Below are positions 1 through 64,000 of a stretch of 64,000 nucleotides of DNA, one piece after another. Within the stretch, counting starts at the first letter, position 1; each line of letters opens with the position of its first letter. The position numbers and the translations under genes were made by a program. Where the stretch lies: assembly GCF_001457035.1 (NCBI RefSeq), contig NZ_KQ758618.1, positions 310,001-374,000 on the forward strand. The letters run 5' to 3'. The stretch comes from Fictibacillus enclensis (lineage in GTDB: Bacteria; Bacillota; Bacilli; Bacillales; Fictibacillaceae). The notes under the pieces are model-generated. The model had not been told where the DNA came from and searched no databases. It worked only from the letters and a program-made list of their open reading frames with translations.

Positions 1-1358
1 ATACATCAACCGAGCATGCCTGGTTCAAGCAAGCACGCTCATCCAAAGACAACGAATTCAGGGATTTTTACATTTGGAAGGACAAGCCGAACAACTGGAA
101 ATCCAAATTTGGCGGTTCGGCATGGAAATATGATGAAGTGACCAATCAGCATTATCTTCATCTTTTTGACGTAACACAAGCGGATTTGAACTGGGAAAAT
201 GAAAAGGTTCGTGAAAAAGTTTATGAGATGATGAACTTCTGGTTTGATAAAGGTGTGGATGGCTTCAGGCTGGATGTGATTAATCTGATCTCCAAAAATC
301 AGGACTTCCCTGATGATGACGGTACAGTAAAGCCGGGAGACGGCCGGAGATTTTATACAGACGGACCCAGGGCTCACGAGTTTTTGAAGGAAATGAACAG
401 AGAAATCTTTTCGAAGCATGAGAGTTTGACAGTGGGAGAGATGTCTTCCACTTCCATCGATCACTGCATTCAGTATTCAAATCCTGAAAGCAAAGAGCTT
501 AGTATGACCTTTAATTTTCACCATCTGAAAGTGGATTATCCTGACGGCGAGAAATGGACAGTCGCCGATTTTGATTTTGTAGCACTGAAACGAATTTTAT
601 CCGAGTGGCAAATCAGGATGCATGAAGGGGGAGGCTGGAACGCCTTGTTCTGGTGCAACCATGATCAGCCGAGAATTGTTTCCCGCTATGGAAACAATAG
701 AGAGTACAGGGAACAATCGGCGAAAATGCTGGCTACCGTCATTCATTGCATGCAGGGCACCCCATACATTTATCAAGGGGAAGAGCTCGGAATGACAAAT
801 CCCGGTTTTGAGCGTATTAATAAATACCGGGATGTTGAAAGTTTAAACATCTATAAAGAATTAACCCATGCAGGGATGAATGAGGAAGAAGTTCTGGCCA
901 TTTTGAACCAAAAATCCAGAGACAATTCACGGACTCCGGTTCAATGGGATTCCACGGAAAATGCCGGATTTACCACAGGCACCCCGTGGATCGATGTAGC
1001 GCAAAATTATAAGGACATCAATGCTGAAAAAGCAATACAGGATAAAAATTCAGTATTCAGCCATTATCAAAAATTAATTTCCATGAGAAAAACGATGAAT
1101 ATTTTCACCGATGGAGACTATCAATGGATCGATGAAGAACACCCCGCCATTTTCGCGTATACAAGGAATGCAGAAAATGAAAGCCTGATGGTGGTGAATA
1201 ACTTTTATGGAACGGACGCGGAATGGATTCTTCCGGAGGAAATTGAGTTCGCCCCCCATAAAGCAACTGTTCTGTTATCTAACTATGAGGATTCACCAAC
1301 CCTTGCGAAAACGGTACTAAGACCCTACGAATCCATTGTTTATCATATAAAAAAGTAG
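1..1358 (+). CDS. treA: Trehalose-6-phosphate hydrolase (GH13), 5' end cut by window
   Basis: Alpha,alpha-phosphotrehalase, a cytoplasmic enzyme that splits imported trehalose-6-phosphate into glucose and glucose-6-phosphate. The reading frame is open from base 3, so the gene starts upstream of the window; a start at 138 would cut into the conserved catalytic domain. GH13 hallmarks are visible: GFRLDV with the nucleophile Asp (about 260-277), VGEMSS with the acid/base Glu (about 431-446) and NHDQPR (about 657-674). The C-terminal beta domain ends in YESIVYHIKK. The oligo-1,6-glucosidase group is very similar, but the treR-like regulator 25 bp downstream supports the trehalose assignment, as in the B. 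subtilis treP-treA-treR operon. An upstream treP is expected outside the window. Confidence 0.9.
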   Translation, partial: TSTEHAWFKQARSSKDNEFRDFYIWKDKPNNWKSKFGGSAWKYDEVTNQHYLHLFDVTQADLNWENEKVREKVYEMMNFWFDKGVDGFRLDVINLISKNQDFPDDDGTVKPGDGRRFYTDGPRAHEFLKEMNREIFSKHESLTVGEMSSTSIDHCIQYSNPESKELSMTFNFHHLKVDYPDGEKWTVADFDFVALKRILSEWQIRMHEGGGWNALFWCNHDQPRIVSRYGNNREYREQSAKMLATVIHCMQGTPYIYQGEELGMTNPGFERINKYRDVESLNIYKELTHAGMNEEEVLAILNQKSRDNSRTPVQWDSTENAGFTTGTPWIDVAQNYKDINAEKAIQDKNSVFSHYQKLISMRKTMNIFTDGDYQWIDEEHPAIFAYTRNAENESLMVVNNFYGTDAEWILPEEIEFAPHKATVLLSNYEDSPTLAKTVLRPYESIVYHIKK

Positions 1359-1383
1359 TGATAGAATATTCTTGGTGGTAAAC

Positions 1384-2100
1384 ATGAAAACAAATAAATA
1401 CCTGATGATCTATCAGGAAATTTCACAACAGATTGAAAGAGGAGAATGGGCTCCCGGAGTTCAGCTGCCTTCGGAAAACGAGCTTGCCGAACGATATGAG
1501 ACCTCCCGTGAAACCATTCGAAAGGCATTAACTCTTTTGGCGCAACGAGGTTTTATTCAAAAAATCCGGGGGAAAGGTTCCATTGTACTCGATTTAGCAA
1601 AATTTGATTTCCCGGTATCCGGTCTTGTCAGCTTTAAAGAACTCGCATTAAAATCCGGAAAGTCCTGGAAAACAAAAGTCCATGAGCTGGATGTGGTGAC
1701 ACCGGACCGCTTTCTGCAGCAGCAGTTAAAAGTAGAGAGAGAAGACAGAGTCTGGAAAGTAACAAGAGTAAGGGAAATGAACGGGGAGAAAATTATCCTC
1801 GATAAGGATTTCTTTAACCAGCAATATGTAACAGAGCTAACCTATGAAATTTGCGAAAACTCAATTTATGAATATATCGAGAATGAGTTGGGGTTAAACA
1901 TCAGTTTTGCCAAAAAAGAAATTGTGGTGGAACAGCCGACGGAAGAAGACCGTGCGCTATTGTCTCTCGATGGTTTTCATAATGTTGTCGTGGTGAAAAA
2001 CCATGTATACCTGGATGATGCCAGCCTGCTGCAATATACAGAATCCAGGCACCGCCCCGATAAATTTCGTTTTGTTGACTTTGCCAGAAGAAATCATTAA
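1384..2100 (+). CDS. treR: GntR/HutC-family trehalose operon repressor
   Basis: Transcriptional repressor with an N-terminal GntR winged helix (LPSENELAERYETSRETIRKAL, roughly residues 25-47) and a C-terminal UTRA ligand-binding domain. In B. subtilis TreR binds the tre operator and is released by trehalose-6-phosphate. It lies directly downstream of treA on the same strand with a 25-bp gap, so the two are probably co-transcribed and the protein regulates its own operon. I chose ATG 1384 (MKTNKYLMIYQEI); a TTG four codons earlier lies inside the weak GGTGG ribosome binding site. A hairpin terminator follows the stop codon. Confidence 0.88.
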   Translation: MKTNKYLMIYQEISQQIERGEWAPGVQLPSENELAERYETSRETIRKALTLLAQRGFIQKIRGKGSIVLDLAKFDFPVSGLVSFKELALKSGKSWKTKVHELDVVTPDRFLQQQLKVEREDRVWKVTRVREMNGEKIILDKDFFNQQYVTELTYEICENSIYEYIENELGLNISFAKKEIVVEQPTEEDRALLSLDGFHNVVVVKNHVYLDDASLLQYTESRHRPDKFRFVDFARRNH

Positions 2101-2105
2101 TTCTT

Positions 2106-2140
2106 CCAGACAGTGTACATCCATTGTCTGGATTTTTTGT
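2106..2140 (+). terminator. Terminator of the tre operon
   Basis: Inverted repeat CCAGACA (2106-2112) / TGTCTGG (2125-2131) followed by ATTTTTTGTT, six bases after the treR stop codon. Confidence 0.8.
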
Positions 2141-2231
2141 TGGTGCCTCATAATACCGGATGAAGGTCCCAGTAAACCTGAAAAAATGTTAGAATAGATA
2201 TGGATACTCGGACAACAGAGGAGGGTACACA

Positions 2232-3065
2232 TTGGCAATCGAACATGATTTACAGGAATTTATCCTGCAGAACAACGATACATTAAGCAATGAATGGGTA
2301 AAGCTGCAGGAGCAAAAGTTTACCCCGTATAATGCTTCAGCAGAAGATACAAGCAGCGAGATACTGGAGCAAAATCGGACGTTTAACCAGATTATTTCCG
2401 GGATTTTTGTAAGTGACAATGTTAACTTTTCTGCATGGTCGGAACAAGTGGCTGTAAAACGGGCGAATCGGAATATTCCTCTCCATGAGACGCTCGAGAA
2501 CTTTAAAAACTACAGAGTGGTCTTCTGGGAATGGATTATGAAGTTCGTCCGTGAAAACGAGAATTCCATTTCTTTGGAAGTGCTTGGAGAATGGAGCAGA
2601 AAAGTAAACAGCTGCTTTGATCATGTGATTGAGCTTTTCACCATTTATTTTCAACAGGTCAGCGATGCCCGGCTTCAATCACAGCAGCAGATGATTATGG
2701 AATTGAGTGCTCCGATCATTCCCGTGTACTCGAAGATCGGTGTTTTGCCGCTAGTCGGTGAAATTGACACCTATCGGGCTCAAATGATCAAAGAGAGCAG
2801 CCTGGATAAATCCACAGAGTTAAAGCTGGAACATTTAATTATCGACCTTTCCGGTGTGCCCATCATGGATACAATGGTGGCCAATGAGCTGTTTCAGGTC
2901 GTAAGGGCGCTTGCGCTGCTTGGCATTCAAACGACGGTCACCGGGATTCGTCCTGAAATTGCCCAGACGGCAGTACAGCTCGGAATCGATTTTTCCAACA
3001 TTTCAACCTACGCTCATTTGAGCCAGGCGCTTCCTGTCATTGTAAACGAACATGAACTTTCATAA
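2232..3065 (+). CDS. RsbR-family stressosome co-antagonist (STAS protein)
   Basis: 277-residue protein with a helical, RsbRD-like N-terminal half and a C-terminal STAS domain (about 155-270). The two phosphorylated threonines known from RsbRA (T171 and T205, 34 residues apart) have exact counterparts: T180 in GEIDTYRA and T214 in DLSGVPIMDT, also 34 apart. In the family, RsbT phosphorylates these sites and stressosome signalling then releases RsbT to activate sigma-B. The start is TTG 2232, placed by AGGAGGG eight bases upstream. No rsbS or rsbT lies nearby, as is usual for orphan RsbR paralogues. Stressosome membership is inferred. Two more STAS proteins are in this window (4578 and 60753). 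Confidence 0.87.
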   Translation: MAIEHDLQEFILQNNDTLSNEWVKLQEQKFTPYNASAEDTSSEILEQNRTFNQIISGIFVSDNVNFSAWSEQVAVKRANRNIPLHETLENFKNYRVVFWEWIMKFVRENENSISLEVLGEWSRKVNSCFDHVIELFTIYFQQVSDARLQSQQQMIMELSAPIIPVYSKIGVLPLVGEIDTYRAQMIKESSLDKSTELKLEHLIIDLSGVPIMDTMVANELFQVVRALALLGIQTTVTGIRPEIAQTAVQLGIDFSNISTYAHLSQALPVIVNEHELS

Positions 3066-3079
3066 GGATTCTTCTCACA

Positions 3080-3113
3080 AAACCACCTTTTTGTATAAGG
3101 TGGTTTTTGTTTT
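3080..3113 (+). terminator. Terminator after the RsbR-like gene
   Basis: AACCACCTT (3081-3089) / AAGGTGGTT (3097-3105) followed by TTTGTTTT. Confidence 0.8.
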
Positions 3114-3203
3114 GAGCGAAAACCTTATACGAGGATAAAGCAGGGCGGATTAGGGGTAGTATAAGTTTATGTGCTCAATATGGACGTTGAAGGAGGTTAC
3201 ATT

Positions 3204-4379
3204 TTGAAGTATGCTATCTTTCTTTTAGGTCTGGCAGTGGTATTCATACTCGCATATCTCGTAAGCAATAATCGCCGCCAGATTAAGTATAAGCCCATTC
3301 TTATCATGCTGGTCCTGCAAATTGTGCTGACATATCTTTTATTAAATACGGGGATAGGTCTGGTTCTTATACGGGGCATCGCCAATTTGTTTGAAAAACT
3401 TCTCGGTTATGCAGCCGATGGTGTAAATTTTGTCTTTGGTGGTATTGCCAATAAAGGAGCCATGCCGTTCTTCTTTAATGTTCTGCTTCCGATTGTGTTT
3501 ATATCGGTATTGATCGGAATTGCCCAGCATTTACGAATTCTCCCCGTTATTATCAAGTGGATTGGATGGCTTCTGAGCAAGATAAACGGGTTGGGGCGGC
3601 TTGAGTCCTATAATGCTGTAGCATCTGCCGTTTTCGGACAATCAGAAGTCTTTATTTCTGTCAAAAAGCTGCTAGGACATATGCCGCAACACCGTCTGTA
3701 TACACTTTGTACATCAGCAATGTCAACGGTTTCTGCATCCATTCTCGGCGCGTATATGACGCTGATCGACCCCAAATATGTGGTGACCGCACTCATGCTC
3801 AATCTGCTTGGCGGCTTTATTATTGTAAACATCATCAATCCATATGAAGTAAAAGCGGATGAAGACATTATTGAAATCCAGGAAGAAAAACAGACGTTTT
3901 TTGAAATGCTGGGTGAATACATTATGGATGGATTTAAAGTGGCCATTATTGTTGGGGCGATGCTGATCGGGTTTGTTGCCCTCATCAGCGCCATTAACGA
4001 TGTATTCAATCTGGCGTTTGGCATTACGTTTCAAAAGTTGCTCGGTTACGTATTTGCGCCTTTTGCCTTTATTGTTGGTGTTCCCTCTTCAGAAATTGTG
4101 ACGGCTGGCACGATTATGGCGACCAAGCTTGTTTCCAATGAGTTTGTGGCTATGCTGGACTTGGCCAAAATTAAAGGACTTTCTGAACGAACGTTGGGAA
4201 TTGTGTCGGTATTCTTAGTTTCATTTGCAAACTTTTCTTCCATTGGGATCATTACAGGGGCTGTGAAAGGCCTCCATGAGCAAAAAGGGAATGAAGTAGC
4301 AAAGTTCGGGCTCAAATTACTGTATGGTGCAACCTTAGTCAGCCTTTTATCGGCAGCAGTGGTCGGAGTCATGCTTTAA
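3204..4379 (+). CDS. nupC: Concentrative nucleoside transporter, NupC family
   Basis: Polytopic membrane protein of the CNT family, which imports nucleosides with cations. The whole 391-residue length matches my recollection of B. subtilis NupC, including MKYAIF at the N-terminus, LGQSEVFIS, the VSFANFSSIGII block and the C-terminal LLYGATLVSLLSAAV. Start is TTG 3204, six bases after GAAGGAGGT (3189-3197); upstream in-frame GTG and ATG codons have no ribosome binding site. It is monocistronic, with a terminator before it and about 200 bp after it without a gene. Exact substrate range (pyrimidine or purine nucleosides) cannot be told from sequence. Confidence 0.9.
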   Translation: MKYAIFLLGLAVVFILAYLVSNNRRQIKYKPILIMLVLQIVLTYLLLNTGIGLVLIRGIANLFEKLLGYAADGVNFVFGGIANKGAMPFFFNVLLPIVFISVLIGIAQHLRILPVIIKWIGWLLSKINGLGRLESYNAVASAVFGQSEVFISVKKLLGHMPQHRLYTLCTSAMSTVSASILGAYMTLIDPKYVVTALMLNLLGGFIIVNIINPYEVKADEDIIEIQEEKQTFFEMLGEYIMDGFKVAIIVGAMLIGFVALISAINDVFNLAFGITFQKLLGYVFAPFAFIVGVPSSEIVTAGTIMATKLVSNEFVAMLDLAKIKGLSERTLGIVSVFLVSFANFSSIGIITGAVKGLHEQKGNEVAKFGLKLLYGATLVSLLSAAVVGVML

Positions 4380-4577
4380 AAAGAAATAGTTTTATTTAAA
4401 AAGGCTCGTAAAAATGAATAAATCAGGGCGTTTTGTAATTGGACATATTGCTTTTTTATGGAAAGAAGACGTTATTGGATGATTTTTTTATTTAACTTTA
4501 GTAAAATAAAGTGTGGCAAGTTGCAACGTTTGCTATTTTACAGGCCATAAAGGATGGTTGCTGGAGGTTCCGAAAGG

Positions 4578-5609
4578 ATGGCTGCAATGAATAACTTGGA
4601 AAGTAAGCAGATTAATGTAGGCAGAGCCCATTTTGGTTGGGAGCCTGGTAAAGGGAGTTTTTTGTTTGAAGGAGAGGATGCTATCCTCTTTTGGATCAAC
4701 TCTGCTTTTAAAACATTTCTCGATACGATAGAAGAAGTTTCCGGTGATGAGTCGGCCAGTGTTGTTCTTGAAACGACGGGTTACCGTATGGGATTAATCG
4801 TTGGAGAGTTTTTTTATAATGAAGAAGCAAGTCCCGAGGAAGTCATTCAAATGCTTCCGGGTATCTATTCTTCGGCCGGATGGGGAACGCTCGATATTGT
4901 CCATTTCTGCCAAAATGAAAAGAAGGCTGTATTGCGGATGACCAACAGCTGGGAATACCGTATAAATAAACTGCAGGGCAAGAAAGAACACGGAACATTT
5001 ATTCCCGGACACTGGGCCGGAGTACTTAGCGGTTTATTCGGTGAAAACATTTGGTATCGTGTGATGTCCAGCCAGTTGGAAGGTAAAGATTTCTGTGAGT
5101 TTGAATATTTCCCTTCCTCCATTACGGTTAATGAGAATATCCACGAGTTAGCCCGCCGCAAGGAACAGGTGGAAATTCATAAGCTTGAGACAGTAGTGCA
5201 CGAGCGTACCAGGGAGCTTTCCGATCTCATAAAAGAAATTTCTTCACCCATCATCCCTGTGTTGGATCATATTGTAGTCATACCATTGCTGGGTAAGTAC
5301 AATGAAGAGCGTTCAACAGAACTGCTGGAAAAAACAATTCACGAACTACCGAATTACGATCCTGACTTTTTGATTTTGGATGTAACAGGGTTGGATGAAG
5401 AAATCAGCGAACTTACCGTTTCTCTTTTTCATCAGCTGATCGCTGCAACCAGCCTGCTCGGAATAAAAACGATCATGGTGGGAATCTCACCGGGACTCAG
5501 TATGAAAATGACGCAATCAAACTATCAAACCGCTGAAATCAAATACTTTGCCAACTTAAAACACGGGATCCATTATGCACTAGGTGAAAAAGGAAAACGG
5601 ATCATATAA
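4578..5609 (+). CDS. XylR_N-V4R-STAS protein, atypical RsbR relative
   Basis: 343-residue protein joining a ligand-sensor half to a STAS domain. Residues about 10-80 resemble XylR_N (activator of aromatic catabolism) and about 95-185 resemble V4R, a fold that binds small hydrophobic ligands; a short coiled segment (HELARRKEQVEIHKLETVVHE) links to STAS (about 225-340). The STAS part keeps the SPIIPVLD entry and LLGIKTIMVGISP, but both RsbR threonine sites are altered: GKYNEERST replaces GEIDTYR and DVTGLDEEIS replaces DLSGVPIMDT. A stressosome or alternative sensor role is inferred. ATG 4578 is preferred to 4554 because GGAGG (4563-4567) lies ten bases upstream. Monocistronic, with its own terminator. 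Confidence 0.82.
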   Translation: MAAMNNLESKQINVGRAHFGWEPGKGSFLFEGEDAILFWINSAFKTFLDTIEEVSGDESASVVLETTGYRMGLIVGEFFYNEEASPEEVIQMLPGIYSSAGWGTLDIVHFCQNEKKAVLRMTNSWEYRINKLQGKKEHGTFIPGHWAGVLSGLFGENIWYRVMSSQLEGKDFCEFEYFPSSITVNENIHELARRKEQVEIHKLETVVHERTRELSDLIKEISSPIIPVLDHIVVIPLLGKYNEERSTELLEKTIHELPNYDPDFLILDVTGLDEEISELTVSLFHQLIAATSLLGIKTIMVGISPGLSMKMTQSNYQTAEIKYFANLKHGIHYALGEKGKRII

Positions 5610-5610
5610 A

Positions 5611-5640
5611 AAAATCGCAGCCATGGCTGCGATTTTTTTA
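5611..5640 (+). terminator. Terminator of the V4R-STAS gene
   Basis: Perfect hairpin AAATCGCAGCC / GGCTGCGATTT followed by TTTTA, directly after the stop codon. Confidence 0.85.
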
Positions 5641-5676
5641 TATGAGAAAAACTTTTTTCATTTATTGGTTAAGTTA

Positions 5677-5880
5677 TTAATGAAACGGTGGCGGAATTAA
5701 CTTTTGAGTACAATTAGGACAATAGGTGTATTCCTCATCGTTGACAAGAGCCTCCACTTTTTCTTCGCTGTTTGTAAAATCTCGATGGTCGATTAAAATT
5801 AAATGATGCTGGCAGGATTGACAAATATAAGCCGTTTGGTGAATGACCAGCATATTATGGTCCACGAGATAGCGGGACAT
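5677..5880 (-). CDS. Small zinc-ribbon protein
   Basis: 67-residue protein of unknown function with two CxxC pairs, CQSC at 20-23 and CPNC at 54-57, which should hold one zinc ion. The acidic loop between them and the PPP tail are otherwise unremarkable. The ribosome binding site is a run of five G seven bases before the ATG. It stands alone between a terminator and the divergent yunB-type gene. I recognise no more specific family. Confidence 0.7.
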   Translation of the reverse strand: MSRYLVDHNMLVIHQTAYICQSCQHHLILIDHRDFTNSEEKVEALVNDEEYTYCPNCTQKLIPPPFH

Positions 5881-6088
5881 AAAAAACCCCCAATAATTTG
5901 GCTTGATTCTATCCTAACATATTAATGTTTCAAGGGTATTACAACGGGATCAACCAATTTAAAAATGTTCCCATTTATTTTTTCCCTCACTATCTTCCAA
6001 AGAAAAGGTTGTCTTATGGATGAGATTTTTCTTTTTGAAAGGTAATCCTTCCAAAACAAGCATAAGTATTAGTGGAAGGAGGGGTATG

Positions 6089-6823
6089 ATGTTCAAAAAA
6101 CGGTTTAGGGTGAGACGACGACCTTTTCATGGGCCACTGCCTTTTAAGACAGTAGTAAAATATTCCTTCTTAATCTTCGCAGTAATCGTCCTGTTCAGTT
6201 TATGGTTTGCAAATAAAGCTGTTGATCCGCTATTAATGAATATTGCTGAGAGTGAAATGAAGGGAATTGCTACAGAAACGGTAAATGATTCGCTTGCAGA
6301 GAGTATGAAACGTATAGACCTTAACAGTCTTGTTATTGTTCGTCAGGCAAGTCAGGGAGGCAGCCCGACTTACAGCTTTAATCCTGACACTTATAACTCT
6401 CTCATTACCAGCATTACGAAGGATATTCAAAATAAGCTTGGAAATAAAAAAACAAAGCACATGCCGGGCCAGGAAAACTTCCAATCGGTGGATTACTATA
6501 TTCCGCTCGGAGCCCTGACAGGAAATGCGTTTTTTTCAGATATTGGCCCCAAAGTTCCCGTTTCCATGTCTTTGTTGGGAGAGGTAGAGCCGGAGGTCAA
6601 AACAAAGGTAACTGATGCGGGAATCAATAACGTATATTTAGAGATATTTGTTCATATCAAAATGAATATCCAGGTCGTTATTCCTTTTGCCACGCATAAA
6701 GAGCCTCTGGAAACTAAAATAAAGCTTGGGGATATTTTTATTCCTGGCAGTGTTCCCGATTACTATGGAGGCGAAAACAAAAGTCTGCCTCCTCCAGCTG
6801 TTGTACCTAAAAAAAATGAATAG
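6089..6823 (+). CDS. yunB: Sporulation protein YunB
   Basis: Membrane-anchored protein of the YunB family, found in endospore formers and in B. subtilis expressed in the mother cell under sigma-E; the molecular role is unknown. The sequence shows a basic N-terminus (KKRFRVRRRP), one transmembrane segment (about residues 23-44), then an extracytoplasmic domain containing VDYYIPLGALTGNAFFSDIGPK-type family sequence and ending in a proline-rich tail. ATG 6089 is six bases after AAGGAGG; ATG 6086 is too close to it and an upstream in-frame start at 6020 has no ribosome binding site. Its presence supports a spore-forming host. Confidence 0.88.
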   Translation: MFKKRFRVRRRPFHGPLPFKTVVKYSFLIFAVIVLFSLWFANKAVDPLLMNIAESEMKGIATETVNDSLAESMKRIDLNSLVIVRQASQGGSPTYSFNPDTYNSLITSITKDIQNKLGNKKTKHMPGQENFQSVDYYIPLGALTGNAFFSDIGPKVPVSMSLLGEVEPEVKTKVTDAGINNVYLEIFVHIKMNIQVVIPFATHKEPLETKIKLGDIFIPGSVPDYYGGENKSLPPPAVVPKKNE

Positions 6824-6928
6824 GACAGGAAACCTACTGCAGTTCTTGTTTATTTTTGAACGAATCCGGGAAATATTCTTTTTTACACAACATGGGAATT
6901 CATAAGCTACCAGACGGAGGAGTTCAAC

Positions 6929-7702
6929 ATGAAAAAGCAAGTTATACTTATCGCAGCCTGTTTCCTTTTACTTGCAGGAGGTATTCTATTTTCGATCAAA
7001 CAGCTTAATATTCTTTCTGTTTTCGCTTCTTTTTCTCATTACAAAGACTCGGAGATGAAAAATGAAGGGCGGGATTTTACAATGGTCGCTCTTGGCGATT
7101 CCTTATCATATGGAGTCGGGAATTCTGGCAACAGTGGGTATGTGGGGAAGGTGGAAAAGCGATTGGAAGGACAATTGAAGAAAGAAATTACGGTTGAAGA
7201 TTACGGTGTTCCAGATGATACGAGTACGCAGCTGCTGAAAAGGATGCAATCTGAACAGCTTAAATCGTCCATAAGCCAGGCTGATATGATTTTCCTGAAC
7301 ATTGGGATGAATGATTATCTTAACAGTTTGATATTGTCAAAGGCGAAACCAAAAGAAGCAGAACAAATCATTCGAAAAGCACTGCTGAACTATGAGCATA
7401 ATCTAATGGTTTCTTTCAAAAAAATACGAAAAGAAAACCCGAAAGCCCACATTTATATGGTTGGCATTTATAATCCATTTCCGAATCGAACAGACAAGTT
7501 GCAGGAAAGCAAGCTGATTCACGAGTGGAACCGCATGGCAGTGAAAGTAATTTCCCGCCAAAAAAACACCACATTTGTTTCGGTTGAGGATGTATTCACG
7601 GGTAAAAACAAACAAGTCTATTTTTCTGATGAGCTGCATCCGAATAAAAAGGGATATACTCTCATTGGGAACCAGGTTTATAACCGCCTTAAATTAAACT
7701 GA
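6929..7702 (+). CDS. Exported SGNH/GDSL-family hydrolase
   Basis: 257-residue esterase/lipase-type hydrolase with an N-terminal signal anchor (residues about 4-24), so it acts outside the membrane. SGNH blocks are present: GDSLSYG with nucleophile Ser58, an IGMNDY block (N128, where most members have GGND) and DELHP with Asp234 and His237 completing the triad. B. subtilis YpmR and LipC are of this general type; the substrate (lipid, acetylated cell-wall sugar or other) cannot be told. RBS GGAGGAG lies eight bases before ATG. A terminator shared with the next gene on the other strand follows. Confidence 0.85.
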   Translation: MKKQVILIAACFLLLAGGILFSIKQLNILSVFASFSHYKDSEMKNEGRDFTMVALGDSLSYGVGNSGNSGYVGKVEKRLEGQLKKEITVEDYGVPDDTSTQLLKRMQSEQLKSSISQADMIFLNIGMNDYLNSLILSKAKPKEAEQIIRKALLNYEHNLMVSFKKIRKENPKAHIYMVGIYNPFPNRTDKLQESKLIHEWNRMAVKVISRQKNTTFVSVEDVFTGKNKQVYFSDELHPNKKGYTLIGNQVYNRLKLN

Positions 7703-7705
7703 ATC

Positions 7706-7740
7706 AAAAAAAGCAGCTTCAAATCGAGCTGCTTTTTTCT
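7706..7740. terminator. Bidirectional terminator
   Basis: AAAAAAGCAGCT / AGCTGCTTTTTT around an eight-base loop, between the convergent SGNH hydrolase and KGG-repeat genes. Confidence 0.88.
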
Positions 7741-7941
7741 CTATTGAGTATTGCGGGATGTTCGCCCGCCTTTTTTGCCGATATCTTCATAGAAATCACG
7801 ATTATGGGCTTTGGATGTTGCCTGTCCGCCTTTTTGGCCGATTTCCTGATAAAATTCTTTGTCGTGAGAGCGGGAAGTAGCTTCTCCGCCTTTCTTACCG
7901 GCTTCTTCTCTGGACATGTTATGATCATTGTTCTTGGCCAT
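7741..7941 (-). CDS. KGG-repeat general stress protein (GsiB type)
   Basis: 66-residue, very hydrophilic protein made of a 20-residue repeat: KGG triplets fall at residues 17, 37 and 57, each followed by A/R-T-S and an F-Y-x-[ED]-I segment. This is the stress-induced KGG family; the best known member, B. subtilis GsiB, is induced through sigma-B and resembles plant desiccation proteins. A sigma-B-type promoter lies upstream (7991-8015), which agrees with that role. RBS AAGGAG precedes the ATG by about ten bases. Function beyond stress protection is not known. Confidence 0.87.
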   Translation of the reverse strand: MAKNNDHNMSREEAGKKGGEATSRSHDKEFYQEIGQKGGQATSKAHNRDFYEDIGKKGGRTSRNTQ

Positions 7942-7990
7942 TTGAAATCACTCCTTTATAGAATTCATTTTACTTTGGCCGTAGTTATGT

Positions 7991-8015
7991 GTACCCGGTA
8001 TGATTTTTCTAAAAC
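7991..8015 (-). promoter_or_regulatory. Candidate sigma-B promoter of the KGG-repeat gene
   Basis: On the minus strand, GTTTTA (8010-8015), a 13-base spacer and GGGTAC (7991-7996) match the sigma-B consensus GTTTAA-N12-15-GGGTAT with one mismatch in each box. It lies about 50 bases upstream of the start codon of a gene family typically under sigma-B. Confidence 0.7.
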
Positions 8016-8056
8016 ATAAAAGTGATTTTCAAATTTTATAGGAGGACAAGAGCGCA

Positions 8057-8093
8057 ATAAAAAAACGCACCAGAACCAATATTAGGTGCGTTT
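8057..8093 (-). terminator. Terminator of the DUF3243 gene
   Basis: Minus-strand hairpin AAACGCACCT / GGTGCGTTT followed by a U-rich run, just after the stop codon at 8106. Confidence 0.75.
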
Positions 8094-8105
8094 AAACATT
8101 CGCTA

Positions 8106-8411
8106 TTATCCTACTAAACGGATGAGCATGTGGGCGAGGGCATGCTGTTGATCTTTGTCGCCGACTTTCCAAAGCTCCTGAAGCAGCTTTTCCTCGGAGT
8201 TCTTGGGCTCCTCATGTGCAGCAAGATAACCAGCAACTTTTTCAGCGGCTTTTGCTAATTGCTCTTCGTCTAATCCCAGTTTTTGACCTTTGCTTACTTT
8301 GTCGGAAAGATACCCTTTAAATTGCTCAAAATCCTGTAAAATCTGTTCTTTCTTTTCGGAGTCCATTTGTGCTACTTTCTGGTCCACATTGTTTACATTT
8401 GTGTCAGCCAT
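8106..8411 (-). CDS. DUF3243 family protein (YmfJ-like)
   Basis: 101-residue soluble, acidic, all-helical protein. The core FEQFKGYLSDKVSKGQKLGLDEEQLAKAA and the end HALAHMLIRLVG are typical of DUF3243, a small Bacillales family represented by B. subtilis YmfJ; its function is unknown. RBS AGGAGGA is nine bases before the ATG. It has its own terminator, and a TTGACT / TACTCT promoter-like pair (18-base spacing) can be read in the gap upstream of it. It is not evidently in an operon with the membrane protein gene upstream on the same strand. Confidence 0.8.
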   Translation of the reverse strand: MADTNVNNVDQKVAQMDSEKKEQILQDFEQFKGYLSDKVSKGQKLGLDEEQLAKAAEKVAGYLAAHEEPKNSEEKLLQELWKVGDKDQQHALAHMLIRLVG

Positions 8412-8514
8412 TTTTGCATTCCTCCTAAATGTAAGATAGTAGAGTAGTACCCGCTCCGATAAAAAGTCAATCCTGTTTTTTGAATAAAAATATTACAATT
8501 GTTATACAAAATTT

Positions 8515-9252
8515 CTACAATTTAGCTTCGGGATCTTTTGGTTCTTGCGGTCGCTGATCATGGCGGCTTTCCTCTTTATCTTTTGGTTTCTCTTCTTCTT
8601 CGAAGAATTTACTGCGTATTAAGGGTTCATTTCCATAAACGATCAACCGGTCACCTTCCTGAATTTCCTGCTCGTACAAGTTTTCTCGAATCGGCATATC
8701 TCCACGGATCAAGAGGATGATGTGAACATCTTCCCCCCGCTTAATTAAGGTATGAACTTTTTTACCCACATAGTGAAAGTCATCCCTTACCTCCAGGGTA
8801 GTAATAAAATCATCTTTATCAAAATAAAGTACATCTTTTATAGGCAGTTCGGAAAGTGGATAGCTGTCTTTTGTTTCCTCTTCTATTGTCTTTGAAAAGA
8901 AATGCCGGATCTGGGGGATTTTTAAGATAAACAGCAAAACGAGCAAACTTGAAGAAATAACCATGAGTTCCGTCGTTTTAAAATCATTGGATAAAATGTT
9001 GCTGATGGAAGAGATGATCACTGCAAGGGAAAAGGCACCAAAAAGGATAAGAAAGGCACTGATCTTTCTCCTGAGGGGATGGTCAATAATCAGCTTTGAC
9101 TCGTCAGTGGTAAATCCTGTACCGGTCAGCATAGAGATGACCTGATACCGGGAGATGCTTTTTTTCAATCCTGTAAACACCAGTAGGGTAGATGCAATTT
9201 CAATGACGAGTCCAACGATAATCAGATAGAGAAGAATAAAAAAATAGCCCAT
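8515..9252 (-). CDS. Membrane protein with TrkA_C (RCK_C) domain
   Basis: 245-residue protein with three or four membrane segments in the first about 110 residues, then a cytoplasmic TrkA_C/RCK_C domain (about 140-220, ending EIQEGDRLIVYGN), a ligand-binding module that in potassium channels and antiporters often binds c-di-AMP or nucleotides. The last 30 residues are a charged tail rich in E, K and P. No ion-conducting pore signature is visible, so it may be a regulatory or accessory subunit. RBS GGAGG lies eight bases before ATG. It is divergent from the ArsB/NhaD transporter at 9495; a functional link is only suggested by that position. Confidence 0.75.
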   Translation of the reverse strand: MGYFFILLYLIIVGLVIEIASTLLVFTGLKKSISRYQVISMLTGTGFTTDESKLIIDHPLRRKISAFLILFGAFSLAVIISSISNILSNDFKTTELMVISSSLLVLLFILKIPQIRHFFSKTIEEETKDSYPLSELPIKDVLYFDKDDFITTLEVRDDFHYVGKKVHTLIKRGEDVHIILLIRGDMPIRENLYEQEIQEGDRLIVYGNEPLIRSKFFEEEEKPKDKEESRHDQRPQEPKDPEAKL

Positions 9253-9494
9253 ATTTCAGCCTCCATTAGTCCTGTCTCTTCATTTATTCCATTGTTTACG
9301 GTTTTTAAAACAAAGAACTCCTGAATTTTGAATGAATTGGAAAAAGATACATTTTCCATCGAAGGCCGCTTCAATACATGTAAAAATTTATTTCCCCTCA
9401 CGAAAATGTAGAGTATTATTTTAAATAAGATCTATGGCCGGGGCCAGTTTGTGCACGGGTCTTCTTTAGAATAAGCAAAGGAGAAGCAGATATT

Positions 9495-10775
9495 ATGGGA
9501 CAGCAGGCAATTATTGCACTAAGTATCTTTTTAATTACATACGGTTTAATCATTTCTGAAAAAGTACACCGTACCATCGTTTCCATCCTCGGTGGTGCCC
9601 TCATGGTTGCTTTCGGAGTCATTGACCAGGAAGTGGCAATCCACCATATTGATTTTAATACGATAGGGCTTCTTGTCGGAATGATGGTCATGGTGACCAT
9701 TACCGCCGAAACCGGCCTTTTTAAATTCATCGCCATCTGGGCGGCGAAAAAGGTGAAAGGAGATCCGATCAAAACCTTAATTATCCTTGGACTGATTACA
9801 GCAGTGGGATCAGCCTTTTTGGATAACGTAACAACAGTTTTGCTCGTTGTTCCTGTTACCTTCAGTGTGACAAGAAGGTTGAACCTGAACCCGATTCCTT
9901 TTTTAATGACGGAAATCTTTGCTTCCAACATTGGAGGAACCGCCACGATGATCGGCGACCCACCCAATATTATGATTGGAAGTGCGGTCAAGGAGCTTAC
10001 CTTTTTAGCCTTTATTAAAAACCTTTCCCTGGTCTGCGCCATTATACTGGTGGTTACCATTGTGATTATGGCTTTCTTTTACCGTAAAGGTTTAACAACG
10101 AAGCCAGAACTTGTAGCAAATTTAATGAAACTGGATGAGAAGAAGGAAATTGTGGATCACAACCTGCTTCGCAAATGCCTTTTTGCACTTGGGCTAACGA
10201 TTGCAGGCTTTTTTCTTCATCAGTTTATTCATGTGGAAACCGCAACCATCGCTCTTTTCGGTGCCTTTTTGCTGTTGCTTATGGCTGGGGAAAAGCATCT
10301 CGAGTACGCATTGGAAAAAGTGGAATGGACGACCCTTTTCTTTTTTATCGGATTGTTTGTCATTGTCGCCGGCCTTGTTGAAACCGGCATTATTGCGAGT
10401 GTCGCTAAACAGGCGATGGAGTGGACCGGCGGTGATCTTAAGGCAACAACCTTTTTGATTTTGTGGATGAGTGCGATTGCTTCAGCCTTTGTGGACAACA
10501 TCCCATTTGTAGCCACCATGATTCCCATGATCAAGGAAATGGGGAACATGGGAATCACCAATCTTGATCCGTTATGGTGGAGCTTGGCTCTTGGCGCATG
10601 TCTGGGAGGAAACGGCACGCTGATTGGGGCGAGTGCCAACCTGGTCGTGGCTGGTCTTGCGGGCAAAGAGGGCTACCACATTTCTTTTGTTAAATATTTG
10701 ATTATTGGATTCCCACTCATGATTTTATCCATTATTATTTCCAGTGTTTATGTGTATTTGCGTTACCTCATGTAG
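9495..10775 (+). CDS. ArsB/NhaD-family ion transporter
   Basis: 426-residue polytopic membrane protein of the ion transporter superfamily (CitMHS/ArsB/NhaD). It shows the internal pseudo-repeat of the fold: SAFLDNVTT and GGTATMIGDPPN in the first half, SAFVDNIPF and GGNGTLIGASANL in the second. Members move anions (arsenite, citrate, sulfate) or exchange Na+/H+; the substrate here is open. The P-protein-like ArsB subgroup is the closest in appearance. RBS AAAGGAG is nine bases before ATG and a strong terminator follows, so the gene is monocistronic. No ars genes are nearby, which argues against arsenic resistance as the main job. Confidence 0.82.
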   Translation: MGQQAIIALSIFLITYGLIISEKVHRTIVSILGGALMVAFGVIDQEVAIHHIDFNTIGLLVGMMVMVTITAETGLFKFIAIWAAKKVKGDPIKTLIILGLITAVGSAFLDNVTTVLLVVPVTFSVTRRLNLNPIPFLMTEIFASNIGGTATMIGDPPNIMIGSAVKELTFLAFIKNLSLVCAIILVVTIVIMAFFYRKGLTTKPELVANLMKLDEKKEIVDHNLLRKCLFALGLTIAGFFLHQFIHVETATIALFGAFLLLLMAGEKHLEYALEKVEWTTLFFFIGLFVIVAGLVETGIIASVAKQAMEWTGGDLKATTFLILWMSAIASAFVDNIPFVATMIPMIKEMGNMGITNLDPLWWSLALGACLGGNGTLIGASANLVVAGLAGKEGYHISFVKYLIIGFPLMILSIIISSVYVYLRYLM

Positions 10776-10776
10776 T

Positions 10777-10810
10777 AAAAAAAACCCCTTCTGTCCAGAA
10801 GGGGTTTTTT
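10777..10810 (+). terminator. Terminator of the ArsB/NhaD gene
   Basis: AACCCCTTCTG / CAGAAGGGGTT followed by TTTT. Confidence 0.88.
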
Positions 10811-10933
10811 GCATTTTAATCATGAAAGGCACAAGCATAAAAGTTGATAAGTATACATAAAGGAAGTAGGGTAAATATACTAACACACTGACGGATAAAA
10901 GCGGAAACTACTCTAAGAATAGATGGTGAGACC

Positions 10934-12088
10934 ATGATCGATTTTGTTAAAACTGACTTTCAGTACCGATGGATGGAAAAGCTTAAAGAACTACGCTTAC
11001 AGTTTGCAGAGCGGGCACCTTTACATGATAAGGAGGGTACGTTTCCATTTGAGAATTTTAAAGACCTGGGAGAGGCCGGCTATTTGTCATTGACCGTACC
11101 GGAAAAGTATGGAGGACAGGAAATTAGTCTGTACGATTACATTTTATTTCAAGAAGAAATTGCACGGGGAGACGGCTCCACAGCTCTATCTGTCGGCTGG
11201 CATCTTGGTGTGGTTATGGATTTGGATGACCGCCAGTCATGGAAAGAGCAAACATTTGAGAAGCTTTGCAAAAGGATTGTTCATTCCAAGAGTCTCGTAA
11301 ACCGGGCATCGACAGAGCCCGCAACCGGAAGCCCGACACGAGGGGGCAAACCCCAAACAACAGCAGAGCGAAAGGGAAATCAATGGATGTTAAATGGCCG
11401 AAAATCTTTTACATCCATGGCACCGGCCCTGGATTACTCGATCATTTCTGCTTCAGTGAAGGATTCGGATCAGGTTTCTTCTTTCCTTGTCTCTCATAAG
11501 CAGCCTGGGGTTTCCATTGAAGAAAAATGGGACACTTTGGGGATGCGTGGCACGCGAAGTGATGACCTGGTGCTGAAAAATGTAGCAGTTGAGTCTGAGA
11601 ATCTCGTGGAAACTGCAGATCAGGAGGGCAATCAGCAGCTGCCAAAAGGCTGGCTTCTCCATATTCCTGCATGCTATCTGGGCATTGCAAGAGCAGCAAG
11701 GGACTTCGCTGTTGAATTTGCGAAAACGTATGAGCCAAACAGCCTGAAAGGGCCGATTAAAGACGTCCCTGAAGTGCAGCGGAAGATCGGCTTAATGGAT
11801 GTGGAGCTTTTTAAAGCCAGACAGCTCATGTATGGCGTGATTGAACGCTGGGAAGCTGAACCGCAAAACAGAAAAAATCTTGGCAGCTCTCTGGCGGCGG
11901 TGAAATATGTGGCCACCAACAGTGCGAATGAAGTGGTGGACCTGGCCATGAGAATTGTCGGCGCACACAGCTTGTTCAAGGTTAATCCGCTGCAGCGGTA
12001 TTATCGGGATGTCCGGGCAGGACTGCATAATCCTCCGATGGATGATGCGGTCATCGCCCTGTTTGCCAGGCAGGCCCTATCTGATTAA
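10934..12088 (+). CDS. Acyl-CoA dehydrogenase family protein (YdbM/SfnB-like)
   Basis: 384-residue flavoprotein of the acyl-CoA dehydrogenase superfamily: N-terminal helical domain, middle beta domain with EPATGSPTRGG and KSFTSMAPALDY, and a C-terminal helical bundle with RIVGAHSLFK. The usual catalytic Glu region is not obvious. It resembles B. subtilis YdbM and the SfnB/DszC-like branch, some of which are monooxygenases in organosulfur use. RBS GGTGAG lies a few bases before ATG. It is alone in its unit, about 5 kb upstream of the sulfur assimilation cluster with the copper operon in between, so a sulfur role is a possibility, not a conclusion. Confidence 0.78.
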   Translation: MIDFVKTDFQYRWMEKLKELRLQFAERAPLHDKEGTFPFENFKDLGEAGYLSLTVPEKYGGQEISLYDYILFQEEIARGDGSTALSVGWHLGVVMDLDDRQSWKEQTFEKLCKRIVHSKSLVNRASTEPATGSPTRGGKPQTTAERKGNQWMLNGRKSFTSMAPALDYSIISASVKDSDQVSSFLVSHKQPGVSIEEKWDTLGMRGTRSDDLVLKNVAVESENLVETADQEGNQQLPKGWLLHIPACYLGIARAARDFAVEFAKTYEPNSLKGPIKDVPEVQRKIGLMDVELFKARQLMYGVIERWEAEPQNRKNLGSSLAAVKYVATNSANEVVDLAMRIVGAHSLFKVNPLQRYYRDVRAGLHNPPMDDAVIALFARQALSD

Positions 12089-12097
12089 ACATAGACG

Positions 12098-12130
12098 GAG
12101 AGAGGTGGATGTATCCACCCTCTCTTTTTT
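12098..12130 (+). terminator. Terminator of the acyl-CoA dehydrogenase gene
   Basis: GAGAGAGGTGGAT / ATCCACCCTCTC followed by TTTTTT. Confidence 0.85.
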
Positions 12131-12275
12131 AAACTGTAAGAGCATTTTAGTGATGAGTAATCTCTGAACGATTATCACAGTATTTGGGAAATATTGTTGC
12201 TAAAGGGTGAAAGGAGAATGGTCATTTAGCGCAGAATATGTTGGTTAATCACTATGATGAAACGGGGTGTACAGG

Positions 12276-12497
12276 ATGAGAAACAGTTCTGAAGAAAGAA
12301 CGGTACAGATTCTGGGTGAACATTCGCTTAACCTGCTTCACAACAATGGTCTTTTAGTTGTCAGTGAAGACGAATGGAATGAACTCCAAACTGTAAAAAG
12401 GGAATCTGAACTGGAAATAAAACGGCTGAAAAAAGAATTGTTTCATGCGGCCAAAAAACTGGCTACCTGGAGATCCTTTGGAAAATCATGCAGCTAA
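12276..12497 (+). CDS. Small coiled-coil hypothetical protein
   Basis: 73-residue protein that I do not recognise. The first 30 residues are mixed; residues about 36-65 (ELQTVKRESELEIKRLKKEL) are strongly helical with heptad-like hydrophobic spacing, suggesting a short coiled coil. ATG 12276 follows GGGGTG by six bases; a GTG three codons earlier is inside that site. It sits between the acyl-CoA dehydrogenase terminator and csoR, separated from csoR by a 106-bp gap that holds the copper-operon promoter, so it is probably not part of that operon. Confidence 0.5.
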   Translation: MRNSSEERTVQILGEHSLNLLHNNGLLVVSEDEWNELQTVKRESELEIKRLKKELFHAAKKLATWRSFGKSCS

Positions 12498-12552
12498 TAG
12501 CCTCGATGTTATTTTTTTATAAGATGGGGTAAAGTAGAAAAAAGCTTTGCCC

Positions 12553-12582
12553 TTTACATAGGGTAGGGGGGTATGGTAAGCT
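12553..12582 (+). promoter_or_regulatory. Promoter/CsoR operator of the copper operon
   Basis: TTTACA (12553-12558) and a TAAGCT-type -10 (12577-12582) flank a G-rich block, TAGGGTAGGGGGGTATGGTA. CsoR operators are G-tract pseudo-palindromes of this kind and the block lies between the promoter boxes, where CsoR binding would block RNA polymerase. Confidence 0.6.
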
Positions 12583-12603
12583 ACGAGTAAGGAGATGATT
12601 GCA

Positions 12604-12918
12604 ATGGAGATTGAAGAGCAAGATATTCACTGTTCTGCCGAAAGGAAAAGTCATCATTCGGATAAAATGAAAAGCAATCTGCTGACCAGGCTAAACCGTA
12701 TTGAAGGACAAATACGGGGTGTAAAAGGTATGATTGAACGCGATACGTATTGCGATGATGTTCTTACTCAGCTTTCTGCCATTCAATCTGCCCTCAATAG
12801 CGTCGGAAAACTTCTTCTTGAGGGCCATATGAGAAGCTGTGTAGTAGAGCGCATTCAAGAAGGAGAGCTTGAAGTGATAGATGAGCTCTTGATTACTGTA
12901 AAGAAATTAATGAAATAA
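12604..12918 (+). CDS. csoR: Copper-sensing repressor CsoR
   Basis: 104-residue all-helical repressor. The Cu(I) ligand set is present with family spacing: Cys50, His75 and Cys79 (25 and 4 residues apart, as C36, H61 and C65 of M. tuberculosis CsoR). The DNA-contacting helix NLLTRLNRIEGQIRGVKGMI is typical. Cu(I) binding releases the operator and turns on copZ-copA. A histidine-containing N-terminal extension (residues 1-20) precedes the core. ATG 12604 lies nine bases after AAGGAG; ATG 12595 touches that site. csoR, copZ and copA are in one direction with short gaps, so the repressor regulates its own operon. Confidence 0.93.
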   Translation: MEIEEQDIHCSAERKSHHSDKMKSNLLTRLNRIEGQIRGVKGMIERDTYCDDVLTQLSAIQSALNSVGKLLLEGHMRSCVVERIQEGELEVIDELLITVKKLMK

Positions 12919-12942
12919 GCCATATTGAAGGAGGATATTACC

Positions 12943-13149
12943 ATGGAGAACGTAACATTGAATGTTAAAGGAATGTCTTGTGCGCATTGTGTGAATGCAG
13001 TAGAAGGAAGTGTAGGCAAACTTCCGGGTGTAGAACAAGTTCATGTCCACCTTGAAGAAGGAACAGTGGAAGTAAAATATGATGCCAATAAAGTTGGACT
13101 GGATAAAATAAAAGATACCATTGATGATCAGGGTTATGATGTAGCCTGA
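12943..13149 (+). CDS. copZ: Copper chaperone CopZ
   Basis: 68-residue single HMA-domain protein with the copper-binding GMSCAHC motif (Cys13 and Cys16). CopZ binds Cu(I) in the cytoplasm and hands it to the HMA domains of CopA. ATG 12943 follows AAGGAGGA by six bases. It lies 24 bp after csoR. The 81-bp gap to copA contains a hairpin and a palindrome (see those entries), so copZ can be expected at higher levels than copA. Confidence 0.94.
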   Translation: MENVTLNVKGMSCAHCVNAVEGSVGKLPGVEQVHVHLEEGTVEVKYDANKVGLDKIKDTIDDQGYDVA

Positions 13150-13156
13150 CGGTATA

Positions 13157-13190
13157 AAGAGAAACGTGCGGATGCGCGTTCTCTTTTTGG
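13157..13190 (+). terminator. Hairpin with U-run between copZ and copA
   Basis: AAGAGAAACGTGC / GCGCGTTCTCTTT around GGAT, followed by TTTTTGG. It looks like an intrinsic terminator inside the operon, so it probably gives partial termination after copZ. A folding calculation would settle its strength. Confidence 0.65.
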
Positions 13191-13197
13191 ATAAAAA

Positions 13198-13216
13198 TAT
13201 ACCCTGTAAGGGTATA
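13198..13216 (+). promoter_or_regulatory. Perfect palindrome before copA, candidate second CsoR operator
   Basis: TATACCC (13198-13204), five-base centre, GGGTATA (13210-13216): a perfect seven-base inverted repeat with TACCC/GGGTA half sites like CsoR operators. It ends only 14 bases before the copA ATG. Confidence 0.5.
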
Positions 13217-13230
13217 AAGAGGTGAATTTC

Positions 13231-15648
13231 ATGGAACCCAATCTCAAAGAAACGACTCTGCCAATCTCGGGAATGACCTGTGCAGCCTGTGCGATGCGTA
13301 TAGAAAAAGGACTGAAAAAGCTGGATGGAGTTGAAGATGCTAACGTTAACCTGGCCTTGGAGAGATCAAAAGTCGTGTATGATCCCCAGAAAACGTCATC
13401 CAAACAATTTCAGCAAAAGATAGAAGACCTCGGCTACGGAATTTCAGGAGAAAAAGAAAAGTTAGAGATTACTGGCATGACCTGTGCCGCCTGTTCTGCA
13501 CGAATCGAAAAAGGGCTGAACAAATTGGAGGGCGTCATTGAAGCCACTGTGAATCTTCCTCTTGAATCGGCAACGGTGAGCTACTTGCCTTCGCAGGTTT
13601 CTGCCGCCGATATGATCAGGAAAATAGAAGACCTCGGGTACGGTGCCCGTCTCAAAGAGGGCGAAGGCGAACAAACGGCTCAGCTGAGGGAAAAAGAAAT
13701 TCAAAACCAGCTCGGCAAATTTTTCTTTTCACTGATTCTTTCCTTGCCGTTGTTATGGGCAATGGCCAGTCATTTTTCATTTACATCCTTTCTTTATGTA
13801 CCTGAAATGTTCATGAACCCCTGGGTGCAGCTCGCTTTGGCTACCCCGGTTCAATTTGTCATCGGCAAACAATTTTATAGTGGGGCCTACAAAGCGTTGA
13901 AAAATAGGAGCGCCAATATGGATGTTCTTGTCGCACTTGGAACGTCAGCTGCTTATTTTTACAGCCTTTATCTCAGTATTCGTTTGGCTGTCAGAGGACT
14001 TCATATGCCTGAATTGTATTTTGAAACCTCCGCTGTATTGCTTACATTGATCATTCTTGGGAAGTGGTTTGAAGCAAGGACAAAGGGAAGATCTTCTGAT
14101 GCGATTAAAAAACTGATGGGTCTTCAAGCGAAAACCGCACTGGTCGAGCGGGATGGAAGTGAAGTCGAAGTGCCACTGGCAGAAGTCATCCCCGGAGATT
14201 TGGTGTACATCAAGCCGGGAGAAAAGGTGCCGGTGGACGGAGAAGTCGTGGAAGGCCGTTCGGCTGTTGATGAATCCATGCTGACTGGAGAAAGTGTTCC
14301 TGTGGATAAGGAAGCCGGTGACCTTCTGATCGGGGCAACGATCAACCGCAACGGATTCTTAAAGATGAAGGCAACAAAGGTTGGAAAAGATACGGCATTA
14401 TCCCAGATCATTAAAGTAGTTGAGGAAGCGCAAGGTTCAAAGGCTCCGATTCAGCGGCTGGCTGACCGCATCTCGGGAATATTTGTCCCTATTGTTGTTG
14501 GATTGGCTGTCCTGACATTCTTGATTTGGTTTTTTGGAGTTTCCCCTGGTGATTTTTCAGAATCACTTGAAAAACTGATTGCGGTACTTGTTATTGCCTG
14601 TCCGTGCGCGCTTGGGCTGGCAACGCCTACGTCCATCATGGCAGGATCAGGAAGAGCAGCCGAGCACGGCATCCTTTTTAAAGGCGGAGAGCATCTGGAA
14701 AATACCCATCGCATGGATACGGTTATACTGGATAAAACCGGGACGGTGACCTATGGACGACCGGTTGTTACGGATATGCTGCCAGAAAACGGTATGGAAA
14801 AGGAAGAACTGCTGTTACTGGCTGGCAGTGCTGAAAGAAATTCAGAACATCCACTGGCACAAGCGATTGTTGAAGCCATGAAAGAGAAAAAATTAACGGC
14901 CCTTCCTTCACGTGAATTTGAAGCATTGCCTGGGCATGGAATCAAAGTTCACATTCAAGACCGGTCTGTTCTTATTGGCAACCGCAAGCTGATGAAAGAA
15001 TATGGAATCAACCCTGAAAAAGCCTTTGGAAAAATGAAGGAATTAGAGGAACAGGGAAAAACGGTTATGCTTGTCGGTGTGGAGGGAGGCTTCGCGGGCA
15101 TGTTGGCGGTTGCTGATACGGTTAAAGAAACATCGAAGGAAGCGGTTGAGCGTCTGAAGGAGATGCATATTGATGTCTGGATGATCACCGGTGACAATGA
15201 GCGCACAGCAAATGCCATCGCCCGTCAGGTTGGAATCGAGCATGTGATTGCAGGAGTACTTCCGGAAGGAAAAGCGGAAGAAGTAAAAAATCTGCAGGAA
15301 AAAGGGAAAAAAATAGCGATGGTCGGTGACGGAATAAATGATGCACCGGCTCTGGCTTTAGCGGATATTGGAATGGCCATTGGGACCGGTGCGGATGTAG
15401 CTATGGAGGCCGCGGATATTACATTAATCCGGGGAGATCTAAACAGCATTGCCGACGCCATTTTTATGAGTCGAAAGACCATTCGCAACATTAAACAAAA
15501 TCTGTTCTGGGCATTTGCCTACAACGCGATTGGAATCCCTTTTGCCGCTTCCGGATTTTTGGCTCCCTGGCTGGCAGGTGCGGCTATGGCCTTCAGTTCG
15601 GTATCCGTTGTGCTAAACGCCCTAAGGTTGCAAAAGATCAAATTGTGA
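13231..15648 (+). CDS. copA: Cu(I)-exporting P1B-type ATPase CopA
   Basis: 805-residue copper efflux pump. Order of parts: two HMA domains with GMTCAAC (Cys17/Cys20 and Cys85/Cys88), eight predicted membrane helices, the actuator loop with MLTGES, the Cu site CPCALGLATP in helix 6, the phosphorylation motif DKTGTVT, the HP pair of the nucleotide domain (NSEHPLAQ) and the hinge GDGINDAPALA. These define a P1B-1 Cu+ ATPase. It takes Cu(I) from CopZ and exports it. ATG 13231 lies six bases after GAGGTG; a GTG at 13222 is part of that site. A tiny membrane ORF follows 15 bp downstream. Confidence 0.95.
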   Translation: MEPNLKETTLPISGMTCAACAMRIEKGLKKLDGVEDANVNLALERSKVVYDPQKTSSKQFQQKIEDLGYGISGEKEKLEITGMTCAACSARIEKGLNKLEGVIEATVNLPLESATVSYLPSQVSAADMIRKIEDLGYGARLKEGEGEQTAQLREKEIQNQLGKFFFSLILSLPLLWAMASHFSFTSFLYVPEMFMNPWVQLALATPVQFVIGKQFYSGAYKALKNRSANMDVLVALGTSAAYFYSLYLSIRLAVRGLHMPELYFETSAVLLTLIILGKWFEARTKGRSSDAIKKLMGLQAKTALVERDGSEVEVPLAEVIPGDLVYIKPGEKVPVDGEVVEGRSAVDESMLTGESVPVDKEAGDLLIGATINRNGFLKMKATKVGKDTALSQIIKVVEEAQGSKAPIQRLADRISGIFVPIVVGLAVLTFLIWFFGVSPGDFSESLEKLIAVLVIACPCALGLATPTSIMAGSGRAAEHGILFKGGEHLENTHRMDTVILDKTGTVTYGRPVVTDMLPENGMEKEELLLLAGSAERNSEHPLAQAIVEAMKEKKLTALPSREFEALPGHGIKVHIQDRSVLIGNRKLMKEYGINPEKAFGKMKELEEQGKTVMLVGVEGGFAGMLAVADTVKETSKEAVERLKEMHIDVWMITGDNERTANAIARQVGIEHVIAGVLPEGKAEEVKNLQEKGKKIAMVGDGINDAPALALADIGMAIGTGADVAMEAADITLIRGDLNSIADAIFMSRKTIRNIKQNLFWAFAYNAIGIPFAASGFLAPWLAGAAMAFSSVSVVLNALRLQKIKL

Positions 15649-15663
15649 AGGAGGAGTCTGGTG

Positions 15664-15753
15664 ATGCCTGCGATTATCAGAAAATGGGTACTTTCAGCTG
15701 CTGGGATTCTGATTCTCATTATGGCAGCTTATGGCTTGTTAACGGGAAAGTGA
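15664..15753 (+). CDS. 29-residue membrane peptide after copA
   Basis: Short ORF beginning MPAIIRKWVLSAAG and ending AAYGLLTGK. It has a positively charged start, one hydrophobic helix of about 19 residues and a lysine end. A very good ribosome binding site (GAAGGAGGAG, 15648-15657) overlaps the copA stop region and lies about eight bases upstream of ATG 15664 (GTG 15661 is the alternative). The spacing and strand make it the last gene of the csoR-copZ-copA unit. I recognise no family. It may be a small regulator or stabiliser of CopA, by analogy with other tiny membrane proteins that modulate transporters; that is inference. Confidence 0.62.
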   Translation: MPAIIRKWVLSAAGILILIMAAYGLLTGK

Positions 15754-15791
15754 TCACCTATCCTTTTATCGTAAATGTCAAAAAAAAATCC

Positions 15792-15831
15792 AAAAAAGCT
15801 TCGGTCATGCTTAGCATACCGAAGCTTTTTT
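15792..15831. terminator. Bidirectional terminator between copper operon and TSUP gene
   Basis: Long perfect hairpin AAAAAAGCTTCGGT / ACCGAAGCTTTTTT with an inner ATGC/GCAT stem. Confidence 0.9.
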
Positions 15832-15838
15832 GTGTGAA

Positions 15839-16729
15839 TCAACCTGTTCTTTTTGAAAGAGAAAGATTGCTGTTTTTTTTGTTTTTACGGAGGCTGTACA
15901 CGATGCCCGCCACCCATAGTACTCCAAGAATCGTATACACGGACTGTAAAGATGTTCCTGAAACCCCAACCGTTTGAAGGATGGTGCGGGCATTCGTAAA
16001 GATAATTAGTCCGCCCACCACAACACCGAGAATATGGGAAGGAATAATCTTAACAAGATAAGCTGCGATCGGTGCAGCAATCAATCCGCCGGCCATAAGG
16101 GCAATGACCCACATCCAGTTCACCTGATGCCAACCAAGGGAGATCAGGAAACCGATGGTTGCGGATAAGGCAACCGCAAATTCACTTGTATCAACAGAGC
16201 CAATGACTTTTCTTGTAGACGTTCCGTTTTTGGCCAGCAGGACCGGAGTGGCTACCGGCCCCCATCCTCCGCCGCCTGTCGCATCAAGGAATCCGGCAAC
16301 CAATCCCAAGGGAATGAGCTGCTTGCGGCTGAACGCTTTTTCGTGCTCCGTTACTTTATTGTTCTTTTTAAATAAAAAACGGTAAAGAATATAAAATCCT
16401 AGAAATAGCAGGAAAAAGGATACATAAGGCTTTACAATGTCACCGGGAAGGCTTGACAAGAAGCAAGCGCCAGTGAAGGCACCGATTGATCCCGGAATAA
16501 TAAGCCTATAGATAATCTTTTTATCCACATTTCCAAAGCGTATATGAGAAACCCCGGAAGCTGCAGTAGTTACGACTTCAGCAAAATGCACGGAAGCCGA
16601 GGCAACGGCGGGTGCGATTCCGAAGGCAAGCAGCAGGGAAGTTGAAGTCAGTCCGTAGGCCATACCGAGCGATCCGTCAATGAGTTGGGCCACGAGGCCG
16701 ATTAGTGCCAAGACAATCAATTTTTTCAT
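15839..16729 (-). CDS. TSUP-family (TauE/SafE) sulfur anion transporter
   Basis: 296-residue membrane protein with about eight hydrophobic segments. It shows the two-fold repeat of the TauE/SafE family: GLVAQLIDGSLGMAYGLTSTSLLL near the start and GLVAGFLDATGGGGWGPV in the middle. Members move sulfite, sulfoacetate, thiosulfate or sulfate. It is divergent from the SAM-riboswitch cysH operon, which here has no CysP/YlnA-type sulfate permease between cysH and sat, so this protein is a good candidate for the sulfate or sulfite transporter of the pathway. RBS AGGAGGAG precedes ATG. Its leader carries its own terminator hairpin (see entry at 16751). Confidence 0.85.
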   Translation of the reverse strand: MKKLIVLALIGLVAQLIDGSLGMAYGLTSTSLLLAFGIAPAVASASVHFAEVVTTAASGVSHIRFGNVDKKIIYRLIIPGSIGAFTGACFLSSLPGDIVKPYVSFFLLFLGFYILYRFLFKKNNKVTEHEKAFSRKQLIPLGLVAGFLDATGGGGWGPVATPVLLAKNGTSTRKVIGSVDTSEFAVALSATIGFLISLGWHQVNWMWVIALMAGGLIAAPIAAYLVKIIPSHILGVVVGGLIIFTNARTILQTVGVSGTSLQSVYTILGVLWVAGIVYSLRKNKKNSNLSLSKRTG

Positions 16730-16750
16730 GGTTTACTCCTCCTGTCACGT

Positions 16751-16789
16751 AAAAAAAAAGACTCCTAACTACTGTTTGTTAAGAGCCTT
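16751..16789 (-). terminator. Leader terminator (attenuator) upstream of the TSUP gene
   Basis: On the minus strand GGCTCTTAAC pairs with GTTAGGAGTC (ten pairs, two of them G-U) and nine U follow. It lies between the promoter at 16830-16859 and the start codon, so it can only act on the TSUP transcript. A smaller CGGAAAAACCG hairpin precedes it. Confidence 0.7.
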
Positions 16790-16829
16790 CGGTTTTTCCG
16801 ATCAGCTTAGTGTGATTAAATTAATATTT

Positions 16830-16859
16830 ACTATATTCAATAACAGTGAACTCTGTCAA
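16830..16859 (-). promoter_or_regulatory. Sigma-A promoter of the TSUP gene
   Basis: Minus-strand TTGACA (16854-16859), 18-base spacer, TATAGT (16830-16835). The transcript would begin near 16823, giving a leader of about 95 bases. Confidence 0.72.
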
Positions 16860-16956
16860 TAATATTTAAACAAATTTTCAATAAATTTTTTTAATCCGAT
16901 AAGAATAATAGGGTTTCCTTTATAATAAATATGTGGTATTATTTAAAAAAATAAAA

Positions 16957-17112
16957 AAACTTATCCAGAGTGGTGAAGGGAACTGGCCCGATGAAACCCG
17001 GCAACCTGCAATTTTTGCAAGGTGCTAACTCCAGCAGAATGTTTATTACATTTTGGAAGATAAGGTAATATGTTTACCTCGTCAGCCTTTCCGAAATGGG
17101 AAGTTTTTTTTA
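16957..17112 (+). ncRNA. SAM-I riboswitch (S-box) of the cysH operon
   Basis: Conserved S-box elements occur in order: CTTATCCAGAGTGGTGAAGG, then GGCCCGATGAAACCCGGCAACC, then GGTGCTAA and TCCAGCAGA, then a hairpin CTTTCC/GGGAAG (17087-17103) with a run of eight U. High SAM should favour termination and lower expression of the sulfate-assimilation genes downstream; the B. subtilis cysH operon is likewise an S-box unit. The terminator stem as I can pair it is short (six pairs), so the real terminator may include more upstream bases. Confidence 0.93.
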
Positions 17113-17154
17113 TTGTCCAAAAGCGAGCAAACCAGAGAATAAGGAGGTTCTGAT

Positions 17155-17298
17155 GTGGTAAACGGTCCAAACCAGGATGAAATTTTCGAGCAGTTGAAAG
17201 AAATGCTGAACAGTATAAGATATGGTTCCATTACATTGATTGTTCAAGATGGAAAACTGATCCAGATTGAAAAAAATGAAAAGGTTCGATTCAAGTAA
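17155..17298 (+). CDS. YezD-like small protein (DUF2292)
   Basis: 47-residue protein (MVNGPNQDEIFEQLKEML...). The segment SIRYGSITLIVQDGKLIQIEKNEK(V) is the signature of the DUF2292/YezD family, small proteins often met in sulfur-assimilation operons; function unknown. Start is GTG 17155, seven bases after AAGGAGGT (17141-17148); the overlapping ATG at 17153 runs straight into a stop. It is the first gene after the SAM riboswitch, 137 bp before cysH, and so should follow the same SAM control. Confidence 0.8.
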   Translation: MVNGPNQDEIFEQLKEMLNSIRYGSITLIVQDGKLIQIEKNEKVRFK

Positions 17299-17434
17299 AC
17301 CATTCGCTGACTAGAAAACTAGAGGCGGATGCTTCCCATATTTGTTGATTTATCGGCCTTTTTTTATAAAAATGTGCAAAAGGATAAACATTTTGCATCG
17401 AAAGCCATATGCTTACTAAAAGGGGTGGTTTACT

Positions 17435-18145
17435 ATGCTTAAGTATGATACATGGGAGGAGCAGGAACATGATTTCCCGTTCCCATCAGACAGCGAAACA
17501 AAAGGCGCGATGGAAGTCCTGCAATGGGCCTACGATTATTACGGAGATGAATTGGTTTATGCCTGCAGCTTTGGCATAGAGGGCAGCGTACTCGTAGATT
17601 TGATTTCAAAGGTCAAGCCCGATGCACGGGTTGTTTTTCTTGATACGGGCCTTCATTTTAAAGAAACCTATGAGGTTATTGAAAAAGCGAAAGAAAAATA
17701 TCCGTCACTTAATATTGAAATGAAAAAACCGGCACTCAGTGTCGCCGAACAAGCGGGCGAACATGGTGACGAACTATGGAAAAGGAATCCAAACCTATGC
17801 TGCCAAATCAGAAAGGTGATTCCACTTGAAGAAACACTGAGCGGTGCCTCAGCGTGGCTTTCGGGGCTCAGAAGAGAACAGTCAGAAACAAGGCGCAATA
17901 CTCAATATGTGAATAAAGATAACCGCTTCAAATCCATTAAAATATGTCCGCTGATCCACTGGACGTATAAAGACATATGGAGATATGCACATAAACATAG
18001 TCTCCCTTATAATACGTTGCACGACCAGGGCTACCCGAGCATCGGATGTCAGCCTTGTACCCTTCCTGCCGATTGGGCGTCAGGAGATGCAAGATCTGGC
18101 CGTTGGTCCGGTCAGGGTAAAACAGAATGTGGTCTTCACCAATAA
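17435..18145 (+). CDS. cysH: Phosphoadenylyl/adenylyl-sulfate reductase (thioredoxin)
   Basis: 236-residue assimilatory reductase that turns PAPS or APS into sulfite with thioredoxin. The nucleotide-binding start [11 protein letters not shown] and FLDTGLHF are typical. Four cysteines for a [4Fe-4S] cluster are present as LCCQIR and GCQPCT, which marks the bacterial APS-type enzymes (B. subtilis CysH accepts both substrates), and the catalytic ECGLH motif is at the C-terminus. RBS AGGGGTGG is seven bases before ATG. With sat and cysC next, the operon covers sulfate to sulfite. Confidence 0.94.
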
Positions 18146-18171
18146 TTTCAATTACAGGAGGAACAATTTAA

Positions 18172-19320
18172 ATGGCTATTTTACCGCACGGAGGAAAACT
18201 CATTAACCGATACGAACCAGAATATTCAACAAACCATATTCAAAAAGAAGTGGAACTGGATGCCACCTCACTGAGCGATCTTGAGCTGATTGGGATAGGA
18301 GCATATAGTCCGATTACCGGATTTCTGACAGAAAAAGATTATTTATCAGTTGTAAACGATCTCCGTCTGGCAGATGGCGCAGTATGGAGTATTCCGATCG
18401 TCCTTCCGGTACAGGAAAAAACAGCACGTACCCTTTCGACCGGTGACGAAGTAAAGCTTACGTTTAACGGGGAGACCTATGGTGTCATCGAGGTGCAGGA
18501 TGTTTACCGTCCGGATATTAAACATGAAGCACAGCAAGTTTATCAAACAACCGATGTTGAGCACCCGGGAGTAAAGAAGATTTTAGAACGCCCTTCCTAT
18601 TATATTGGTGGTCCGGTTAAACTGGTAAAACGTCCGAAAAAGGACCGATTCAATGAGTACCGTCTTGATCCAGCGGAAACCCGCAAAGAATTTGAGGAAC
18701 GGGGATGGAAAACCATTGTTGGCTTCCAAACAAGGAACCCAGTTCACCGTGCACATGAATATATTCAAAAAACAGCGCTTGAGACAGTAGACGGACTTTT
18801 CCTTAATCCGTTGGTTGGTGAAACCAAATCAGACGATATTCCGGCTGATGTCCGTATGGAAAGCTATGAAATTCTGCTTAAAAACTACTATCCGAAAGAT
18901 CGTGTGTTCCTGGCCGTATTCCCGGCAGCAATGAGATATGCCGGACCTCGCGAAGCTATTTTTCATGCCATGGTCCGTAAAAACTTCGGCTGTACGCACT
19001 TTATCGTCGGAAGGGACCATGCCGGAGTCGGCAACTATTACGGCACGTATGATGCTCAGAAAATCTTTACACGATTTACATCCGAAGAGCTCGGGATTAC
19101 TCCGATGTTTTTCGAGCACAGTTTTTACTGTGTAAAGTGCGAGGGAATGGCATCTTCCAAAACATGCCCTCACGACAAGGAATATCATGTCATCCTTTCC
19201 GGAACAAAGGTAAGGGAATTGCTGAGAAACGGGGAGCTTCCGCCAGCCGAATTCAGCCGCAAAGAAGTAGTGGAAGTCCTGATTAAAGGACTAAAAGAAA
19301 AAGAACCGGCAAAGGCATAA
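18172..19320 (+). CDS. sat: Sulfate adenylyltransferase
   Basis: 382-residue ATP sulfurylase that makes APS from sulfate and ATP. Visible motifs are [11 protein letters not shown] (QxRNP and the HxxH nucleotidyl-transfer motif), GRDHAGVG, and the zinc-type cysteine group [17 protein letters not shown] seen in bacterial enzymes. RBS GGAGGA precedes ATG by about eight bases. It follows cysH by 26 bp. In B. subtilis a PiT-type sulfate permease gene (cysP) lies between these two genes; here it is missing. Confidence 0.95.
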
Positions 19321-19331
19321 GGAGGAGCAAA

Positions 19332-19931
19332 ATGAGTCAGGCACAAAACATTACATGGCACCAGTCGGCTGTAACCAAAGAAGACAGAAGAAAACAAAAT
19401 GCCCACCAGAGCTTTGTCATCTGGCTGACAGGATTGTCCGGTTCCGGTAAATCCACTCTGGCGAATGAATTGGCAAAAGAGCTGTATCAGCGCCAGGTCA
19501 GAAACTATGTGTTGGATGGCGACAACATCCGCCACGGGTTAAATAAAGATCTTGGGTTTTCAGATGAGGACAGGAAAGAAAACATCCGTCGGATCGGAGA
19601 AGTATCTAAATTATTCGTTGACAGTGGAACTGTCGTTCTTACAGCTTTTATCTCTCCTTTTATTGAAGACCGGGAGAGCGCAAGACAGATTCTTGGTGAA
19701 GGCGAATTTCATGAAATTTATGTAAAATGCCCGCTTGAGGAATGTGAGAACCGGGATCCAAAAGGATTATACAAAAAGGCAAGAAAAGGCGAGATTCGGG
19801 AATTTACCGGAATTGATTCACCATATGAAGAACCAGCTTCACCTGAATTTGTTGTGGATACACAGGCCTCCAGCATTGAAGAATGTACGGCACAAGTTAT
19901 TGCGTATCTTGAAAGCAAAAATCTGATTTAA
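19332..19931 (+). CDS. cysC: Adenylyl-sulfate kinase
   Basis: 199-residue APS kinase that phosphorylates APS to PAPS. It has the P-loop GLSGSGKST (about residues 35-43), [10 protein letters not shown] and the APS-binding [11 protein letters not shown] segment. Length is normal for the family. RBS GGAGGAG lies six bases before ATG; the gap from sat is 11 bp. Its presence means both APS and PAPS can be offered to CysH. Confidence 0.95.
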
Positions 19932-19965
19932 CTTTTTAATATTTTAAGGAAGGCAGGTGATGAAC

Positions 19966-20754
19966 ATGGGCAAAGTATATTTGGTGGGAGCAGGGCCGGG
20001 TGATGCGGAACTTATCACTGTAAAAGGTGTCAGATGTATCAGGGAAGCGGATATCATCCTTTATGACAGGCTTGTGAATAAAGAGCTGTTGAATTATGCC
20101 CGTCTGGATGCCGATTTGATTTATTGCGGAAAGCTGCCGGGTTTTCATACCATGCAGCAGGAAACGATCAATCATTTTCTCGTTAAGCATGCCAAAAATG
20201 GAAAAACTGTCACCCGTTTAAAAGGTGGAGATCCATTTGTGTTTGGCAGAGGCGGGGAGGAAGCAGAGGTCCTTGTTAAGCATCAGATCGAATTTGAAGT
20301 GGTACCGGGAATTACATCTGGCATCGCTGTCCCTGCTTATGCAGGGATTCCGGTTACTCACCGGGATTTCAGTGCGAGCTTTGCCATCGTCACCGGCCAC
20401 AGAAAAGAAGGACAGGATGAAGTGCAAAAGTGGAAAAGCCTGGCCAAAGGTATTGATACGATCGCTATTTATATGGGAGTCAAAAATCTTCCCTATATCT
20501 GCGAAAGTCTGATAAAGTATGGTAAGAGCAAATATACCCCTGCAGCTTTGATTCAATGGGGATCAACAGCCGAGCAGCGGACGGCCACCGGGACGCTTGC
20601 TACCATTGAAAATGTGGCCAGGCAGGAAGGTATAGAGAATCCCAGCATGATTATTATTGGAGAAGTCGTGGGACTCCGTGACCAAATCAGCTGGTTTGAA
20701 AAGACACTGGCCAAAAACGAACCTTCTTCTATTACGATAAGTGAGGCGTTGTAA
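19966..20754 (+). CDS. sumT: Uroporphyrinogen-III C-methyltransferase
   Basis: 262-residue SAM-dependent enzyme (SumT/CobA, B. subtilis YlnD) making precorrin-2 for siroheme, the cofactor of sulfite reductase. Family motifs: VGAGPGDAELIT at the start, LKGGDPFVFGRGGEE, VVPGITSG and GIPVTHR. I use ATG 19966 (MGKVYLVGAG), preceded by AGGTGA; in-frame upstream GTG and ATG at 19957 and 19960 lie within that site. Placed in the sulfur operon, it supplies siroheme in step with sulfite production. No sulfite reductase gene is within this window. Confidence 0.92.
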   Translation: MGKVYLVGAGPGDAELITVKGVRCIREADIILYDRLVNKELLNYARLDADLIYCGKLPGFHTMQQETINHFLVKHAKNGKTVTRLKGGDPFVFGRGGEEAEVLVKHQIEFEVVPGITSGIAVPAYAGIPVTHRDFSASFAIVTGHRKEGQDEVQKWKSLAKGIDTIAIYMGVKNLPYICESLIKYGKSKYTPAALIQWGSTAEQRTATGTLATIENVARQEGIENPSMIIIGEVVGLRDQISWFEKTLAKNEPSSITISEAL

Positions 20755-21501
20755 ATGAAAGCATTGCTCCTCATCTGCCATGGCAGCAGAACAAAAGCTG
20801 GTACGGAAAAGGCAAGAGAATTTGCCGAGCAGTGTATGAGGCATATTGATTATCCTATTAAAGAAGTTTGTTTTTTAGAGCTGTCCAAGCCGGACATTGC
20901 CAAAGGTGTCGAATCTTGCGTACGGCAAGGAGCCACTTCTATTTGTGCTATTCCTATTCTTTTATTGACAGCGGTTCATGCAAAAGAAGACATTCCCGGA
21001 GAACTGCAGATCCAGCAGGAACGTTTTCCACATATCGAGTTCTCATATGGTAAGCCCTTTGGTGTTCATGAATCCATTTCTTCATTATTATGGGAACGGA
21101 TTACTGAATCTACGGATGCTTTTAAGGAAAAGTCACTCATCCTGCTTGTCGGCAGAGGGAGCAGTGACCCTGACGTGAAAAGGGATCTAAAGGCTATTGC
21201 TGCTCATCTTGAGGAAAACTATAAAATTCCTCCCATTGAAACCTGTTTTCTAACTGCAGCCCAGCCCAGCTTTGAGGAAATGCTGAGACTGGCCGGATGG
21301 GGATATGAACAAGTGATTATTGTGCCTTATCTACTGTTTCCCGGCATCCTTTTAGGCGGAATGAAAAAGGCCATTGCCGAGCAGGCCAGGGAGACTGGTC
21401 AGGAGTTAATCCTGTGTGAGGCGCTTGGCTATCATCCCGTTCTTCAAGAGGTACTGCTTTCGAGGATAGATGAAGCCCAAAGACAGCGGACGGTTGTGTA
21501 G
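20755..21501 (+). CDS. sirB: Sirohydrochlorin ferrochelatase (CbiX/SirB type)
   Basis: 248-residue two-repeat chelatase that inserts iron into sirohydrochlorin (B. subtilis YlnE). Each half has the active-site pattern: LLLICHGSRTKAG with catalytic His near the N-terminus, and LLVGRGSSDPDVK at the start of the second repeat, where the His is replaced by Arg, so one working site is expected. The start codon directly follows the sumT stop codon, implying translational coupling. Confidence 0.9.
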   Translation: MKALLLICHGSRTKAGTEKAREFAEQCMRHIDYPIKEVCFLELSKPDIAKGVESCVRQGATSICAIPILLLTAVHAKEDIPGELQIQQERFPHIEFSYGKPFGVHESISSLLWERITESTDAFKEKSLILLVGRGSSDPDVKRDLKAIAAHLEENYKIPPIETCFLTAAQPSFEEMLRLAGWGYEQVIIVPYLLFPGILLGGMKKAIAEQARETGQELILCEALGYHPVLQEVLLSRIDEAQRQRTVV

Positions 21502-21502
21502 G

Positions 21503-22114
21503 ATGTATCCGATTGTTCTTGAGCTGAAGGGAAAGCAGGCTGTTGTTGTCGGTGGTGGAACGGTAGCTTTTCGAAAAATCCAAGGTCTATTGGAAGCCGG
21601 CGCGTTCGTGCAGGTCATCAGCCCCGAAGCTACTGATGAGATTAAATCTCTACATGCTGCCAATAAGGTAATGTGGAAACAGAAAAAAGCGGAGCCAGTG
21701 GATTACGAGGGTGCTTTCATTATTTTTGCAGCTACCAATGATCCTGCAGCGAACCAGGAGGTGGTCCGGTATGCCGGCCCATCCCGTCTGGTTAATGTCG
21801 TCGACCAGCCTACACTTGGCAGTTTTACCGTTCCTGCAGTAGCAAGAAGAGGCCGATTAGTACTCTCCGTTTCTACCGGAGGAGCCAGTCCCATTCTTGC
21901 TAAACGAATCAGGAATGATTTGTTGGCCGCTTATCCGGAGGATTACGAAGCCTATACGGAATTCCTTTTTTACTGTCGGGAAAAGCTGAAAAAATGGAAG
22001 GCTTCCTCTGATAAAAAGCAGAAACTTCTTCATGAAATGCTGGACGAACAGTACATTCGCTCTGGTGAAAAACAACAGGCATTCATCGATACACTTGACC
22101 AAAAAGTCACCTGA
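21503..22114 (+). CDS. sirC: Precorrin-2 dehydrogenase (SirC/YlnF)
   Basis: 203-residue NAD-dependent enzyme that oxidises precorrin-2 to sirohydrochlorin. The Rossmann loop VVVGGGTVAFRK is at residues about 15-26, followed by ISPEA and the conserved TDPAAN-like ATNDPAANQ and STGGASPILAKRIRND segments. ATG 21503 is one base after the sirB stop, so the frame upstream of it (from 21470) is read-through, not coding for this protein. It closes the operon, and a large terminator hairpin follows. Confidence 0.9.
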   Translation: MYPIVLELKGKQAVVVGGGTVAFRKIQGLLEAGAFVQVISPEATDEIKSLHAANKVMWKQKKAEPVDYEGAFIIFAATNDPAANQEVVRYAGPSRLVNVVDQPTLGSFTVPAVARRGRLVLSVSTGGASPILAKRIRNDLLAAYPEDYEAYTEFLFYCREKLKKWKASSDKKQKLLHEMLDEQYIRSGEKQQAFIDTLDQKVT

Positions 22115-22160
22115 TTTGGAATTGCACACAGTGCAAATTCCCAGGTGGCTTTTTTATTTT
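22106..22160 (+). terminator. Terminator of the sulfur assimilation operon
   Basis: Long, slightly interrupted hairpin with arms AGTCACCTG / CAGGTGGCT and inner GGAATTGCAC / GTGCAAATTCC, then TTTTTTATTTTT. It begins within the last codons of sirC. Confidence 0.85.
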
Positions 22161-22211
22161 TGTATAGTACATAAACCGAAATATAAATATCCTAAAATTT
22201 TTTGCGGAAAG

Positions 22212-22239
22212 CGAAACCTTTTCTTATAATTTACGTTTA
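22212..22239 (+). promoter_or_regulatory. Sigma-W-type promoter of yuaF-floT
   Basis: CGAAAC (22212-22217), a 16-base spacer starting CTTTT, then CGTTTA (22234-22239). The sigma-W consensus is TGAAAC-N16-CGTA, and the B. subtilis yuaF-floT operon is a sigma-W unit. Confidence 0.75.
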
Positions 22240-22375
22240 TATGTATGAAGCGCGCTAGAAGTATTATGAAAAATAAACATGTTTTTCCAAAATGGGGTCA
22301 GTAGTATGCTATAATGATCCCATATAATGGATAAAAAGAAGAGGGTTTAAGTCATTTGAAAAAGGAGAGTGCCGA

Positions 22376-22912
22376 ATGGAGATCATGGGATATCCAATGG
22401 AAACAGTCTACCTGACAGGACTTATTATTTTTGGATGTATCACGTTTTTATATGTACTGGTAAGTGATTTGATTCAAGGGGCGTTTGATGTATTTTCCCA
22501 TATCCTGAACCCGACGCTCTTGCTTTCCTTTTTCACCTTGCTGAGTGCGGGAGGATATATTCTGGAAATGGTGACCCCGCTCAGCAGCTGGTTAATAATG
22601 GGCTTGGCAGCTGGCGTCTCCTTTGTTCTGGTGTCGCTGCTAAATATCTTTGTTCTGATTCCCCTTGCCTCTGCAGAAGCGTCTTTAAACTACTCGGAAG
22701 CAGACCTTCGGGGAAGGATTGGGAAGGTCATCACTTCTATTCCAATCAATGGATTTGGGGAGGTATTTATTGAAGGAATCAGCGGAAATATCGCCAAAAC
22801 AGCGGTGAGTTTGAATAATGAGCCGATCGGGCAGGGAGAAAAAATTCTTATTGTGGATGTAAAAAGCGGAGTCGTTCATGTATTGCCATATGAACAGGCC
22901 GCAATGCTGTAA
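22376..22912 (+). CDS. yuaF: NfeD-family membrane protein YuaF
   Basis: 178-residue protein with three or four membrane helices in the first about 105 residues and a C-terminal OB-fold (NfeD) domain (about 110-175: GRIGKVITSIPINGFGEVFIEG). In B. subtilis YuaF is the partner of the flotillin FloT and affects membrane organisation. ATG 22376 lies eight bases after AAAGGAG. The gene is 23 bp before floT and behind a sigma-W-type promoter, so cell-envelope stress should induce it. Confidence 0.88.
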   Translation: MEIMGYPMETVYLTGLIIFGCITFLYVLVSDLIQGAFDVFSHILNPTLLLSFFTLLSAGGYILEMVTPLSSWLIMGLAAGVSFVLVSLLNIFVLIPLASAEASLNYSEADLRGRIGKVITSIPINGFGEVFIEGISGNIAKTAVSLNNEPIGQGEKILIVDVKSGVVHVLPYEQAAML

Positions 22913-22935
22913 ATAAATGGACAGGGGGAAACAAG

Positions 22936-24492
22936 ATGACACCTATTTTTATCGTTGCAGGTATTGCTGTATTTATCGTTATTGCGTTAGTTGCAGTTTT
23001 TGTTACCAAGTATAAGACGGCAGGTCCGGATGAGGCACTGATTGTTACGGGGAGCTTTCTCGGGAACAGAAATGTAAATATCGACGAATCAGGAAACAAA
23101 ATAAAGATTGTCAGGGGCGGAGGAACTTTCGTATTCCCGGTATTTCAACAGTCCGAACCACTGAGCCTTCTTTCGAGCAAGTTAGAAGTGCAAACTCCCG
23201 AAGTATACACCGAACAGGGGGTTCCTGTGACGGCTGATGGAACCGCCATTATCAAGATTGGCAGTTCGATAGGAGAAATCGCAACAGCGGCAGAACAGTT
23301 TCTTGGAAAAACCAAACAAGACCGCGAGCTTGAAGCAAGAGAAGTTCTGGAAGGGCATCTGCGTTCCATTCTTGGCTCTATGACCGTGGAAGAAATCTAT
23401 AAAAACCGTGATAAGTTTTCCCAGGAAGTGCAGCGAATTGCTTCGCAAGATCTGGCAAAAATGGGTCTTATCATCGTTTCCTTCACAATCAAGGATGTAA
23501 GGGATAAAAACGGATACCTGGAAGCACTCGGTAAGCCGAGAATCGCCCAGGTGAAGCGTGATGCTGATATTGCGACGGCAGAAGCGGAGAAAGAAACCCG
23601 TATCAAGCGGGCAGAAGCAAATAAAGAAGCGCAAAAGTCAGAGCTTGAGCGTGCGACCGAAGTGGCGGAGGCGGAAAAAATCAACCAGTTGAAAATTGCT
23701 GAATACCGCAGAGAACAGGATATAGCCAAAGCAAAGGCGGACCAGGCCTACCATCTGGAAGAAGCACGCGCGAAGCAGGAAGTAACGGAGCAGCAGATGC
23801 AAATCAAGATTATTGAACGTCAAAAGCAAATTGAATTGGAAGAAAAAGAGATTGCGAGACGAGAGAAACAATATGATTCTGAAGTGAAGAAAAAAGCGGA
23901 TGCAGACCGTTACTCTGTAGAGCAAGCGGCAGAGGCGGAAAAACGCAAACAGGTTGCTGAAGCAGATGCCCATAAGTACAGAGTAGAGGCAATGGCAGCA
24001 GCAGAAGCCGAAAAAGTGCGGCTCGAAGGGCTTTCCAAAGCAGAAGCAGAACGTGCAAAAGGGGAAACCGAAGCCGAGGTTATCCGTCTGAAAGGACTGG
24101 CTGAAGCAGAGGCGAAAGAAAAGATTGCCGAAGCCTTTGAAATGTTCGGTCAAGCGGCTATTCTTGATATGATCGTCTCCATGCTTCCAGCTTACGCGAA
24201 GGAAGTTGCCAGCCCGCTTTCCAATATCGATAAAATCACAGTAGTGGATACTGGCGGCAATGGTGAGAACGGAGGAGCGAATAAGGTGACCGGCTATGCC
24301 ACCAACCTCATGGCTTCCCTTCAGGAAACGTTAAAGGCATCATCTGGAATTGATATGAAAGAACTGATTGAGAATTTTTCAGGCAAGGGCAATGTACGAC
24401 AAAGCATTGACGGACTAAGATACGACCTGGTTAAAAAAAGCAAGGAGCCGGGATCCATAGACCGCAGCGAAGACCCAGTGCCGGTGGAATAG
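22936..24492 (+). CDS. floT: Flotillin FloT
   Basis: 518-residue scaffold protein of functional membrane microdomains. It has an N-terminal membrane segment (about residues 4-25), the SPFH/PHB domain (about 30-200, with VTADGTAIIKIG), a long helical region of EA-rich repeats (AEAEKETRIKRAEANKE, AEAEKVRLEGLSKAEAE; about 210-400) typical of flotillins and a C-terminal oligomerisation part. It is co-transcribed with yuaF; a terminator follows. No yuaI-type third gene is present. Confidence 0.93.
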   Translation: MTPIFIVAGIAVFIVIALVAVFVTKYKTAGPDEALIVTGSFLGNRNVNIDESGNKIKIVRGGGTFVFPVFQQSEPLSLLSSKLEVQTPEVYTEQGVPVTADGTAIIKIGSSIGEIATAAEQFLGKTKQDRELEAREVLEGHLRSILGSMTVEEIYKNRDKFSQEVQRIASQDLAKMGLIIVSFTIKDVRDKNGYLEALGKPRIAQVKRDADIATAEAEKETRIKRAEANKEAQKSELERATEVAEAEKINQLKIAEYRREQDIAKAKADQAYHLEEARAKQEVTEQQMQIKIIERQKQIELEEKEIARREKQYDSEVKKKADADRYSVEQAAEAEKRKQVAEADAHKYRVEAMAAAEAEKVRLEGLSKAEAERAKGETEAEVIRLKGLAEAEAKEKIAEAFEMFGQAAILDMIVSMLPAYAKEVASPLSNIDKITVVDTGGNGENGGANKVTGYATNLMASLQETLKASSGIDMKELIENFSGKGNVRQSIDGLRYDLVKKSKEPGSIDRSEDPVPVE

Positions 24493-24506
24493 GAAGCAAT
24501 AGAAAG

Positions 24507-24540
24507 GGATGACCTGATTGTTCAGGTGATCCTTTTTTAA
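24507..24540 (+). terminator. Terminator of yuaF-floT
   Basis: GGAT-GACCTGA / TCAGGT-ATCC hairpin followed by TTTTTT. Confidence 0.85.
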
Positions 24541-24591
24541 TGAAAACTTTTTAAAGGATGGTTGTGGCTTGCAGGAGTTATTCCTTGACAA

Positions 24592-24775
24592 GTTGATTGG
24601 AGTGCAAGGTGCGAGACTCCGCCGCCGGGATATGCGTGACAGGTGAGATCAGGTAGGCGTTTACGCCGGTCAATGAGGCGCTAGCGCCGACGGGCTCAGC
24701 GCACCCCCCTCCCCCCGCGCGAAAGTAGGCGCTCGCGCCGTAAAAGCGAGCATCCTGGAAAGGAAAGAAACTTCT
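24592..24775. repeat. GC-rich dispersed repeat element (Bacillaceae type)
   Basis: Non-coding block of about 180 bases, much richer in G and C than its surroundings: TTGATTGGAGTGCAAGGTGC, GAGACTCC, GACAGGTGAGAT, GGCGCTAGCGCC, GGCTCAGCGCACCCCCC, AAAGCGAGCATCCTGGAAAGG. The order of these words resembles a repeat I know from many Bacillaceae genomes (GGAGTGGAAGGTGCGAGACTCC ... GGCTCACCGCAC ... AGCGAGCACCTGGA), here diverged. It holds several inverted repeats, e.g. GGCGCTAGCGCC and GGCGCTCGCGCC, so a structured RNA is possible. No ORF with a ribosome binding site is inside. Confidence 0.6.
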
Positions 24776-24814
24776 CTCAAGAGCAACAAAGGATACTGCT
24801 TTTAAAAATGAAGT

Positions 24815-25444
24815 CTAAAGGAACCCCAGTAAAAGCTGAAGGTCTTCGAGAACCATTTTACCGCCGTATCCGATAAATAGCACACCAAACAGAATATCCA
24901 AATGGGATTGAAAGCGGGCTACCTGTTGGCGAATGCGCTGCATGCCGACGACAGGAAGAATCGCAAGATACCAGCATGAATTGCCGGAAAGAAAAATCAG
25001 GGCACTGCCAACTGGCTCTGACGCCAGTTGTTGGGCAGTAACGAATTGAGGGAAAATGCTTAAAAAGAAGAGGCTGACCTTTGGATTTAGAAGATTGCTC
25101 CAAAAACCTCGCTGATAGGCAAGAAGGGAAGAAAGGGCGATGTGTGTAATGCTCGATGGATCATGTGCAGGCGAAATTCTCCTAAACAGGTTGTGATAGC
25201 CTAAATAAATTAAATATGAAGCCCCTGCTATGCGGATTAACAAGTATAATAGAGCTGATTCCTTTAAGATGACTGACAATCCAAGAACAGCCAGGGTAAG
25301 ATGGAGGATAAAGCTTGTACGATTTCCAAGAAACGTGACGTAGCCCATACGTGTCCCGTGGCTGAGCGTATGCTTTGTCATCAACAGAAAATCAGGACCG
25401 GGAGAAGCTGCAAGAGCCAGTCCGAGTAAAAACAGAATCAGCAT
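24815..25444 (-). CDS. LysE/RhtB-family amino-acid exporter
   Basis: 209-residue membrane protein with about six hydrophobic segments. The family signature is present near the N-terminus (AASPGPDFLLMTKHTLSHG) and NLLNPKVSLFFLSIFPQF in the middle. Members export amino acids or homoserine lactones; the substrate is unknown. RBS GGAGG is six bases before the ATG. A short inverted repeat upstream (25458-25477) could bind a regulator. There is no gene nearby that hints at the substrate. Confidence 0.85.
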   Translation of the reverse strand: MLILFLLGLALAASPGPDFLLMTKHTLSHGTRMGYVTFLGNRTSFILHLTLAVLGLSVILKESALLYLLIRIAGASYLIYLGYHNLFRRISPAHDPSSITHIALSSLLAYQRGFWSNLLNPKVSLFFLSIFPQFVTAQQLASEPVGSALIFLSGNSCWYLAILPVVGMQRIRQQVARFQSHLDILFGVLFIGYGGKMVLEDLQLLLGFL

Positions 25445-25457
25445 GATTGGCCTCCAA

Positions 25458-25477
25458 GTATAGTAGCTTGTATACTC
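25458..25477. promoter_or_regulatory. Inverted repeat upstream of the LysE-type gene
   Basis: AGTATA and TATACT separated by eight bases, 14 bases before the start codon of the minus-strand exporter gene. Possible operator; no specific regulator can be named. Confidence 0.35.
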
Positions 25478-25543
25478 TCACTATATGTTTGTCCATCGCA
25501 TTTCAACACAAAAGGAACTATTAGGCAGACGGGAAGTGAAACA

Positions 25544-26140
25544 ATGAAATTATTCCATTATCATTTTTGGACTGATCGAGTAGAAGAAACAGAAAATTAT
25601 TATCGAAAACTGGGGTTTACTGTTGGATCACGGTATGCGATGGAAAAGGGTACGGTCACACCTTATCATCCGCCGCTTGAATGGGAAGACTTTCGGGAGA
25701 ATGCCCTCCTTTTTCGGATCATTGAGGTTAGAAGGGGAAAGGTGAATATTACATTTGGTGCAGGCAAGAAACCGATCTTTGACCATATTGGGTATCTTGT
25801 GAGCGAGGAAGAGCTTGAACACATTTGCAATCGGGCGGACGTTATGGGCTGGAAAACAGAAATCGGAGCACGCAGAACGTTTATTTTTACGCCGTACCGT
25901 TTTAAGATTGAACTCCAAACAAGAAAAGAAACGGTGAATGATGAGAAAATATCCATCTCCAGGATGATGATTAAAGGACCAGATGAATCCTTTAAAAGAG
26001 ATCTTGAAAGGCTTTTTCATCGTAACTTGGAGGAAATTGTTTTTGAAGAAGGAGAGCAGCTTCAACTTCAGGAAGTCTGGATGTATGGTGTGGAAGGCAG
26101 CGGCAAAGACCCGAACAAGGTTATCGTTACAGGCTGCTAA
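25544..26140 (+). CDS. VOC (glyoxalase-fold) family protein
   Basis: 198-residue protein with a glyoxalase/bleomycin-resistance-like N-terminal half: FHYHFWTDRVEETENYYRKLGF with the first metal-type His, and FDHIGYLVSEEELEHI beginning the second module. The C-terminal about 70 residues do not match a second clear VOC copy. Substrate and reaction are unknown. The gene has a modest ribosome binding site (GGGAAGTG) and stands alone, convergent with the P450 gene. Confidence 0.72.
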   Translation: MKLFHYHFWTDRVEETENYYRKLGFTVGSRYAMEKGTVTPYHPPLEWEDFRENALLFRIIEVRRGKVNITFGAGKKPIFDHIGYLVSEEELEHICNRADVMGWKTEIGARRTFIFTPYRFKIELQTRKETVNDEKISISRMMIKGPDESFKRDLERLFHRNLEEIVFEEGEQLQLQEVWMYGVEGSGKDPNKVIVTGC

Positions 26141-26184
26141 AAAAAAGCAGGAAGCCTCTATTTTGGGGGGCTCCTGCTTTTTTT
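26140..26184. terminator. Bidirectional terminator
   Basis: AAAAAAGCAGGA-AGCC / GGCT-CCTGCTTTTTTT between the convergent VOC and P450 genes. Confidence 0.88.
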
Positions 26185-26188
26185 CTTT

Positions 26189-27403
26189 CTATAATACGGA
26201 TAATTTAAATTCCTTAAGACCGTAAACAAATGTGCTCTCAATCGGCTCAAGGGAAAAGCCGGAGCTTCTTTCAAAACGCGGATACCGTTTGATCCATTCT
26301 GCCATCGCAATCTCGGCCTCAAGCCTTGCAAGGGGTGCACCCAGGCAAAAGTGGATACCCTTTCCGAATGCGAGATGAGGATTAGGCTTTCTTCGTATAT
26401 TGAATTGATGGGCGTTCTCAAATTGCTGTTCATCCCGGTTTGCAGACCCCATCCAGGCAACGACAATATTACCTGCTTTAATTTGGGAGCCATTGAGAAC
26501 CGTATCTTCTTTTGCAACACGGCTCATGGATTGTACAGGGGAACGATACCGGAGCACTTCTTCAATGGTAAGCGGAAGGGTTCCTGCAGGATCTTTGAAA
26601 ATCTCTTCATAAAGCTCGGGGAACTCAGTAAAGCAATAATAAGCATTGCTGATTAAGTTTGTTGTGGTTTCATTTCCTGCAACCAAAAGGAGAATACAAA
26701 AACCGATAATCTCATCTTCTGTGAGCATGGTTCCTTGCATTTCTGCATCAATCAGTACAGATATGATGTCTTCACCCGGCTGCTTTCTTTTCATGGCGAT
26801 GATTTCTTTAAAATAAACATAAAGCTCGTAATACGTTCTCTGCTGATTTTCTTCCAGTCGTTTAATCGCCTCGGGGCTGTTATCCGTTGGTCCGGCAACC
26901 ACCCATTCAGACCAGTCCTTGAATTTAGCCTGATCTTTAATCGGTACGCCCAATATTTCGGCAATCACCATTACAGGCAGCGGATAAGAGTACTGCTTGA
27001 CCAAATCAATTTCAGAAGGGTTCTGTATTTCGTCCAGCAGTTGGTTCGCAATTCGCTCGATGCGGGGCCGCCAGTCTTTCATAACCCTTGGAGTAAATGC
27101 TTTGTTCACCAGGGAACGCATTTGTGTATGCTTAGGTGGATCGATGCTGATCAAGCTAAGCTCAATGGGAGAGGCCTGTTCTCCTTCCTGCCTTCTTGAG
27201 CGGTTGGAAGAAAACAAATCCTTATTTTCAAGTACGTTTTTTACGCTTTGATAGTCAAAAGCATCCCATGCTCCCCGCTTTTCATCCCAACGCACAGGAG
27301 TTTCCTTTCGCATCTTTTCATACCAGGCAAACGGTTCATAACGTTCTTCTTTCGTTGAAATTTCTGATACTTGTCGAAATGCTGTTTGAATGGAATTATC
27401 CAC
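26189..27403 (-). CDS. Cytochrome P450 (CYP109-like)
   Basis: 404-residue soluble bacterial P450. Motifs seen: AGNETTTN in the I helix, the K-helix ExxR in EEVLRYRSP, and the heme loop FGKGIHFCLGAPLARLE with the cysteine ligand. Length and sequence, such as PPKHTQMRSLVNKAFTPRVM, resemble B. subtilis YjiB (CYP109B1), a broad-range hydroxylase of fatty acids and terpenoids. The start is GTG 27403, seven bases after GGAGGG. No ferredoxin or reductase gene is adjacent, so electrons must come from elsewhere. It is divergent from two methyltransferase genes. Confidence 0.9.
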   Translation of the reverse strand: MDNSIQTAFRQVSEISTKEERYEPFAWYEKMRKETPVRWDEKRGAWDAFDYQSVKNVLENKDLFSSNRSRRQEGEQASPIELSLISIDPPKHTQMRSLVNKAFTPRVMKDWRPRIERIANQLLDEIQNPSEIDLVKQYSYPLPVMVIAEILGVPIKDQAKFKDWSEWVVAGPTDNSPEAIKRLEENQQRTYYELYVYFKEIIAMKRKQPGEDIISVLIDAEMQGTMLTEDEIIGFCILLLVAGNETTTNLISNAYYCFTEFPELYEEIFKDPAGTLPLTIEEVLRYRSPVQSMSRVAKEDTVLNGSQIKAGNIVVAWMGSANRDEQQFENAHQFNIRRKPNPHLAFGKGIHFCLGAPLARLEAEIAMAEWIKRYPRFERSSGFSLEPIESTFVYGLKEFKLSVL

Positions 27404-27605
27404 GGTCGCTTCCCTCCAATTTTTGGGTGGTTACATTTAAAGGATACGTGCAATTCCCAAAAAGTACAAAGAATATCCCCTCTAAATCTTTTACTATTTC
27501 AAATATTCAGGAATTAATTAGTTTTACTTATGGAAACAACGAGCTTTTTAGTAATTTTCATAACGGAGCGGGTTGCATATGATAAAGATGAAGGGAGAGG
27601 GTTCC

Positions 27606-28373
27606 ATGGATATTAAAGCAAAGGTTCAAGAGCAATTTGGCAAGAATGCGGACAACTACATTACAAGTCCGATCCACGCAAAAGGCAAGGATCTTGAACT
27701 CATGGTGATGCTTTCAAAGGCCACCGCACAAGATCGTGTGCTGGATATAGCCACAGGTGGAGGCCATACGGCAAACGCATTTTCTCCACATGTAAAGGAA
27801 GTGACCGCTCTTGATCTGACGAGTGAAATTCTTGTAGCCGCCAAGCAGTTTATAAATGAACAAGGCCGTGACAATGTTTCGTTTGTACAGGGAGACGCTG
27901 AAAACCTGCCATTTGAAAAAGAATCGTTCGAACTGGTTACATGCCGGATCGCTCCGCATCATTTTCCAGATGTCAAAGCTTTTGTGTCAGAAGCATTCCG
28001 GGTGTTAGTGCCAGATGGAAGATTTCTTCTGATCGACAATACGGCTCCGGAAATTCTGGAATACGATCAATTTTACAATCATGTTGAAAAAAGGAGAGAT
28101 CCCAGCCATTATCGTGCCTGGAAAAAGTCAGAGTGGCTTCAGCTTTTTGAAGAGACGGGATTCACATTTGAACAGATGCACGCCTTTAAAAAGGATTTTG
28201 TTTTCGACAGCTGGTGCAGCAGGATGCAGTTGGCTTCAAAAGACAAAGAAGAATTGGAGAACGACATGTTATCAGCATCTGAACGTGTAAAAGAGTACTT
28301 TAAGATCAAGGAAAAAGAAGGTCATGTTCAGACATTCACTGGTGACGCTGTGTTTATTAAAGCAAGAAAATAA
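27606..28373 (+). CDS. Class I SAM-dependent methyltransferase (UbiE/YcgJ-like)
   Basis: 255-residue methyltransferase with motif I VLDIATGGGHTA (about residues 42-53), the acidic loop ALDLTSEILVAAK, GDAENLPFEKESFELV and RVLVPDGRFLLID. ATG 27606 follows GGGAGAGG; in-frame ATG codons upstream (from 27573) lack a ribosome binding site. It is 12 bp upstream of a second methyltransferase gene, so both are co-transcribed. Substrate unknown: quinone, small metabolite or a product of the nearby P450 are all possible. Confidence 0.82.
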   Translation: MDIKAKVQEQFGKNADNYITSPIHAKGKDLELMVMLSKATAQDRVLDIATGGGHTANAFSPHVKEVTALDLTSEILVAAKQFINEQGRDNVSFVQGDAENLPFEKESFELVTCRIAPHHFPDVKAFVSEAFRVLVPDGRFLLIDNTAPEILEYDQFYNHVEKRRDPSHYRAWKKSEWLQLFEETGFTFEQMHAFKKDFVFDSWCSRMQLASKDKEELENDMLSASERVKEYFKIKEKEGHVQTFTGDAVFIKARK

Positions 28374-28385
28374 GGAGGAAAGAAC

Positions 28386-29165
28386 ATGGGAATTGATTTT
28401 CACGATCCTTCTATTACGTTTTCCTATGCTTCGAGAACAGCATCCGATGAATGGAAAGCCCTCATTAAACCCTATATTGTTTCTTCGGAATCCATGGCGA
28501 TAGATATCGGATGCGGCGGGGGGATTTATACAAAAGCTTTGCTGGAGCTTGGCGCCAATCACGTGACGGCACTCGATTTTTCTGAAAACATGCTGACTGC
28601 TGCAAAAGAAAACTGTTCAGATTATAAGAGACGGATCAGTTTTAAGCAGGGCGAAGCAACCTGCACCCACCTGCCTTCTTCGGTAGCTGATATCGTTCTT
28701 GAGCGGGCGGTGATTCATCATCTGAACGATTTGGAGTCAGCTTTTGTAGAAGCTTTTCGTTTGTTAAAAACAGGCGGAACTTTCATTGTTCAGGACAGAA
28801 CTCCCGAAGATTGTCTGCTGCCCGGTTCTCCTGAACACATCCGTGGGTACTTTTTTGAGAAAGAACCTGTACTTATTAAACAGGAAATAAAAAGACGGTT
28901 TTCGCATGAACGCGTTCACTCCGTATTAACAGAAGCGGGCTTTACCGGTATTAAAGAAATAAAGCTGTGGGAAACAAGAAAATCATTTTCCTCGTTTCAG
29001 GAATTGGCCAGTGATTTGAAAAGCCGTACCGGACGCTCTATTTTATTTGAACTGAATGATGAACAGCTGAATGCTTTGTTAACTTTCATTGAAGACAAAC
29101 TGAAAAACGAAAAGTCTATCATTGAACGTGACCGCTGGACGATCTGGTTTGCTACCCATCCCTAA
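28386..29165 (+). CDS. Class I SAM-dependent methyltransferase
   Basis: 259-residue methyltransferase with motif I AIDIGCGGGIYTKALLELG (about 40-58), TALDFSENML and LERAVIHHLNDLESAF. RBS AAGGAGGA is seven bases before ATG. It is the second gene of a two-gene unit with the preceding methyltransferase, but the two are not close copies. Substrate unknown. Confidence 0.82.
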   Translation: MGIDFHDPSITFSYASRTASDEWKALIKPYIVSSESMAIDIGCGGGIYTKALLELGANHVTALDFSENMLTAAKENCSDYKRRISFKQGEATCTHLPSSVADIVLERAVIHHLNDLESAFVEAFRLLKTGGTFIVQDRTPEDCLLPGSPEHIRGYFFEKEPVLIKQEIKRRFSHERVHSVLTEAGFTGIKEIKLWETRKSFSSFQELASDLKSRTGRSILFELNDEQLNALLTFIEDKLKNEKSIIERDRWTIWFATHP

Positions 29166-29332
29166 CTTCAAAATACGTCAATTTCCGGGGAAATAAAAAT
29201 GCAAAGAGCTTGTAATCAAAACGTAAACGACCAACTTTTATGAAATTTGAAGTTTTTTGCCGCCGTAAAGGGTATTGTTTACTAAGTTAATGATTTGTGA
29301 GAGCTAATTGTCACAAAAAGGAGGTAAGGACC

Positions 29333-29851
29333 TTGGAGATACGCAAAGCCCTGCCCGGAGATGAAGAGGCCATCGCATTTGTTCATGTAGACAGCTGGCG
29401 GACCACATACAAAGGAATCGTCGATGAGGAATATTTGCAGAACATGTCTGTGGAGGACAGAAAGGAAATGTGGAAAGGAATAATAGAAAACCCATTGCCG
29501 GAAAATTATTTATTTGTGGCTTCCATCAACCAGGAAATTATTGGTTTTTGCTCGGGAGGTCCTAACCGTTCTGGTCGGTATCCGTACGATGGAGAGCTTT
29601 ATGCCATTTATATTCTTCAGGAATATCAGCGGCGTTCGATTGGAACCAGTCTGATCCGCCGGCTGGCGCAAAGTCATCTGGATTCAGGTTACCATACGAT
29701 GATGGTTTGGGTTCTTCAGGATAATCCGTGTAAAATTGCCTATGAAAGACTGGGCGGCATTTTATTGGGAAAAGAAGAGATTCAAATTGGAAATCAAGAA
29801 TTGGTGGAGGAAGCTATCGGTTTTGACCTTGCAAGGCTGCTGAATTTATAA
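29333..29851 (+). CDS. GNAT-family N-acetyltransferase
   Basis: 172-residue acetyl-CoA-dependent transferase. It begins MEIRKALPGDEEAIAFVHVDSWRTTYKGIV; the acetyl-CoA binding loop is YQRRSIGTSLIRRLA (motif A, QxxGxG-like with Ser). The start is TTG 29333, six bases after AAGGAGGT. Its stop codon overlaps the 3' end of a convergent small gene by six bases. The target (small molecule or protein) is unknown. Confidence 0.82.
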   Translation: MEIRKALPGDEEAIAFVHVDSWRTTYKGIVDEEYLQNMSVEDRKEMWKGIIENPLPENYLFVASINQEIIGFCSGGPNRSGRYPYDGELYAIYILQEYQRRSIGTSLIRRLAQSHLDSGYHTMMVWVLQDNPCKIAYERLGGILLGKEEIQIGNQELVEEAIGFDLARLLNL

Positions 29852-30019
29852 TTCATTTCTTCTTTGCAGTTTATAACGGATAAAAATACGTTCCATCAAG
29901 GAGATCAGCTGGGTTTCATAATCTTTCCTTTCATCTGCACTATTGGCATCGTTTATTTTCGTCTTCAGTTGTTTTACTTTTTCTTTTTCGTCTGGTGTTA
30001 ATTGGTGGGAAAGGATCAT
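29846..30019 (-). CDS. 57-residue helical protein
   Basis: Short gene encoding MILSHQLTPDEKEKVKQLKT... ending MERIFIRYKLQRRNEL. It is almost wholly helical and charged, with a basic C-terminus. Support for being real: AGGAGGAGG sits six bases upstream of ATG, and the frame is open across 57 codons with Bacillus-like codon use. It is convergent with the GNAT gene and shares six bases with its end. I cannot name a family. Confidence 0.62.
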   Translation of the reverse strand: MILSHQLTPDEKEKVKQLKTKINDANSADERKDYETQLISLMERIFIRYKLQRRNEL

Positions 30020-30106
30020 AATATCCTCCTCCTAACGGGATGGTGTTGAGATACTTTACCATGGAAATTGTCAGTTTATCTACAAAAGTGTGAGATTATC
30101 TAACGT

Positions 30107-30150
30107 TAAAAACCCGGTGAAGGTCGTGAACTTCCATCCGGGCTTTTTTA
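30107..30150 (-). terminator. Terminator of the MDR oxidoreductase gene
   Basis: Hairpin with CCCGG / CCGGG and an inner GAAG / CTTC stem, flanked by A and T runs; on the minus strand it follows the stop codon at 30159. Confidence 0.75.
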
Positions 30151-30158
30151 TAAGATTA

Positions 30159-31097
30159 TTATTCTTTAACGCTGATAATGATTTTTCCTTTGGCATGGTG
30201 GGATTCGCTTAATTCATGTGCGGCCCTGACCCCTTCCTGTGTCAGTGGGAAGATTTCTCCAACAAATGGCTGAATCTTGCCTTCTTCGATCAGTTTGCCG
30301 ATTTCAGCAAGTTCTTTACCGTCAGGGTCAAGAAAGACAAAGCCTGCTTTCACTGAATGATTCGTAGCATCTTTTTGAACAGGGGGACTGACGATGGATA
30401 CAAGTACGCCTCCGGGTTTGATCACTTTATAGCTGTTCTTCTGTACATCGCCGCCAATCGTATCAAAAACAATGTCCACCGGTTGAACTGCTTTCGTGAA
30501 ATCTTGTGATTTGTAATTGATAAATTCATCTGCACCAGATTCTCTAATGATACTCTCGGAGTCCTCACTTCCTGTAGAAATAACGTAAGCTCCTTTGGCC
30601 TTGGCAAGCTGAATCGCAAAGCTGCCAACGCCTCCGCCTCCTGCATGAATCAAAACTCTTTGCCCTTCTTTAATTTGCGCGAAATCCACCAGGCATTGCC
30701 ATGCCGTTAAACCGACAAGGGGTATAGAGGCCGCTTCCTTAAACGTCAGATTCTTCGGTTTTAATGCGACCAGTTCTTCGTCCGCCGCCAGCAGTTCTGC
30801 GTAAGTTCCATCCCGCTCGGTTGCGGGCCTTGTAAATACTTCGTCTCCCGGTTTAAATTTCGTAACAGCTGAGCCCGTTTCTTTTACTACTCCAGCAGCA
30901 TCCCATCCTAGAACGACAGGGAACTTTAATTGGAGATTGTCCTTTAGATAGCCTTCGCGAATTTTCCAGTCCACCGGGTTTACCGAAGTTGAATACACCT
31001 CAATGAGAACATCTTTTGGACCGGGCTTGGGAGTATTTACGTTCTTCTCTACCAGTTGATCACGTCCGCCGTATTCATTAATAATGATCGCTTTCAT
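30159..31097 (-). CDS. NADPH-dependent quinone oxidoreductase-like MDR protein
   Basis: 312-residue medium-chain dehydrogenase/reductase of the zinc-free, quinone oxidoreductase type. Seen: an N-terminal GroES-like domain (NEYGGRDQLVEK, GWDAAGVV), then the nucleotide-binding domain with HAGGGGVGSFAIQLAK (about 145-160). The usual cysteines for catalytic and structural zinc are absent. Reactions of this family are NADPH reduction of quinones or enones. RBS GAGGTGAG precedes ATG. Single-gene unit with a terminator. Confidence 0.85.
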   Translation of the reverse strand: MKAIIINEYGGRDQLVEKNVNTPKPGPKDVLIEVYSTSVNPVDWKIREGYLKDNLQLKFPVVLGWDAAGVVKETGSAVTKFKPGDEVFTRPATERDGTYAELLAADEELVALKPKNLTFKEAASIPLVGLTAWQCLVDFAQIKEGQRVLIHAGGGGVGSFAIQLAKAKGAYVISTGSEDSESIIRESGADEFINYKSQDFTKAVQPVDIVFDTIGGDVQKNSYKVIKPGGVLVSIVSPPVQKDATNHSVKAGFVFLDPDGKELAEIGKLIEEGKIQPFVGEIFPLTQEGVRAAHELSESHHAKGKIIISVKE

Positions 31098-31170
31098 TTT
31101 CTCACCTCTACTATAATAACTGTATCTCAGAAAGGTTTCCCTTATTGTGCTGTGTTAAATCAGAAAGTGG

Positions 31171-31199
31171 TTGACAGTTTTCCGAATGCATTATATAGT
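31171..31199 (+). promoter_or_regulatory. Sigma-A promoter of trpE
   Basis: TTGACA (31171-31176), 17-base spacer, TATAGT (31194-31199). The predicted transcript starts near 31206, about ten bases before the first GAG triplet of the leader. Confidence 0.82.
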
Positions 31200-31214
31200 G
31201 ATTTACAATCGCAC

Positions 31215-31289
31215 GAGATTAGTTGAGAAGAGTAGAGAAGGTTTAAGAAAGACAATTACAGATTAAGAGCAGAGCCGAGCTGAGATTAG
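31215..31289 (+). promoter_or_regulatory. Split TRAP-binding site in the trpE leader
   Basis: Ten GAG/UAG triplets in two clusters. Cluster 1 starts at 31215, 31220, 31225, 31230 and 31235 (GAG, UAG, GAG, GAG, GAG); cluster 2 at 31267, 31272, 31277, 31282 and 31287 (GAG, GAG, GAG, GAG, UAG). Spacing within each cluster is exactly five bases, i.e. two-base linkers, and the gap between clusters is 29 bases. The ring-shaped trp RNA-binding attenuation protein (TRAP, MtrB) binds such (G/U)AG repeats when charged with tryptophan; B. subtilis uses eleven in the trp leader. Confidence 0.82.
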
Positions 31290-31332
31290 CGGTTATGGTT
31301 GCTAATCTTCGTCTCTCATCAAGAAGGGATGA
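31282..31332 (+). promoter_or_regulatory. Alternative hairpins covering the trpE Shine-Dalgarno
   Basis: GAGATTAGC (31282-31290) pairs with GCTAATCTT (31301-31309), using the last two TRAP triplets as its 5' arm. If TRAP holds those triplets, the 3' arm is free and TCTTC (31306-31310) can pair with GAAGG (31323-31327), which is the Shine-Dalgarno; TCATC/GATGA (31316-31320/31328-31332) would also enclose it. This predicts TRAP-dependent blocking of translation. The pairing was worked out by eye, not by energy calculation. Confidence 0.6.
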
Positions 31333-31337
31333 TTATT

Positions 31338-32843
31338 TTGATTCAACCATCGTTGGAAGAAGTGAAACAATTGGCAGGAACCTACAATTTGATCCCTGTA
31401 AGCATTGAATTATTTGCTGATGTACATACAGTGATTGAACTGTATCAAACGTATTATCAGGAAGATTACTCTTTTTTGCTTGAAAGCGTGGAAGGCGGAC
31501 AGCAATGGGCCCGCTATTCCTATATCGGAAAGAACCCATTTATGGTTGTCTCCTGCAAAAAAGGGCAGACTCAAGTAAAGAAAAAAGATCAGGATGAAAC
31601 CTATTCAGGTCATCCGATTGAAATCCTTAAATCTCTCCTCAACCAATATAAAAGTCCCGCGCACAAAAACTTGCCTCAGTTCACAGGTGGAGCTGTCGGC
31701 TATTTTGGATATGATATTCTCCAATATTTTGAAAAAATCCCGCCTCACAGTAAAGATATTCTTAACACCGACGATATGAAATTTCTGTTTGTCGATGAAC
31801 TGGTTGTTTTTGACCATTTGAGGCAGTCGATCAACATTATTTGCAACCTTCACGTACCCAAAAATTATAACGAAAAACTAATTGAAGAACTGTACGAAGA
31901 GACACGGTTATCGATTGAGGCTACCATGAAACAGCTTGAGCAAAACGTAAAACAACCGGTGCCATCATTTCGCTATCTTCCTCAGCAGGAAGTGGATATC
32001 AGCGGCGTAAAATCCAATTTGAGCAAATCCGAATTTTGTTCGATGGTAGATCAGGCCAAAGAATATATTACAGCCGGAGATATATTTCAGGTGGTTCTGT
32101 CCCAATGTTTTGAAAGTGAGACCAAGGCCGATCCGCTGACGGTTTACCGCGTATTGCGGATTGTGAACCCATCGGCTTATATGTATCTGCTCAAGCTTCC
32201 GGATGAAACCATTGTTGGTTCGTCCCCAGAATTGCTCGTAAAAGTTGAAGGGCAGCGGGTGAGAACCCGACCGATTGCCGGAACACGGCCCCGAGGGAAA
32301 GACATGGATGAAGATCAAGCTTTAGCTGAGGAACTGCTTGCTGACGAAAAGGAAGTTGCCGAGCACTTGATGCTTGTCGATTTGGGAAGGAATGATATTG
32401 GCAGGGTATCGGAGTACGGAAGTGTGGAAGTCTCTTCTTTTATGGAGATTGAACGATACTCTCATGTCATGCATATTGTGTCTGATGTTACCGGACTGCT
32501 TCGTGAAGATAAAGATTTCTTTGATGCCTTGATCTCATGCCTGCCGGCGGGCACATTGTCAGGGGCACCGAAAATCAGGGCCATGCAGATTATCGCAGAA
32601 CTGGAAACACAGGCTCGGGGAACGTATGCCGGAGCCATCGGCTACCTTTCGTTTTCAGGCAACATGGATTCCTGCATTACGATCCGTACCATTCTTTTTA
32701 AAAATGATAAAGCTTATATCCAGGCGGGAGCTGGCATCGTTGCCGATTCCGTTCCCGAGAATGAATACGACGAAACGTTCAACAAAGCCAAAGCATTACT
32801 GAAGGCCATACAAGTGGCTGAAGCTATGGAACAGTATGCTTAA
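31338..32843 (+). CDS. trpE: Anthranilate synthase component I
   Basis: About 501-residue chorismate-binding enzyme that, with a glutamine amidotransferase (TrpG/PabA), makes anthranilate, the first step of tryptophan synthesis. Seen: the tryptophan-binding LLESVEGG, then PIAGTRPRGKDMDEDQ, HLMLVDLGRNDIGRV, PAGTLSGAPKIRAM and GAGIVADSVPENEY. The N-terminal LLES feedback site favours TrpE over PabB. Start TTG 31338 is nine bases after AAGAAGGG; ATG 31329 abuts the Shine-Dalgarno. It stands alone, with no trpDCFBA downstream, and has a TRAP-type leader; the rest of the pathway must lie elsewhere. Confidence 0.88.
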   Translation: MIQPSLEEVKQLAGTYNLIPVSIELFADVHTVIELYQTYYQEDYSFLLESVEGGQQWARYSYIGKNPFMVVSCKKGQTQVKKKDQDETYSGHPIEILKSLLNQYKSPAHKNLPQFTGGAVGYFGYDILQYFEKIPPHSKDILNTDDMKFLFVDELVVFDHLRQSINIICNLHVPKNYNEKLIEELYEETRLSIEATMKQLEQNVKQPVPSFRYLPQQEVDISGVKSNLSKSEFCSMVDQAKEYITAGDIFQVVLSQCFESETKADPLTVYRVLRIVNPSAYMYLLKLPDETIVGSSPELLVKVEGQRVRTRPIAGTRPRGKDMDEDQALAEELLADEKEVAEHLMLVDLGRNDIGRVSEYGSVEVSSFMEIERYSHVMHIVSDVTGLLREDKDFFDALISCLPAGTLSGAPKIRAMQIIAELETQARGTYAGAIGYLSFSGNMDSCITIRTILFKNDKAYIQAGAGIVADSVPENEYDETFNKAKALLKAIQVAEAMEQYA

Positions 32844-32868
32844 AAAAGAGCCATCCGGCTCTTTTTTA
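32843..32868 (+). terminator. Terminator of trpE
   Basis: AAAAAGAGCC-ATCC-GGCTCTTTTTT directly at the stop codon, confirming that trpE is monocistronic. Confidence 0.88.
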
Positions 32869-33070
32869 CTTTGGATATTCATTTCACTCATTACGACCAG
32901 GACTAATGAGAGCAGCCAAATCTTGTGAGAAAGTAAGAATGAGTTTGGAAAAACTTAGTCGCTTCCGATGCACATAAAATTTTTAACTGCAGGGGAACGG
33001 ATTTATAAAAACTGTACATACTATCATAATCCTTTCGAAGATTTGAATTTAAACCAAATGAGGTGGAAAA

Positions 33071-33853
33071 ATGGCAAAAGAATTAACTGGCGTACATGCC
33101 GTTGTTACAGGAGGATCAAGCGGTTTAGGATATGCCATGGTAGAAGCACTCCTTGATGAAGGAGCAACGGTTGCAGTGGCATCCCGTCCGGGAGCAAAAA
33201 TGACGGAAGCTGTAAATAACCTTCAAAATAAGGGATATTCGAATGTTTTTGAACTTCCATTGGATGTCAGGTCAGAGGGATCGGTACAAGATGCAGTGAA
33301 CTGGGTAAAAAAGGAATGGGGTAAGATCGATGTCCTTGTGAACAATGCGGGGATAGGCATGAGAACTGTAAATCCAAAATTCCTTACAGAACCACAGCCC
33401 TTCTATCAGGTCTCTCCTGAAGGGTTTCGAAATTTAATCGATACAAATGTGACCGGTTATTTCCTAACCTCCCGGGGATTCGCTCCTCTGATGGTCGAGC
33501 AGGGAAGAGGAAAAATCATCAATATATCAATGAATTATGAAACCATGAAACGAAAAGGATTTGTCCCATATGGCCCTTCTCGTGCCGCAACCGAGTCCCT
33601 GTCATTTATCATGGCTGAAGACCTGCGTGAATTTGGAGTGACGGTAAATATGCTTCTTCCTGGCGGGGCCACCGTAACGGGAATGATACCTGATGAAGTG
33701 AGAAGGGAACTTGAAGGAAACTCTCAGCTTCTGAAGCCGGAAATCATGGCAAAACCTATCGTTTATCTTGCTTCCGAGCAATCTGAAGGATTAACAGGTG
33801 AACGCCTGGTCGCAACCGAATTTGACAGCTGGTTAAAAAATAGAACCAAATAA
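33071..33853 (+). CDS. SDR-family oxidoreductase with altered catalytic motif
   Basis: 260-residue short-chain dehydrogenase/reductase. The dinucleotide loop VTGGSSGLGYAM (residues 12-23) and NNAGIG (91-96) are normal. The active-site YxxxK is YGPSR (Tyr167, Arg171), i.e. Arg in place of the catalytic Lys, and the expected catalytic Ser 13 residues before Tyr is not in register (IINISMNYETM has Ser at -14). Activity may be changed or lost. RBS GAGGTGG precedes ATG. It is a single-gene unit; the 200 bp before it show no gene or clear element. Confidence 0.85.
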   Translation: MAKELTGVHAVVTGGSSGLGYAMVEALLDEGATVAVASRPGAKMTEAVNNLQNKGYSNVFELPLDVRSEGSVQDAVNWVKKEWGKIDVLVNNAGIGMRTVNPKFLTEPQPFYQVSPEGFRNLIDTNVTGYFLTSRGFAPLMVEQGRGKIINISMNYETMKRKGFVPYGPSRAATESLSFIMAEDLREFGVTVNMLLPGGATVTGMIPDEVRRELEGNSQLLKPEIMAKPIVYLASEQSEGLTGERLVATEFDSWLKNRTK

Positions 33854-33934
33854 AATGAGTGAAGAGACTTCTTCTTTGGCAATATGAATGAATAGAGAAA
33901 AAGACTCATTTTTGCAGTTTTTCGTTCATCGGGC

Positions 33935-34114
33935 TTAGGTATCTTTATGCTCCTCCAAATCCTTAAGCTGTTCGTTGCACACCGGGCACCATTCACCCCG
34001 GAAAAAAATCAGAAGCTGGAAGCAGTCATTCTTGTTTAAGTGGTCATAGAATTGAAAAAGATTCCCCTTCAGAAGTAACTGCTGTAAATTCTGGTGCCTG
34101 GTGGAATTTTGTCA
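33935..34114 (-). pseudogene. Remnant of a peroxiredoxin (AhpC/TSA) gene
   Basis: GTG 34114 has a perfect ribosome binding site (AAAGGAGGAG) and starts VTKFHQAPEFTAVTSEGESF, then hits a stop. A one-base shift near 34050 continues as FQFYDHLNKNDCFQLL and IFFRGEWCPVCNEQLKDLEEHKDT, a thioredoxin-fold peroxiredoxin with the CPVC active site, which then ends at 33935. Only about 60 of the usual 150-180 residues remain. It is a frameshifted and truncated gene. The frameshift position is approximate. Confidence 0.7.
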
Positions 34115-34241
34115 CGGAAATACTCCTCCTTTTCTTTACGATTTAAGTATTCCTTCTCCTGAACATGCAAAACATCAGGATTTTTGTGTAATAAAAATAA
34201 GAAACTTTCACCATCATATAGACTATAGGAGTGTGATGGTA

Positions 34242-35300
34242 ATGGATCTTTTAAAAGAGTTAACAGAAACAAACGGAGCGCCGGGGTTTGAACACCCAAT
34301 CCGAAGCATTATGAAGCGCGAGATTGATAAGACGGGTGCCTCGCTGGTATATGATCATATGGGAAGCATCTTTGGCCAAAAGAAAGGCCCATCCTCAGGA
34401 CCAAAAATTATGCTGGCCGGCCACATGGATGAAGTTGCCTTTATGATCAGTGAAGTGACAAAGGATGGATATTTGAGATTTGTGCCGCTTGGCGGGTGGT
34501 GGGATCAGGTCATTCTATCCCAGCGCGTGCACATTCTTACGGAAAAGAAAACCTTTACCGGAGTAGTGGGCTCCAAGCCGCCGCATATTCTTACGGCTGA
34601 AGAACGAAAAAAAGTCGTTCCCATGCGCGAAATGTTTATCGATATCGGAGCGAACAGTGCAGATCAAGTAAAAGAATGGGGAATTCGTGTGGGTGACCCG
34701 ATCATGCCCATATGCCCCTTTGAGATTATGCCGGATAATGATACCATTCTTGCAAAAGCATTGGATAACAGGGCAGGCTGCTATTTAGCGCTGGAAGTTT
34801 TAAAACAGCTGAAAGACAGCGAACATCCGAACAGCGTTTATTGCGGGGCCACTGTTCAGGAAGAAGTGGGGCTGAGAGGGGCAGCAACGGCTCCTTATGC
34901 CATTGAGCCTGACCTTGCCGTCGCCATGGACGTAGGAATCGCTCAGGATGGACCTGGAGATAATTCGAATAAGGCGAAGCTTGGAGCGGGTCCGCTTATA
35001 ACGTTCCTTGACTCATCTATGGTACCGCATGTTCCGCTTCGAAATCTGGTGATGGACATTGCAGAAAAGAATAATATCCCTTACCAGGTGGATGTCATGC
35101 TCGGTGGCGGGACAGACGCCGGAAGGTTTCATCTGTTTAAAAAAGGTGTTCCATCCATTGTCATTGGTGTGGCTTCCCGATATATTCACAGCCACGTTTC
35201 CATGGTCTCAAAAAGCGATCTTGAAAACACCGTAAAGCTGCTGGTTGCCTTTGTAAAAGAGATGGATGAAAACAAAATGAAGTCCTTGATAGATTTTTAG
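34242..35300 (+). CDS. M42-family glutamyl aminopeptidase-type metallopeptidase
   Basis: 352-residue cytoplasmic metallo-aminopeptidase of the FrvX/YsdC/YtoP group, usually a dodecamer. Metal ligands and active site are visible: AGHMDEVAF (His and Asp), KALDNRAGC (bridging Asp), VQEEVGLRGA (catalytic and metal Glu), AMDVG and the C-terminal HSHV histidine. ATG 34242 is about ten bases after AGGAG (34227-34231); ATG 34236 is closer than usual. The in-frame opening upstream (to 34101) overlaps the peroxiredoxin remnant and is not coding. Peptide scavenging is the probable role. Confidence 0.87.
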   Translation: MDLLKELTETNGAPGFEHPIRSIMKREIDKTGASLVYDHMGSIFGQKKGPSSGPKIMLAGHMDEVAFMISEVTKDGYLRFVPLGGWWDQVILSQRVHILTEKKTFTGVVGSKPPHILTAEERKKVVPMREMFIDIGANSADQVKEWGIRVGDPIMPICPFEIMPDNDTILAKALDNRAGCYLALEVLKQLKDSEHPNSVYCGATVQEEVGLRGAATAPYAIEPDLAVAMDVGIAQDGPGDNSNKAKLGAGPLITFLDSSMVPHVPLRNLVMDIAEKNNIPYQVDVMLGGGTDAGRFHLFKKGVPSIVIGVASRYIHSHVSMVSKSDLENTVKLLVAFVKEMDENKMKSLIDF

Positions 35301-35323
35301 AAAAAATAAGCTACAATAGAGGG

Positions 35324-35358
35324 AAAAAGGTGTTCTTTTAGGACGCCTTTTATTTTTT
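35324..35358 (+). terminator. Terminator of the M42 peptidase gene
   Basis: AAGGTGTTC / GGACGCCTT (two G-U pairs) followed by TTATTTTTT. Confidence 0.7.
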
Positions 35359-35381
35359 AAACCGTTTAAAGGGAGATTTGA

Positions 35382-36203
35382 ATGAACACTACATTTTTAT
35401 TTATTGGCGCTGGCCGTATGGCAGAGTCAATGATTAAAGGATTACAATCAGCGAAAGGCCAAAACCTTTCGATCATTGCGGCGAATCAGGGAAATAAGAA
35501 TAGGCTGCAGCATTTGTTTTCCATGTATGCGATAGAAACAACAACAGATTGGCTGCATCATGTGAAAGAAAGCTCTGTCATTGTCCTGGCTATGCCTCCT
35601 GAAGCACACGAAGCCGTGCTGGAGCAGCTATCGACCGTGATTGAAGGTCAGCTGGTGATATCCGTTGCGGCAGGCATTGGGCTTAAAAAACTGGAAAACC
35701 CGCTTCCGCCAGGAACACCAGTGGCATGGGTGATGCCCAATACAGCAGCAGAAACCGGTGAATCAATCTCGTTATATACGTATGCCGACACCTTAAATGA
35801 AAACCAGGTCAAGCTTTTGGAACTGCTTTTAAAAAGCATTGGAAAGTCAGAGTATTGTACGGAAGAACAAATTCATAAGCTAACAGCCATAACAGGAAGC
35901 GCTCCAGCGTTTCTGTATGAGTTTGCCTCTGCCCTGATCAATGCTGCAGCAGGCTATGGCATCTCGGAAGCTCAGGCAAGAAAGCTTGTCTCCCAAATGA
36001 TTTATGGTTCAGCGGTGATGCTTCAGAGCGGAGTTTCTCCTGTTGACCTGAGAAACGCCGTGACCACTCCAGGCGGGTCGACAGCTGCGGGTCTGGAAGT
36101 CTTAAATCAGGCAGACTTCAAAATGCTGATCGAAAGCGCGGTAAAAGCAACCAATGAGAAGGCCGCAAAACTTGGTGGGAAACAGGAAAACGAAGAGAAA
36201 TAA
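35382..36203 (+). CDS. Pyrroline-5-carboxylate reductase (ProC family)
   Basis: 273-residue NAD(P)H-dependent reductase for the last step of proline synthesis. It has the N-terminal Rossmann loop FIGAGRMAESMIKGL, the VMPNTAAETGE block, and the C-terminal substrate and dimer motif AVTTPGGSTAAGLEVL. Length is normal. Bacilli often have several ProC paralogues (ProG, ProH, ProI, ComER); which one this matches cannot be told. RBS GGGAG precedes ATG. It is 26 bp before a DedA-family gene and may be co-transcribed with it. Confidence 0.88.
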   Translation: MNTTFLFIGAGRMAESMIKGLQSAKGQNLSIIAANQGNKNRLQHLFSMYAIETTTDWLHHVKESSVIVLAMPPEAHEAVLEQLSTVIEGQLVISVAAGIGLKKLENPLPPGTPVAWVMPNTAAETGESISLYTYADTLNENQVKLLELLLKSIGKSEYCTEEQIHKLTAITGSAPAFLYEFASALINAAAGYGISEAQARKLVSQMIYGSAVMLQSGVSPVDLRNAVTTPGGSTAAGLEVLNQADFKMLIESAVKATNEKAAKLGGKQENEEK

Positions 36204-36229
36204 ACATACAGGTAAAATAGGTGATGTTG

Positions 36230-36826
36230 ATGAGCAACAGTGTTTTAGCATGGATGGAGCATTATGAATATGCAGGTATTTTTTTAGCGCTGGCCCTGGG
36301 CTTAATCGGTTTGCCTGTTCCTGATGAAGTGTTATTAACGTTTTCCGGCTACCTTGTTTTCAAGGGAGATATTCATTTCAGTTTGGCCCTGCTGTCTGCG
36401 TTTTTGGGTGCCATGTCAGGCATTTCATTCAGTTACTTGTTAGGCTGTAAGCTTGGCCTGCCGTTTCTTGAAAAATTCGGCCCAAAAGTGGGGATTACTG
36501 AGGAGAAAATAACAAAAACACAGTCTTATTTTCAAAGGTATGGAAGTGTAATGATTCTGTTTGGCTATTTTGTCCCGGGGATCCGGCATGTTTCTGCTTA
36601 TCTGGCTGGCTTTTCTGCCATGGGATTTAAGAAATTTGCTGTTTATGCTTATTCGGGCGGTATCATATGGAGCTTTACGTTTATTTTGGTCGGCAAAATG
36701 CTTGGCCCTGACTGGAGAATCGTCGAGCAATACTTCCATCACCTTGGAAAATATGTCTTGCTTGCAGTTGTGGCGGTGGGATTGCTTGCCTGGACTTTTT
36801 ATAAAGCGTTGTTGAAACGGACATAA
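36230..36826 (+). CDS. DedA-family membrane protein (first copy)
   Basis: About 198-residue protein of the DedA/VTT superfamily with about five membrane segments. Family motifs: GLPVPDEVLLTFSGYL, the re-entrant FGPKVGITEE and the G-[FY]-x-x-PG-x-R motif in FGYFVPGIRHVSAYLAGF, with a conserved Arg. DedA proteins include undecaprenyl-phosphate and phosphatidylethanolamine flippases. ATG 36230 is taken with AGGTG upstream; GTG/ATG at 36221-36226 lie within it. A close paralogue lies at 38681, on the far side of a SpoVB-family flippase gene. Confidence 0.85.
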   Translation: MSNSVLAWMEHYEYAGIFLALALGLIGLPVPDEVLLTFSGYLVFKGDIHFSLALLSAFLGAMSGISFSYLLGCKLGLPFLEKFGPKVGITEEKITKTQSYFQRYGSVMILFGYFVPGIRHVSAYLAGFSAMGFKKFAVYAYSGGIIWSFTFILVGKMLGPDWRIVEQYFHHLGKYVLLAVVAVGLLAWTFYKALLKRT

Positions 36827-36846
36827 CAAAAGGAAGCAACGTATTT

Positions 36847-36888
36847 GGCATGAGTTTGGTATTTTACCGGGCTCATGCCTTTTCATTT
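36847..36888 (+). terminator. Terminator of the first DedA gene
   Basis: GGCATGAG (36847-36854) / CTCATGCC (36872-36879) followed by TTTTCATTTT. Confidence 0.75.
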
Positions 36889-36963
36889 TACTTAACTTGT
36901 ACTTTAAGGTTTATGAGTGTATGGAATTGAGAAAGGAGTAGATTAGAAGCTTCAGTCCAATTC

Positions 36964-38496
36964 TTATTTTTCGGGCTTCACCCAAAGCCGGGAGAGGCCT
37001 GATTGAAACAGTCGCAGAAAGAATAAGGTGCCATAATAAACCGCAAATACAACGGCTAGTACAATGATGATTGATATATGGTCCTCATAATGGGTCCTGT
37101 GCATCAATTCACATAAGCCGATGGTGAACGCTCCGGAAGCCAGAAAAATAGCATAGTCCATAAGCTTTGGCTTGAAATGTACTTCTTCAACAATGGTGTG
37201 ATAATGCAAAAAGGAAAGAAGAACACCGCTGAAATTAACCGCGATGATGACGCCATGGATTCCGAATGATGATTGGGAAGAAAGTGAAACAATCAGCAGG
37301 ATGGACAAGATGTTGACCCAAATTGTTTGTGAAAATACATCCCGGGCGCGTCCCAGTCCAAACAAAATAGCCTGCAGCGGTGAAAGCAGATAATGAAACA
37401 AAATAAAAGGTGACAACAGCATAAGAAACTGGCCGGCTTGTGGTGAATGATAAAAAAGGACGGTCAGTTCATCTGCAAAAAAATACATCACAATGGAACA
37501 CGGGATTCCATAAAGAAGGGTAATATGGAATGCCTGGTGAATCCGTTGATGCAAGGCATGATCATCCTGTTTGGAACGTGCCTCGGAGATGGAAGGCACC
37601 AGTGATACATACAGTGAATACCCGATAAAACCAGGGAAATATCCTATGGTCATGGCAAAGGCTGTGAGCATCCCGTATTGTTTGGTCGCAACGGATGCCG
37701 CAATACCGGCAAAGAGTAAACTTTGGGTGATCAGTATGGGGTTTACTGCTGCGGTCAGGGCATTCAAGATTCGCACACCGGTGGTAGGAAGGCTGACCTG
37801 GAATAATTTTTTTAATATACTTCTTTTAGATACAGGAGCTGTTTTTTCGGTTGCTGCCTCTCCTGTTGTGCGCTCCCCGAGCAAAAATGAAGCAGAAAAG
37901 AAAAACAGGGAAACGAGCTCCCCGGCCCCCAGGCCAAGCACGGCAGCGACTACCCTGTACTCGAGGGGCAGATCTTTCACATAATGAAGCACATAAAAAA
38001 TAAAACTCAAATGAGCCGTTTTTTCCAATAGTTGAGCAATAGCAATGGGTTTCATTTTCTGTAGGCCGCTAAAATATCCCTTTAGAATAGAGCTGGTCCC
38101 AATCACAGGAACAATCGGAATCAGCGCAAGCAGCGGATACCCCAGCCGGATATCGATGTTTTTCCACTTTAGCAAAAGCAAAGTAATGGCCGCACTGACA
38201 GCCACAAGAAGCAGGCTAAGTCCCATAATGACGAAAAAAGATACTTTTACAATTTGCAGTCTGGCCCTTTCATTCTGGTGGACTTCTTCTTCGGCCAGTA
38301 CCTTTGAAAGAGCGGTAGGAAATTCAAGGGCAGCAATTGTGATCAGCAATCCAATGACAGGGAGCGCCATCATGTAAAAACCCATGCCCTCACTGCCGAG
38401 TGACTGTGCAAGAAGAATACTGACAACAAATTCAACAACCTTGGTATAAAGCATTGCCAATGATAAGATAAGTGTTCCTTTTAAAAATGTGCCCAT
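36964..38496 (-). CDS. SpoVB/MurJ-type polysaccharide flippase
   Basis: About 510-residue membrane protein with roughly 14 helices, of the MOP-superfamily polysaccharide transporter group (MATE-like; SpoVB, YtgP/MurJ, YkvU relatives). It begins MGTFLKGTLILSLAMLYTKVVEFVVSILLA, typical of SpoVB family starts. Such proteins flip lipid-linked cell wall or spore cortex precursors. ATG 38496 is preferred because AAGGGTG precedes it; ATG 38520 has a weak site. It lies between two DedA paralogues, a suggestive partnership in lipid-carrier traffic. Exact subfamily is not settled. Confidence 0.83.
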   Translation of the reverse strand: MGTFLKGTLILSLAMLYTKVVEFVVSILLAQSLGSEGMGFYMMALPVIGLLITIAALEFPTALSKVLAEEEVHQNERARLQIVKVSFFVIMGLSLLLVAVSAAITLLLLKWKNIDIRLGYPLLALIPIVPVIGTSSILKGYFSGLQKMKPIAIAQLLEKTAHLSFIFYVLHYVKDLPLEYRVVAAVLGLGAGELVSLFFFSASFLLGERTTGEAATEKTAPVSKRSILKKLFQVSLPTTGVRILNALTAAVNPILITQSLLFAGIAASVATKQYGMLTAFAMTIGYFPGFIGYSLYVSLVPSISEARSKQDDHALHQRIHQAFHITLLYGIPCSIVMYFFADELTVLFYHSPQAGQFLMLLSPFILFHYLLSPLQAILFGLGRARDVFSQTIWVNILSILLIVSLSSQSSFGIHGVIIAVNFSGVLLSFLHYHTIVEEVHFKPKLMDYAIFLASGAFTIGLCELMHRTHYEDHISIIIVLAVVFAVYYGTLFFLRLFQSGLSRLWVKPEK

Positions 38497-38680
38497 GACT
38501 TCACCCTTTGTCCTATTCATTTCTTTATTATTTATATGATAGGGGATGAAAAAAAGAAGGACCTTAATTGTCGAATTTCTAGACAGATTTCAACAAAAAA
38601 AATAAAAAATTGAGAAAAAACGATACAAAATTGTATATTTTCGGTAAAATAAAGTTATATCCTAAACTAGTTGGTGTTGT

Positions 38681-39301
38681 ATGGAAATCATTTTGCAAAA
38701 CCTGTTTCATCATTACGGATACTTTGCATTGTTTTTTCTTCTTGCCCTGGGAGTGGTCGGGCTTCCCATACCCGATGAGTTTTTACTGACCTTTGCCGGA
38801 TATATTGTGTACACCGGTGAAGTTTCTTTTGCCCTTACGCTGTGCGCTGCCTTTTTGGGCTCGGTAACAGGCATAACGATTAATTATTGGCTGGGCAGAA
38901 GTTTCGGTCTGCCTCTGCTTCTAAAATATGGACAGAAGCTCCATTTAACCAAACAGCGGATTCATACGTCTCAGAACTATTTTCAGCGTTTCGGAAAGCC
39001 GTTGATTATGTTCGGATACTTTATCCCTGGGATCCGGCATCTGACAGCCTATTTTGCCGGAATGTCTTCGCTTTCCTACCGGGCCTTTGCATTGTATGCC
39101 TACATAGGGGCATTTATCTGGAGTTTACTGTTTCTCATGATTGGAAGGATTGTAGGCTCTAAATGGTACCTGGTTACGTCATACGTACATAAAGCAAGCT
39201 TTGGCGGATTGGCCCTTCTGATTATTGTGGCAGGCATAAGCTACTATTCATTCAAAACAAGGGGAAGAAAATCTGAGAGATACGACATTTCAAAATGGTA
39301 A
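38681..39301 (+). CDS. DedA-family membrane protein (second copy)
   Basis: 206-residue DedA/VTT protein closely similar to the one at 36230: GLPIPDEFLLTFAGYIVYTG, YFQRFGKPLIMFGYFIPGIRHLTAYFAGMS and a basic C-terminal tail (KTRGRKSERYD). Both share length, motif order and the PGIRH arginine motif, so they are paralogues. The ribosome binding site is weak (GGTG), and the upstream 180 bp, divergent to the flippase gene, is very AT-rich. Confidence 0.84.
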   Translation: MEIILQNLFHHYGYFALFFLLALGVVGLPIPDEFLLTFAGYIVYTGEVSFALTLCAAFLGSVTGITINYWLGRSFGLPLLLKYGQKLHLTKQRIHTSQNYFQRFGKPLIMFGYFIPGIRHLTAYFAGMSSLSYRAFALYAYIGAFIWSLLFLMIGRIVGSKWYLVTSYVHKASFGGLALLIIVAGISYYSFKTRGRKSERYDISKW

Positions 39302-39304
39302 TAA

Positions 39305-39342
39305 ACAGGAAACACTGCTACTTTCAGTGTTTCCTATTTATT
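39305..39342. terminator. Terminator between DedA and trpS genes
   Basis: AGGAAACACTG / CAGTGTTTCCT with T-rich sequence after it; lies between convergent genes. Confidence 0.75.
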
Positions 39343-40343
39343 TAGCCTGAATAGCCGATTTTTTCTTTGATTTCATTAAGAAAAGGCTTTGCCTTCTGTC
39401 TCGCTTTTTCTGCTCCATAATGAAGGATTTTATCAATTTCCCGCGAGTTGCTCATCAGCTCTTTGTAGCGCTGTCTGGGCTGCTCTAAATATCTTTTCAT
39501 CACCAGGAAGAGCTCCTTTTTCACTTCTCCCCATCCAATTCCCGACCGATAGTTATTCCGCATTTGCTCCACCTCATTTTCGGAGGCAAATTCCCGGTAG
39601 AGCAAGAAGAGAGAAGACTGATCCGGGTCTTTTGGGGCCTGTGGCGGAGTGGAATCTGTTACGATCCGTTTGATTAATTTTTCCAATTCTTTTTCCTCAC
39701 AAAAGAGAGGGATCGTATTATGATAGCTTTTGCTCATCTTCCTGCCGTCAAGACCAGGAACCATCGCTATTGTTGTATCCACCATGTATTGGGGAAGGGA
39801 GAATGTTTCTCCGAAAACGTGGTTAAAGTGGGTAGCGATGTCCCGTGCAATCTCCACATGCTGAATCTGATCCTTTCCGACAGGGACGATATCCGATTGG
39901 AATAACAATATATCAGACGCCATTAAAATGGGATAAGAGTATACACCAATATTGATGCCCGCATCCTGATCAAGGCTGTTCTGCAGGTTTTGTTCTACTG
40001 CGCTTTTGTAAGCATGGGCACGGTTCATCAAGCCTTTCGGTGTCAGACAGGACAGAATCCAGGACAGCTCCATGATTTCAGGCACATCCGTCTGCCTGTA
40101 AAACGTTGATTGCTCAGGATCGAGACCCAAAGCAAGCCAGCTCGCTGCAATCCTATACACGTAATCCTTAAACTGCTCTCTATTTTGCACGGTAGTGAGT
40201 GAGTGATAATCAGCGATAAAATAATAAGGCGAGTATTCATTACTGGCAGCCAGCTGCAGCGCCGGTTTAATCGCACCGATGTAATTGCCGACATGCGGCC
40301 GGCCGGTTGATTTAATACCTGTCAGGACTACTTTTTTTTCCAT
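39342..40343 (-). CDS. trpS: Tryptophanyl-tRNA synthetase
   Basis: 333-residue class I synthetase that charges tRNA-Trp. HIGH-like motif TGRPHVGNYIG at the N-terminus and KMSKS in GRKMSKSYHNT (about residues 200-206); normal length for bacterial TrpRS. RBS AGGAGGAG lies before ATG. Its expression is controlled by the T-box leader directly upstream (40363-40640), with a UGG specifier. Confidence 0.95.
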   Translation of the reverse strand: MEKKVVLTGIKSTGRPHVGNYIGAIKPALQLAASNEYSPYYFIADYHSLTTVQNREQFKDYVYRIAASWLALGLDPEQSTFYRQTDVPEIMELSWILSCLTPKGLMNRAHAYKSAVEQNLQNSLDQDAGINIGVYSYPILMASDILLFQSDIVPVGKDQIQHVEIARDIATHFNHVFGETFSLPQYMVDTTIAMVPGLDGRKMSKSYHNTIPLFCEEKELEKLIKRIVTDSTPPQAPKDPDQSSLFLLYREFASENEVEQMRNNYRSGIGWGEVKKELFLVMKRYLEQPRQRYKELMSNSREIDKILHYGAEKARQKAKPFLNEIKEKIGYSG

Positions 40344-40362
40344 CTTTTCTCCTCCTGTTCAA

Positions 40363-40640
40363 TAAAAAAAGGGGTAACCCGTCCCTGTAAAAGGACGAGT
40401 TACCCCGTGGTGCCACCTTAATTGAACCGCCCCAAAAGCAGTCCGCTCAAATAGTATCCAAAAGCCGAATACTTGTCTCCTTATAACGGCGAGACCCTTC
40501 CGTCAAAGCCTACTCCCAACAGGTTTCGGTTTGAAAGCTCAGAAGCCCATTCAATATCCTTTCCACACTGGCTCTCACCGCCCGCCAGCTCTCTGAAGTG
40601 CAACGTGATATTTACTCTTCTTCTTCAACGCTGAATATGA
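40363..40640 (-). ncRNA. T-box riboswitch of trpS (specifier UGG, Trp)
   Basis: On the minus strand the leader contains the AG-bulge-type AGAGAGCTGG, a specifier loop with GAATGGGC (UGG codon at 40547-40549), the T-box core AAGGTGGCACCACG (40406-40419) and the terminator GGGGTAACTCGTCC / GGGACGGGTTACCCC (40371-40405) with seven U. Uncharged tRNA-Trp would pair with UGG and with the T-box, giving antitermination when tryptophan is scarce. Confidence 0.94.
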
Positions 40641-40673
40641 TTGTACTAATGTTATATTATGGAACTAGAAAAA

Positions 40674-41348
40674 TCAAGATGAAATATTTGATAAGGGAAC
40701 GATGCAGTCTGCTACATCATTTCTTGGTGAATTGACAACAGGTGAGACTTCAAAAGCTTCCATATGTTCACTCCCATAGGGTACAAGAAGCGATTTTAAA
40801 TACTCTGTGTCCTGAATCGAGGGATCCAGCCAGCTGTCCTGCGCTTCTCGGTTGAGAATAACCGGCATGCGGTCATGAATCTCTTCCATAAGCTTATTTG
40901 GAATGGTTGTAATATGTGTGCAGGAGGTGATGATTTCACCCTTGTGGTCCCATTGATCCCAAAGTCCGGCAAAGGCAAAAGGCTTGCCGCTTTTTAACCG
41001 GATATGAAATGGCTGCTTTAACTTGTCTTCACGCTTCCACTCGTAAAATCCGTCTGCGATCACGAGGCAGCGCTTTGTTTTTAACGGACCTCTGAAGGAT
41101 GATTTTTCATCGACTGTTTCTGCCCGTGCATTGATCATTTTATAACCGATTTTGGGGTCTTTCGCCCAGAAGGGGATCAATCCCCAGCGGTACATGTGAG
41201 CTTTTCGTTTGCCGCCGTCTGCGGTAACCACAAGAACATCCTGAGAAGGTGCAATGTTGAAACGTTTAGGCAACGTGCCTGGAATGGTAACATCAAACTC
41301 TTCCTGAATAAAATCCATATCGGCATATAACGAATATCTGCCGCACAT
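40674..41348 (-). CDS. SOS response-associated peptidase-type protein (SRAP/YedK/HMCES)
   Basis: 224-residue SRAP-family protein. Cys2 (MCGRYS), which forms the thiazolidine crosslink to abasic DNA sites, is present, as are NARAET, the catalytic-type Glu in DGFYEWK and His in HDRMPVIL. Known members (E. coli YedK, human HMCES) shield abasic sites in single-stranded DNA. RBS AAAGGAG precedes ATG. It lies upstream of the trpS leader on the same strand; the stop codon sits within the likely trpS promoter area, so the two units are close but the T-box should isolate trpS. Confidence 0.9.
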   Translation of the reverse strand: MCGRYSLYADMDFIQEEFDVTIPGTLPKRFNIAPSQDVLVVTADGGKRKAHMYRWGLIPFWAKDPKIGYKMINARAETVDEKSSFRGPLKTKRCLVIADGFYEWKREDKLKQPFHIRLKSGKPFAFAGLWDQWDHKGEIITSCTHITTIPNKLMEEIHDRMPVILNREAQDSWLDPSIQDTEYLKSLLVPYGSEHMEAFEVSPVVNSPRNDVADCIVPLSNISS

Positions 41349-41411
41349 AAGAAACAGCTCCTTTATTTGTGGTACCTCCAGTTTAGCGTATCATTTCGTT
41401 TTTAACAAAAA

Positions 41412-41441
41412 CAAAAAAGACCCATGAAAATCCATGAGTCC
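41412..41441 (-). terminator. Terminator of the COG2509 flavoprotein gene
   Basis: Minus-strand GACTCATGG / CATGGGTC hairpin followed by TTTTTTGTTTTTG. Confidence 0.8.
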
Positions 41442-41453
41442 ATTAATCGGTCA

Positions 41454-42920
41454 TTATCCAACAATCACAAGATCTTTTTCTTTTGTTTCCAGCTTTTCGG
41501 CGATATCCCGGGCAATCCAGACACCGCAGGCGCTGGCTTGAGCAAGACCGCGGGTAATGCCCGCTCCATCTCCGCCAACATACAGACCGGAAATTTCAGA
41601 TTCAAATTTCTCATTAAGTTTTGGACGGGCAGAGTAGAACTTGGCTTCCACTCCGTAAAACAAAGTGTGTTCTGAAGCGATACCAGGTGTTACCTCGTTC
41701 AGGGCTTCGGTCATTTCAATTAAACTTTTCATCGTATTGTATGGAAGCACAAGCCCGAGATCGCCGGGTACGGCTTCTTTTAGTGTCGGACTAAGGAATC
41801 CTTCTTTCAGCCGTTTTTCCGTGGAGCGTCGTCCTTTCTTGATATCTCCGTATTTTTGAACTACAAGCCCGCCAGAAGACAACTGGTTCGCCAGCTTTGA
41901 AACCTCGTGGGCATATTCAGTCGGTTCATCAAACGGATCATCAAACGTATGGGAAACGAGTAGGGCAAAGTTCGTATTCGGGCTTCCAAGGGCCGGGTCT
42001 TTGTAAGCATGTCCATTGGCAAGCATGATTCCGGAATGGTTTTCAACCACCACGTGACCGGAAGGATTGCTGCAGAAGGTGCGGACCCGTGTTCCGACCG
42101 ATGTATTGAAAATAAATTTCCCCTCGTACAAATGCGTGTTGATTTCTTCCATCACCACGTTGGATGTTTCCACACGAACGCCGATATCGACCTGATTGGC
42201 AGCCATTTTCAAACGGCGTTTTTTCAAAATTTTAGTCAGCCAGGATGAACCGTCACGGCCAGGGACAATCACAATTTTATCTGCATTCAATTGGGTGCCG
42301 TCCTTTAATTCCACACCAACAGCCTTGTAGGTGCCATCCACTTTCTCCGTAACAAGATCCAACACTTCTGCTTTATAGCGCATGCTGATCTTTTGTTTTA
42401 AATATTCATAGATGCTGGTCAGGATCTCCAGGTTTTGTTCTGTTCCCAGGTGGCGCACTTGTGCGCGAAGTAATTTCAACCCTGCAGCATACGCGCGTCG
42501 TTCGATATCTTTAACTTCAGCTGTCAATGGGTCGGTAATGGTATCCGTCGCCCCGTGTTCAAGATTAATGCTGTCTACATATTTAATTAGATCAACAACC
42601 GTTTCTTCCGGCAGGTAATCTGTCATCCAGCCGCCAAATTCGCTTGTAATGTTAAATTTTCCATCGGAATATGCCCCTGCCCCTCCAAAGCCGTTCGTAA
42701 TGGAACAGGCAGGAAGACATCCAGCAAATTCTTTTCTTCCGGCAGCAGGTGGGCATTTTTGAATTTTCTTCTGCAAAATTGGGCAATTTCTAGAATATAT
42801 ATCATGTCCTTTATCAACCAATAAAATGTTGGCATGCGGCATTTTGCGGGTCAGTTCATAGCAAGCAAAGATTCCGGCCGGTCCTGCGCCAACAACGATC
42901 ACATCATAGGTAGTATTCAT
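41454..42920 (-). CDS. FAD-dependent dehydrogenase of the COG2509 family
   Basis: 488-residue flavoprotein with an N-terminal FAD loop VIVVGAGPAGIFACYEL, a cysteine-rich stretch (RNCPILQ, KCPPAAG, GCLPACS) shortly after it, GGAGAYSDGKFN, and a C-terminal GLYVGGDGAGITRGLAQA that closes the FAD site. This is the COG2509 group of uncharacterised FAD-dependent dehydrogenases. The cysteines may be redox-active or bind metal. ATG 42920 has GGAGGG upstream; the longer frame to 42986 lacks one. A 14-base palindrome lies just upstream (42933-42946). Electron donor and substrate unknown. Confidence 0.82.
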   Translation of the reverse strand: MNTTYDVIVVGAGPAGIFACYELTRKMPHANILLVDKGHDIYSRNCPILQKKIQKCPPAAGRKEFAGCLPACSITNGFGGAGAYSDGKFNITSEFGGWMTDYLPEETVVDLIKYVDSINLEHGATDTITDPLTAEVKDIERRAYAAGLKLLRAQVRHLGTEQNLEILTSIYEYLKQKISMRYKAEVLDLVTEKVDGTYKAVGVELKDGTQLNADKIVIVPGRDGSSWLTKILKKRRLKMAANQVDIGVRVETSNVVMEEINTHLYEGKFIFNTSVGTRVRTFCSNPSGHVVVENHSGIMLANGHAYKDPALGSPNTNFALLVSHTFDDPFDEPTEYAHEVSKLANQLSSGGLVVQKYGDIKKGRRSTEKRLKEGFLSPTLKEAVPGDLGLVLPYNTMKSLIEMTEALNEVTPGIASEHTLFYGVEAKFYSARPKLNEKFESEISGLYVGGDGAGITRGLAQASACGVWIARDIAEKLETKEKDLVIVG

Positions 42921-42932
42921 AAAAAACCCTCC

Positions 42933-42946
42933 AGACACGTTTGTCT
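42933..42946. promoter_or_regulatory. Palindrome next to the flavoprotein ribosome binding site
   Basis: AGACA-CGTT-TGTCT, a perfect five-base inverted repeat, in the leader of the flavoprotein gene within 15 bases of its start. It could be an operator or an RNA hairpin; short enough to be chance. Confidence 0.3.
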
Positions 42947-43140
42947 CAACCTTAGTAACTATAGCAAAATCTGAAAATAAACACAATATTTTTTACGAAC
43001 TTTTTATAAATTTTTATAATTAATGTTCGGTTTTTAGTCAGATATTTGGAATAACCTTCTTTTTTATCTTTGATTTTAATGTAAAGAAGCTATCGTTGGA
43101 GTTTAAGTAATTTTTACAATGTTGAATGGGAGAGTGACGC

Positions 43141-43189
43141 TTGACTTTAGTAAGTTACATTTGTTACAATACTTACATAAAGTAAGTTA
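43141..43189 (+). promoter_or_regulatory. Promoter with repeated AGTAAGT operator elements (mhqO-type operon)
   Basis: TTGACT (43141-43146), 18-base spacer and TACAAT (43165-43170). Overlaid on it are AGTAAGTTA (43149-43157), ACTTAC (43171-43176) and AGTAAGTTA (43181-43189); ACTTAC-ATAAA-GTAAGT forms a perfect inverted repeat just after the -10 box. This layout suggests a dimeric repressor, such as a MarR- or HxlR-type quinone sensor (MhqR, YodB, CatR in B. subtilis). The regulator is not in the window. Confidence 0.6.
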
Positions 43190-43212
43190 AACCCATGAAG
43201 GGAGAGAGTAAG

Positions 43213-44163
43213 ATGGAAAAAAGAACCAGCGGAATTCACCATATTACGGCCATTGTAGGCAATCCACAGGAGAACGTTGATTTTTACGCAGGTGTGCTTG
43301 GTTTACGACTCGTGAAGAAAACAGTTAACTTTGATGACCCAGGCACATACCATCTTTATTTTGGAAATGAAGAGGGATCACCAGGAACCATCATGACGTT
43401 CTTCCCTTGGCCAGGAGCCTATAGCGGAAGAACGGGAGCAGGGCAAGTGGGAGTAACCTCTTTCGTCGTGCCGGAGAACTCACTTGACTTTTGGGAAAAT
43501 CGTTTGACCACCTTTAACGTACCTTATGAAAAAACGGAGCGCTATGGTGAACATTACTTAACATTTGACGATCCGCATGGGCTTCATCTTGAATTGGTGA
43601 GCCGCAGCGAAGGCAAGAACAGTGAATGGTCATTTGGCGGTGTCTCAGCCGATGTGGCAATCAAAGGATTTGGAGGCGCTGTGTTATTGTCAGGTGCTCC
43701 TCATAAAACGATGAACTTGCTGACAGATGTAATGGGTATGGAAAAAGTAGGAGAAGAAGGAGAGTATGTCCGGTTTAGAACATCTTCTGATTTGGGAAAT
43801 ATTATTGATGTGAAAACAACTGCACAACCAAGAGGAATGATGGGCACAGGTACCGTCCATCACATTGCCTGGCGTGCATCAGATTACGAAGACCACGAGC
43901 AATGGAGAAGCCATGTGGGAAATAACGGCTATGAAGTCACTCCCATTATTGACCGGCAATATTTTAACGCGGTGTATTTCAGGGAATCTGGCGGTATTCT
44001 TTTTGAAATTGCGACTGATCCTCCCGGATTTGCGCGCGATGAGCCAAAAGATGTTATGGGGAAAAATCTGCTTCTCCCACCGTGGCTTGAACCTGAGCGT
44101 GAAAAAATTGAAGCGGTATTGCTGCCTGCTGATGCCCGCGTATTGAAGGAGGACCAATCATGA
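43213..44163 (+). CDS. mhqO: Ring-cleaving dioxygenase (MhqO-like, VOC fold)
   Basis: 316-residue two-module VOC enzyme. Metal ligands of extradiol-type dioxygenases are visible: SGIHHITAIVG at the start (His), TVHHIAWRASD in the second module (His) and GGILFEIATDPPGF (Glu). The family includes B. subtilis MhqO, induced by methylhydroquinone and other thiol-reactive electrophiles. ATG 43213 follows GGGAGAGA. The next gene starts inside its stop codon. First gene of an apparent four-gene detoxification operon. Confidence 0.87.
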   Translation: MEKRTSGIHHITAIVGNPQENVDFYAGVLGLRLVKKTVNFDDPGTYHLYFGNEEGSPGTIMTFFPWPGAYSGRTGAGQVGVTSFVVPENSLDFWENRLTTFNVPYEKTERYGEHYLTFDDPHGLHLELVSRSEGKNSEWSFGGVSADVAIKGFGGAVLLSGAPHKTMNLLTDVMGMEKVGEEGEYVRFRTSSDLGNIIDVKTTAQPRGMMGTGTVHHIAWRASDYEDHEQWRSHVGNNGYEVTPIIDRQYFNAVYFRESGGILFEIATDPPGFARDEPKDVMGKNLLLPPWLEPEREKIEAVLLPADARVLKEDQS

Positions 44164-44771
44164 TGAAGCATATTTTTAATAAAGGAACCAATGCAGATGC
44201 GCCAGTTTTGCTTTTGCTCCATGGAACCGGAGGGAACGAGGAGGACCTCGTTCCTCTTGGTTCCCTCATTTCTCCGGAGTCTTCCATTTTAAGTGTAAGA
44301 GGAAATGTTTTGGAAAATGGCATGCCCCGCTTTTTTAGACGATTGGCGGAAGGCGTGTTTGACGAAGACGATTTAAAGTTCCGTACAAAAGAATTGCACG
44401 ATTTTTTGGATGAAGCCGCAGGCAAATATGAATTTGACCGCAATAACGTGGTGGCAGTCGGTTACTCCAACGGCGCTAACATTGCCGGCAGCTTATTGTT
44501 TCATTATGAAGAGAGTTTGCGCGGAGCTGTTCTCCATCATCCAATGGTTCCACTAAGAGGAATTCAACTACCCGACTTAAACGGAGTTAACGTATTTATC
44601 GGCGCAGGAAAGAACGATCCGATCTGCCCGCCCCAGGAAACTGAAGAGCTGGAACACCTTTTGAAAGAGGCAGGAGCCGAAGTGGAAACGCATTGGGAAA
44701 ATTATGGCCATCAGCTTACACAGCCAGAAGCAGAGCGAGCTGCGGCCTGGTTTCAAAAATACTACTTTTAA
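44160..44771 (+). CDS. mhqD: Carboxylesterase/phospholipase-type hydrolase (MhqD-like)
   Basis: 203-residue alpha/beta hydrolase. The nucleophile elbow is GYSNGAN (Ser in GxSxG), the oxyanion region LLHGTGGNEEDL, the Asp in GAGKNDPIC and the His in YGHQLTQ. It resembles B. subtilis MhqD, encoded with MhqE/MhqO-type enzymes and induced by quinones. ATG 44160 overlaps the mhqO stop codon by four bases (ATGA), with AAGGAGGA just before it, so translation is coupled. Natural substrate unknown. Confidence 0.86.
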   Translation: MMKHIFNKGTNADAPVLLLLHGTGGNEEDLVPLGSLISPESSILSVRGNVLENGMPRFFRRLAEGVFDEDDLKFRTKELHDFLDEAAGKYEFDRNNVVAVGYSNGANIAGSLLFHYEESLRGAVLHHPMVPLRGIQLPDLNGVNVFIGAGKNDPICPPQETEELEHLLKEAGAEVETHWENYGHQLTQPEAERAAAWFQKYYF

Positions 44772-44798
44772 ATTTGACCCAGGGGAAGGAGAACCTTC

Positions 44799-45410
44799 AT
44801 GAAATCCATCGATCCATCACAATTATCTGACCGGGAAAACTATAAATTTCTGACGGGAAGCGTCATACCCAGACCTGTCGCTTTTGTTACTTCCTTAACA
44901 AAAGAGGGTATATTGAATGCGGCGCCTTTCAGCTATTTCAATGTTGTCTGTTCATCACCCCCGCTCATCTCTGTTTCTGTCCAGCGCTCAAACGGCAATC
45001 CAAAGGATACCGCCAGGAACGCTATGGAGGCAGGGGAGTTCGTGGTTCACATTTCCGATGAAAGCTATGTGGAAGCCATCAACAAAACAGCTGCCAGCCT
45101 ACCACCAGATGAAAGCGAGGTGGAGCTCGCTTCCCTTACCCCGGTAGATAGTACGGCTGTCGGAGTTCCTGGACTGCGGGAAGCAAACATCCGTCTTGAA
45201 TGTGTGCTGGACCAATCTATCCCCCTTGGCGGAACAAGTGAAAATCCCGCTTGCGATCTGCTGATCGGGCGTGTCGTCCACTACCATATTAAAGAAGAAC
45301 TCTATGAAGAGGGACGGATTGATGCTGTTGGTTTAAAACCGGTGAGCCGTCTGGCAGGCAATAATTACTCCAGGCTCGGTGATATTTTTACATTAGAACG
45401 GCCGGAATAG
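44799..45410 (+). CDS. Flavin reductase-like FMN-binding protein
   Basis: 203-residue protein of the flavin reductase/DIM6-NTAB family with the FMN-binding split barrel: SVIPRPVAFVTSLTKEGILNAAPFSYFN at the start, NPKDTARNAMEAGEFVVHI, and a late LLIGRVVHYHI strand. Similar bacillus proteins (YwrF) are found in quinone- and oxidant-responsive operons. RBS GGGAAGGAGA precedes ATG. It lies 27 bp after mhqD and is probably co-transcribed. Confidence 0.85.
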   Translation: MKSIDPSQLSDRENYKFLTGSVIPRPVAFVTSLTKEGILNAAPFSYFNVVCSSPPLISVSVQRSNGNPKDTARNAMEAGEFVVHISDESYVEAINKTAASLPPDESEVELASLTPVDSTAVGVPGLREANIRLECVLDQSIPLGGTSENPACDLLIGRVVHYHIKEELYEEGRIDAVGLKPVSRLAGNNYSRLGDIFTLERPE

Positions 45411-45453
45411 CAGCTGAATCGTATGACGCATATTTTTTCAGGAGGAATCTTTA

Positions 45454-46034
45454 ATGGAAAAAAGAGCTTTTGGAAAAACGGACATGGAAGTTTCAGTATT
45501 GGGATTTGGCGGGGCGGAAATTGGATTTTCAGGCGCTACTGCAGAAACGGTGGACCGGCTACTGGGCAGTGCGCTCGATGCAGGACTGAATTTTATCGAT
45601 ACGGCCGAATGCTACGGCAACAGCGAGGAATTGATTGGAAAAACGATGTCTCACGAGAAGGAACGACTTCTACTTGATTACCAAGTGCGGACATGCCTCT
45701 GGATTGTGTGATTGCGAAGCGCCCGATCGCCAATGTTGCCTGGAAGTCGGGGGAAAAGCCGGACAATGAATACATTCAGGAGTATTGGGAGCGCCCGCAG
45801 CATCTCCAATATGATTTTCTGGACAATGAATTTACTGCCTCTGTGGAGAAAGCTCTTCGTTTTACATTAAGCACTCCTGGTGTTCATACAGCAATTGTTG
45901 GAACCCAGAATCCGGAGCGCTGGACCAAGAACGCACAGCTGCTCGCAAAAGGGGCACTGACGAAAGATGAATATGATGCCATCCGCAACAAATGCAGAAA
46001 ACCATCTCAAGAAAATTGGGTTGGCCAAGTATAA
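45454..46034 (+). pseudogene. Aldo/keto reductase gene with frameshift and internal deletion
   Basis: It starts as a normal aldo/keto reductase, GFGGAEIGFSG and FIDTAECYGNSEELIGKTMSH, with the catalytic Asp and Tyr. Near 45655 a one-base shift is needed to read on as RRNDFYLITKCGHASGL. The next bases then jump directly to CVIAKRPIANVAWKSG, a segment that normally lies about 110-120 residues later. The C-terminal part (STPGVHTAIVGTQNPE) is intact in a third frame arrangement. About 195 of the usual 300 residues are left, so the enzyme is lost. RBS AGGAGGAA is still present; last member of the mhqO-type operon. Confidence 0.82.
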
Positions 46035-46046
46035 AGAAAACCAAAA

Positions 46047-46092
46047 ACAAGCCTTCATCCCGCAATCTGAGATGAAGGCTTGCTTTATTTTA
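46047..46092. terminator. Terminator after the mhqO-type operon
   Basis: AAGCCTTCATC / GATGAAGGCTT followed by GCTTTATTTT. Confidence 0.8.
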
Positions 46093-46228
46093 GAAAAATA
46101 AACCCGATCATAACAATGGCGGGAATTCCGTAAATCAGGGACTGCTGAAAGGTCATTTCCCTATCCAGCCTTTCCTTCCATGTCTTGTAAGCTGAACGTT
46201 TCTTCACATACCAATTACCGCTGTTCAT
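46085..46228 (-). CDS. 47-residue small membrane protein
   Basis: Short gene: a hydrophilic, basic N-terminus (MNSGNWYVKKRSAYKTWKE) followed by one hydrophobic helix (LIYGIPAIVMIGFIFLK) at the C-terminus. Ribosome binding site AAAGAGGTG lies about nine bases before ATG. Convergent with the aldo/keto reductase pseudogene and sharing its terminator region. Family not recognised. The tail-anchored layout and ribosome binding site support a real gene. Confidence 0.6.
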   Translation of the reverse strand: MNSGNWYVKKRSAYKTWKERLDREMTFQQSLIYGIPAIVMIGFIFLK

Positions 46229-46467
46229 GAAAATGCACCTCTTTTTGTAAGGGATTTTTTTAAAAGAAATCGGTGTAATTGATTACTTTAAATTTTCCCG
46301 GAACGACATGTTTTTAACCTCGTATTCGACAGAAAATGCAGATTTTTAACGAAGTTGTGGTAGCATAGATGGAAATGAAATGATAAAAGAAGGGTTATCG
46401 CTACGATTATCCTTTTAAATGGATTAAAATAGAAAAAGAGAGTGAAAAGCCAGGAGGGAAAGTGGAA

Positions 46468-48495
46468 GTGAAACAGAGATTAGGTATAATGTTGATCGCG
46501 TTGCTGCTCATGGTGATTGCCGGGTGTTCCGACAGTCCAAATCCCGAGCCGAGAATTAAAGATTATATGAAAAACTGGCAGTCTATGAATTTCAATAAGA
46601 TGTACGATATGCTGTCTGACAGCAGTAAGAAAGCCATCAAAAAGGATGACTTTGTAAAAAAGTATTCTGCGATTTACGGAGGAATCAAAGCTCAAAAGAT
46701 TTCCATCAAGCCAGCGATTCCAAAAGAAGAGCCGGAACCTGATAAAAATGGAAACATTACGTATACATACAACGTAAAAATGGATACAGTTGCTGGCCCT
46801 GTAAGCTATAAGCACAAGATAAAAATGAAGGAACAGGAAAAAAACGACAAGAAGAACTGGTACATTAATTGGGACTACTCACAGATCTTCCCGGGAATGG
46901 AGAAGGGGGATAAGGTGAGAGTACAGACCAATAAAGCAAAACGTGGAGAAATTCTCGACCGCAACGGCAATGGACTTGCCGTTAACGGGATGGCTTACCA
47001 GGTCGGAATTGTTCCGCAGAACCTTCCTGATAAAAAAGAGGCCAGCAAAGAAGAACTCGCAAAAGTGCTTGGAATCGATAAGAAAACCATTGATAATGCC
47101 CTGAATGCTTCATGGGTCCAGCCTGGTTTCTTTGTTCCTGTTAAAACCATTGCTGAAGATGATCCGCGCCTGAAAAAGGTGGAGAAAATTAAAGGGATTT
47201 CCACTCAATCGATAGAGACAAGGGTTTACCCTTATAAGGAAGCCGCGTCCCATCTTACCGGATTCGTTCAGCCGATCAAAGCCGATGAGCTTAAAAAACT
47301 GCAATCTCAAGGCTATGAATCTACCGACGTGATCGGAAGAAGAGGACTTGAAAAGTTTTATGAGAAACAGCTTCGCGGAACAAACGGCGGTGTCATCCGT
47401 ATTGTTGATTCGGCGGAAAATGAAAAAAGGAAAGTGGCCGAAAAAGAAGCAGTTGACGGAAAATCGGTAACCTTGAACATTGATATGTATCTTCAGTCGG
47501 ATCTGTACAATCAAATGAAAAAGGATGTCGGCACCGCTTCTGCCATCAATCCAAAAACCGGGGAAGTCCTAGCGCTTGTAAACAGTCCTGGATTTGATCC
47601 GAATGATTTTGTTCTTGGCATTTCCTCGTCGAAATATCAAAGCCTGGAAAAAGATCCGAAGCAGCCGATGTTAAACCGTTTCGCCTATACCTACGCACCT
47701 GGCTCTACCTTCAAGCCGATTACAGCATCCATCGGCCTTGAAACCAACAAGCTGGATCCGAATAAGGAAGTTCAGATATCGGGCAAAAAGTGGCAGAAAA
47801 AGGGCTGGGACAAGAAGTTTGTAACCCGCGTGGCAACAGTGCCATCCGTCGATCTGGAGAAGGCGTTGATGTATTCCGATAACATTTATTTTGCTCAAAC
47901 CGCACTGGCCATTGGAAAAGACGATATGGTAAAGGGCGCAGAAAAGTTTGGATTTAATGAAGATATACCATTTGAACTGGACTTTGAAAATTCTTCACTG
48001 ACAAAGGATGATATCAATTCAGAAGGCATGCTTGCTGATACAGGTTACGGGCAGGGCAGAGTGGAAATGAACATTTTGCACCTCGGGCTCTCCTACACAC
48101 CATTTATCAACAATGGCAACTTGATCGCTCCAAAATTGGAGAAAGAAGACAAGCCTGAAGAAAAAATCTGGAAGAAAAATGTAATCTCGCCTGAAACGGC
48201 TTCAAGAATCCGGAGTGATCTTGTGAAGGTGGTGGAGGACAAGAGAGGGACCGGCTATAAGCCTCCTTTGAAGAATTTAGTTCTTGCCGGCAAGACGGGC
48301 ACCGCCGAATTGAAGTCCAAGATTGGTGAAAAAGGTAAGGAAAACGGCTACTTCGTGGCATTCAATCAAAAAGATCCGAGCCTTCTGATTTCCATGATGA
48401 TCGAAGGTGTTCAGGATAAAGGCGGCAGCCACTATGTTGTGCCGAAAGTCAAAAATACATTTAAATCGTATATGAAAGAAAAGCCTCTTCGCTAA
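46468..48495 (+). CDS. pbpC: Penicillin-binding protein 3-like transpeptidase lipoprotein (PbpC/MecA type)
   Basis: About 675-residue class B PBP. It starts with a lipoprotein signal (LLLMVIAGC lipobox), then a MecA_N/NTF2-like domain (about 25-140), the PBP dimerisation domain (RGEILDRNGNGLAVNG onward) and the transpeptidase domain with SxxK in APGSTFKPITA, SxN in YSDNIYF and KTG in LAGKTGTAEL. This matches B. subtilis PbpC and is the same architecture as PBP2a of staphylococci. GTG 46468 is nine bases after AGGAGGG; GTG 46462 is too near. Cell-wall crosslinking at the outer membrane face; possible low beta-lactam affinity is a family trait, not shown here. Confidence 0.9.
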   Translation: MKQRLGIMLIALLLMVIAGCSDSPNPEPRIKDYMKNWQSMNFNKMYDMLSDSSKKAIKKDDFVKKYSAIYGGIKAQKISIKPAIPKEEPEPDKNGNITYTYNVKMDTVAGPVSYKHKIKMKEQEKNDKKNWYINWDYSQIFPGMEKGDKVRVQTNKAKRGEILDRNGNGLAVNGMAYQVGIVPQNLPDKKEASKEELAKVLGIDKKTIDNALNASWVQPGFFVPVKTIAEDDPRLKKVEKIKGISTQSIETRVYPYKEAASHLTGFVQPIKADELKKLQSQGYESTDVIGRRGLEKFYEKQLRGTNGGVIRIVDSAENEKRKVAEKEAVDGKSVTLNIDMYLQSDLYNQMKKDVGTASAINPKTGEVLALVNSPGFDPNDFVLGISSSKYQSLEKDPKQPMLNRFAYTYAPGSTFKPITASIGLETNKLDPNKEVQISGKKWQKKGWDKKFVTRVATVPSVDLEKALMYSDNIYFAQTALAIGKDDMVKGAEKFGFNEDIPFELDFENSSLTKDDINSEGMLADTGYGQGRVEMNILHLGLSYTPFINNGNLIAPKLEKEDKPEEKIWKKNVISPETASRIRSDLVKVVEDKRGTGYKPPLKNLVLAGKTGTAELKSKIGEKGKENGYFVAFNQKDPSLLISMMIEGVQDKGGSHYVVPKVKNTFKSYMKEKPLR

Positions 48496-48508
48496 GAAGA
48501 GGTTTTTC
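48481..48508 (+). terminator. Terminator of the PBP gene
   Basis: AAGCCTCTTC / GAAGAGGTTTTT; the stem overlaps the last codons of the gene. Confidence 0.78.
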
Positions 48509-48571
48509 CTGCCTAAGGGAAGAATGATAGTAAGTATATTTTCTTTATTCATTAAACAAAGGGTGATCTTC

Positions 48572-49327
48572 ATGCAAAGTCCTCTACTTTTTAATATGAA
48601 TATTGGCACACAAAAACCGGAAAGCATCAGGAATACGGCAACCAAGTGCCCGTTTTGTGATCGAGAAAGCCTTACAGATATCCTGGAAGAAAAGGGAGAT
48701 ATCATTTGGCTGAAGAACAAGTATCCTGTGCTGGCCGATGCCTTTCAAACCGTTTTGATTGAAACGAAGGATTGTTTTTCGGAGCTTTCCGAGTACAGCA
48801 AAGACCATCTCTACACATTGATTGACTTTGGCCTTCAAGCATGGGAAAAAACAATTGAAAGCGGGGATTACAAATCCGTTATCTTTTTTAAAAACCATGG
48901 GCCGTTCTCGGGAGGAACACTTCGCCACCCGCATATGCAGATTATTGGCTTCAAGGAAGCGGATTACCATGAAAACATCAGTGCTTCTCAGTTTGAGGGC
49001 TTACCCATTGACCAGCAATATGGTATTGAATTTAACATATCCACCAAACCAAAAATGGGGTTTTATGAGCTGAATATTCTTATGAAAGACCGGGGAAAAA
49101 CAAAGGAACTGGCGGATTACATTCAGTTGTCCACACACTTCCTGTTGAATCATTTTAATAAAAACTGCAGCAGCTACAACCTTTTCTTTTACCGGATGGA
49201 TGAGACCATCATCGCAAAAGTGGTGCCGCGCTTTGCCGCTTCCCCGCTGTATGTCGGTTATTCCTTCCCGCAAGTCGCAAGCAATATTGATGCAGTCGCA
49301 GAAAAGATCAAATCGCTCTATTTATAG
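48572..49327 (+). CDS. DUF4931 protein (GalT/HIT-like nucleotidyl transferase fold)
   Basis: 251-residue protein with a zinc-type CPFC pair (Cys26, Cys29) near the N-terminus and a HIT-superfamily motif RHPHMQIIG (HxHxQ), the catalytic motif of galactose-1-phosphate uridylyltransferase-type enzymes. Nucleotidyl transfer or hydrolysis is therefore likely; the substrate is unknown. ATG 48572 follows AAAGGGTG; upstream in-frame codons lie in the PBP terminator zone. Single gene. Confidence 0.8.
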   Translation: MQSPLLFNMNIGTQKPESIRNTATKCPFCDRESLTDILEEKGDIIWLKNKYPVLADAFQTVLIETKDCFSELSEYSKDHLYTLIDFGLQAWEKTIESGDYKSVIFFKNHGPFSGGTLRHPHMQIIGFKEADYHENISASQFEGLPIDQQYGIEFNISTKPKMGFYELNILMKDRGKTKELADYIQLSTHFLLNHFNKNCSSYNLFFYRMDETIIAKVVPRFAASPLYVGYSFPQVASNIDAVAEKIKSLYL

Positions 49328-49376
49328 GACAGTAATTACATATTTTGCAAGGTAGACGGGAAGGGGAAAGGGGAAT

Positions 49377-50468
49377 TTGGAGGAGAAAAAAGTAACTTGG
49401 CTGGAACTCTTTTACGATTTGTTGTTTGCAGCAGCAGTAGCCAAGGCAACACATGCGATACTGCATGTAGAAGAGGGTTATATTCATACGGAATATCTTG
49501 TGAAATTTGTATTGATGTTTGTTCCTGTTTGGTGGGCATGGACCGGGCAGACCATGTTCATTAACCGGTTTGGTGAAGACTCTTCGTATCAGCGCCTGTT
49601 TATGATTCTTCAAATGGTGTTCGTATTGACCATGATCTCGAGTCTGTCTGTAGATTTTGATCATTATTATCTTTCTTTTCTGATCGGCTATTTGGGCCTT
49701 AGAGGATTAACGGCCATTCAGTATCTGGTGGTTCAGGATGTGGAAAAGGGAGATGTAAAGCGTATTGCCTGGTATTTGGGCAGAACCTTTTGGATCGGCA
49801 TTGCTGTGTCCTCCCTATCCCTTTTCTTTGATTCCTGGTTTCGCTATGCGGTACTGTATGCAGGCATTGTTATTGATATGCTGATGCCCATCGTGGGGCG
49901 CCGTTATCTTGTAAAAGGCCCGCCGCATACTGCTCATTTGTTGGAACGGTTTGCTTTATTAACCTTAATTCTCTTTGGAGAAACGGTGGTCAGTACGCTG
50001 GCCGTGATGCAGCCGCAAAAAAGGGATTGGAACTCTATCTCATTTTCCATTCTTTCTTTCATCCTGATCATCGCCATGTGGTGGCAGTATTTTGACAACG
50101 TGGAAAAGAAAGTGAACAAGGAAATTCAAACCGCGGGGCAAACCATCATATACGGCCATTTGTTTATTTTAATGTCGTTGAGTATGATTGCAGCTTCCAT
50201 ACAGCTGTTGTTTCTGCACGAAGTCGACTATGCATTCATCGTGTATTTTGTATTTGGTTCTGTATTCGTTTACTTTGTGGCTACCACTCTTGTCTTTCAT
50301 CAGTACAGGTATGAAAAAGATCGTTTAGGCTACCATCATCTTGGGCTTTTTTTAGGAGTTCTTGTTGCTTTCTTAATCATTAATCTTATTGTTGTAACCC
50401 CAAATATCTTGATTATTGGTGAACTGGCTCTGTTTTTTATCCTTTATGCTGTATTAACCACAAGGTGA
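49377..50468 (+). CDS. Low temperature requirement protein A (LtrA) family membrane protein
   Basis: 363-residue protein with about ten membrane helices. The start KVTWLELFYDLLFAAAVAKATH is the family signature (WxELFxDLxFV), and LLERFALLTLILFGETVVS is the second conserved block with E. LtrA was named from Listeria growth at low temperature; its molecular function is unknown. The start is TTG 49377 shortly after AAAGGGGA; no better ATG exists before the signature. Terminator follows. Confidence 0.85.
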   Translation: MEEKKVTWLELFYDLLFAAAVAKATHAILHVEEGYIHTEYLVKFVLMFVPVWWAWTGQTMFINRFGEDSSYQRLFMILQMVFVLTMISSLSVDFDHYYLSFLIGYLGLRGLTAIQYLVVQDVEKGDVKRIAWYLGRTFWIGIAVSSLSLFFDSWFRYAVLYAGIVIDMLMPIVGRRYLVKGPPHTAHLLERFALLTLILFGETVVSTLAVMQPQKRDWNSISFSILSFILIIAMWWQYFDNVEKKVNKEIQTAGQTIIYGHLFILMSLSMIAASIQLLFLHEVDYAFIVYFVFGSVFVYFVATTLVFHQYRYEKDRLGYHHLGLFLGVLVAFLIINLIVVTPNILIIGELALFFILYAVLTTR

Positions 50469-50474
50469 TCATAT

Positions 50475-50510
50475 AAAAAAGGCGCTGTGCATTTTACATA
50501 ACGCCTTTTT
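50475..50510. terminator. Bidirectional terminator
   Basis: AAAAAAGGCG / CGCCTTTTT with an inner TGT/ACA pairing, between ltrA-type gene and the convergent small acidic gene. Confidence 0.82.
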
Positions 50511-50515
50511 GCTTT

Positions 50516-50674
50516 TTACTCTGACCCGCTGGGATCCACTTCATCCCATGACATGGTGGTTACTTCGGTAAACTCTCCGTTTTCAATCTCTTCTTCAGTT
50601 GCCTCTTGATTTAATTCCTCTGCGTCATTCATTCCGGGTGCAACAGTGGGTTCGTCTTTGTGTTCCTTTTTCAT
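50516..50674 (-). CDS. 52-residue acidic protein
   Basis: Short, very acidic protein (MKKEHKDEPTVAPGMNDAEEL... ending SWDEVDPSGSE) with 17 Glu or Asp in 52 residues and few hydrophobic ones, so probably disordered. AGGAGGA lies about ten bases before ATG, and the terminator of the convergent gene directly follows its stop. I recognise no family. Low complexity makes homology calls unreliable. Confidence 0.6.
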   Translation of the reverse strand: MKKEHKDEPTVAPGMNDAEELNQEATEEEIENGEFTEVTTMSWDEVDPSGSE

Positions 50675-50868
50675 GGTTTCTGTTCCTCCTTTCTATTTGC
50701 ATGGTATTCGAAGTATCCCCTGTAATTAGGAGATTAATCCCATCCGATCCTTTTCTTTAGGGAAAACAAGGGATTTTAACGCCTGTGGTGAAGTAATAAT
50801 CTAGGTACAAATGAGGATGCACAACCGCAATGGTTTTACATTTTTTATCAATCCAGGGGAGGTAATCA

Positions 50869-52500
50869 ATGATGATGAATGTGCCTTTACGTGTTACAGC
50901 GATGATGGAGCATGCCGAAATGTTTTTCCCTAAAAAAACGGTAGTCAGCCGGACGGCTTCTGGTATTCGAACGTTTACGTACCGTGAAATCGCCAATCGA
51001 ACAAGGCGGCTGAGCAGTGCGCTGAAAAAAAAAGGGGTCCAAAAGGGAGATAAGGTAGGAACACTGGCCTGGAACCATCACCGGCATCTCGAAGCTTATT
51101 TCGGGATTCCGGGAGCAGAAGCTGTTCTTCATACGATCAATATTCGCTTATCACCTGCTCATATTGCTTATATCATCAATCATGCAAAAGACAAAGTGCT
51201 TTTGATTGATCAGGATATATTACCGCTGATTGAAGGGATCAGGGAAGAGATTCCAGGTGTGCAATCGTTCATCCTGATGACCGATGAGCCAGAACTGCCT
51301 GATTCCCCATTAGAGCCGCTTTATCATTATGAAGCCCTGCTCGATGAAGGTGATCCGAACTTTGCTTTTAATCCGGATATTGATGAAAATGAACCGGCGG
51401 GCATGTGCTATACATCTGCCACCACAGGAAATCCAAAGGGTGTTGTCTATTCCCATCGGGGGATCGTTCTTCACAGTATGGCACTAGGCCATGTGGATGG
51501 AGGAAGTGTTTCAGAATCCGATATCTGTATGCCTGTCGTTCCAATGTTTCATGTGAACGCCTGGGGTCTTCCGTTTGCGGCCGTCTGGTTCGGGACCACC
51601 CAAGTACTTCCGGGGCCACAGTTTACTCCAAAGCTTCTAGCGGAACTGATTGAACAGGAGAACGTCACCATTACTGCAGGAGTGCCGACGATTTGGCTCG
51701 GATTGCTGAAAGTGCTTGATGAAGGGGATTATGATACAAGCAGTCTTCGTTATATTTTATGCGGGGGTTCAGCTGCACCTAAAGGGCTGATCCAGGCATT
51801 TGAATCCAGGCATGACATTCCGTTTGCACACGCATATGGCATGACAGAAACCAGTCCCCTTGTGGTTTTTTCCCGAATTAAAAGCTACCAGCAGGATCTC
51901 AGCGACGAAGAAAAGCTGAATATCCGGGCAAAGCAGGGATACCTGGTACCGGGCGTGGAAATGAAGGTAATAGGCGCAAATGGAGATGTCAAATGGGATG
52001 GCAATGAAATGGGAGAGCTTTTTCTTCGGGGCAACTGGATCGCTGATGAATATTACGGTGAAGAATCTTCCGCCTTTGAAGACGGCTGGCTTCATACCGG
52101 TGATGTTGTCACAGTGGATGAGGAAGGGACAATAAAAATTGTGGACCGCACGAAAGATCTGATCAAGAGCGGGGGAGAGTGGATTTCATCTGTTGATCTT
52201 GAAAACGCTCTCATCGCTCATGAGGATATATTCGAGGCTTGCGTGGTAGCGGTTCCTGATCCAGAGTGGCAGGAGCGGCCGATCGCCTGTGTGGTGTTGA
52301 AGGAAGGAGCCCGTAGCACGGTCACTAAGGAAGACATCAAAGAGTATTTAAAACCGCAGTTTGCCAAATGGTGGATCCCGGACGATGTTTTGTTTATGGA
52401 TGAAATTCCAAAAACATCGGTCGGCAAGTTTTTAAAACGTGCCCTCAGAGATCAGGTTCGTGATTACTATGCAAGTGAAGGTACAGTAGAGACGAAATAA
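50869..52500 (+). CDS. Acyl-CoA synthetase (AMP-forming; medium/long-chain fatty acid type)
   Basis: 543-residue ANL-superfamily enzyme that activates a carboxylic acid to its CoA thioester with ATP. Motifs: phosphate loop [25 protein letters not shown], the hinge Asp in DGWLHTGDV and [15 protein letters not shown], and the catalytic Lys in [11 protein letters not shown]. It resembles the fadD/AlkK group for medium- and long-chain fatty acids. RBS GGGGAGG is six bases before ATG 50869. A sigma-54 activator gene follows 64 bp later and may regulate fatty-acid use; no -24/-12 promoter is visible before this gene. Confidence 0.9.
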
Positions 52501-52564
52501 ACCATCAGGCTGCCTCTGCTTTTAGCAAAGGCAGCTTCTACATGAAAGAGTAGAGGTGTCAGAC

Positions 52565-53932
52565 GTGTTAATTACAGAACTTCAGTTTAAAGATGAACTC
52601 CTGAAAACGATTATTGATAATGCCTTTCATTGCGTGGTTGTCATTGACATTAACGGCATCATTACCTATTTAAATCAGGCGTATTGCGATTTTATTAAAG
52701 TGGATCAGCAAGAATCGGTCGGCAGGCATGTGACCGATGTGATTGAAAATACGAGAATGCATATAGTGGCCAGGACGGGAAAAGAGGAGATTGCCGATTT
52801 GCAGTTCATTGAAGGCAATTATATGATCGCGGATCGCCTTCCCATCCGTCAGGCCGGCAAGGTCGTTGGTGCCGTTGGAACCGTTACCTTCAGAGATACT
52901 GAAGAGTGGCGGACCATGAACTCCCATATCAAAAACCTGTTAACGGAACTGGAATATTACCGCAGTGTTCAGGAGGAGAATACCGGTGCGAAATATTCTC
53001 TCCATGATATTGTAGGCTCTTCATCCGAGGTGAAGGTTTTAAAAGAGCGGATCAAAAAAGTAGCGGCAAGTGACGTTTCAGTGCTGATTCGGGGTGAAAG
53101 CGGGACAGGCAAGGAACTGTTTGCCCACAGCATCCATCAATTAAGTGAACGCTCAAATAAGCCTTTCATAAAGGTCAATTGCGGTGCCATCCCGGAACAT
53201 CTTTTGGAATCGGAGCTGTTCGGTTACGAGGAAGGAGCTTTTACCGGTGCCAAAAGGGGAGGCAAGCTTGGTAAATTTCAACTGGCTGACGGAGGAACCA
53301 TTTTTCTCGATGAAATCGGTGATATGCCCCTTCACATGCAGGTGAAGTTGCTGCGCGTGCTTCAGGACCGTGAAGTGGAAGCGGTCGGCAGTGTGAGGCC
53401 GGTAAAGGTGGATGTTCGTGTGATCGCGGCCACCAATAAACCGCTGGAGAAAATGGTAGAGGAGCAGCGGTTTCGGGAGGATTTGTTTTACCGAATCAAT
53501 GTGATTCAGGTGAACATCCCTCCATTGCGTGACCGGCCGGAAGATATTAAAGAACTCTCCCGGCATTTTCTTGCCAAAATCAATAAGCGTTCCGGACGCC
53601 GGATACTGGGACTTCAGGAAGATGTAGCCGGTTTGTTTGACAGCCACAATTGGCCCGGCAACGCGCGCGAGCTTGAAAATGTCATCGAAGCCGCCGTCCA
53701 TTTGTGCCATGGTGAGCGGATCACAAAAGACGCCCTTCCTGATTACTTAAAAGAAGTTTCCGTGCTGTCCCTGGGGAAACGCAGCCTGAAGGAGATCATG
53801 GAGGAAACAGAAAGGCGGGTGTTGCAGGCTGCGCTAAGGGAGCACCATGGCGACCGGCTGAAGACTGCCAAAACTCTCGGTATCGGCAAGACAAGTTTGT
53901 ATGACAAGCTGAAGAAGTATGGAGTGGAGTGA
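52565..53932 (+). CDS. Sigma-54-dependent transcriptional activator (PAS-AAA-Fis)
   Basis: 455-residue enhancer-binding protein. Order: an N-terminal PAS sensor (about 10-110, [20 protein letters not shown]), a linker helix, the AAA+ domain with Walker A GESGTGKE, the sigma-54 loop [10 protein letters not shown], Walker [13 protein letters not shown] and arginine-containing [11 protein letters not shown], and a C-terminal Fis-type helix-turn-helix ([21 protein letters not shown]). It needs RpoN (SigL) to act. GTG 52565 lies eight bases after AGAGG; GTG 52556 overlaps that site. Similar PAS activators (RocR, BkdR, AcoR) control catabolic operons; fatty-acid metabolism is suggested by the neighbour. 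Confidence 0.9.
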
Positions 53933-54236
53933 GGGGGGCGTGAAGTCGAAAGAGAGTAAGCGTAGTTGACATAATATGGTGTTGTTCAGTAAATTTTCAA
54001 TTTCGGCCAGTAAATCATTCAAACACGCATGTATTTTATTTTTTGGCAGCTCAAACAGGGGATGTTTACTTATTAAAATCCCCTGAATCACGAAAAATAC
54101 ATTAGCCACAGCCAATTCCGGCATTTTCTTCTTGTACCGTCCTCCTCCGTAGCTTGCAAAATGTGAGGTCCCTTAAACTGCAAGAAACTGGCTCCTTCAA
54201 AAAACGAAAATATTTCTTAACTTTTCCTGAGTAAGC
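53933..54236. other. Intergenic stretch with no convincing gene
   Basis: About 300 bases between convergent genes. A minus-strand frame beginning MPELAVANVFFVIQGILI at 54124 has a distant GGAGGAGG before it but no family likeness, and it runs into the 3' end of the sigma-54 activator gene. No terminator hairpin for either neighbour is obvious. It may contain decayed coding sequence. Confidence 0.4.
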
Positions 54237-55079
54237 TCATCTCCCCAAATCCACTTTGCTGATTTTCCAAGCGGACCATGGTGTCAGCCTCGCCACTGTG
54301 ATGTGAATCAGCGTCTTTTCCACACCTTTATTTTCTCTGTAAATCACCGTTTTAACGGGAATAACGGTTTTAAACGTGCGATGCTTTTTTGATTCTTTCC
54401 CCCGGATATCATAATGGATGGCGGTTACGCCTTTACCCGTTTTCAAAAGCTTTTTGCGTTCCACCCCTTTTTCAGGTAGAACCGGTTTCATCAAATCTGG
54501 ATCATTTTCTTTGAGTGACAATAAGTACATTTGAACAATCTGATGCGGGTTGGCGTGATGAGCGTAATCTTCAAGTTTTCCCCCTGCTTTTAAGATCATC
54601 AATTTATGGGAAGGATCCGCGTTGCGTGTTTTATGCGTGGTGCTTCCGGCGAAATGAATGCAAAAATGGCCCGGAAAGCCGTTTTGTAGCGCTCCCGCTC
54701 CGTGGGGCATGCCATGCATGGAAGCGGCCAGCATTTTCCCCTTAACCGGTATGAGGATAGCCCGCCGGCGCCAGCTCCATTTCCCGTTATAAAGGTGCTT
54801 CAGGACTGCGGTGTCTTTATAGGTCAACGGCTGAACATCGGCATGTTTGTTCCCGGCGCGGCGCTGCACAGAAAAATAAAAGCCGGTTTCCAGGTCAATA
54901 ACCTTGAATTTTTTTCCGGTAGGCAAAAGCCGGTTCACTTTTTCCCATTTTAAAATGGTTCCTTTTTCTGGAACAGGATAGACGGTAAAAGGGAATTCGC
55001 TTGCTTCTGCTGCATGGAAGGGAAGGATCATTAGCATAAGAACAAAAAGAAAAGTAAGGCGGATTTTTCGGCTGTCCAT
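54237..55079 (-). CDS. Secreted protein of unknown function with HGMPHG...GHFCIHF motif
   Basis: 280-residue protein with a clear signal peptide (LTFLFVLMLMILPFHAAEASE). The mature part has a conserved-looking block, ASMHGMPHGAGALQNGFPGHFCIHFAGS, then THKTRNADPSHK: several His, one Cys and Asp in an arrangement typical of an enzyme active site or metal site, possibly acting on the cell wall. I have seen GHFCIHF-type motifs in clostridial and bacillus exported proteins but cannot name the family. RBS AAGGAGA precedes ATG. It is divergent from the transglutaminase gene. Confidence 0.7.
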   Translation of the reverse strand: MDSRKIRLTFLFVLMLMILPFHAAEASEFPFTVYPVPEKGTILKWEKVNRLLPTGKKFKVIDLETGFYFSVQRRAGNKHADVQPLTYKDTAVLKHLYNGKWSWRRRAILIPVKGKMLAASMHGMPHGAGALQNGFPGHFCIHFAGSTTHKTRNADPSHKLMILKAGGKLEDYAHHANPHQIVQMYLLSLKENDPDLMKPVLPEKGVERKKLLKTGKGVTAIHYDIRGKESKKHRTFKTVIPVKTVIYRENKGVEKTLIHITVARLTPWSAWKISKVDLGR

Positions 55080-55216
55080 GTCTTTTATCTCCTTGAAATT
55101 TTTTTCTTTTTTAATATCTCAATGATCTCCCAAAAATAACCGTTTTTTTTTCCCGTTACCATGGCAAAAGAGCCACATTTTAAGATTTCGGGCTTATCAC
55201 TTTGGGCCAAGTAATC

Positions 55217-55244
55217 ACCTTTCTTCTCCTTATCCCATATCTTG
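55217..55244 (+). promoter_or_regulatory. Candidate sigma-K promoter of tgl
   Basis: AC (55217-55218), 17 bases, CATATCTTG (55236-55244), close to the sigma-K pattern AC-N17-CATANNNTA with one mismatch. In B. subtilis tgl is a late mother-cell gene under sigma-K, so the position fits. Confidence 0.4.
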
Positions 55245-55276
55245 TATATTATCCTGTGGGAACAGGGGGGCTAACG

Positions 55277-56047
55277 GTGGTTTATATAAAAGGGAAGCAA
55301 CTGAACACATTAGAAGATATACCGGGATTCGGACAATTTTCTGAGGCCCAGCGTGCAACTGCGGTACGACTGCTGAACAGCAGGGAGTCTTTTTTTTATG
55401 ATAGTTCCAGGCAGCTTCAATTCGAAATCACATATCGTGCAAACATTGTTTCATCTGCTTATGCGCTGAAGAACAGCGGAGCGCGGTTTGCCACGTTTCA
55501 AACAGCAAGAGCGAACCGGAAATTCTGGATTTTAACGGCCTATGGTGGATTTCTGATCCGTCCGGATGTCACACCGGCGGATGCGATTACCGATATTTTT
55601 GTTAATGGACGAAAATATGCCTTCGAATGTACCACCGCCATGATGATTATCCTCTATAAAGGGTTGCTGGAGACGATTGGACCGACAACCTTTAATCAGC
55701 TGTTTCGGGGATTGTTGTTGTGGAGCACTGAACATGATGAGGACCTTCAGCTGACTGCTGTGACGAGCGGGGATTCCTTGCCGGGGGACATCCGCTACAT
55801 TCAGAATCCGGAGTTTCATCCTGCGACTCCTCAGTGGCAGGGCGAGAATTTGATTGACTTAGGAAATGGGATGTTTTTCGGCCATGGCATCGGAGTGGGA
55901 ATGATCGGTGAATTCATTGAAATTCTCAACCAGCGCAGGCGTCCGGGAGCCACGACGTCGGCTTTTTTGACCGCGCAGATCATCCGTCCCAACTTTAGAA
56001 GAATGGCTGAATACACAGGACATCCGCTTCGGCGTCTGCTTGTATAA
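55277..56047 (+). CDS. tgl: Protein-glutamine gamma-glutamyltransferase (spore coat transglutaminase)
   Basis: 256-residue bacillus-type transglutaminase that crosslinks spore coat proteins through Lys-Gln bonds. The catalytic Cys is in NGRKYAFECTTAMMI; conserved ARFATFQTAR, ENLIDLGNGMFFGHGIG and RPGATTSAFL agree with the family, and length is close to the B. subtilis enzyme. GTG 55277 is six bases after six G (55265-55270); the frame continues upstream to 55202 but that part is unlike Tgl and lacks a ribosome binding site. Supports sporulation in the host. Confidence 0.9.
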   Translation: MVYIKGKQLNTLEDIPGFGQFSEAQRATAVRLLNSRESFFYDSSRQLQFEITYRANIVSSAYALKNSGARFATFQTARANRKFWILTAYGGFLIRPDVTPADAITDIFVNGRKYAFECTTAMMIILYKGLLETIGPTTFNQLFRGLLLWSTEHDEDLQLTAVTSGDSLPGDIRYIQNPEFHPATPQWQGENLIDLGNGMFFGHGIGVGMIGEFIEILNQRRRPGATTSAFLTAQIIRPNFRRMAEYTGHPLRRLLV

Positions 56048-56084
56048 AAAAACCACCCGGCAAATGATAACCGGGTGGCTTTTA
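56045..56084. terminator. Bidirectional terminator
   Basis: AAAACCACCCGG / CCGGGTGGCTTTT between the convergent tgl and M23 hydrolase genes. Confidence 0.85.
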
Positions 56085-56092
56085 CTGGTCTT

Positions 56093-57463
56093 TTATTGAA
56101 TGTAAGGAAGCGGGTTAACCGCGTTGGTTTTACCAACGTTCCAAGGTCCTTTATGGAGCTCGAAATGAAGATGCTGTCCAGTGGAGTGGCCAGTGCTGCC
56201 CATGTGCCCAAGAGTTTGTCCCTGGGAAACCGTCTGACCGGTGCTTACTGCGCGGTCTCTCATGTGCGCATAAACAGTCGTGTAAAGCTGTCCATCAATA
56301 TAATGGGACAGGAAAACCACATTTCCGTATGAAGATGAGGTGTAGGAGCGGATTACCGTTCCGGATGCAGCTGCATGGATTGGAACAATACCTCCAGCTG
56401 CGATGTCAATGCCTGCATGGAACTTGTTCCATCTTGAACCAAGCTGTGAAGTAACAACACCTGCTGACGGGAAGATGAACTTTCCGGAGGAACTAGGCGG
56501 TGTGTAGGATGGTTCTGGCTGTGGCTCAGGCCTAGGCTCAGGTTTAGGAGCAGGAGCCGGTGCTGGCGCAGATTCATGAGCCGGTTGGCTTGCTTTCTCC
56601 TTTGCTGCACGTTCAGCCGCTGCTTTTTGGGCGGCTTCTCTTGCTGCTGCTTCTTTTGCTGCTTTAGCCGCAGCCGCTTTAGCTGCCGCCTCACGACGGG
56701 CACGCTCTGCTGCTTCTTTTTTCGCTCGTGCAATTTCTGCTTTGATCGCTTTTTCCTGGTCGGCAAGAAGAGCATCTTTCTCTTCAAGCTGGCCGATATC
56801 ATCATGAAGGTGGTTTTCTTCGCTGCGAAGCTGCTTCATGATCTTATTTTTCTTGCTTTTTTGATCCTTCAGCTGGCCGTTCAATGAATTCAGCTCATCC
56901 AATTGGCCGTTCAGTGAAGAAAGCTTTGACTCCACCTGCTGCTTTTTTTGTTCAACTGCCTCCTTGTCACGCCTATGTTCTTCCAGAATCGTTTTATCCT
57001 GCTCCGCAATGATGTTCAAGCTGATCATGCGGTCAAGGAAATCACCGAATCCCTGTGAACCAAGCAGCACTTCTATGTATTTTACAGGGCCGCCTGTTTC
57101 ATACATATTGCGAACACGCTCTTTCAGTAAGGCATCACGTGCCTTAATGCGTTTTTCAAGTTCTGTAATTTCACTTTTCAATTTTTCGATGTCCGCTTTT
57201 GTTTGAGCGATCTCATCTTTTTTGGTTTGAATATCGTCAGCTGTCTTCTGTAACGACGCTTGGAGTTTATCCAATTCCTTCAGGAGCTGGTCCTGTTCAC
57301 CCTGTACTTTTTTAACCTGCTTGTTTTTCTTGGCTTGTTCCGCATGGTTTTCGGCTTGCTTTTGTTGAACATCTTTCAGCGTTTCTGCAGAAGCTGATGT
57401 GTATGTAAATCCGGATAGTCCAATACTAATTGTTAAGGCTGCAGTTAAAATCTTCCTCTTCAA
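56093..57463 (-). CDS. Coiled-coil M23 murein hydrolase (PcsB/CwlO-EnvC type)
   Basis: About 456-residue exported protein. It has a signal peptide (LTAALTISIGLSGFTYTSASAE), a long coiled coil (about 30-245) of the PcsB/CwlO N-terminal kind (RNMYETGGPVKYIEVLLGSQGFGDFLDRM), an Ala-rich helical stretch, a Pro-rich linker of AP/EP repeats and a C-terminal LytM/M23 endopeptidase domain with FHAGIDIA and HLHFELH zinc motifs. FtsEX-controlled cell-wall hydrolases share this coiled coil; B. subtilis CwlO carries NlpC/P60 instead of M23. The start is TTG 57463 (or 57466) after AAAAGGGGG; TTG 57487 precedes that site. Confidence 0.87.
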   Translation of the reverse strand: MKRKILTAALTISIGLSGFTYTSASAETLKDVQQKQAENHAEQAKKNKQVKKVQGEQDQLLKELDKLQASLQKTADDIQTKKDEIAQTKADIEKLKSEITELEKRIKARDALLKERVRNMYETGGPVKYIEVLLGSQGFGDFLDRMISLNIIAEQDKTILEEHRRDKEAVEQKKQQVESKLSSLNGQLDELNSLNGQLKDQKSKKNKIMKQLRSEENHLHDDIGQLEEKDALLADQEKAIKAEIARAKKEAAERARREAAAKAAAAKAAKEAAAREAAQKAAAERAAKEKASQPAHESAPAPAPAPKPEPRPEPQPEPSYTPPSSSGKFIFPSAGVVTSQLGSRWNKFHAGIDIAAGGIVPIHAAASGTVIRSYTSSSYGNVVFLSHYIDGQLYTTVYAHMRDRAVSTGQTVSQGQTLGHMGSTGHSTGQHLHFELHKGPWNVGKTNAVNPLPYIQ

Positions 57464-57744
57464 CAATAAGTCCCCCTTTTCGTGCAAATGTTACCAGTCT
57501 ATTAATCACAGAGATTATTATAGCATTTAAAATCGACAAGTTTTCGTGAAATAATATTACATTTGTATTTCATAATGTTACAGAAAACGTTGTAATTTGA
57601 CATTAACTTGGATAAATGAGCCAATTTACCTTGATAGAGGACATGATTTACTGCAGGGAGAAACCTAATTTTGTCGAGTTTTATCAGAACCTCAGCATTT
57701 ATGAAATAAAATAGTTTTATAATGAAAGAATTGAAAGCAAATAA
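57464..57744. other. AT-rich intergenic region upstream of the M23 hydrolase gene
   Basis: About 280 bases, strongly AT-rich. A minus-strand TATAAT lies about 50 bases before the hydrolase start without a good -35 box. TGTAAC and TGTAAT hexamers occur, but not in the five-base-spaced tandem form of a WalR box. No gene seen. Confidence 0.4.
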
Positions 57745-57786
57745 GAGAAAAAACAGCATCCACTGCAGGTTGAGAGGATGCTGTTC
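57745..57786 (-). terminator. Terminator of the DDAH-type gene
   Basis: Minus-strand AACAGCATCC / GGATGCTGTT followed by TTTTCTC. Confidence 0.85.
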
Positions 57787-57791
57787 CAGGG

Positions 57792-58628
57792 TTATGGAGT
57801 TGGTTTTTGACGGTCAAGTGGAAGGGTGATGCACCTAAAGGCACCGCCTGATTTAATGATCTCGGTAATGTCCACTTCAATCACGTGATAGCCTCTTTCT
57901 TTGAGTTTTGCATTGATTTTTTTATTTACCGGCAGGGCAAAAATGGTTTTGTCCCCGATCGACAATATATTTGTACCGAGCGTAAATTGCTCATCTTCAT
58001 CAATTTCAATCGTTTGGTACCGGGAAGTCAGCAGTTTTAATTCTTCTTCATGGAATGCAGGAGGGTAAATGATGGCTTCCTCTGGTGATAAAACGTTGAA
58101 CACACAGTCAAGATGCAAATATTTCTCGTTGAAGGGAACCGGAATGATGGTATATTCAGGCTCATGCTTCTGGAGATTGGCAATTGCTTCCCGGCTTGTG
58201 CGGTGGCTCACACCAACATACACGGTTTTTCGGTCCAGAAGCACATCACCGCCTTCAATACTGTCATGCTGCAAATCCTTGATCGTAATGTGCTCTTCAT
58301 TCATCCACTCTTTCAGTATCTTTTCTTCTCCCTGCCTGATTTCCCGCCCCATTGCGGAGATATACAGCGTATGTCCGATGGTAAAGCCGATATCTCTCGT
58401 GAAAACCTGCTCCGGATATTCCTGTATGGCTGGAAGACAGTGCACCGTAATCCCTTTCTCTTCAAGGGCCTTGATAAATCTCTTATGCTGTTTTACCGCA
58501 AGCTCTGTGTCGATATTTTCGTCAGCATAGTATTTCTGTGTTTCATTGATGACTTCACGAATTTTCATGAACTTGGGCTCACAAAGAATTACATCTTTCA
58601 ATTGGTCATATTCGCTATAACAGGCCAT
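57792..58628 (-). CDS. Dimethylarginine dimethylaminohydrolase-like amidinotransferase-fold enzyme
   Basis: 278-residue protein of the guanidine-modifying superfamily (DDAH/arginine deiminase), like B. subtilis YkgA. Catalytic elements: FTRDIGF near residue 75, EGGDVLL, VGVSHRT (His) and the C-terminal nucleophile Cys in GGAFRCITLPLDR. Expected reaction: hydrolysis of an arginine-like guanidinium to citrulline or ureido product. ATG 58628 has GAGGG six bases upstream; ATG 58640 has only a weak site. The upstream gene on the same strand encodes a RocB-like peptidase, giving an arginine-catabolic context. Confidence 0.87.
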   Translation of the reverse strand: MACYSEYDQLKDVILCEPKFMKIREVINETQKYYADENIDTELAVKQHKRFIKALEEKGITVHCLPAIQEYPEQVFTRDIGFTIGHTLYISAMGREIRQGEEKILKEWMNEEHITIKDLQHDSIEGGDVLLDRKTVYVGVSHRTSREAIANLQKHEPEYTIIPVPFNEKYLHLDCVFNVLSPEEAIIYPPAFHEEELKLLTSRYQTIEIDEDEQFTLGTNILSIGDKTIFALPVNKKINAKLKERGYHVIEVDITEIIKSGGAFRCITLPLDRQKPTP

Positions 58629-58719
58629 TTGATCCCTCATTTTCTACATCGTTTTCTCATCGCATCTGTAAAGACTCCTGCTATATTCTTTCCAAAAAAC
58701 GAGAAAACATGCTAAAGGC

Positions 58720-60333
58720 TTAGCTTTCCAACAGCTTTGTAATGGTGTAAGCAATCATTTGCTGAGTAGCAATCAGAGTTGAAAGATGAAGGCGCTCGGT
58801 CCATTTATGCGCATCCCGGCCCAATGGACCTAAATTCATCACTGGCATCGTCAGCTCCTTCATTTCATCCAATGGAAGGTTGTACCGTTCACCGTAAACT
58901 GGCATGTTGTCCAGCAGCGGTCGCAGTTCCTCTTGTTTATAGGACAGGCCGACATAGCTCAAGTCGGAAAGTCCGGCAAAATAGTTTTGTTTTTTTAATG
59001 TGATTTGAAATTGTTTTTCAGCAAACTGGATGACATCTCCTGAAACCTCCTGGATCAATGAATCCTCCCTCGACGATACGGCGGGATAGAAGGGAGGGGC
59101 ATAAAAAAGAACGATCATAGGCGCATATTGCTTGCAAAGGCTGGCCAGATCATTGACCAGCATTGTGGTTACATCCCGGTCATCGAGATGGGGGTGGGTC
59201 GACAAAATATAGTTTTCACGTCTTGTGATCTCCTCCTGACCATGAAGTTCAAGTGCTTTTTCATACAGCTCCTGAAACGTTAAGACAGATATGGGGGTTT
59301 TTTTTACGTCAAAAGGGACCAGTTTTGAGTAAGCAAGCGCTTTTTTATAAAAAAAGGATTCCACGTTTTTGGCCGCCTCTTTTGCAAGTCCGAGCAGCTG
59401 CCGGTTCACTTCTGTAAAGGATTTTTCCATTAACAGCAAATTAAACATCGTGACGGCTGCATGAGGGATCTGAACGGAATAATGGTCTTTTAAATCTTTC
59501 TGAAGCAGATTGGCAGGTGGCGGTATGGCTTCATCCTCAAGTGTTTCGCAAAAGTCGAGATTCAGCTCCAGCCTTTTTGTGATTTCTGCTGTCATCAGAT
59601 TACCGTTTAATCCGCCAAAGGGTTCACCCACATGGGTTTCCCGGCCGTAACAAAGAAAACCGGGAAGTACTTTGCCCACTGTACCCGTGTACAAATAATG
59701 ATTCTTGTCCCCTGGGTAGCGGGTAAAGGCAGGTTCTCCGTTCAGGCAGGCTTTATAGGAAATTGAGAATTGTTTTTTCAATTGCTCGAGAGCGGGGATG
59801 GCAGCCAGCATACCGGCGGAATTCACTTCTTCGTCGGGAACGGAAACCATCAAAATGTTTCCGGGGAAGTGACCCTCGGCCGCCTTTTCGATCATGGAAA
59901 GGTGTAGGGCCACGCCGGCTTTCATATCCATGGTGCCGCGTCCAAACAGCCATTGGCCATTCTCCAAATCTTCCATTAATTCATCCGGCAGATTTTGCAG
60001 TTGTTCGATTTGTTCCGTCAGTTCTGATGGACGGAAGGCAAGATGTTTTAAATCGCCATAGTCTTCTATGTTTACCACATCAAAATGGCTTAACAAGATA
60101 ACAGTATCCTTGTGTGAGCCGTTTCGGACAAAGGCCGTTAATAGCTTGCGTCCATCCGGCATGGGGAGAAGCTGCAAATGGCCGGGGTTTTCTTTGTAAT
60201 AATCCAGAGAGTTTAGCGTGTAGTAGAGATGTTCAGCCATCGCAATTTCAGCCGGTTCAGTGGAGATACTTGGTATCTCAACAAGTTCTTTTACAAGTGC
60301 CGTGAGTGATTCCTTGTCTTGCCATCTGCTCAT
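58720..60333 (-). CDS. rocB: M20-family peptidase, RocB-like arginine utilisation protein
   Basis: 537-residue M20/ArgE-DapE family member of the long RocB type. Zinc-site motifs: LLSHFDVV, LFGRGTMDMKAGVA and VPDEEVNSAG. RocB is encoded with arginine-degradation genes in B. subtilis, but its exact reaction is not established; acyl- or peptidyl-arginine-like substrates are a guess. RBS GAGGGATC precedes ATG. The gene is 91 bp upstream of the DDAH-type gene on the same strand, so they probably form one unit. Confidence 0.86.
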   Translation of the reverse strand: MSRWQDKESLTALVKELVEIPSISTEPAEIAMAEHLYYTLNSLDYYKENPGHLQLLPMPDGRKLLTAFVRNGSHKDTVILLSHFDVVNIEDYGDLKHLAFRPSELTEQIEQLQNLPDELMEDLENGQWLFGRGTMDMKAGVALHLSMIEKAAEGHFPGNILMVSVPDEEVNSAGMLAAIPALEQLKKQFSISYKACLNGEPAFTRYPGDKNHYLYTGTVGKVLPGFLCYGRETHVGEPFGGLNGNLMTAEITKRLELNLDFCETLEDEAIPPPANLLQKDLKDHYSVQIPHAAVTMFNLLLMEKSFTEVNRQLLGLAKEAAKNVESFFYKKALAYSKLVPFDVKKTPISVLTFQELYEKALELHGQEEITRRENYILSTHPHLDDRDVTTMLVNDLASLCKQYAPMIVLFYAPPFYPAVSSREDSLIQEVSGDVIQFAEKQFQITLKKQNYFAGLSDLSYVGLSYKQEELRPLLDNMPVYGERYNLPLDEMKELTMPVMNLGPLGRDAHKWTERLHLSTLIATQQMIAYTITKLLES

Positions 60334-60419
60334 ATGATCCCTCTTTTCTATGAAGTAGCTTGCTTTCTATTGATTGATATTATCCTAACACAAATTGTAA
60401 ATTATTAAGAATCTTAAGA

Positions 60420-60632
60420 AAGATTGAAGGTTTGAACCTTATTCTTCCTTTACTCATTGAGCAGTTTTTTCATGAGAAACCACCTGAAAACTTTTACTTC
60501 TCCTACATTCCGGTATCTTTACCATTGATCTGTATTTCCATTTGCTTCGGTGTTACCTTGATCTCCGGATTGCGTCCAGCCGTCCGTGCAACTCAAGTGG
60601 ATGTTTTGAAAGCATTGAGAAGGGATATATAA
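60420..60632 (+). pseudogene. C-terminal remnant of an FtsX/MacB-type ABC permease
   Basis: A frame without a proper start whose end reads FYFSYIPVSLPLICISICFGVTLISG then LRPAVRATQVDVLKALRRDI. The last part, GLxPAxRAxxxDxxxALR, is the usual ending of FtsX-like ABC permeases after their final membrane helix. No start codon with a ribosome binding site and no rest of the permease are upstream, where the divergent rocB-like gene begins. It is the leftover of a deleted gene, with its terminator still in place. Confidence 0.7.
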
Positions 60633-60638
60633 CAGAGT

Positions 60639-60668
60639 AGCCGCCTTTTTAAAAAAGGTGGCTTTTTA
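60639..60668 (+). terminator. Terminator behind the permease remnant
   Basis: AGCCGCCTTTTT / AAAAAAGGTGGCT followed by TTTT. Confidence 0.78.
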
Positions 60669-60752
60669 ATTGGAATATAAAGCAAAATCACATGCTTATT
60701 GATAAAATAAAGGGTATAAAAGAAGTTGTTAAGGTGGAGAGGAAGCGAATCA

Positions 60753-61619
60753 ATGGTAGAAACAATAGAGGAAATCGGCCGGTGGATCAGCAACCAAAGT
60801 AAAAAGGAGTTCATAAATCAAAATACGAGAGACCATGTTTTTCTTTTGGATGCTGGCATGATTTCTGAATTTATTGATTTGATCGGTCAAAATTTGCATA
60901 AAGATAAGGAAGACTTAAAAAAAAGCATCGATCCTTGGACAAGGAGAGCGGCGGATTTCTATTACCGTTATCAAAAAGAGATGGAGACAGCCATCCAGGA
61001 GTTAAGTTTGCTGCGCCAGGAAATATGGAGTAAATTGGAGTACGCCTTTGAACAAGAGCTTTTTACAGGATTTAATGTTTTTGAGATGGGTTCATTGTTG
61101 ATCAGAAATAATGATTATACCATCTACTCTTTAAGCCGGGCCTTTGAAAACAAATATAAGGATGATGTGGCTCATAAAGAAGAATTGCTGAAGGAGCAAG
61201 AATCCGTGATTACTGAACTTTCGGTGCCTATGATTCCTTCTATTATTCCCGATACTATCCTTGTTCCTTTAGCTGGTGATCTTTCTGTATACCAACTGGA
61301 GCAAATTCGTACCAGACTTTTGTATGCTGTAGCCAGCCAGAGAATGACCACCGTTGTGGTGGATTTTACAGGAATTACTTCGCTCCAGGTTTCGGCACTG
61401 GGAATACAGGAACTGGCTCTGCAAATTGAACAGTTGACTGCTTCATTGCGGCTCATGGGAGTTGATGCACTTTTAACAGGATTTAGTGCAGAGCTCAGCT
61501 TGGGCATTGTACAAGCTGATATCTCCTTAAATGTTCCGGTGTTTTCATCCTTCAAAAGTGCTTTAACGTATTTGGTTCATGTGAAGAATATTACAATAGA
61601 AGATTTAACCACAAAGTAG
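60753..61619 (+). CDS. RsbR-like STAS protein (stressosome co-antagonist candidate)
   Basis: 288-residue protein with a helical N-terminal sensor half (about 1-140) and a C-terminal STAS domain (about 155-275: ITELSVPMIPSIIPDTILVPLAG). At the two RsbR phosphorylation sites it has GDLSVYQ, where Ser replaces the first Thr, and DFTGITSLQVSALG, where the second Thr position is occupied by other residues. It thus differs from the protein at 2232, which keeps both threonines. ATG 60753 follows GGTGGAGAGG. It is monocistronic, 12-13 bp from no partner switch genes; rsbS and rsbT are not in the window. Confidence 0.82.
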   Translation: MVETIEEIGRWISNQSKKEFINQNTRDHVFLLDAGMISEFIDLIGQNLHKDKEDLKKSIDPWTRRAADFYYRYQKEMETAIQELSLLRQEIWSKLEYAFEQELFTGFNVFEMGSLLIRNNDYTIYSLSRAFENKYKDDVAHKEELLKEQESVITELSVPMIPSIIPDTILVPLAGDLSVYQLEQIRTRLLYAVASQRMTTVVVDFTGITSLQVSALGIQELALQIEQLTASLRLMGVDALLTGFSAELSLGIVQADISLNVPVFSSFKSALTYLVHVKNITIEDLTTK

Positions 61620-61768
61620 ACGAATGTACAGAAGGGTCTAAAGTTTCAGAAACCGGAAGTGTGACTGGAAAAATATCCTTCCAAGGGTTTATTTCTATTG
61701 TTAAAGGTTTAAATGTCCTCCTTTTCCGTCAACACTTAAATGAGTTGACTTTTAAAGGAGGTATTTTT

Positions 61769-62344
61769 ATGAAAAAATGGGCAAAGGGTGTGGGTATCCT
61801 CACGCTTGGTATCCTGCTTTCAGCTTGCAGCAGTAATAATAACAATATGAAAAGTGATCCAAAGTCGGAGGGGGCTTCAAGCATGTCCAAATCCTCGCCG
61901 ATTACGGTCCAGCTCATGAATTCGCACGGACAGAAGGCAGGGACTGCGACCCTTGAACAAGCCGCTGAAGGCGTAAAAGTAAAAGTAGAAGCCAAAGGGC
62001 TGACCCCAGGCAAGCACGGCATTCACTTTCATGAAAACGGCGTATGTGAAGTGCCAAAATTCGAATCAGCCGGCAAGCACTTTAACACCACCAATAAACA
62101 GCATGGATTTGAAAACCCAAAAGGACCGCATGTGGGAGATTTAAAAAATATTATGGCCGACCAATCCGGAAATGCAAGCGCTGATTTAATGTCATCTTTT
62201 GTTACGCTTCAGGAGGGCAAGGATAATTCTCTGCTGAAAGAGGGAGGTACGGCTCTTGTTGTACACGCCCAGGAGGATGATTACAAAACCGATCCTACCG
62301 GTAATTCAGGGGACCGGATCCTTTGCGGCGTCATCAAAAAATAA
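61769..62344 (+). CDS. sodC: Cu/Zn superoxide dismutase-like lipoprotein
   Basis: 191-residue exported protein. Lipobox LLSAC (Cys20) anchors it to the outer membrane face, followed by an N- and S-rich linker. The seven metal ligands of Cu/Zn SOD are all present: His86, His88, His104 (bridging), His112, His121, Asp124 and His166; Cys93 and Cys186 can form the family disulfide. B. subtilis YojM is described as lacking two copper ligands, so this one looks more complete. RBS AAAGGAGGT lies six bases before ATG. Expected role: removal of superoxide outside the cell. Confidence 0.9.
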   Translation: MKKWAKGVGILTLGILLSACSSNNNNMKSDPKSEGASSMSKSSPITVQLMNSHGQKAGTATLEQAAEGVKVKVEAKGLTPGKHGIHFHENGVCEVPKFESAGKHFNTTNKQHGFENPKGPHVGDLKNIMADQSGNASADLMSSFVTLQEGKDNSLLKEGGTALVVHAQEDDYKTDPTGNSGDRILCGVIKK

Positions 62345-62394
62345 AAACTCTAAAAACCGGCTTCTGGAAATAGAAGCCGGTTTTTAGAGTTTTT
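62343..62394 (+). terminator. Terminator of the SOD gene
   Basis: Very long perfect hairpin, AAAACTCTAAAAACCGGCTTC pairing with its complement after an eight-base loop, then TTTTT. Confidence 0.9.
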
Positions 62395-62527
62395 GTACGA
62401 AGTTGCTATATCGTTTGGATTTTAACTGTTTTCTCCTTGAAAATATAAAGATTTGTTCGGAAAACAAACTTTTTTCCGAACGATACTTTCTTTTTCTCAA
62501 GAATTATTTTATAATGTGTCTAACTTC

Positions 62528-62716
62528 ATAGACTCGTATAATAGCAGGGATATGGCCTGCAAGTCTCTACCGGATCGCCGTAAATGATCCGACTACGGGT
62601 GTCGCATAAAACGTGTTGTTTCTTTGTTTAGTGAAACTTCATGTTTCTCTTTCGGGGGATCTAAGATCTGGGAGAACGCTTCATTCGTAGAGAGGCGTTT
62701 TTCCGGGTCTTTTTTT
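62528..62716 (+). ncRNA. Guanine riboswitch of xpt-pbuX
   Basis: Purine aptamer: P1 ACTCGTA (62532-62538) / TACGGGT (62594-62600), P2 AGCAGG-GATATGG-CCTGC and P3 GGATC-GCCGTAAAT-GATCC, with the loop sequences that form the tertiary contact. The specificity base after P3 is C (62593, in GACTAC), which marks guanine, not adenine. A terminator follows: GATCTGGGAGAACGC (62665-62679) / GCGTTTTTCCGGGTC (62695-62709), 15 pairs with G-U, then seven U. High guanine should shut off the two genes downstream. Confidence 0.95.
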
Positions 62717-62743
62717 CGTACTTTTATCAGTAAACCCTCGTAA

Positions 62744-63348
<605 letters not shown>

Positions 63349-63349
<1 letters not shown>

Positions 63350-64000
63350 TGAAAATGACAAATGGAAAGTTGTTTTCACTGGGCATTCAACATGTTTTGG
63401 CGATGTATGCAGGTGCGGTGATCGTGCCTTTAATCGTGGGAGGAGCTTTGAAGCTTTCGACCGAACAGCTTGCCTATCTCGTTTCTATTGATTTATTAAC
63501 GTGCGGTCTTGCAACCCTGCTGCAAGTATGGAATAACCGTTTTTTCGGAATCGGCCTTCCAGTGGTTCTTGGATGTACGTTTACAGCGGTAGGGCCAATG
63601 ATTGCTATCGGCTCCCAGTATGGCATATCCGCTGTCTATGGCTCTATTTTGGTCGCAGGCATTGCCGTTGTATTATTAGCTGGTTTGTTCGGCAGAATTC
63701 TTAAACTTTTCCCGCCGATTGTAACCGGATCGGTTGTCACAATAATTGGGGTTACCCTCATCCCGGTTGCCATTCAGGATATGGCAGGGGGCCAGGGAAG
63801 CAAAGACTTCGGCTCACCGGAAAACCTGATGCTGTCGTTTGGCGTGTTGGCATTTATCATTATCGTTTACCGTTTGTTCACCGGTTTTATACGTGCTGTC
63901 TCCATTTTGCTCGGCTTGGTGGCAGGAACGCTGGCCGCTTCCTTTATGGGAAAAGTCGATTTCGGACCGGTAGCAGATGCCTCATGGTTCCATATGGTAC
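63349..64000 (+). CDS. pbuX: Xanthine permease, 3' end cut by window
   Basis: The first about 217 residues of a nucleobase:cation symporter-2 family permease: SLGIQHVLAMYAGAVIVPLIVGGAL at the start, then WNNRFFGIGLPVVLGCTFTAVGPMIAIG and FPPIVTGSVVTIIGVTLIPVA, all typical of xanthine and uric acid permeases. ATG 63349 shares bases with the xpt stop codon (TGATG) and has AGGAGG upstream. The order xpt-pbuX behind a guanine riboswitch is that of B. subtilis. The gene continues past base 64000. Confidence 0.93.

Follow-up and report, generated by a model that had tools for sequence, protein, structure and literature searches.

The closest described counterpart of the leader considered here is that of the Bacillus subtilis trpEDCFBA operon, in which an array of (G/U)AG triplets, separated throughout by spacers of 2 or 3 nt, lies upstream of trpE and is bound by TRAP, a ring of 11 subunits (excerpts of PMC3913778), and in which TRAP promotes a downstream hairpin that hides the trpE Shine-Dalgarno sequence (excerpts of PMC11255114). 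Translational control by TRAP is also described for B. subtilis trpG, trpP and ycbK (excerpts of PMC11255114), where the protein covers the initiation region directly. The trpE leader of Fictibacillus has the upstream array and the downstream hairpin in common with the operon leader and, as we infer, translational control in common with the three single sites. It is unlike the operon leader in that trpE stands alone, the array is split by 29 nt and no terminator is kept across the genus, a terminator being found instead on a separate trpD leader. It is unlike the single sites in that the last triplet ends 33 nt short of the Shine-Dalgarno sequence, so that refolding of the RNA would be needed here. 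There are ten triplets when they are counted by a published definition of TRAP leaders (excerpt of PMC4347634), the genome contains the TRAP gene mtrB, and a predicted hairpin 3' of the array, UCGUCUCU/AGGGAUGA, pairs the Shine-Dalgarno sequence. Eight of the nine spacers are 2 nt long but the remaining one is 29 nt, and for that reason the leader is best filed, on its sequence, as a variant that would work like a TRAP-regulated leader and not as a plain member of the class.

A nearer comparison is provided by the sister genus g4 of the same family, in which trpE is likewise apart from trpC in all three genomes checked and is preceded by a TRAP-type array. Among the g4 leaders computed (8 chosen of 17), seven have, unlike Fictibacillus, a continuous array of 11-12 triplets with 2-4 nt spacers, and one (G028) has an 11-nt gap, so that a split TRAP site is not wholly unique to Fictibacillus; the longer linker, the Shine-Dalgarno hairpin and the absence of a kept U-tail make up the Fictibacillus form. 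Read by eye, the trpE of g4 is preceded by a terminator-like hairpin and a T-run, whereas Fictibacillus has no kept U-tail.

Architecture of the trpE leader

The window analysed is a stretch of 64,000 nt of the Fictibacillus enclensis genome (G000:C2:310001-374000; C1, C2, C3 and C9 are contigs of this genome), and the features of the leader are collected in Table 1. An earlier note on this DNA had read a consensus promoter followed by two clusters of five triplets in exact 5-base phase with a 29-base gap, and both readings hold. Promoter matches of such quality are common, shuffled sequences giving 1.1 on average; both hexamers are seen in the leaders of all seven genomes of the genus, G001 having TATATT, and transcription would start near 31206. 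The ten (G/U)AG triplets have spacers of 2,2,2,2,29,2,2,2,2, and the pattern KAGNNKAGNNKAGNNKAGNNKAG is matched twice in the window compared with no match in 100 dinucleotide shuffles. The last two triplets were said to lie in the 5' arm of GAGATTAGC/GCTAATCTT, and this hairpin is indeed predicted, with two more G-U pairs. The suggestion that the released GCTAATCTT arm pairs with the Shine-Dalgarno sequence has to be replaced, the best strand for that pairing being UCGUCUCU, eight bases that start at the last base of GCTAATCTT. With the proposed antisequestrator pairing, 31262-31322 is predicted to fold at -18.0 kcal/mol.

Table 1. Parts of the trpE leader and the trpE gene, in positions of the window
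Feature	Position	Strand	Basis
Sigma-A type promoter, TTGACA-17-TATAGT	31171-31199	+	11/12 consensus matches
First triplet cluster, GAG TAG GAG GAG GAG, 2-nt spacers	31215-31237	+	Pattern match, shuffle control
Linker, 29 nt, without (G/U)AG triplets	31238-31266	+	Spacer count
Second triplet cluster, GAG GAG GAG GAG TAG, 2-nt spacers	31267-31289	+	Five in phase, 7/7 leaders
Proposed antisequestrator: AGAG and CGA of the second cluster pair with UCG(U)CUCU, extending the local hairpin	31271-31316	+	Folding
Predicted local hairpin GAGATTAGCGG/TTGCTAATCTT, using the last two triplets, -10.7 kcal/mol	31282-31309	+	Folding
Predicted Shine-Dalgarno hairpin UCGUCUCU (31309-31316)/AGGGAUGA (31325-31332), 8 pairs, -8.1 kcal/mol	31309-31332	+	Folding; arms invariant, 7/7
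Shine-Dalgarno sequence GAAGGG	31323-31328	+	Sequence; invariant in 7/7
trpE, anthranilate synthase component I, TTG start, 501 aa	31338-32843	+	Pfam PF00425 and PF04715

The start of trpE is best read as TTG 31338, since the six relatives have ATG (4/6) or TTG (2/6) at this position and GAAGGG lies at a proper distance from it. An ATG at 31329 was considered as the start and rejected, as it directly abuts the Shine-Dalgarno sequence.

TRAP and the other trp genes

The trpE-type domain PF04715 occurs twice in the genome, in the trpE of the window and in a pabB-like gene on C9 that stands beside a pabA-like gene (the pab names were given by reading). The gene trpC is at C1:1719189-1719920, in a run read as trpD, C, F, B and A with a hisC-like gene, and the trpD operon has a leader of its own with many triplets and a strong terminator, ACCCATGCCTCTTCGTGCATGGGT followed by TTTTTT. 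Since trpC and its neighbours are on C1 with their own leader, trpE is detached from trpDCFBA, as had been claimed.

A search for mtrB, which the earlier note had proposed, found one copy (G000:C1:1727048-1727251; PF02081, E 2.4e-39 in a profile search of the genome), whose product matches solved TRAP chains and which adjoins a GTP cyclohydrolase-like ORF (named by reading); the gene is present in all 34 family genomes. Anti-TRAP (PF15777) was found in none of 12 genomes (seven Fictibacillus and five others of the family), with B. subtilis and three other genomes positive as controls, and TRAP may thus be without its usual antagonist here. The window also has a T-box leader at 40388-40637 (-), about 8 kb from trpE and with the specifier UGG by eye, before a tryptophanyl-tRNA synthetase-like ORF at 39342-40343 (-) (named by reading), a SAM riboswitch at 16958-17066 (+) and a purine riboswitch at 62514-62615 (+).

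Conservation within the genus

The genus set consisted of the seven Fictibacillus genomes (G000 and G001-G006) among 34 genomes of the family, and the leader is present in all seven. Values for these genomes are given below in the order G000, G004, G003, G005, G002, G006, G001. Conserved triplet phase had been looked for by the earlier note in close relatives, and it is kept across the genus, the second cluster having five triplets in phase in 7/7 leaders. Between this cluster and the next triplet on its 5' side lie 29, 28, 18, 12, 11, 16 and 11 nt, the nearest triplet in G003 being a lone extra TAG 18 nt before the second cluster with the first cluster 27 nt away, and the longest chain of non-overlapping triplets numbers 10, 10, 11, 10, 10, 10 and 10. 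The first cluster is irregular in G005 and G001, and at least five upstream triplets are found in every leader. The two strands of the Shine-Dalgarno hairpin, UCGUCUCU and AGGGAUGA, show no change in any of the seven. In the 72 nt upstream of the start, without the final five and leaving out G001 with its shorter hairpin, identity to G000 is 99, 99, 97, 97 and 97% (G004, G003, G005, G002, G006), compared with 87, 76, 49, 53 and 54% at third codon positions of the first 300 trpE codons, and the contrast between 97-99% and 49-87% indicates that the 3' region of the leader is under strong selection. The hairpin of G001, which is shortened, is wrongly placed in the MAFFT alignment (A2), and the hairpin region hardly varies across the genus.

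A model of the 3' part of the leader (R1), built from six leaders with G001 left out, matched 7/34 family genomes at E<=0.001, all of them Fictibacillus and including G001, with three more genomes found only between 0.02 and 0.7; in g4 there was no match at E<=0.001, G020 standing at 0.024. Among 397 genomes drawn from the order and searched with stricter filters there were three matches, again all Fictibacillus, and the four other Fictibacillus absent from these matches were probably not drawn. Within the genomes searched, the exact 3' structure appears to be confined to the genus. We class the leader as a variant form of the TRAP-controlled trp leader that is highly conserved and specific to the genus.

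Folding of the leader

Before the Shine-Dalgarno sequence has been transcribed, CGUCUCU is predicted to pair upstream of the end of the array in 7/7 leaders, with a mean probability of 0.66-0.78. Masking the triplets raised the calculated cost of opening the ribosome site (Shine-Dalgarno sequence through start codon) in 7/7 leaders, from 7.6 to 9.9, 7.2 to 8.5, 5.8 to 10.0, 8.1 to 13.8, 7.7 to 12.7, 7.7 to 12.7 and 4.3 to 11.2 kcal/mol, and this modelled effect is in the direction of repression by TRAP. The start codon alone opens slightly more easily on masking (G000 2.9 to 2.3, G004 1.1 to 1.0, G001 0.7 to 0.2), as does the Shine-Dalgarno sequence alone in G001 when only the triplets are masked (3.0 to 2.5). 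The earlier note had the Shine-Dalgarno sequence become paired when the triplets are occupied; it is predicted to be paired when the array is masked whole, but in the unmasked full-length equilibrium fold, too, its last three bases are largely paired, the fourth base being unpaired there with a probability of 0.00-0.09 in six leaders and 0.13 in G001.

Shuffle controls set a limit on what such energies can say. When shuffled arrays were masked whole, the real masking effect was reached by 96, 95, 79, 94, 77, 83 and 13 of 100, and because shuffled arrays do as well in 6/7 leaders the modelled effect stems from purine richness and not from triplet order. On a simple reading, the GAG array resembles a Shine-Dalgarno sequence and any anti-Shine-Dalgarno strand will pair with such an array. 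When the segment from the array to the Shine-Dalgarno sequence was shuffled instead, the masked opening cost was reached by 11, 43, 18, 5, 10, 10 and 4 of 100 shuffles; for the masking effect the counts were 47, 87, 27, 10, 26, 30 and 0 of 100. The alternative pairings compare at -18.0 kcal/mol for the antisequestrator and -10.7 plus -8.1 kcal/mol for the local hairpin and the Shine-Dalgarno hairpin, and the masking effect does not set the real array apart from shuffled ones. Since it is not specific to triplet order, equilibrium folding is ruled out as proof of a designed switch.

Proposed mechanism and alternatives

The trpE leader is probably a TRAP-controlled translational switch in which one ring sits on all ten triplets and the Shine-Dalgarno sequence is hidden at high tryptophan. 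When tryptophan is plentiful, one TRAP ring would bind the ten triplets, five on each side, with the 29-base linker looped out between the two bound clusters; occupation of the triplets would release UCGUCUCU from the second cluster, and the freed strand would pair with AGGGAUGA, hiding the Shine-Dalgarno sequence so that TrpE is not made. When tryptophan is scarce, the Shine-Dalgarno-like triplets would hold UCGUCUCU and the ribosome site would be more open. Binding by TRAP, the sharing of one ring by the two halves, the looping, and the switch with its direction are what we infer, from the conservation of the leader, the occurrence of TRAP in the genome and what is described for B. subtilis (excerpts of PMC11255114), more than from energies. 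The earlier proposal is supported in part: none of the three outcomes that it named as refuting was obtained, and its core, a translational TRAP target with a 5+5 site, stands, with the pairing strand, the start codon and the strength of the folding argument corrected.

The number of rings is one point at which the mechanism could take another form, in which two rings bind, or in which control depends on the second cluster alone, the first being vestigial. This would be a version of the same explanation and not an addition to it, and we hold it to be rather unlikely: the second cluster has five triplets in phase in 7/7 leaders and adjoins the switch, and the first is irregular in G005 and G001, but at least five upstream triplets are kept in 7/7 and the total of 10-11 matches the 11-subunit ring (excerpts of PMC3913778). 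It is quite unlikely that TRAP acts here mainly on transcription, with the Shine-Dalgarno hairpin and a U-rich tail, or TRAP itself, ending the transcript before trpE. Such a reading would draw on the terminator-like score of 31309-31332 followed by TTATTTTGAT in a terminator scan of this genome, on the terminator-like hairpin seen in g4, and on the 60% A+T of the 48 bases after the array (31290-31337), given that B. subtilis TRAP is able to stop transcripts that have no attenuator, provided that its site is followed by a region rich in A+U (excerpts of PMC3913778). The tail after the Shine-Dalgarno hairpin is not kept, however, being TAGCCATG in G002, G005 and G006 and GTTTAGAATG in G001, whereas the hairpin arms are invariant; termination would moreover fall at the trpE start codon, and the trpD leader of the same genome has a clear terminator of its own. 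The earlier statement that no U-run terminator is visible is accordingly too strong for this genome, where hairpin and TTATTTTGAT are terminator-like, and agrees with the several relatives in which the tail is lost; a weak TRAP-dependent terminator is possible. The pyrimidine strand pairs with purine-rich arrays whatever the order of their bases, as would be expected if the triplets were chance purine-rich sequence and trpE were governed by something else, but with no match in 100 shuffles, no match to the reversed pattern in the genome, the phase kept in 7/7 leaders and mtrB present, this idea is extremely improbable and close to refuted.

Other candidate members of the TRAP regulon

The search for further GAG-repeat leaders that had been suggested gave, besides the array of the trpD leader, five-triplet sites at four more genes: trpP, pabA, one for a DAHP synthase and one unassigned. 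Over the whole genome the five-in-phase pattern has seven matches compared with none for the reversed pattern, two at trpE, one each at trpP (identified by PF17099), pabA (named by reading) and the DAHP synthase gene, and two that overlap at the unassigned gene. Both trpP and trpG are TRAP targets in B. subtilis (excerpts of PMC11255114), and the sites at trpP and pabA are known kinds of TRAP target. The unassigned gene (C3:369493-370210), methyltransferase-like by reading, has six in-phase triplets over its start and no Pfam family at E<=0.001; it was matched in 3/13 genomes (G000, G004 and, with stops, G005) and is a weak candidate.

The DAHP synthase gene (G000:C2:685234-686292) is a candidate target on the evidence of its array, which runs from 685216, covers the Shine-Dalgarno sequence and the start, and comprises eight triplets with spacers of 2,2,2,2,11,2,2. 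Part of it lies within conserved LDELR codons and may be coincidence there. The gene is 3' of ytx-like genes and one gene away from a downstream ccpA-like gene (names by reading). Among 30 listed DAHP synthase loci, which are part of the matches and exclude the copies of G001, G004 and G006, the array is found in the four closest to the query (G000, G003, G002 and G005) and was seen in none of the other 26. An N-terminal chorismate-mutase segment, aligned with RFDPVRERK, is missing in all four array-bearing enzymes, three of which score 15.6-19.1 bits against CM_2 (cut-off 27; the G002 copy was unreported), compared with 73 bits for the other DAHP synthase of the genome. Reading shows no array at that other copy, whose back-to-back neighbour is an aroF-aroB-like operon bearing a T-box (L144, 4333-4564 (+)); the T-box specifier by eye is perhaps UAC (Tyr). 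AroA of B. subtilis combines chorismate mutase and DAHP synthase in one bifunctional enzyme, which prephenate inhibits (excerpt of PMC2311275), and the B. subtilis TRAP targets named in 2026 are the trp operon with trpE and trpD, trpG, trpP and ycbK, DAHP synthase not being among them in the excerpt of that account (PMC13170310). The literature searched, which largely excluded subscription journals and is weak evidence on either point, gave no link between TRAP and DAHP synthase and no paper whose title concerned Fictibacillus, tryptophan and TRAP.

The TRAP regulon may therefore be wider in Fictibacillus. A fuller reading, tentative and a little short of an even chance, is that it is both dispersed and enlarged: the two controls that B. 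subtilis combines in one leader would have been parted, with termination at the trpD leader and translational control at the split site before trpE, and TRAP would also govern entry to the whole aromatic pathway through an array over the ribosome site of the ccpA-linked DAHP synthase gene, whose chorismate-mutase domain has decayed, allosteric feedback having been traded for RNA feedback.

Significance

If true, the trpE leader would provide a natural test of how far a TRAP site can be split, and the drift of the gap from 11 to 29 nt at a constant 10-11 triplets would raise the question of how RNA is wrapped around the ring when part of it is looped out. The two controls of B. subtilis, termination and translation, would be found on two transcripts, each open to separate study, and the wider set of sites would suggest that control by TRAP can extend to DAHP synthase, with which aromatic synthesis begins.
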